Notes under the pieces: model-generated | Database searches by the model: none | What the model was told of the DNA's origin: nothing | What the model saw: only the letters and a program-made list of their open reading frames with translations | Made by a program: the position numbers and the translations under genes | In this document: one piece after another, positions 1-27,342 of the stretch | Layout: the number at the start of each line of letters is the position of its first letter | Position numbering within the stretch: position 1 is the stretch's first letter | Assembly: GCA_946803715.1 (NCBI GenBank) | Contig: CAMPET010000037.1 | Span: forward strand, 162,956-190,297 | Length of the DNA stretch: 27,342 nt | Direction of reading: 5' to 3' | Origin: Beroe ovata | Taxonomy: Eukaryota > Ctenophora > Nuda > Beroida > Beroidae

Positions 1-20
1 CACACACACACACACACACA
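1..20. repeat. (CA)n microsatellite at left edge
   Basis: Ten perfect CA units open the window. The right edge also ends in a CA/AC run. Two such ends suggest that the sequenced piece is bounded by simple repeats, where assemblies often break; this is inference. Confidence 0.95.
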
Positions 21-635
21 GAGGAAATCCGGTGATCATGTCAACATATTCTGTAGATGTCATACGCGGGAGTTGAAATCAGGGGAAACTAATGTTAATA
101 AAAACTTCTCTGTTGGACTTATTGTGTCAAAGATAAACAACAACTTTTCTAAAATTCACTCATAAATTCAAAATAGCATGAGGGAAACATAAGTTAAGTA
201 TAATCATTCGACTGAGCTAATAGCCATAGGCGTATAGGTACGAACATGGGCAAACTAGGAATCGAAAATCCGATTCCTCTTATTAACAATAGAATCAAAC
301 CGGGGCAGCGGTTTTTACTGACCAATGTACAACTAGCTTGCTCATGTGAGCTTCTTGAACTGACAGGGAATAGCTAAAACGGCAAGAGTCTCATGGGCTC
401 TATGATACTATAATAGCGGCTAATCTTGGTTATATAAGAATCTTGCTTAGGAGATTTTCAAGACGTGTAATCACTGGAGTATTGATTAGTCTCGGTAAGC
501 AATTAACTAATAGAGGGCTAATAGAGTGATGTAGGATGTAATTATGTAGCGACTCGTTATAGTGAACGGAGAAATTTAATTCAACGTTCGATCAGCATGG
601 ATGATGGAACTTTCAACACAAACATGAAAAGATAA
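21..635. other. AT-rich stretch, no gene seen
   Basis: I see no convincing exon, RNA gene or repeat here. Stops are frequent in all frames and no splice-bounded ORF with protein-like composition was found. Confidence 0.5.
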
Positions 636-935
636 ATGATCACTGTAGGTATTTTGAAAATCTTTGAGATGGGAAATTCAAAGGGATCACATATCGACTT
701 CCTAAACTGTAAACGCTATGATGAACACTACACTTACGTCACAGTACCGATCATTGGTCTTTCTACCGGGCTGTCATTTGGAATTATCCTATCGGCAATG
801 CTCTTCCTAGTTTTTATCATAACATACCAAGGTGATGATCGTACTCTGAGAACTCAAAAGATGTCCCACGTACGAGAAAATAAGTCATACGACTTTTGGG
901 TGTTCAAAAGCCTACTTTTGAGTGCGTTATTATAG
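636..935 (+). CDS. Doubtful small membrane-protein ORF or exon
   Basis: An open frame of 99 codons. The Met at residue 12 (MGNSKGSH) is an alternative start. Its middle holds a clear hydrophobic span, roughly residues 37-63 (from VPIIGLSTG to LVFIITYQ), long enough for one membrane pass, followed by a basic, polar stretch and a short hydrophobic C-terminus (FKSLLLSALL). The sequence CAAG followed by gtgatg just after the hydrophobic span could be a splice donor, so this may be one exon of a longer single-pass membrane protein. I recognise no family. No partner exons were found, and chance is a real possibility in AT-rich DNA. Confidence 0.25.
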   Translation: MITVGILKIFEMGNSKGSHIDFLNCKRYDEHYTYVTVPIIGLSTGLSFGIILSAMLFLVFIITYQGDDRTLRTQKMSHVRENKSYDFWVFKSLLLSALL

Positions 936-2514
936 TAGAGAAAATGAAATTAGTGAGTCCCTTGGAGCCACGATGTTGAACCACGATGTTGAGTGAGCGG
1001 TATAGTGAGTTCGCTCAATATGCCTGAGTGCCTTGCCCTCAGTAGGGGATAAAACAGCAACAAAACCACAAAGGTAAATTTAACGGTGATTGGGTGATTG
1101 ACCAGTATGAAAGCAACAACCAATATTCTGTTATACCGAATTTTCCATCTGTTTCCGTATAGATCCCTATTTATGAGAGTATGAACTTTAGTCGTAGCAA
1201 TTGGATGTCGGTAATTGATGAGTTGTGGCTTGCAGTCTCTATAGTGATATTTCCACAAACCGTTTATTGGCATGGAGTAGATACTAGAATATACCTACAA
1301 ACATCAAATAATGATACGTGTACCTACTTATAGCAGGATATGCTTAAGAAAACCTCAAATTTTGTTAAGAAACTATGATTGTATTAAAAGTTCAACAATT
1401 TCATTAGTCTTACGTCATATGACTGAGCTCAGCATTCTTTGACAACAGGTATCAGGTTCCTAACCTTTTGGAAATCTAGTTATCAGCATAGAAATAAAAA
1501 ACGCCATAAATGCAGTTTACAGACTCGGAGGTCTCTGCTTATAGGTAATCATAGATAGGTACTATACCTTCAGACAGCCAAGATTATGATAGCACTAGGT
1601 TCATATGGATTGATTCGCATGCCTTGGATTGGTTGACAAACTGTTTCATTGGCAGAAGTCTGGCGAACATAACAGTAGCTTACAGACTCGGTTTAGCGAG
1701 GGTATAAAAAGCATGATCTTTATTGAGTTGGGCGATTGTTCATAGCATCTTGTCCATAATGAAAGTGAGCTATTCCCATGGCACATGACTCACGTGCCAC
1801 CAACGGTATGGTATATTGGTTGCACCTTGATTTTTTACTTGCTTATCATAAGATTCGTCACACTTTCATCTTGAGAACTGAACTGGATTGAAATAAGTTG
1901 TCTTGAACCTATAGAGAGATGCAATTATGCCCTGTTACTCGATTAAGAGACCGTTTCACGAATAACTTCTTAATAAGTGGTACCTGTTGCTGTATCAAAA
2001 GTGCATACCCACCTATTACTTACTGTAATCAGGCTGTCTTTCCAGAGAATGCCAATCAAGGTGAAGTGTCTCATCGACTTTTGAGGACTTTTAAATGAAT
2101 TTTGAGACTTTTAAAGGGCTCCTCGCCTGCTTCTAACAAAAAAGTTATATAGCTAAACCTTCAATGCCTATTATAAAGTTATAAGCTTGCAAGACGTTCT
2201 GGTTTTTATCTTATATTGCCATATCTTATTAACTTACTATTTTTAACAAGCTCGTGAGTAATCGATCAATATAAAGTAAGAGAATTGAAGTGCAGTTCAC
2301 TGCTTTGCATGATTGCCATTGTTGCAATAACTCTGAATTATTCCAAGAATTCGTAGAATCTGTTCTGGAAATTTGGACCACTGCCGACCAAGCAATTGAC
2401 AGTAACGAATAGACAGAAATTACTAGCAATTAGTTTTAGAATGGCAAATGAATTATCACCCACCATACCATTTATTAGATCGGAAAGAACTCAAATTTTC
2501 GAAACAGTAATGTC
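936..2514. other. About 1.6 kb without recognisable gene
   Basis: AT-rich sequence with short ORFs only. I noticed a 13-base tandem duplication near 969-995 (CCACGATGTTGA-like), short direct repeats of GACTTTTAAA type near 2075-2116, and a lone CACGTG at 1791-1796. Nothing supports a gene. Confidence 0.5.
2471..2476 (-). terminator. Candidate poly(A) signal for the PPxY gene
   Basis: AATAAA on the minus strand about 400 bases past the stop codon, beyond the inverted-repeat element. It is the only perfect hexamer I noticed in that reach; usage is unproven. Confidence 0.25.
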
Positions 2515-2708
2515 TATGGTGGATCAGGAGGGTCACACAGAATTTTATCTCTGAAAAAAATAAATTGACCCTTTTGATCCACGTGCGCTTCTCTGGAGGC
2601 AAGTCTAAATTCGGTGACCCTCCTAATCCAGGTGAACTCTGTGATCCACGTGTATGGATCAGAAGGGCCAAATTATATTTTTCCGTGTGGCCCTCCTGAT
2701 CCACCATA
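2515..2708. mobile_element. MITE-like inverted-repeat element, TA target duplication
   Basis: A 190-bp element at 2517-2706 whose ends are inverted copies: TGGTGGATCAGGAGGGTCAC on the left, and a right end that reads CCCTCCTGATCCACCA. TA dinucleotides flank it on both sides (2515-2516 and 2707-2708), as expected for insertion by a Tc1/mariner-type transposase. The inverted homology continues inward imperfectly: GATCCACGTG-type segments sit near 2575-2585 and 2643-2652. It has no transposase coding capacity; the 83-codon minus-strand ORF over it comes from the repeat itself. It lies downstream of the minus-strand PPxY gene. The inverted repeat is seen directly; the family assignment is inferred. 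Confidence 0.8.
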
Positions 2709-2876
2709 ATAGTAATGTGCTGAATAGTTCTGATAATTCATGTGTCTGATAATTCGTTTGCTTATCTGCAATATTACAGTAGGTAACTCAATCAATTTTG
2801 AAGTTAGTCATTTCTTGTATATCTACCTACCATATAATCTCATGTCATTATGACGTACCTAGGAACCTACGTAAGG

Positions 2877-3611
2877 TTAATCCGATCCCATAACCTCTGA
2901 CATGCCATTGATCCTGGACACACAATTAGAGGAATAAGACGGTGGCAATTCTTCTCCATGAGGATCTGCATTAGCCGCTAAAATTCCTGGAACAACATTG
3001 TTGTGTCTGAGAACAATATTAGTGCTGCTGCTGCTGGCACAAGTTGTGCTATCTGCACTCTGTCGGGCACTGGCTGGGTCCTGACTGAAATCCTTGATTG
3101 CATCTGAGTAAGAGGGAGGTGTACTCATCACCCCCTCTGTATAAAGTGGTGGTGGTGTGGCATGATAAATCTGGTGATCTCCCGAGTTGTCTACTGCCCC
3201 TGCATTTACCACAACATCGTCTGAAGCTGATCTCTCTCTGGACATTCTCATGAGTCTGGATGCGAAGCATATAAACATGAGCATGACACCGATGGCAATG
3301 AGAACACCCACAATGATGCTCAGGGAGATATCCGACTGTCTCATGCAGAGACACACTCCTTCACCCGTCAAGTCGTCACTGATGCACTTGTAAATGGGAC
3401 AGTCACAGGTCACTCCTCGACCAGGCTGCCCAGATTCACAGACTGGTTGCCCCATTGAGGTTGTGTTGCACGAGGCATATCTCTGATTACAGAAGATCCA
3501 GCTTGAGTAAGTGCTATCGTAGCAGCGGTCACTGTAGCAGTCGTAGCCTGTGCTGATGTGTAGCAAGACAAGCAGCAGAAGCGGGGTGGCAGGGAGCCAT
3601 TTATAGTTCAT
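2877..3611 (-). CDS. Type I membrane protein with Cys-rich ectodomain and three PPxY motifs (WBP1/VOPP1/shisa-like architecture)
   Basis: A 244-residue protein in one exon. Residues 1-22 are a signal peptide (hydrophobic LLLLVLLHIS, likely cut after STG). The short ectodomain (about 23-94) holds ten cysteines at 25, 30, 41, 48, 58, 69, 71, 76, 87 and 89. A transmembrane helix spans about 96-117, followed by a basic stop-transfer patch (RLMRMSRER) and a Ser-rich tail with three PPxY motifs: PPLY 154-157, PPSY 165-168 and PPSY 223-226. In WBP1, VOPP1 and shisa-type proteins such motifs bind WW domains, often of Nedd4-type ubiquitin ligases, linking the protein to endosomal sorting. The specific family is not certain. 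A tttttctgcag acceptor just upstream of the ATG suggests an intron in the 5' leader. The gene is head to head with the alpha2-delta gene. Confidence 0.8.
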   Translation of the reverse strand: MNYKWLPATPLLLLVLLHISTGYDCYSDRCYDSTYSSWIFCNQRYASCNTTSMGQPVCESGQPGRGVTCDCPIYKCISDDLTGEGVCLCMRQSDISLSIIVGVLIAIGVMLMFICFASRLMRMSRERSASDDVVVNAGAVDNSGDHQIYHATPPPLYTEGVMSTPPSYSDAIKDFSQDPASARQSADSTTCASSSSTNIVLRHNNVVPGILAANADPHGEELPPSYSSNCVSRINGMSEVMGSD

Positions 3612-4340
3612 GCCCCTACCTGCAGAAAAATTGAGTCATTTTCGACTCCCGATCATTTTCAATCCTTCTCTTTTAAATCATCATAATTGTTAAATCACTA
3701 CCTATTTTAATTCTTAGTAATCTTGTCTACCGTACAAGAATTGCCTTGAATTGAGGAATATGACCAGACATAGAAATGATCATAGGCTTAACATAACTAC
3801 CTATATCACAAATCTTTTATATCACTACCTACTCAAAATTGTCATATGTCAAAATATTCGCCATATGATGATATTTATACGATTCAGACGATTTTCATTT
3901 TCAGACAAATAGCGCTGTAATTAGCCATAATCATTGTATCTGACTATTAATTACTCGGCAATTAGGCTCTAAATATCATCACGAGCCTGACCATGTAAAC
4001 ATAATATTATGTGACCTACCTTACTGAGAGCTGTTTTAATTGCTGTTGAGCATCAAAATATTCCAGTATTTACAGCGCCGCGGTGGTAGGAATATGGTCA
4101 GACCTGAGCTCATTACACCTTCATTGTTAGCCGTGATTGATAGTAATTGGTTACTCTGTTTTTGCTTGTGATGTTCTACTGACTACTTGCCACAATGCTT
4201 GTTCATACTCAAATACGACAACATATTTGCATCGGAATTGTGAATAGTAGGAAAATAGCAATGTGCAAAATATGAAAAAGTATTACACAGACATAGTTGT
4301 TGAAAACTCTATATCATTTTTCTTCAATTGATTATTGCAG
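3612..4340. promoter_or_regulatory. Head-to-head intergenic region, probable shared promoter
   Basis: About 0.7 kb separates the 5' ends of the minus-strand PPxY gene and the plus-strand alpha2-delta gene. It is AT-rich, with repeated TACCTA words (for example near 3701, 3802 and 3825), except for a small GC-rich patch around 4073-4088 (CAGCGCCGCGGTGG). The minus-strand context CAGTAAG followed by gtaggt near 4018-4027 could be the donor of a 5' untranslated exon of the PPxY gene. No TATA box is obvious. A bidirectional promoter is inference from the arrangement. Confidence 0.35.
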
Positions 4341-4405
4341 CTGAAAGGCTATCTTGCAGGAGGCTATGGTTCCAACATGAGAGATAATAAGACCTGGAGG
4401 ACAGC

Positions 4406-7400
4406 ATGTCTGTTTCTATGGCAACGATTTTCATATCATGCTTGGCATATTTTGTTGTCCTTGCCCAGAATGACAGAGAAATAACCTTAGAAGATAGCAG
4501 GACTTTAGCCCTCTTTATATCTGACCGTTTAAAAACGAATTTCGAGAGCCAGACAAACTTTAGACGGCTGAAAGAAGAATACAGTGGTTTGGATTACTCC
4601 TTCAAGAAATGGGATATTGCGACATTACTTGCTGACTTAGCTGAAGACGTTGAGGGAAAGCTGCATCGGGTGAGTTTTCACATGTGACAAACTGGATACC
4701 ATCTGTGTGTGAATGGATACTATATGGATTTGTGCAGTGTCGTAAGTAGAATTGGTTATGAATTAATCATTATTAGCTACCTATCACTTGAACAATTGAG
4801 TATTGAGTAATTATATAAAACACTTTAATTGAATACTATAATTGACAGGTGAGAAGTTGCTTAATCCACCTTAGAACACGGGTTCAACAGCAATACCAGA
4901 TAGACTTCCAAACTGAAGTAGTGAGAAGAGTCAAGTGAGTAAATGCTTTACATTTCACTACTTTGGTCCAAGGGATTGCACGTATGGTTGAATCATTTTC
5001 CTTGATAATCAAATGCTAGCTTCACAGAAGACACAAGCAATAACGACATGGAGTACTCAGATCAACATGGACAGAATGTTTCCTTCTCTAAATCGTCCTA
5101 TTCTACTCCGGCTGATGTTTCACTAAATGGGTCAAAGGTAACATTCTCTTCAAAATGAATGCAGGTGATGATATATACTCATTATTCGGTCGACTTGTGC
5201 AGTCATGCTTATAGTTATTTTCCAAAACGCGGTATCAGGTGGAAAAGGATATCTTTTGGACAAGTAATTTAAAGGAGTCATTCATTACAAACAAGGCAAA
5301 AGAACCTGAATTATTAATTTGGCAATATTTCTGTACCGAAAATGGCGTTTTGCGACTCTTCCCAGCCATTGTTCAGTATCCAAAGGTAACTACGCATGCC
5401 AGCTTGAGTAAGTGACCCATCTCTGAATTGAATTTTTGCAGAAGTTTATTTTTCCACATTATTAGGCCATAAAGGGAACTGTTGATTACGACTGCCGATT
5501 TCAACCATGGTACATTGAGGGTGATGGCTGCCCTCGAGACATAATTATTGCTTTTGACCTCAGGTACTTGCAATAATATTCTAGTCACAACCCTATAACT
5601 TGTGTCTCCCTATAAGTATAACTTAAGTCACAATTGAAGGCAACCGATTTGCCGAAAAGGCAAAACTAAATTACGTAGATAGTCTAAAAATGTGACAAAA
5701 TATTGTGATTGGTCGTCAAATATGTATCTGAATGGCAATCAGGGCTGAATCTGCTTGAAAAATTGTTAAATAGTGAATATTTTCAGTGGCAGCATGATTG
5801 GTTGGCCTTTAGAAATGGCACAAAACACAGCAGCTCAAATATTGAAGCTCATGTCAGACAATGACTTTGTTGGATTTATTGGAATATCACGAGATCCAGT
5901 GTACATATCGGACAGCTTCAATAATTCATTGAAGGTGGGTATAGCACCTTAGCGGTGTATATTATAATCAAGATGAACTTCAATGACAAGAAGGAGAAAT
6001 GAAAAGCTGCAATTACGAAATTTGATATTCTGGTTTCTATCACATGTACTTATCTTCGCTCAGTGAAAATAAGTGACTGCACCTATATGTCACAAGAGAG
6101 AATTTAACGTGACCTTCTTACCGTTGAATCTAACCATCGACATTGCCCCAGCTACTTAATAGAGCTACAGAAAAAGTCAAGCATGATATCAACTCATTCA
6201 TTGAGAACATCGAACCCAATGTGGAAGCTAATTTCGACAAGGCTATTGATGCAGCATTTGATATGTTTGGTAATACTTAATAGCCAAAGTCGAAAGATTA
6301 TGATATTGCGATGAGAAGATGCCATTGTTTCTGTAGTTTCTACTAAATATACCGATCCCATACAAACTTCAGATGAAAGTAGAAATGCAGCAAGATCGTC
6401 AATGTGCCAAAAGGTCTTGTTGGTATTTAGTGATGGTACAATTCAGAATTGTAGAGACACTCTGAGAAACCGAAATCCTCACAAGGAAGCTCAGGTGCGA
6501 TTCACCATTAAATGAAAAATAAATGTTATGATATATGAGTACAAAATTCCAGGTAGATAACAATAATTTTGCTTTTGCACCAGCTATCTAGGCACGATCA
6601 TCTTATGAACTTCAGATTTTCTCATTTGCGTGTGGGAAGGCTCGCACTACAACCAGTGGTCTCCGAGAGATGGCGTGTAACAACAGAGGTAGTTTCTTCG
6701 AAATCAGTGAACTTGCAGACGTGAACAGCAAGGTGTTCCAGTTCTTCCAGCAGATTAACAGCAATTCAGACTCTGGACGTGAGAACTATTCCCTCAAGTG
6801 GAGTAATACATACACGGAAGAAGTGCCTCTGCCGCCTGGTTCAGAGTCTAGAGTAACCGATAAAATGATGGTTGTTTCTGTTAGTGTGCCGGCATATTAT
6901 AAGGTAATCTGTCAACTCTGAGATGAAACGGTTAATATTACAGTAAGATTTCCTGTGATATGAGAAGTCATATGTTTGTCCTGTGAGTCGGAATTTGTGT
7001 TACAGAATGAAAAGATTGGTATAGCAGGATTTGACATCAAGATTGACGGTATCCTGTCGAAGATTACAAATTTAAATAAGGTTACCACGCAAATCGAAAT
7101 TCAAGTCGGACATTGATGCACACCTTGCTCCACAACATATCAAACAGCTTTTCAATTCAGTCAGGCTTGTACGTGATATTGTTGAATAACCGAGGTAATG
7201 TGATATATCATCCAAGATTGGAACCCTTACCACAATTGGACAAGTCTTATACAGCTAGATTAGCAGAAGTTGAACAGTGTAGAGGTTTGTTCTCTATTTG
7301 GGATTCAAAGAATTGCGCTGATCATCTTCATTCTACTACTACTTATCTATTGTTGTAGCATTTCCTGCTACAAGAGTTGTGAAAATGACTTTTTGTCGCC

Positions 7401-9646
7401 TAGGAGAGATGTCAGCGGCTGATATTGAAAATACCATAGTTTCACGGGGATCCGGTATGGTGGAAGGTGACTGTATCTACCATTTCAGTCGCTACCTACA
7501 GGTTTTATTGAGACACAAGAAGGATTACAGATTACTGTGCCGGAATATTAGCTGCCGTTCAATATGATGTTCAATCAATGCAATGTAACTTCAGCGTGGG
7601 AGAGAATTTTTCATGAAGATGCAGTTTCACTTCAATGCTTTGGACGGATTTCCATTCTTCATCGTTCTTGCTGTTCCTTCAGCGTTTTCCTATGAGATTG
7701 AAACAACAAAGGATATCACAGATATACTTCTTCTACTGCAAGAACTTCTGGTGTCAGGGTCGAGGCAACAGTTAGATGACGGTGTAAGCAGTTCTTTCTC
7801 AGGATGGTTTGGAACTTCAAAGAATTCTAACAAGGATACAGAAAGGTTCTTAATTTGAATAGGCTGTTGAGTAGTTGAATTTCCTTGTGTTTGACATTTC
7901 ACTCACTTGCTTGAACAACAGGTATAGTAAGTACGTCCTGAATGAAACAGCTGTTCATTACTCCGTTGCTAATGATGTTGTTTTTAAATCATGGAAGTTT
8001 GAATCAAGGGTCAGCAATACGGTGAGCCGTTAGCCTGAAGAGAAGCTACATTTGAACAAAATATCATTGTACCTAGAGTGTACTTCATATGCTAATAATT
8101 TATATTCATGATTCCAGGTCATACCAAAGATGATTTATGCTCCATCTGGGTTACTGCTTTTCAACCATGAAGAATGGCTTGATATACCTGAGAATTCCCA
8201 TATATTCATTGAAAATGACAGACTGATTGCGTCGCTGGAAGCAACAAATCTGCTTACTATGAGTCCACTTCGTAACAGCTCAAAGTCGGGAGGGTCTTAT
8301 CTCCTGACGAAGACAATTGAGCTTGAAAATGGCGAGTGGAAAATGCCTTATTGTGACATCTTATTGTTCTCGTGTCTTTTGGTATCAGTTCCATGAATCT
8401 TTCATCTTTCAGAGACACCAGCAACACCAGCAGTGATTGGATTTGAGCTATTCTATGAAAACCTTCGACAAATAATCATTCTGGGATGTGAGTTATTCAT
8501 CTGATTGCAAACGGTACCGCTGTGTGGTCGAACCATCCCCAATATTTCTTATTTTTGATATCTGAACAGCTGTTTAAAAGTGGATTTAGTCGTATATTCT
8601 ATATGCTTATATGAGATAGTTAGATGGTCATTGTCTAGAGGAATTCTTGATCAGGAATTCTTGATATTTCAAGGACAAATTATATCCATTATCCATCAAT
8701 AACATTTTATACCGCTATTCCCCCTAGCAAACATAATTATTACATCCCAGGGATGCCTCAGGAGAATCATGTCAAAAGGGTAACTGTCATGCTCGTTGAT
8801 GACAAGGGATTTATAATATTTATCGAACCGATCAGCAGTGAAATCAATTTTGAAGGCAACCACCTAACCAATGCATTCCCAGAGGTAATTATTGCAGCTA
8901 CGTCATGTGGAACGTGTGTCACATTGATACCTTATGCAATTTGCATTCTGAATAATAACAGAATCTGGCCTCAATCGAACTGACACGAGTTAAAGTCTTT
9001 TTAATAGGTACTTCTTCAGTTGATGCAAGTTCTGCTGAAAAAGTCGGTATTTGTCATAGATACCTTCAACAACTGCTTGACGACCTGTAAATATCGGAAG
9101 CTAAAAGCAGTGGAGTCTTCAGCGGTGAGGTGTTCATATCGGGATATCTTATCATTGATAAACGGATCTGTGCATCTATCCAGGATCATGCTTCTCATAC
9201 AGAGTATCATATCATTTGTGTCAGGACATTCTCAGTTAGGTGCCACCATCAGTTTGAAGGATCAAAACAAGAATTACTTTAGGTGCTGCAAGACTTACAG
9301 CATTTTCAAACTGAGCTCTGACAATGTAACCGACCATGCACTTGAGATCAAGTGTGGCGATTGTACAAAGAGATTTTTCGTTTCACCTGTCAAGAACACT
9401 AATCTGTTGTTAGTTACAGATGTTGAGCCGGATTGTATCTGTGGTTCCAATAGGAAGTCCTCAGATCACCTTGGGATTATCAATGAAACTCACATTCACA
9501 ATGTTTCTTTTGGTGAGCTGTCATACAAGACTCTGAGTTGTGCCAACAATATCAATATAGATATTGCATGTAACAAGGCTATAATTAAGAGTACAGCGAA
9601 TTACGTTTGGGCCTTGTTATTTGCATGCACATTTCTCTTTGAATGA
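4406..9646 (+). CDS. Voltage-gated calcium channel alpha2-delta-type auxiliary subunit, 19 coding exons
   Basis: Coding exons: 4406-4669, 4849-4934, 5020-5137, 5239-5385, 5466-5563, 5787-5934, 6152-6269, 6373-6494, 6592-6903, 7006-7080, 7161-7284, 7359-7454, 7502-7536, 7595-7845, 7922-8021, 8118-8331, 8413-8487, 8751-8884, 9008-9646. They sum to 3156 bases, or 1051 residues, a normal length for the family. Order: signal peptide (1-20); VWA_N region with W-x-Y-F and G-V-L-R-L-F-P near 175-195; F-Q-P-W-Y (217-221); VWA domain with an intact MIDAS, D236-L-S238-G-S240; VFSDG later in the same domain; MACNNRG; Cache-like segments (GIAGFDIKIDG, VIYHPRLEPLPQL, PFFIVLAVP); Cys-rich C-terminus ending in a hydrophobic tail (YVWALLFACTFLFE). 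In known family members the MIDAS is needed for channel trafficking and the tail is replaced by a GPI anchor. Exon 13 and the GC donor after exon 16 are the weak joints. The acceptor at 4340 suggests a leader intron. CACHD1-type proteins are the alternative, but they lack the MIDAS. Confidence 0.85.
8332..8412 (+). other. Putative GC-AG intron in the alpha2-delta gene
   Basis: The exon starting at 8118 stays open past its natural end. Every GT donor tried gives a stop codon, the wrong frame, or a 33-base intron. A GC donor (AATG, then gcgagt) joined to ctttcag at 8412 restores the frame and gives TIELENETPATPAVIGFE, which matches the flow of alpha2-delta proteins in this region. Confidence 0.5.
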
Positions 9647-10112
9647 TATACACAACGTCGCTGGAGGGTGTGCTGAATTTTTGTGAGTTATTTTCAATGT
9701 TTTTATGACCTAAGAACTCCTGGGAACTCATGTCTTGTTATTATCCATTTCTTCATCAAACTATGAATGATTGAAGCTCATAGATAGTCATAAGTCATAG
9801 CTACACCAATTTAACTAGTACTAATAACTTACTTAGTAATGCAATTTTAAAAAGTGGTGAGTGCGGTGCTTACTGCTTATTGCTCACGCAGCTGCAGTAG
9901 GTTTATTGAGTGTACGTGCAGCAAAATTCACCAATTATGGAACAACACAGAAAGAACACTTACTAACCAGTACGTTTATTGATGGGTGCACTAACCAAGT
10001 GAGCTGACATCTGTATATGGAGGGGACGATCAATTAGCAAATGATCCTTGGTCTTTATAAGTGTGCTAACCTATGGAATTGTCCTTGAGTTCGAAGAATG
10101 GAGCATAAGCAG
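9647..10112. other. 3' flank of the alpha2-delta gene, no gene seen
   Basis: I see no exon and no perfect AATAAA here. The region leads into the small peptide gene that starts at 10113. Confidence 0.5.
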
Positions 10113-10692
10113 ATGGCATTCTACATTGCATTGTGAGTTTCAGATATGTAACTCTCGCAGTGCACCATACCATAACCTTTTCTGAAAGTTTTACTACCAT
10201 GATAACAAGTGTATTATGATGATTTACATACCTATGATATCTGTTGGGGGCGATATGACTATGATATTATTCAGGCTTATAGCTGCAGTCATTGTAACAC
10301 CTCATGCAGCACCAGTGTCAGAGCCAGAGACTTCAACTAACATGCGTGAGTCGCATACCATATGCATTTTTATATTATTAATCTTCTGAAGATTGATCTT
10401 TGATTCAAGAATGAAGCTCTCTGCTCTAAGTATTAAGCAAGTCAGATCGTTCCAATCTGTCGGCTGATCACATACACGTACACCTGCATTTCAGAGAATG
10501 TTGATTTTGAGATCAGTGACAATATCGTTTACCAGTCCAACAGTGAAGAAGGTTTGTGACACGTTATAACTCAGATAGACAGATCACTAAAATCATCCAA
10601 GATGTTCACCACACCAGATGCACAACTCACTCAATATTTTCTGTCCTTCTTCAGGAATGCTGGGCCCCATCCTTTGGTCCGTGAATGAGTAG
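10113..10692 (+). CDS. Small secreted acidic peptide, four exons
   Basis: No long ORF exists here, but four mini-exons join in frame: 10113-10132, 10275-10345, 10495-10551 and 10655-10692. The donors are gtgagt, gtgagt and gtttgt, and each acceptor is a pyrimidine-rich ttcag or ttttcag type. The 186 coding bases give 61 residues. It begins MAFYIALLIAAVIVTPHAA, a good signal peptide, with probable cleavage near Ala-18 or Ala-19. The mature part of about 42 residues (starting APVSEPETST) is rich in Asp, Glu, Ser and Asn, has no Lys, Arg or Cys, and ends GMLGPILWSVNE. There are no dibasic sites, so it does not look like a classical multi-copy neuropeptide precursor. I recognise no family. It sits between the alpha2-delta gene and the CUB-like pair. 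Continuous phase across three good introns plus the signal peptide argue for a real gene. Confidence 0.65.
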
Positions 10693-11425
10693 GTCTTGAA
10701 CCATTCTCACCATGTGGTTCAGTGGGAGATGTTCTCGTCCAGGCTCTGGTGACAGAGACATGCTATGCAAACCCGAGATCCAACTGATCCAAATTATTGC
10801 GATGATGCTCCCATTTGCCAATTAAATGGTGACCCCGCTGTTCACAAAGTTACAAATTTTGTGAAGAATTGTTTTTAGGTTGATCATGTCTTGGAGTAAC
10901 CCATCAATAAACTGAACTAGGTTCTGGAATAGAACACATTCGCCACTTTCAGTTACACAATGTATACACACCCATTTAAAATCGACATCGGTCAAAACGG
11001 ATTGGCTATGTGCCCAACACGGTTGAGATCCTTGCTGTATGTTATAAACAATGAATTGAAATCGTGGGGTTGCGTACAGACCACTCTGTCACAGGAGCTG
11101 ATAGCCTAATTATACAATGATTTTTGTACACGCCCATCTCTGCTTGATTTTAATAACATGATTATTGCATTAAGACAACTTGTTTGACTTATTAATAAAA
11201 TCTGTCATCGAATGTTATCAAATTATATTGCATTTCCATAAATGCACATCTTTGACAGCTACATAATTATTGCCTCTCGATACCCATCAGAATGAAATTC
11301 TTTGATCCAGAAGTTGACACAAAATTAAATTCTCATTATTATTCAAAACAGCTTCATGGTTCATGTTAAATATTTCTATTTGCTGCGTCCCCAAATCTTA
11401 TCCTGCAGGTAGATACTCAATTGGC
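10693..11425. other. Convergent 3' region between the peptide gene and the minus-strand CUB-like gene
   Basis: Apart from the AATAAA at 10906, I see no exon here. Two converging genes end on either side, so this holds their 3' untranslated regions. Confidence 0.5.
10906..10911 (+). terminator. Candidate poly(A) signal of the small peptide gene
   Basis: A perfect AATAAA about 214 bases after the TAG at 10690-10692, in a suitable position for the 3' end of the transcript. Confidence 0.5.
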
Positions 11426-13432
11426 TTAGAAAACCTTGATAGTTTCGCCGTCATCAGGTCCCGCTAGTTGTTCTTCCTCCAGTCCTGGATTGTGGGAGTT
11501 ACATTATAATCGGGGGGAATCTAAATTCTAACTTGATAACTTGATAACTATAGATAAACTCGATATCTTGAGCAGCTAGTTTAGTGTTATGATCACTTTA
11601 TGAAAACCAATCCGATTATTTGTAATGTTGGAAAGTTACTCACCGTCACAAACTTCACATATACTTTTGTACTCGGTTTTGGGTATGCAGACCATGCCAA
11701 TCGACCATTTACTGCCCTCTGGCGGCGTGCCTTGTGACGTGAAATCAAGTGAAGCTCTGTTGCCATCCAAAACGGTGTTGAATGGTTTCTTGCTTCCGTG
11801 AATGCCCATCTGACAAAATGGTAGATAATGCAGTAGTGAGTTGTCAAGTGAGGAAAGTGAATTATTTGCTTTAATGCAGAAAATTAATTATTGCATCCTT
11901 TCGTAATTACCTCGAAATTCTGTTGGTGAATCTTGATTGTGTCTCCGGGATTCATTGAAAAGTCTAGTTGCATACACAGATGTATATCACAATCCCCTTC
12001 AAAATCGATTATGTAACTGCAGTGAGTGTTGGGACTGTATTGCCCTTCAGCATATCTGTAAGAAACACGTTATCAAGAACTGAGAAGTATATTGATATAA
12101 GTTAACAAGGAGAACTCATTAATTTTTCATAATGATTAGCCCTTTCGGTCATATATTAGAGTATGAGTAATTTATCACGGCTGTTGCGGCTTATGAATGA
12201 GCAGAATTTCAATTTGATTCCAATCTACCCAGTACCTACCCGTGTGAGTATAGAACAATAGTTTGTCCAGATGTGGCGTTCAAGAAATAGCAGCATGAAA
12301 GTCCATCAGCGTCACCTGAGAAAGATGTTTTTGAGAAATTCGAAACGCAAATTCGTGATATTAGGGGAGGGCTTTCCCAGGGCTTTCTCTCTGTCTAGTC
12401 CGAGTTTATAAGGGGGAGGTTTCCTGAGAGCATTTAATTGCTGGAACAGTAATTTTCGTTTATCATTACGATCCAACCCACTGCACCTTTCAAAGTTTGG
12501 ATTTCGTAGTGATCCCGTATAAGTGTTTAGAAAGACGTTGGCTATAATGACCATTTATGTTTACCAATATCATGAACGGAAACATGTCTGCTGCCTTAGT
12601 CCAATCTCGACGTGAGCATCAATGTAGAGATTATATTTGAGGACTGTGTATGTCTGCCTCAGGGTTGGTGATCAAGATTCATATTAAGTGGGGAGTCCGG
12701 ACTATCAGCCAAGTGACAGCACCTTACATGATGTCTGATGGTTGCTGTCACTTGTGCTGGCTCCTGCAGTGACTTGCCTAGTCAACTTTTGAATCATACG
12801 CGACAGATCCGGATACATATTAAATGTCAGCTTTATATTAGTGACTGACTTCATGCTATAGGTAGAGAGTGGCGATATATCACTGCTGACTGCAATTTTC
12901 TGATAAGAAACTATAGGTAACACTCGATTACTCACAATTGTCCCACCCATACTCCGTCATTAATGGGGTTTCTCTCTTTTGGCACTGGAAGGCAATAGCT
13001 GCTCCGATCACCAGACTGCATAGAACGGCCAATCTGAAATAAATCAGTCTTGCGTCATTAATCTTGTACGTGTTTTAATGCATATGTACAGTTTTAGGAG
13101 ACGATCGGTCTTACATTATAGCGTACCCAGAACTCGGTATAACAACGAACTATTATATTTATAAAAAGGTAAAATATGGCATGCTCTTGATGACTTGATA
13201 ACTTTGATTGATATTGAATTGCCTAGGGGGGTAGGTACTGATGTATGAAAAGACTCAATGGTGCCAAAACTATTCTCAGTTGGTGCCATGGTATGTGCCA
13301 GTGATCATAGGTGCTAGGTATACTACAAGGCAGGTTATGGAACTGCTGACCCAACGAGTACCGAAGGCACGAGTTATGTCAGTAGTTATAACATGCTTAT
13401 GGTGCGGCACAAATTGACGTTCCTAGCTGCAT
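11426..13432 (-). CDS. Secreted CUB-like Cys-rich protein, long paralogue
   Basis: Exons in minus-strand order: 13432-13419, 13033-12936, 12889-12728, 12315-12240, 12055-11911, 11809-11644 and 11484-11426, giving 239 residues. All exons from 13033 down have good GT/AG signals and matching phases. The first (14 bases, MQLGT) rests on a weak gtcaat donor and is tentative. It completes a signal peptide, MQLGTLAVLCSLVIGAAIA, before FQCQKRE. A polar 80-residue segment follows, absent from the sister gene, and then the shared core: CCYFLN, CSYIIDFEGDCDIHLC, NPGDTIKIH, KWSIGMVC and CEVC. The spacing of C-x-Y-x-I, C-D-x-x-L-C, G-D-x-I-x-I and W-x-I resembles a divergent CUB domain, an extracellular binding fold. 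The acidic C-terminus GLEEEQLAGPDDGE parallels the sister's DLNEKAVLPESE. The ligand is unknown. Confidence 0.7.
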
Positions 13433-14818
13433 TTTCCGTGTCAAATGGGCAAATAACTGGCAATTTCACGCCTTCAAAGTGTTCATTGTCCAATGAGCGT
13501 CTCGGAATGAGAAATGCAGCGTGATTGATACGTTTGGTCATGTGGCTAAGTACTTTGATGTCATTGGCTATGGACCAAGGCAGGGAGCTTAAAGCGGTTT
13601 GCCAACTTATGGAGAACTGTATTTCATAGGTTGGCAGACCGGTTTTAAGATCATGAATTCTTCACTGAACTGTATTCCATAAGTATCGATTGCAAGCAAA
13701 GATTCCATGGACTTGATACTTGATTAGATTTTGTTTTGAATATTATCCTTGACTCAGGGCCGGATAAAGCAACTTTGGTTGAGATTCCGGAAGCTAGTTT
13801 AGATCTCGATCATACATAGCAGCTCTGATTAGCTATCAGCTATCACGTGACAGCTACCTGATCGTGACTGCTTCACTCGGTTACCGCGAGTGCAGACACT
13901 TCGGTGCCGTACACACTATCAAGCTCCTAATGGCACACAGTGCTACTGAGAAAAATCTTGGTAGTAAAATATCTAAATATTCATACCTACTGCATCACGC
14001 CATCACACATGTAATCCATACTATTTAACCATTTTGAAGAATATGCGATTTAGTGAACCTTTTCTATTTTCATGTTTGTATGAGCGATTGTGCAAGGGGG
14101 AGAGCGTGTAACACTGTGGCTACCTACCTGTTCATGGTGGCCTTTTTTCAGTTCAACAATCAAAATATCCGGGAAACTTTTTCTGCACTGACAAATACAA
14201 TGAGACGACAATCACTGGAAAACTATAGATGTAAAGTACATTGAACCATTAATGTAAACGTGTTGGAGAGGAAGGAGTCTCCTCACTGGGTGGTGTCTCT
14301 TTATGCTGTGTACAGGTGACGCCTATTCACGAGAAGTGTCACGTGATAAGTCACGTGATCACACAACTCCTCTCATTTTCATGAGATACGAAGTTGAAGT
14401 CCGGTGTAAGTCCTGAATTACAGCCCGTGTGGGTAAGAAAATGTAATTGTTGTTGAATTTTTCGGAAGCTTTGGTGTATGCAACTTTACAGTTAATCAGA
14501 TGGTTTGATGAGCGGTCACCTGACCACTCCACTCTCATAAAGCTTTATTCAACATAGGGGCATGGCAGTTTATACCTCTTCTGAGACGCACACCTATCTA
14601 CACCTTCATTACATTCTGTGTACATGACCCGATAGTGCTTCATTTTGAACCTTTATTTTATACATTTGTCTTTGCTTGTATAACCAAATCATAAGCAAGT
14701 CTTTTGGTGGATCTGAACAAGCAAGCACCATGCTTTCCTTCTTGTTTGGGTGAGTTGCAACTTTCATTACCAAAGCTTTTATAGAAGCTACCATTTAAAC
14801 CTGAGATTGACAGTTGTC
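13433..14818. promoter_or_regulatory. Divergent intergenic region of the CUB-like pair, with three CACGTG boxes
   Basis: About 1.4 kb lies between the 5' ends of the two CUB-like paralogues. It holds three CACGTG E-boxes: 13844-13849 (TATCACGTGACA), 14340-14345 and 14352-14357. The last two are TCACGTGA palindromes 12 bases apart. Such sites bind bHLH-zip factors of the USF/MITF/TFEB and Myc/Max type. No coding exon is evident; the 63-codon ORF at 14053-14244 has no supporting partner. Joint control of both genes is inference. Confidence 0.45.
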
Positions 14819-16007
14819 ATGTTTGTCATAACGTGTGTTTGTCATAACGTGTGCTAGGTGTTTTATTGTTTTTGACAATCTGACTACTGCACCTGCACCC
14901 AATTATAACAAAGATTCCTTTTAGAGCTGCTCTACTGGCATATGTGACAGCTCAAGATCACACTGTTGTTGAATACATTGGTATGTGGACTCCAATCAAT
15001 CAATCATTCATGTTTTAAACCTAAATGAAAGCTGTTCTAACACTGCCACACTTCATTATATGATATTCATTGGTTGCAGGTAATGCCAACTTCTGCTGTT
15101 ACTATTTCCACAACGAGTCAGTGTCGATGTTCAGCCATGACTACCACACCCACTATCAAACGGTTTGATAACCACTTGATGCTCCCAACATGATATTGAT
15201 ACCTGCAATGTCTAATGCTCTATAGCTGACAGTTCTCAGATTTTTGAATTAGCTATTAATCTCAGAACACCATGTGCCAATACAACATTGAGGTCACTGA
15301 ACCTCCTGAACTTGAAGATAACTGTGATCTGGCCTTGTGTGTCAAAAACCTGAATCTGGATGCTGGGGACTCAATCAGGATTCATCATAGAGACATATCG
15401 GTAAAAACCCTAGTTTTTACCAACCTTAGCTTGATAAAATTTTCCGGATTTTTTTGACAACTATAGGCCGGTTATTGTGAATAATGACATACTGTTAAGT
15501 GTCGAATCTCAGGTCGAATATCGTGGGGACAATACTCCAAAGTACCCGATAAGGATTTGGGATCACAAGGTCAGATGATTTGATTGATACCTATTTGATT
15601 GATACCTATTTGATTGATACCTATTTGGTTGATACCTATTTGATTGATACCTATTTGGTTAATACCTATTTTACTTTTTTTCAGTTAAAAATTATAATTC
15701 CAAGTTATTACCCGTGATACAAACTGCACCTCAGGCAAGTTTCTGGTTCCACAGTGACACTACCGACATCTCCCCAACTGCAAGTTGGGCAATATCTTAC
15801 ATCTGTCTTGAAAGAGGAGTCGACCATGATCTTTGCAATATCTGTGGAGGTTCATATTATATTAAGATGTCAACTATCTTACAATACGTTGTTTTAAACA
15901 TTTGATTTCTATTCTGACCCATTTTCAAATTCGTTATTTCAGATTTGAACGAAAAAGCAGTTCTGCCAGAGAGCGAAACATCCAAATGGTACAGAATCTG
16001 GTCTTAG
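14819..16007 (+). CDS. Secreted CUB-like Cys-rich protein, short paralogue
   Basis: Exons 14819-14832, 14925-14980, 15080-15162, 15266-15400, 15513-15569, 15735-15849 and 15943-16007 join in frame to 174 residues. The start MFVITAALLAYVTA reads as a signal peptide, cut before QDHTVVEY. The core shares its cysteine plan with the minus-strand neighbour: NANFCCYYFHNES, CQYNIEV, NCDLALCVKNLNLDAGDSIR, PIRIWDH, FWFHSD, ASWAISYICLE and CNICG, then an acidic-to-polar tail ending KWYRIWS. This fits a divergent single CUB domain (the paired Cys, a D-S-I-R-I strand, F-x-F-x-S-D, then W-x-I). It lacks the Ser/Thr-rich insert of its sister and has an extra intron at 15570. The 14-base first coding exon lies on a 16-base tandem duplication. 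The function is unknown, and it may act as an extracellular recognition protein. Confidence 0.72.
14821..14853. repeat. 16-base tandem duplication at the CUB-like start
   Basis: GTTTGTCATAACGTGT occurs twice in a row, from 14821. The copy next to the ATG gives the first coding exon and its donor; the second copy is wholly in the intron and offers a second, out-of-phase donor. Confidence 0.85.
15579..15668. repeat. Six-copy 15-base tandem repeat in an intron
   Basis: The unit TTTGATTGATACCTA is repeated six times, with the last copies diverging (GGTTGATACC, GGTTAATACC). It fills much of the intron 15570-15734 of the short CUB-like gene. Confidence 0.95.
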
Positions 16008-17780
16008 TTGAATCATAGAAGGAATTGAAACACTGAACCATGCACTGATAAAATTTATTTCCATAACTGTTCAGTTTTCCTATTTCCTAATGAAGTTAAA
16101 TAGTGTTGCAACGTGCATTGAGCAAGGAGTTGCATGTTCTTGCGATTTCTTTTGGAACGAATTGGTAGTGTTGAATGTTGATCAATAGATTGTCTGAAAA
16201 CCGAGAATTTGTTTTACATGCAGGTAGAGTTTAGATGTTTCATGACTGTTGATCATATTGACCACAGATTTCGACGTGAACTCAGCGTCAGGGTATGATC
16301 TATATCCCACTACCCTAACCCAACTTCCTGGTGCTGCATTTCACAGCAAGATGTCAAATTTAATCAAATTAATTCATAATGCGTCTAGTCGATATATGTC
16401 CCGCGTTCACGATACAGCAGTTTCGTCCAAGCTTGAACGATAGCGACTATATGTGGTTGTTGGTCTGCCAACATAATAATCCCGACAATAATTTGACATG
16501 AAAATTTGTCAATATTATTGCCGATTGTCGTGGACAACTGAAATAATTATGGTAATATAGGAAATCATGATGCAATCGTGTGTCAGCTCTGTATAGGAAG
16601 GTACATTATTGAAGTTCATAGGCTGACAACTATTGCCATCAAATTCAAGCACTATCCTCGGCAAGCTATCATAGAATCATGCCGATTTCTTGCCACTTTG
16701 ACTTCGAGGCCAGTTGTATTACATAACAGTGGTGTTTTTGTCACCATGGTATAAATTACTTCCCTTGACGGATGCTGAATTATTCCATAAACTAACGATC
16801 CTCAGCAAGTGCAAAGACTTTGTGGCTAACCCGAATAATTTCAACAAAACCCTTCTTTGTGCAGTACTCCATTATTATAGAGAGAACACTCCCATATTGA
16901 TTATGTCATAAATGTAACATGCTTGACTTTTACTCAATCAAAACAATCCTCGGGTAGACATTTCCTATGAGTATGCTGTCCGCGGTGTCGCTGGCATAGA
17001 TCAATCCCTGCGCTTGGTGAAGCTCTCATCAAAGCAATGTCCACGAAGACTAGCGAATGGAGAATACTGCGTGATATACTATGATGCTAATGCTTGTCGG
17101 ATTTAACGTTATTTATTGACATCATCTAACCCAAATTGGCTCCGAAACTATTATAGATTTCTGTTATTATATTGAGGTATGTTTACAAATTTGGTAGTTT
17201 GTAGATTAAATATTGCTATTGATTGATCGTCTTGCATTTGCGATACAGAGTGTAATTTCTTTAATTCTTCATTACTTTGGCCGATTTTTGCGCTCAGAAT
17301 ACGAAAACATGTTAAGCAAGAGGTAACCTCAGACCTGCGGTTGAATCGCCGTATTGATTGCATATTAACTCGCTGTTCAAGGTTGAGTTTGAATTAACTC
17401 TTATTTCGACCTTTTTACGTGACTTTGTTGCCCATGAATCGTATAGTTTTTCGAGCATTTAGTTCAAATTAGGGCAAATTTCACTCGTCAGTTTCAACTC
17501 TTTCTGAAATACTTTTCTTTAACCATCGTTCCAGTGAGGAGGCAGAGAAGATTGACTATCTTTAGGTAGTCTATATCTTTAGGTAGTTCATTAAGGAGTC
17601 GCATACACGGCCACTTTTACGGCCTATACATTTCCCTAATAGTATTGGCATATTGGTATTCTGTAAGATCTACCTATTGGTACGCTTGTATGTAGACTTG
17701 ATCACATCTACATCAAGATATTTGATGTTTGCAATATTGATCATTTTGATATCGTTAATCCCACAATTATTTCAGTAGAA
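16008..17780 (+). other. No assembled gene; several coding-like plus-strand patches
   Basis: Patches that read like protein but do not join into one gene: 16249-16443 (contains SGYDLYPTTLTQLPGAAFH), a shifted frame running past it to about 16500 (SDYMWLLVCQHNNPDNNLT), 16714-16911 (WYKLLPLTDAELFHKLTI, then CKDFVANPNNFNKTLL) and about 16940-17106 (VDISYEYAVRGVAGIDQS, CPRRLANGEYC). They may be exons of a gene I cannot assemble or remains of a decayed one. From 17107 to 17780 I see only the 5' flank of the GPCR, with a short tandem TATCTTTAGGTAGT near 17564-17590. Confidence 0.3.
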
Positions 17781-19472
17781 ATGGCTGACTCAGAAAGTAC
17801 ATTTCTCTTCCTTCTCATGATATTCCTGACAACATTTGGTTTGTTTGCAAACTCAGCGTCTTTGCTAAAGCTTTCTGTCAATCTACGACAAAGAACAAGG
17901 ATGACTAAGGCAGTCTCCCTTTTTTGCCTCCTTTCACTTACAGGTAATTATACTCTGAGGTTTATACACCCAATGAAATGCACCGGCCGTTCTTGAAACC
18001 ATGAATTCAAGCATGCTCCATGTCTTCCAGATTTTCTTTTCTGTGCCTTCATAAGTGCACCAATGACAATGGCTGTGCGAATGGGAAAAGATGCCCTTGG
18101 GCCATACTGTAACTTACACAGCGTCCTTTCAAGGTTAGCACATCATATTTGTGATCATACCTAGGTACCGGCAATGTTTTCCAGTCCAACTTAAAACTAA
18201 ACCATGTATGCTGACAACAGGATAACCATGAAACAGTTGCAATCTGCAGGTGGTTACTCTACTACCAGACCATCCTACTGGTAACCATTGGTTTCGATCG
18301 TGCATACCTCTCAATCAAGCCTCTCCGGTACCGGAAGCAGTATTCTCTGTGCCAAGCCCTCCTTTACACACTATCAGGTAGGACATAGAGCTATATTATG
18401 GGTGTAATAATAATTAGGTATAATTACTGGGGAATGGGGATGAGAAGTTGAACTGTTCAAGCATTAAGGCAATACTAGAAACCGATACAAAGTTACTCAT
18501 ATGTTGTAATTCAAATTGTATTTAATAAATATTGAATTTAATAAATGATGGGAAAATTGAGCGATGCATCTAGGCCAGTATCACGCTTGTTGCAAAAATT
18601 TATGTAATTGAAGTCATTAATTATACGTCCTACTGATACTGTCGTGGTACTGGCGTGATACCTACTGACCTTCACATATCGCTAAATACATATATCACTA
18701 ACGAATGCTCATAATATGCATAGCTACATTCGTATCCAAATTTTGGAAACGATTACGGATCACGTTTATTTAACCAAGTCTTCTCCAATGATACTGTTTT
18801 CCAGGAGTCACGGTAACTGGTGCAATATCACTCCCAAAGCTCAGTATTCAGTTTTTCCACTTCAATGGAAAGCTGGGCCAATGCATACTTCTAGGTTACA
18901 AGGAACCTAATTCCCTTGGCGCCATTACCCTCAACACAGCAGACAAGGTGTTCGGATTCGGTGGCATGCTACTTCTCCTCTGCTGCAACACCATGGTGGT
19001 GTTTGCTAACCAGGCTCGGCAGAGGAGAATAATGAAGTGCTCCAGGAAAACCCCACAAAGACTCACCATCCTCGCTATCACCGTCATGTTTGTTTTCGTG
19101 GTGTCGAGTCTACCCTACTTTATTGTGAAGATATTGTTCCACGTGAACCGTCAGCTGATGACACCACCCATGAATCCATGGATCAAGCGACTTGTTTTCA
19201 GCTCCTACTACCTCATGCACGTCAGTTCAAGTGTTAACCCTGTCCTATATGTGCTCCAGGGCAGAAACACGAAGCATCATTCGGGGGATAGTAATACGGG
19301 GTGTTTTGACACGGGTTTCCAGACGGTTTTCAACACTATCATTCAGAGTTACGGGGATCACTCTAAATTCTCGCAGGTCACCTCAAATCCAAACGACATT
19401 GCTTTAGTGAAATTGGGCTCATCATCCATTGTTATTGGGAGCAATAACGACCTAATAAATGATGCTGTGTGA
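17781..19472 (+). CDS. Rhodopsin-like (class A) GPCR, paralogue 1
   Basis: Four exons (17781-17943, 18031-18133, 18250-18377, 18805-19472) give 353 residues with seven hydrophobic segments. TM1 begins FLFLLMIFLTTFGLFANSAS, with its asparagine in GLFANSAS. TM2 is in exon 2, followed by YCNL at the usual position of the TM3-top cysteine. The TM3 end is D105-R106-A107, so the DRY motif reads DRA. The second extracellular loop has the partner cysteine (GQCILLGY). TM6 ends SSLPYF in place of CWxP, and TM7 has NPVLY at 276-280. It acts at the plasma membrane, presumably through a G protein. The ligand cannot be told from sequence and it is best called an orphan receptor. Its paralogue lies inverted at 22580-24544, with equal exon phases. 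Confidence 0.85.
18378..18804 (+). other. Intron 3 of GPCR 1, with a small inverted repeat
   Basis: The largest intron of this gene (427 bases). It contains an inverted GTATCACGC (near 18577) and GCGTGATAC (near 18653) about 80 bases apart. The 64-codon ORF at 18716-18910 is a frame shadow across the acceptor. Confidence 0.5.
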
Positions 19473-20154
19473 GACACACATTATATCATGGACAAATATT
19501 ATGGCTACACTTTCTTCCTGGTAAAGAAGGTGGAGCCGTACCACCTTAGTCCTATGTTTTCTTTGTGATCTTCTATCTACGCAGTGAAACACAATTATTG
19601 TGTGCCATCATAATTGTCTACATCTTGGAGACAACCGCGTACCTGTCTTTGTAGCAAGTCTTTATAGCTGCTTGTCGTAAATGGGTTGTCATGGTTACGA
19701 GAGGGCGAATGTGTCGTAGAGGACACGTGACTAATTTGTCAAGGTCACCATTGTGACACCCTTCGGTCACGTGATACAGGTAAACTCGATGGACAATGGT
19801 GATGTTTTGTCCTCGTTGATAAAAGAAGGTCATTGTTTTGAGTCGTGTAGCTTTTTGAGTTTAGGAAAAGGCGGAAACCTTCTCCCTGTTTCTCCCTGTG
19901 CTCCGCTGAGTTCGAATTTGCTGAATGTTATTAAGCACCTCTGAGTTTCATACTTTTAATTTCATGAGAATTTAATTTTGTTTTGCAGTTTTAAAACAAA
20001 AATCCGGATTTCGGGAGAGTTATATACTGCTCCTATTAAGAAGGCCCACTGAAATTCTCAAATGATGTCAAATAATGATTCCTTAGCAATCTATTAACAC
20101 AATATCTATCCCTCGATAAGAATAATAACAATTCTGTTCTTACCAGGGATCATA
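19473..20154. promoter_or_regulatory. Intergenic region before DD3-3, with two CACGTG boxes
   Basis: It holds the GPCR 1 3' flank and the DD3-3 5' flank. Two CACGTG boxes sit at 19724-19729 and 19768-19773, and a TTATATACT word lies near 20019. The context ttcttaccag, then GGATCATAATG, upstream of the ATG could be an acceptor for a leader intron. No coding exon is apparent; short ORFs here look random. Confidence 0.35.
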
Positions 20155-21897
20155 ATGAAGGTTCTGTTGGTGCTGGCATCCTTTGCGTTAGTTTATGGTG
20201 ATGTTTATCTCCAAGGACCAAGGGGGAGCAACAATCGACTAAACGAGGAAGGGAGGGAGAGAAACAATGCGAATCGGATGTTTGATTCCCAGAACAACAA
20301 CCGGGGCGGTTACAACCAGGGAAATCTCCACTATTACACAGGGTCTAAGGTGGAAATAGAGTGGACTAATCAGCACTCTTGCGGCAATCCTAACAACTTC
20401 TGTGAGCTTGTGGTACAATACATGTGTGGTGATCTGGTGCGGGATGGTATAACTACCAACAGGATACCAGACAACAGGTTCAAGTGTGACAAAGCTGACT
20501 GTAATAACGACATGGAGTATGGCATGCACGAGAACTATGAGTACTACAAGGAGTGTAGAGCACGACAGAGGAACAAGGGTCTGTACACAGCAGATCAGAA
20601 CATGCGGGAGGAAGCGTACAGCACGAGGCAGAACAATAACGGGAATCGGAACGGGTATGAGTGTCCGGAGGAGAGGGATTACTACCCGTACTGGCACCCT
20701 ACCCCCTGGAGGGATATCGTGGTGTTCACCAACGAGCCTGAGAGATGTGAATATTATAAGGAAGAGTCGCAAAACGTCAAGAACAAGGGATACTGCAAGT
20801 ATCCAGATAATTTCCTTGCGTTCAAAGAGGCCCTGGGTCAAAGTGCAAGCATGATGAATAACAAAGAAGATTGTGAGAATGCTCAAGTGGAGCATGGTGG
20901 AGAGTTAGTGACTCCGGAATGGGTTGAGATTGGTTCTTGGAATTCCGCTGCTCCAGACTGTCTGGCGTCGCCTTGGTCACGTGACAATCACCATGGTAAC
21001 AACAGAGATGGGTACATGAACACCTACTCCTGGACGGTACCCGATGATATTGTTCACAAGAACTGTGTTCTGAGACTCAGGTACAACATCACAGCTGGTG
21101 AGATGACGGAAAACAGATTCGATGAGCCCATCAACCACGAGTTCAATGCTGAGAAGGATGATGCACCGACCAAGATTGACATAGCGACTATGCATGGACT
21201 CCCAGTGGACAACGACAGAGGCTACTACTTCCAGCAGGACCCCGTTGTTGAGGTTTTCAACTTTGAAAACAAGGATCATAACAAAAAGCTTGACCTCGAA
21301 GTCACACTCAACACCAACCAGCATGGGCGAACATTTGAAGATCGTTCCCATGTATTCGAGATTCGAGAGAGGCCGGCCGATATCCCAGAGGATGCTGTGA
21401 TTCATAATCTGAACGTGAGGGGAAAACGTGGAAACATTGTGCAGACTTACCCGGGAGTGGAGTATGATTTCCAGCCCAACATTCTCACAATCAACGCAGG
21501 TGAATACATCCATGCACAATGGACGGGTGCTAACTCAAACCCAGCAAACAATGCTGGACAGGGACGGGCGAGGACAGATAGGAGCAATATGGTTCTGCTC
21601 AGGGAAAGAACTTGGCCGAGAGAGGGAGCTGAAGCAGAGGGAGGTGAAGGTTGCTATGCCTGCAACTACCCTGCCATACTCAGCGATGATATCAACTTCA
21701 TGGGTCTTAACAAGGAGGATCTCTTCACCCTGGCCTTCCATGATGTGTATGGAGACATAGAAGAACTGGATGACGCTTCGGCCTACTTCAATCTTGGACC
21801 TAGGAAGATCACTACAGCCGGAATATACCGCTATCTATGTACCAGGAACAACAATTTCACCAACAGGAGTCAGAAAGGACAGATACATGTCATGTAG
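20155..21897 (+). CDS. DD3-3 family secreted protein, intronless
   Basis: One uninterrupted 580-residue frame. Residues 1-15 are a signal peptide (KVLLVLASFALVYG), cut before DVYLQGPRGSNNRLNE. The mature start, with RNNANRMFDSQNN, GGYNQG, and YYTGSKVEIEWTNQHSCG, is the hallmark of the Dictyostelium DD3-3 family, which also has members in sponges, cnidarians and oomycetes. Later landmarks are YPYWHPTPWRDI, TYSWTVPDD, an Ig-like or cupredoxin-like C-terminal part (LTINAGEYIHAQWTG), and a conserved end, YRYLCTRNNNFTNRSQKG. It is Asn-, Asp- and Glu-rich, cysteine-containing, and lacks a membrane anchor, so it is likely extracellular. The biochemical role of the family is not known to me. Every other multi-residue gene nearby except the PPxY gene is split, and this gene is more GC-rich than its surroundings; a retrocopy or old transfer is possible but unproven. 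Confidence 0.88.
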   Translation: MKVLLVLASFALVYGDVYLQGPRGSNNRLNEEGRERNNANRMFDSQNNNRGGYNQGNLHYYTGSKVEIEWTNQHSCGNPNNFCELVVQYMCGDLVRDGITTNRIPDNRFKCDKADCNNDMEYGMHENYEYYKECRARQRNKGLYTADQNMREEAYSTRQNNNGNRNGYECPEERDYYPYWHPTPWRDIVVFTNEPERCEYYKEESQNVKNKGYCKYPDNFLAFKEALGQSASMMNNKEDCENAQVEHGGELVTPEWVEIGSWNSAAPDCLASPWSRDNHHGNNRDGYMNTYSWTVPDDIVHKNCVLRLRYNITAGEMTENRFDEPINHEFNAEKDDAPTKIDIATMHGLPVDNDRGYYFQQDPVVEVFNFENKDHNKKLDLEVTLNTNQHGRTFEDRSHVFEIRERPADIPEDAVIHNLNVRGKRGNIVQTYPGVEYDFQPNILTINAGEYIHAQWTGANSNPANNAGQGRARTDRSNMVLLRERTWPREGAEAEGGEGCYACNYPAILSDDINFMGLNKEDLFTLAFHDVYGDIEELDDASAYFNLGPRKITTAGIYRYLCTRNNNFTNRSQKGQIHVM

Positions 21898-22579
21898 ATT
21901 TGAGCTAGATAACTTTCTGCAATGCCTATCCCTTGGTCTCGTTACTAAAGCTGGAAGCACAGTCGTAGTCTTTAGGATGATGTTTCAATTCATATTTCAG
22001 TTTCTCAGAATCGAGTTTTGAAGATTAGCCTGTCTAAAAGTTTTAATGAATGAAATTCGTCACCGCCTCATGACTAGAATACCTAGTTGACATTCAATCA
22101 AGAGTACAATTAATTGATCATTGAATTTGGCTTAGCATTTGAATATCGCAATATTGCAATGAGACAACGCCTTCATATCTTGTACCCTACGGTTCAAAAT
22201 ATATAATAGGTATAACATATTCTACAGTACCTACATGCTTCAATGAAAAAAATACAATTCTTGCTCAATTTGATTGCTGCGCAGCCGGTATTTATTATAG
22301 TCTCTAGCATAGAACTTGGGTTTATAGAATATCAGAATGCTAGAATACACTGGTTAGTCATTACTTTCAACGAATTGAAATGAACAGAGATGTTCCAAGC
22401 TGGGTCTGGTTATGTCATATTCATTTTCCGAAACAATACCTAGGCACCAAAGCTAAAGTCTGAGACATACCGACATCATGAGCACAGTTGCATTGCTATC
22501 AATCTGCAGCATATCATCGCTGATTTGCATATTACAATCAATAGTTGAAGCCCTATACTGCACTCTACTGCAAAAGTTT
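21898..22579. other. Convergent 3' region between DD3-3 and GPCR 2
   Basis: AT-rich with no exon seen. Both neighbouring genes end here. A minus-strand AATAAA at 22291-22296 could serve GPCR 2. I found no perfect AATAAA for DD3-3 on the plus strand. Confidence 0.5.
22291..22296 (-). terminator. Candidate poly(A) signal of GPCR 2
   Basis: AATAAA on the minus strand about 285 bases past the receptor stop codon; position is plausible, use is unproven. Confidence 0.35.
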
Positions 22580-24544
22580 TTAGTCAATGCTGGCGGGTCT
22601 CCCAGACTCTCTCCTGATTGAGGAGAAGTCCTGGAGTTGAATGTCGCCACCGGACCCAATGAAGTGTTCCCTCGAGGTACATCTCAATCTGACTTGGTTC
22701 TTTTTGCCTCTGTTTAATTTGCACTTCGGGTCCGGCAAGCACCCTAAACAGGTTGCTACACTCATGGAAGTTACTGTACTCATCCTCCTGCTGGTATAAA
22801 CTGTGGACCGCCTGAAGTTCCCGACAACACTCCTCAGTGGAGAGTCAAAATTGACCATGGAAGTCCTTAGCTTCCTGAGGCTGGAGATGCCACATCCCTG
22901 TAGCACGTAGAGAACTGGGTTGATAGTGGAGCTGACATGCATTAGATAGTAGGAGCTAATGATAGCTCTCCTGAACCATGTACATATGGGTTTCTGTACC
23001 AGCTCCTTGTCTGCATGGAATATAATCTTGGTGATGAAGTAGGGTAGGGCAGAGAGGACAAAAACTCCCATAACAGCCACTGCCACGACAGTCAACTTGT
23101 GTGCCCTGGCTAGTTTAGATCGGCGGATGGAAACCCTCCTCGACTTGACTATGACAAGAGTGTTGCAGCAGATTAGAAGGACCATTCCACCAAAACTAAC
23201 CACCTTATCCACCATGTTGAGCATTATGGAGAGGCCGGAGCTATGGTTTTTGTAGCCAAATAGAACACACTGTCCGATGATTTTGTTGAAGGAAAACACT
23301 TGGAGATAAAGTTTTGGAACTGATATGAATCCAGTGAGAGTAACACCTGAAAAACTCTGTTTTAGTATGGAATTTGAATAATTAATATGGTTACCCCATG
23401 GTTACTCGATGGTTACCTAACTAAAGTATCATCTTTAGTTATGGTGAGTAGCGTGACAGTTTTTATTTAGCATGGAAATCAGGGATAGTGCAAACGCACA
23501 TGCATGAGCGAATTTGTGATGCAGTCTGTCATCATATAATATAGTGTTACCTATCACGATGAAAAGAAGGAATGTCCTACGTGATCCATACTTTGTGTAC
23601 TGTAATGGGCGAAATGAGAGATAAGCTCTGTCGATACCGATTGTAACAAGAAGCACAGCTTGGAAATAGAGTAACCACCTGATCGATGAAAATTGCTGTC
23701 AATTTCATGATGGTCATCATTGCATGAGAACTTATTCATCGAACATCACTTTGATAAGTGTCGCGGTTTATGGGCAAATCAGTCAACGGAACATTGATGA
23801 AAACCATGCATTAGTATCTTAGGCAGATGATCATGATCATTAACATTAAAATTTGACCACATTGACATACCTCGAAATAACAGTGAGAAGGTTACAGTAT
23901 GATCCAAGTGCGGCTCTCCCGAGTTTGAGTGCTGCTGCCGTGGGTGCAGTTACAAACGCACAATAAACCAGATCTGAAACACACATAATTCAGGATAAGT
24001 GGAGAGAACCGAGTATATGACACCATTAACTCGGTAAATAATATCTCTAACATTATCAAACTCAGCCTCCGGCTTCAGTTAATTATGACACTGACGTAAC
24101 TTGCTCGGCTCGTGATGTAAGATGTGTTACTTCACAGTTCTCATTTAACCGTGATAGAGCACTATATTATCGAGCATGATATCTCACCCTAAGTTGCTAT
24201 CAAATTTTGCTAGCCGTCAAATCAAAATTTAGTATAAACTAAAGTTGAAAATATATGTATTCTGCCAGTTCTATTCTGATTACACTGCAATACTTCCAGT
24301 TTCAACTTCCTGATATTTTCAATTTCAGGTCAGCTGATATCACAGCACAGATCCAGATAATTACTGCGCATTACTTACCAGTGATAGCAAGCAAGCAGAA
24401 GAGAGTGAGTGCCTTTGTCATTCTCTTATGCGACTGGGATGTCAGTACAAGGCTGACGAGAGATGCCGTGTTTGCTATCAGTCCAAATCCAGACATGAGC
24501 ACCATCAACCCAAAGAGGAAAACTTCTTCGTGGAAAACAGCCAT
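22580..24544 (-). CDS. Rhodopsin-like (class A) GPCR, paralogue 2
   Basis: Exons in minus order are 24544-24379, 23973-23871, 23678-23551 and 23346-22580, giving 387 residues. Exons 2 and 3 are exactly as long as in paralogue 1 (103 and 128 bases), and all intron phases agree. Shared landmarks: RMTKALTLFCLL, YCNL (TM3-top cysteine), RWLLYFQAVLLVTIG then D106-R107-A108 in place of DRY, GQCVLFGYK (second-loop cysteine), SALPYFITKIIFH in TM6, and SSYYLMHVSSTINPVLYVLQ with NPVLY at 275-279. Its cytoplasmic tail is longer than in paralogue 1 and rich in Arg and Ser (RRSTVYTSRRMSTVTSMS), suggesting phosphorylation and arrestin control; that is inference. It is an orphan membrane receptor that faces DD3-3 and paralogue 1 tail to tail. 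Confidence 0.85.
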
Positions 24545-25260
24545 GATCTACTGACAGTGGAGAGATCAAGGTAAGAGATGTTTTATAAAAAAAATACTAT
24601 CATCATCATAGTATCGATGATGAAAAATACAGGATATGCGCATTCCTTTGATTTAGATAGGGTACTGCACTGCAGGGGTGGGCTAAGCAGCAATAATAGT
24701 GTACAATGCCATATCATACTTCTGCAACATACTGCAAAGCTGTGAACTATACCGCAAGGGTTAATGAAAGTGCACTGAGGAATGAGTAATTTCTATCCCA
24801 TACTCCTAAATTGAATGATGATTGCCTCACATATTACATTCATCTCAATCAATCTTCGTCAGAGCAATGAGTGAAGCTCAATATCCTCATATTATCTGAA
24901 TTTGAACACATTTGATAGTGTACCGCTATACTAATTCATGAGCCACCAAATTGGGAATTGTGCTACTCAGCACACAGGTTGAGTTTTACCAAACACAGAA
25001 ATTTCTTAATCCACTATGAATTATTATCAACATTGCTTAATTTCACATTAATTACTGATTTTCAAATGGATCATTACATTAATCAATAAAGCCTGGCATA
25101 TGCTTAGGATAACCCACAGTCCACACATATTTTCGATTCAGTGATCTTGAAACCAAGCACGACTTTTCTCGTGATTGAATTTAGCAAAATATATTGCGAT
25201 ATATAAAACTTCGGTCACCCAAAACTTTACAATTTTCAGACCCACGGAATAAAATCATGA
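24545..25260. other. 5' flank of GPCR 2, no gene seen
   Basis: AT-rich sequence upstream of the receptor start. No TATA or CCAAT box stands out at a convincing distance, and I see no exon on either strand. Confidence 0.45.
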
Positions 25261-25270
25261 GGCTGGCGTT

Positions 25271-25389
25271 CACGTGACCCGACTCCCTTTTTTCCATCTA
25301 CCAATCAGGTGTGTTAATCAGCACAGTGCAGTGTGGGCTAGCCAATGGGCGACCATCACGTGAGTTGCAATGTGATGTGGGAATATAAA
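25271..25389 (+). promoter_or_regulatory. Promoter-like cluster: two E-boxes, two CCAAT words, TATA box
   Basis: Within 120 bases there are CACGTG (25271-25276), CCAAT (25301-25305), CCAAT (25342-25346), CACGTG (25357-25362) and TATAAA (25384-25389). This order matches a plus-strand RNA polymerase II core promoter, with initiation expected near 25415. It is the best promoter-like cluster in the window, yet no confirmed gene follows. Confidence 0.45.
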
Positions 25390-25440
25390 TGCTGGATCAT
25401 ATTACACTGATAAGCTCCGTGACTCCAGTACCCGTACAGA

Positions 25441-25463
25441 GAGAGAGAGGTATACTCTCTCTC
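25441..25463. repeat. GA/CT imperfect palindrome
   Basis: GAGAGAGAGG, then TATA, then CTCTCTCTCT, immediately downstream of the promoter-like cluster. It could form a hairpin in a leader RNA or be a GAGA-type factor site; neither is shown. Confidence 0.5.
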
Positions 25464-25495
25464 TGAAAAACCAGCTTATCTCACTGCTGCTCCTA

Positions 25496-25615
25496 TGATA
25501 TACCACTCTTTACCGATAGCTATGTCAGTGTCTTTGCTTGGACTGCCACCCCGAGCTCTTTCATACCATTCTTTCCGGGAATTAGGTTATTTTCATGCCT
25601 CGATTAAATTCTGAC
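25496..25615 (+). CDS. Possible 39-codon ORF or first exon after the promoter-like cluster
   Basis: The first long-enough frame after the TATA box starts MIYHSLPIAMSVSLLGLPPR and stops after 39 residues. A donor-like gttatt occurs after GAATTAG near 25586, so it may be a first exon of a gene continuing rightward. I recognise no family and found no following exon. It is included only because of the promoter signals in front of it. Confidence 0.2.
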
Positions 25616-27325
25616 ACTGTGGTTTTTATGGAAAATCCTTGTGCACCATATTTGTACATTTTCCGCATTTTATACCCTTCAAATTAAGTTCGTTTCGGCA
25701 TTTACAAGCGACTAGGTATAACAGTCGGACTGAATCCATGAATATTTGTGCGTCATTGTTGAATTTAATATCCATTCAATCTATAATAACTACTCGATGC
25801 CATATAGATCACGATTTCCCAGTTAATAGGTGTGTCTTGCTACATAATCACGCCCTGGGAAGGGGTAAACAATAGAACATGAAATGAAAATAGTTGAAAT
25901 ATGCCGTAGTAAACTCTGCATTAATGATGAGATGTAGCTAACGAAAACATCAAAATAAGTTGGATTCGTGGGTGTGCTCGGTTGTCGATTGATATATACT
26001 GCCATTATCAAACTTTTCACTATATAAGGGTATTATAATTTGGGAAATTAATTATAAATCCTTTAATCTAACATATTGGTGGGCGAAAAGTGATGTAATG
26101 GTTACTCGCTCGTCAAAAAAGGCACAGTAAAAACTAAACAACATATTTTGGAGGGTACGTGAGTCACACCAAGACGCAGGCATGCACATCTCTAGCTGTT
26201 CAATTCATATTTCTGGCGGGGTTATTGCAGGAGATAAAATAATTAACAATGTCCATGATAGCGGTCCACAATCATCGCACCGGTTGATAATGTGCAACTT
26301 AACGATATGATCGTTCAACACTAGCAATAATATCATAAAATAAAGCTCCGATGTCGGACAAGAGCTTCGAATGAATTTACGTGAATGTGACCGCCATTTG
26401 TTCCAATGATTTGTTCTGTCAAATGGAGTTGACAACTATATTATATGGCATATGGCAGGGCAGTACTGCGGCGCCGCTGCGTTATATAATATGGGAACCA
26501 TCATGATCAACTGCACATGTGACCCCTGGTGGAAATCAACGCAAATTATATATTTGACAGATTATTCCAACGGTTCTGATCGTAAAATGCAGACGTATCA
26601 TCAACTCTGTATTATGTGTGCGATGCGATGATAAATGGGAGGGGTATAGTTTGACGCAGACGAATTTCTATGAAAATAGCAGGGTTCGACACATATGGGG
26701 CTCATCTGATATAGTTCTTATCAAAAACATGTTTCGCAACTCCTGATAACACATAAACACACGATATGTTGTGAACCTCGTTCAGATAATCGGATTATTC
26801 TTGGTGCGATTACCATGAGGTAATTACTGCAGGCTCTGCGTAGGACACAGATAGTACTATCCTAGTCGATGTCCAGATAAGATGCTTCTTGTAAACAAGC
26901 AGCGATCAAACATGTCAGTGTCACCACTTATAAACTCGGTTACGGGGGTCTATAGTCACCGCACTGGTGTTGTCACTTTGGGCCATTATGCATTTCACTG
27001 CAGAGTAACTATCATTACATGACCAGTGTACTGTACCTAAAAAGAGGAGTATCCCGACAACTTGGTGACCTGATGAATATCTTCATACAGCTATTGTTCA
27101 CAATTGAGTGGCACAATTCACAGTTCCCGTAACAGTAACTCGAGAGTCGCAGGGTTCTGTAGTCTCATTTGAAGCCCTGATCAGGTATCCGCTGTGCTAC
27201 TCAAGAGAGGTTGAGTAGTTGCTACATGATCCACTGAAACAGGGCAAATCTTACATCCTGTACACTCACACGCGCGTACCACCAATTATGTATGCGCATA
27301 TATTAAACTGCCGGCCGGTCACCTG
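25616..27325. other. About 1.7 kb without recognisable gene
   Basis: Short random ORFs only. I noted a GC palindrome (GCGGCGCCGC) near 26469-26478 and a perfect 8-bp stem with a 6-base loop, CTACTCAA/TTGAGTAG, at 27197-27218. No exon, tRNA or element was identified. Confidence 0.45.
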
Positions 27326-27342
27326 ACACACACACACACACA
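27326..27342. repeat. (AC)n microsatellite at right edge
   Basis: An AC run closes the window, mirroring the CA run at its start. Confidence 0.95.

What the first reader, a model, noticed from the sequence alone, without database searches (positions are those of the whole stretch)
11426..16007. Hidden divergent pair of secreted CUB-like Cys-rich paralogues
No long ORF marks either gene, yet seven-exon models on opposite strands give proteins with the same order of features: signal peptide with a phase-2 intron inside it, CCY[YF]F, C-x-Y-x-I, C-D-x-x-L-C, G-D-[ST]-I-[RK]-I, W-[AS]-I-x-x-[IV]-C, C-x-[IV]-C, and an acidic last exon. The double cysteine at the front and the C-x-[IV]-C close are not standard for CUB domains, so this may be a lineage-specific family. 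One copy has an extra Ser/Thr-rich exon, and the other has an intron where its sister has none.
Basis: partly seen in the sequence, partly recalled or inferred. Interest (0 to 1): 0.75.

Follow-up and report, generated by a model that had tools for sequence, protein, structure and literature searches.

The report
Comb-jelly pair of small secreted CUB proteins
Two neighbouring, oppositely facing genes in what is most likely a comb-jelly genome make small, apparently secreted proteins built around an unusual version of a common extracellular binding module; each has uncharacterised relatives in other comb jellies.

The parts
14128..14135 (-). Gene A coding exon 1 (ATGAACAG, M-N-R start, phase-2 donor)
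   Evidence: Best donor score of the 3 candidates kept in the 2.5 kb upstream of exon 2; GCCACC before the ATG and donor GTAGGTAG; homologues start MNS, MNK or MNR
12936..13033 (-). Gene A exon 2: rest of putative signal peptide, Q-C, W-D-N
   Evidence: homology
12240..12315 (-). Gene A exon 3: phase-1 start, CCYFLNAT (N-glycosylation sequon), start of CUB-like domain
11911..12055 (-). Gene A exon 4: C-x-Y-x-I, C-D-x-x-L-C, GDTIKI
   Evidence: hit by a B-family profile at E 1.5e-5
11644..11809 (-). Gene A exon 5: end of CUB-like domain, W-S-I-x-x-V-C, C-E-V-C
   Evidence: P0020 starts and ends its resemblance at these borders, P0021 ends there
11426..11484 (-). Gene A exon 6: acidic C-terminal tail and stop
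14730..14749 (+). Gene B exon 1: start of putative signal peptide, phase-2 donor
14925..14980 (+). Gene B exon 2: rest of putative signal peptide and N-terminus
15080..15162 (+). Gene B exon 3: phase-1 start, CCYYFHNES (sequon), start of CUB-like domain
15266..15400 (+). Gene B exon 4: C-Q-Y-N-I, C-D-L-A-L-C, GDSIRI
   Evidence: resemblance of P0016-P0019 to the family starts and ends at these borders
15513..15569 (+). Gene B exon 5: VEYRGDNTPKYPIRIWDHK; the intron after it is absent from gene A
15735..15849 (+). Gene B exon 6: F-x-S-D (candidate calcium ligand D125), W-A-I-x-Y-x-C, C-N-I-C
15943..16007 (+). Gene B exon 7: C-terminal tail ending YRIWS and stop
14136..14729 (.). 594-bp interval between the two start codons; presumed shared or back-to-back promoters (inferred)

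Best explanation
Two protein-coding genes of a ctenophore, arranged head to head, encode small secreted glycoproteins, each made of a signal peptide, one divergent CUB beta-sandwich with a non-standard cysteine plan, and a short tail. Shown by computation: gene structure, relatives, predicted CUB fold, cysteine plan, two old paralogous families. Inferred: secretion, and that each works as an extracellular binding unit that docks a partner through the loops at one end of the CUB sandwich. In B, conserved acidic residues (D88, D125 and possibly D85) would hold a calcium ion that shapes the site, as in the CUB domains of C1s, MASP-1 and Gpr126. In A two of the three aligned positions are not acidic, so A would bind without calcium or bind a different partner. 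The shared upstream interval may switch both on together. The partner molecule is unknown.
Against: Both window proteins score just under Pfam's CUB cut-off, and 9 of 15 homologues do not pass it (6 below, 3 without a CUB match). The second canonical CUB disulphide is absent. The structure alignments hold 15 sequences and confidence is moderate. D85 as a calcium ligand was placed by hand: the HMM alignment puts K80 opposite the glutamate of MASP-1. No binding, expression or localisation evidence was available. The signal peptide was judged by hydropathy only.
Confidence: 0.55

Rival explanations
1. The proteins are mainly structural parts of an extracellular material (mesoglea, mucus, egg coat or adhesive), held by their extra disulphides, and bind no specific soluble partner.
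For: Added conserved cysteines (10 in each of 5 A homologues; 8 in 9 of 11 B-type rows), small size, and apparent lineage restriction suit a structural secretion. Ctenophore-specific genes are enriched among colloblast candidates (PMC6278862, passages).
Against: The only tandem repeats found in the gene region lie in B introns, so the proteins are not repetitive; B-type homologues are 58-73% identical, which I would not expect of a fast-evolving coat; only two copies were found in this genome. No expression data.
Confidence: 0.27
2. One or both are secreted signalling ligands with a cell-surface receptor of their own, used as a pair.
For: Compact single-domain architecture with a signal-like start, conservation, and a head-to-head layout that would allow co-expression.
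Against: No receptor is known; the layout was not checked in another species; no expression data.
Confidence: 0.12
3. The models are chance splices of non-coding DNA or decayed genes.
For: No frame of 100 codons or more marks either gene.
Against: Homologues at E 4.1e-104 and 4.4e-81 that are continuous proteins in other sources; matching exon borders in partial homologues; no stop or frame break in either model.
Confidence: 0.02

Closest known systems
CUB domain, Pfam PF00431 (complement C1r/C1s, MASP-1/2, PCPE-1, TSG-6, Kremen, neuropilins)
   Same: Predicted beta-sandwich fold, C-x-Y-x-I after the front cysteines, G-D-x-I strand start; phase-1 introns at both borders (that this is usual for CUB modules is recalled); B keeps calcium-site-like acids
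   Different: Second canonical disulphide absent; extra CC, C-x4-C and C-x-[IV]-C cysteines; window proteins just under Pfam's cut-off; one domain alone, with no protease, EGF or CCP partner
Spermadhesins (single-CUB secreted proteins, 1spp)
   Different: 9% identity in that match; cysteine plan as above; no evidence on expression
Other CUB matches in the same genome (contigs C1, C295, C270, C97, C10)
   Same: CUB domain stretches, most over the Pfam cut-off
   Different: Frames with C-x-Y-D and F-C-G or L-C-G cysteines and partner domains on C1 and C295; no frame of the six fetched loci matches the A-type, B-type or joint profile better than E 0.1

Membership tests
CUB domain (PF00431) | Pfam gathering score of 21.4 bits | tested here: inconclusive
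   Window A 19.7 (without exon 1) and 19.6 (complete), window B 19.6 bits: below. Homologues: 6 of 15 above (P0001, P0002, P0004, P0007, P0008, P0012), 6 below, 3 without a CUB match.
CUB domain (PF00431) | CUB beta-sandwich fold | tested here: met
CUB domain (PF00431) | First disulphide pair (C1-C2, about 26 residues apart; spacing recalled) | tested here: inconclusive
   Cysteines C43/C44 and C73 (A), C31/C32 and C57 (B) have similar spacing; bonding not determined
CUB domain (PF00431) | Second disulphide pair (C3 before the Y-D strand, C4 in F-C-G) | tested here: not met
   Neither position is cysteine in the alignments of the A1 and A2 profiles to MASP-1 CUB2. Some accepted CUB domains also lack one of the two pairs (recalled), so I file this as a divergent CUB, not a canonical one.
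Calcium-binding CUB (C1s type) | Acidic triad (C1s Glu45, Asp53, Asp98) | tested here: inconclusive
   B: D88 and D125 align by HMM, D85 by hand only; all three invariant in 11 of 11. A: D88 column D in 6 of 6, D85 and D125 columns not acidic in 6 of 6, but acids nearby in P0002-P0005. No metal assay.
Secreted protein | N-terminal signal peptide and no other transmembrane segment | tested here: inconclusive
   Most hydrophobic 11-residue stretch starts at residue 6 (A, 2.72) and 1 (B, 2.28); beyond residue 30 the maxima are 0.95 and 1.31. No signal-peptide predictor available
Spermadhesin | Sequence homology and seminal expression | not testable with these tools
   Only a remote fold match

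The most novel reading that the evidence does not exclude
A and B are a ctenophore-only two-part extracellular recognition system: co-expressed from shared upstream DNA, B with a calcium-dependent CUB site and A with a calcium-independent one, acting together as a ligand or adaptor pair that has no counterpart in other animals.
Probability: 0.11. Interest if true: 0.6.

Novelty: new variant of a known kind. Interest (0 to 1): 0.36.

Why it matters
CUB domains are among the common building blocks of secreted animal binding proteins (general knowledge). Ctenophores branch very early among animals, and lineage-specific secreted proteins are candidates for their unique tissues. This gives two conserved, testable genes with an unusual cysteine plan, and shows that split genes without a long open frame can be found by reading alone.

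Tried and rejected
Rejected: a seven-exon model of A with a Ser/Thr-rich exon (it could still be a rare or species-specific isoform). Rejected: a third copy. Protein searches of the own genome returned only the two genes themselves (6 of 6 places for B at E<=0.001; 5 of 5 for A at E<=10). Profiles run over the window, 10 kb on either side and six fetched loci with other CUB matches gave nothing outside the two genes better than E 0.1. These searches go exon by exon and could miss a diverged copy. Searched without result: RNA families and tRNA in the window (0 and 0). NCBIfam matched 1 of 15 homologues to a methyltransferase model, taken as chance. Foldseek also listed cupins, a CENP-C cupin, an arabinanase and a CBM6 with rmsd mostly above 5 A. 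Weak Pfam matches to V-set_2 and DUF6201 (window B) were well under their cut-offs. Not testable here: whether the head-to-head layout is conserved; the only named chromosome-scale homologues are A-type in Mnemiopsis and B-type in Bolinopsis, with no neighbours visible. Papers: the two record names occur in 0 papers; ctenophore with CUB domain in 9; with further terms 6, 18, 4 and 9. Of these I looked at passages only in PMC11797021 and PMC6278862, and at passages of PMC11184263 (from the search); I saw no description of this family there. Other listed papers were seen as listings only. That is not proof that none exists.

Full report
What is there. Reading the window directly and splicing in scripts gives two complete coding models. 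B, on the plus strand, has seven exons between 14730 and 16007 and encodes 176 aa. A, on the minus strand, has six exons between 14135 and 11426 and encodes 183 aa. All 11 introns are GT..AG and neither model has a stop or frame break. The genes point away from each other and 594 bp lie between the start codons.

The first exon of A is only 8 nt (ATGAACAG). It had the best donor of three candidates kept in 2.5 kb, sits in a GCCACC context, and yields an MN-R start like those of homologues (MNS, MNK, MNR). In-frame cassettes do exist in the intron, the longest being 195 nt, but 52 of 200 simulated introns hold one of at least 162 nt, the length of the Ser/Thr-rich example.

Relatives and organism. 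A, given without exon 1, found 5 homologues (45-82% identity in the search table), one a hypothetical protein of Mnemiopsis leidyi. B found 10 (58-73%), one from Bolinopsis microptera. A joint profile returned 18 proteins at E<=10, all recognisable as A-type or B-type, seven of them new and partial. That search did not return P0002-P0005 although they were in the query, so it is not exhaustive, and restriction to ctenophores is only as far as it reaches. I infer that the window is from a ctenophore. The assembly has 77.8 Mb in 534 contigs; I did not identify the species. For comparison, a published Beroe ovata assembly has 91.6 Mb (PMC11184263, passages). The identifier style of P0019 recalls Pleurobrachia gene models, but that is from memory.

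Exon borders are conserved. In P0016-P0019 resemblance to the B family starts at the first residue of B exon 4, just after a Q (as a CAG acceptor read through would give), and stops at its last residue; P0016-P0018 then continue VR, as a GTR donor would. Some spliced B homologues also have Q at that place (P0010-P0012), so the Q alone proves nothing; the loss of resemblance upstream is the evidence. P0020 starts and ends its resemblance at the borders of A exon 5, and P0021 ends there. That these are unspliced genomic reads is my inference. A and B share a phase-2 intron in the signal peptide, a phase-1 intron before CC (position within a gapped stretch), a phase-0 intron at the same alignment column after the G-D-x-I strand, and a phase-1 intron in the second codon after the last cysteine of C-x-[IV]-C. 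The domain is thus bounded by phase-1 introns on both sides. The introns at codon 61 (A) and before codon 54 (B) differ, and B alone has one at K117|A118.

Two old families. In an unrooted tree of 17 proteins one split separates 6 A-type from 11 B-type rows, with 100/100 support. Window A groups with P0001 (93/69) and window B lies among the B-type rows. Family alignments without window sequences match each other at probability 98.9, a B-type profile finds A exon 4 at E 1.5e-5, and an A-type profile finds B exon 4 at E 0.0016. The duplication thus predates the split of this animal from the Mnemiopsis and Bolinopsis lineage, as far as this sampling shows.

Unusual points. Eight cysteines are common to window A, its 5 homologues and window B, and the A-type rows have two more near the N-terminus; window A has one further cysteine in its putative signal peptide. 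P0013 lacks one of the CC pair. The second canonical CUB pair is missing; instead there are CC, C-x4-C, a cysteine closing the last strand, and C-x-[IV]-C. How they pair is unknown. The CUB frames I read on contigs C1 and C295 carry the canonical cysteines.

Mechanism. In calcium-binding CUB domains three acids hold the ion, and in C1s the site grips a lysine of the partner (C1s Glu45, Asp53, Asp98: PMC4222235, passages; Gpr126 E89, D97, D134: PMC6954182, passages). In B, D88 and D125 align with two of them and D85 can stand for the third only by hand alignment; all are invariant in 11 of 11 rows. In A-type rows the D88 column is D in 6 of 6, the D85 column N or A, and the D125 column a gap, G or S. 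Against a clear loss, P0002-P0005 have an acid two or three columns after the D125 column.

Verdict. Real genes, two old and apparently ctenophore-restricted families, a divergent CUB fold. It is a new variant of a known kind, of moderate interest; function remains an inference.

Noticed in passing
window 18792-19472 (+) and 22580-23401 (-): Two rhodopsin-family GPCR frames in opposite orientation (both over the 7tm_1 cut-off), 54% identical over 155 residues: a second inverted paralogue pair in the same window.
   Followed up: partly
window 20098-21897 (+): Uninterrupted 599-codon frame with a signal-like start (by eye), lying between the two GPCR frames. No Pfam or PDB match for 20155-21894. 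It resembles the DD3-3 protein of Dictyostelium from memory only.
   Followed up: partly
window 9008-9646 (+): 212-codon frame weakly like the neuronal calcium-channel alpha2 region (PF08473, 19.7 bits against 22), perhaps one exon of a larger gene.
   Followed up: no
window 2877-3635 (-): 252-codon cysteine-rich frame with one hydrophobic segment (by eye); weak Commissureless match (21.6 bits against 27).
   Followed up: no
window 15578-15671 (+): 15-bp tandem repeat, 6.3 copies, inside intron 5 of gene B.
   Followed up: no
L009 (G000:C1:1137500-1143500): 988-codon frame with a zinc-protease-like motif (HEIGHLLGLGHS) followed by three CUB matches: a metalloprotease-CUB architecture; the motif's name (matrixin-like) is from memory.
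   Followed up: no
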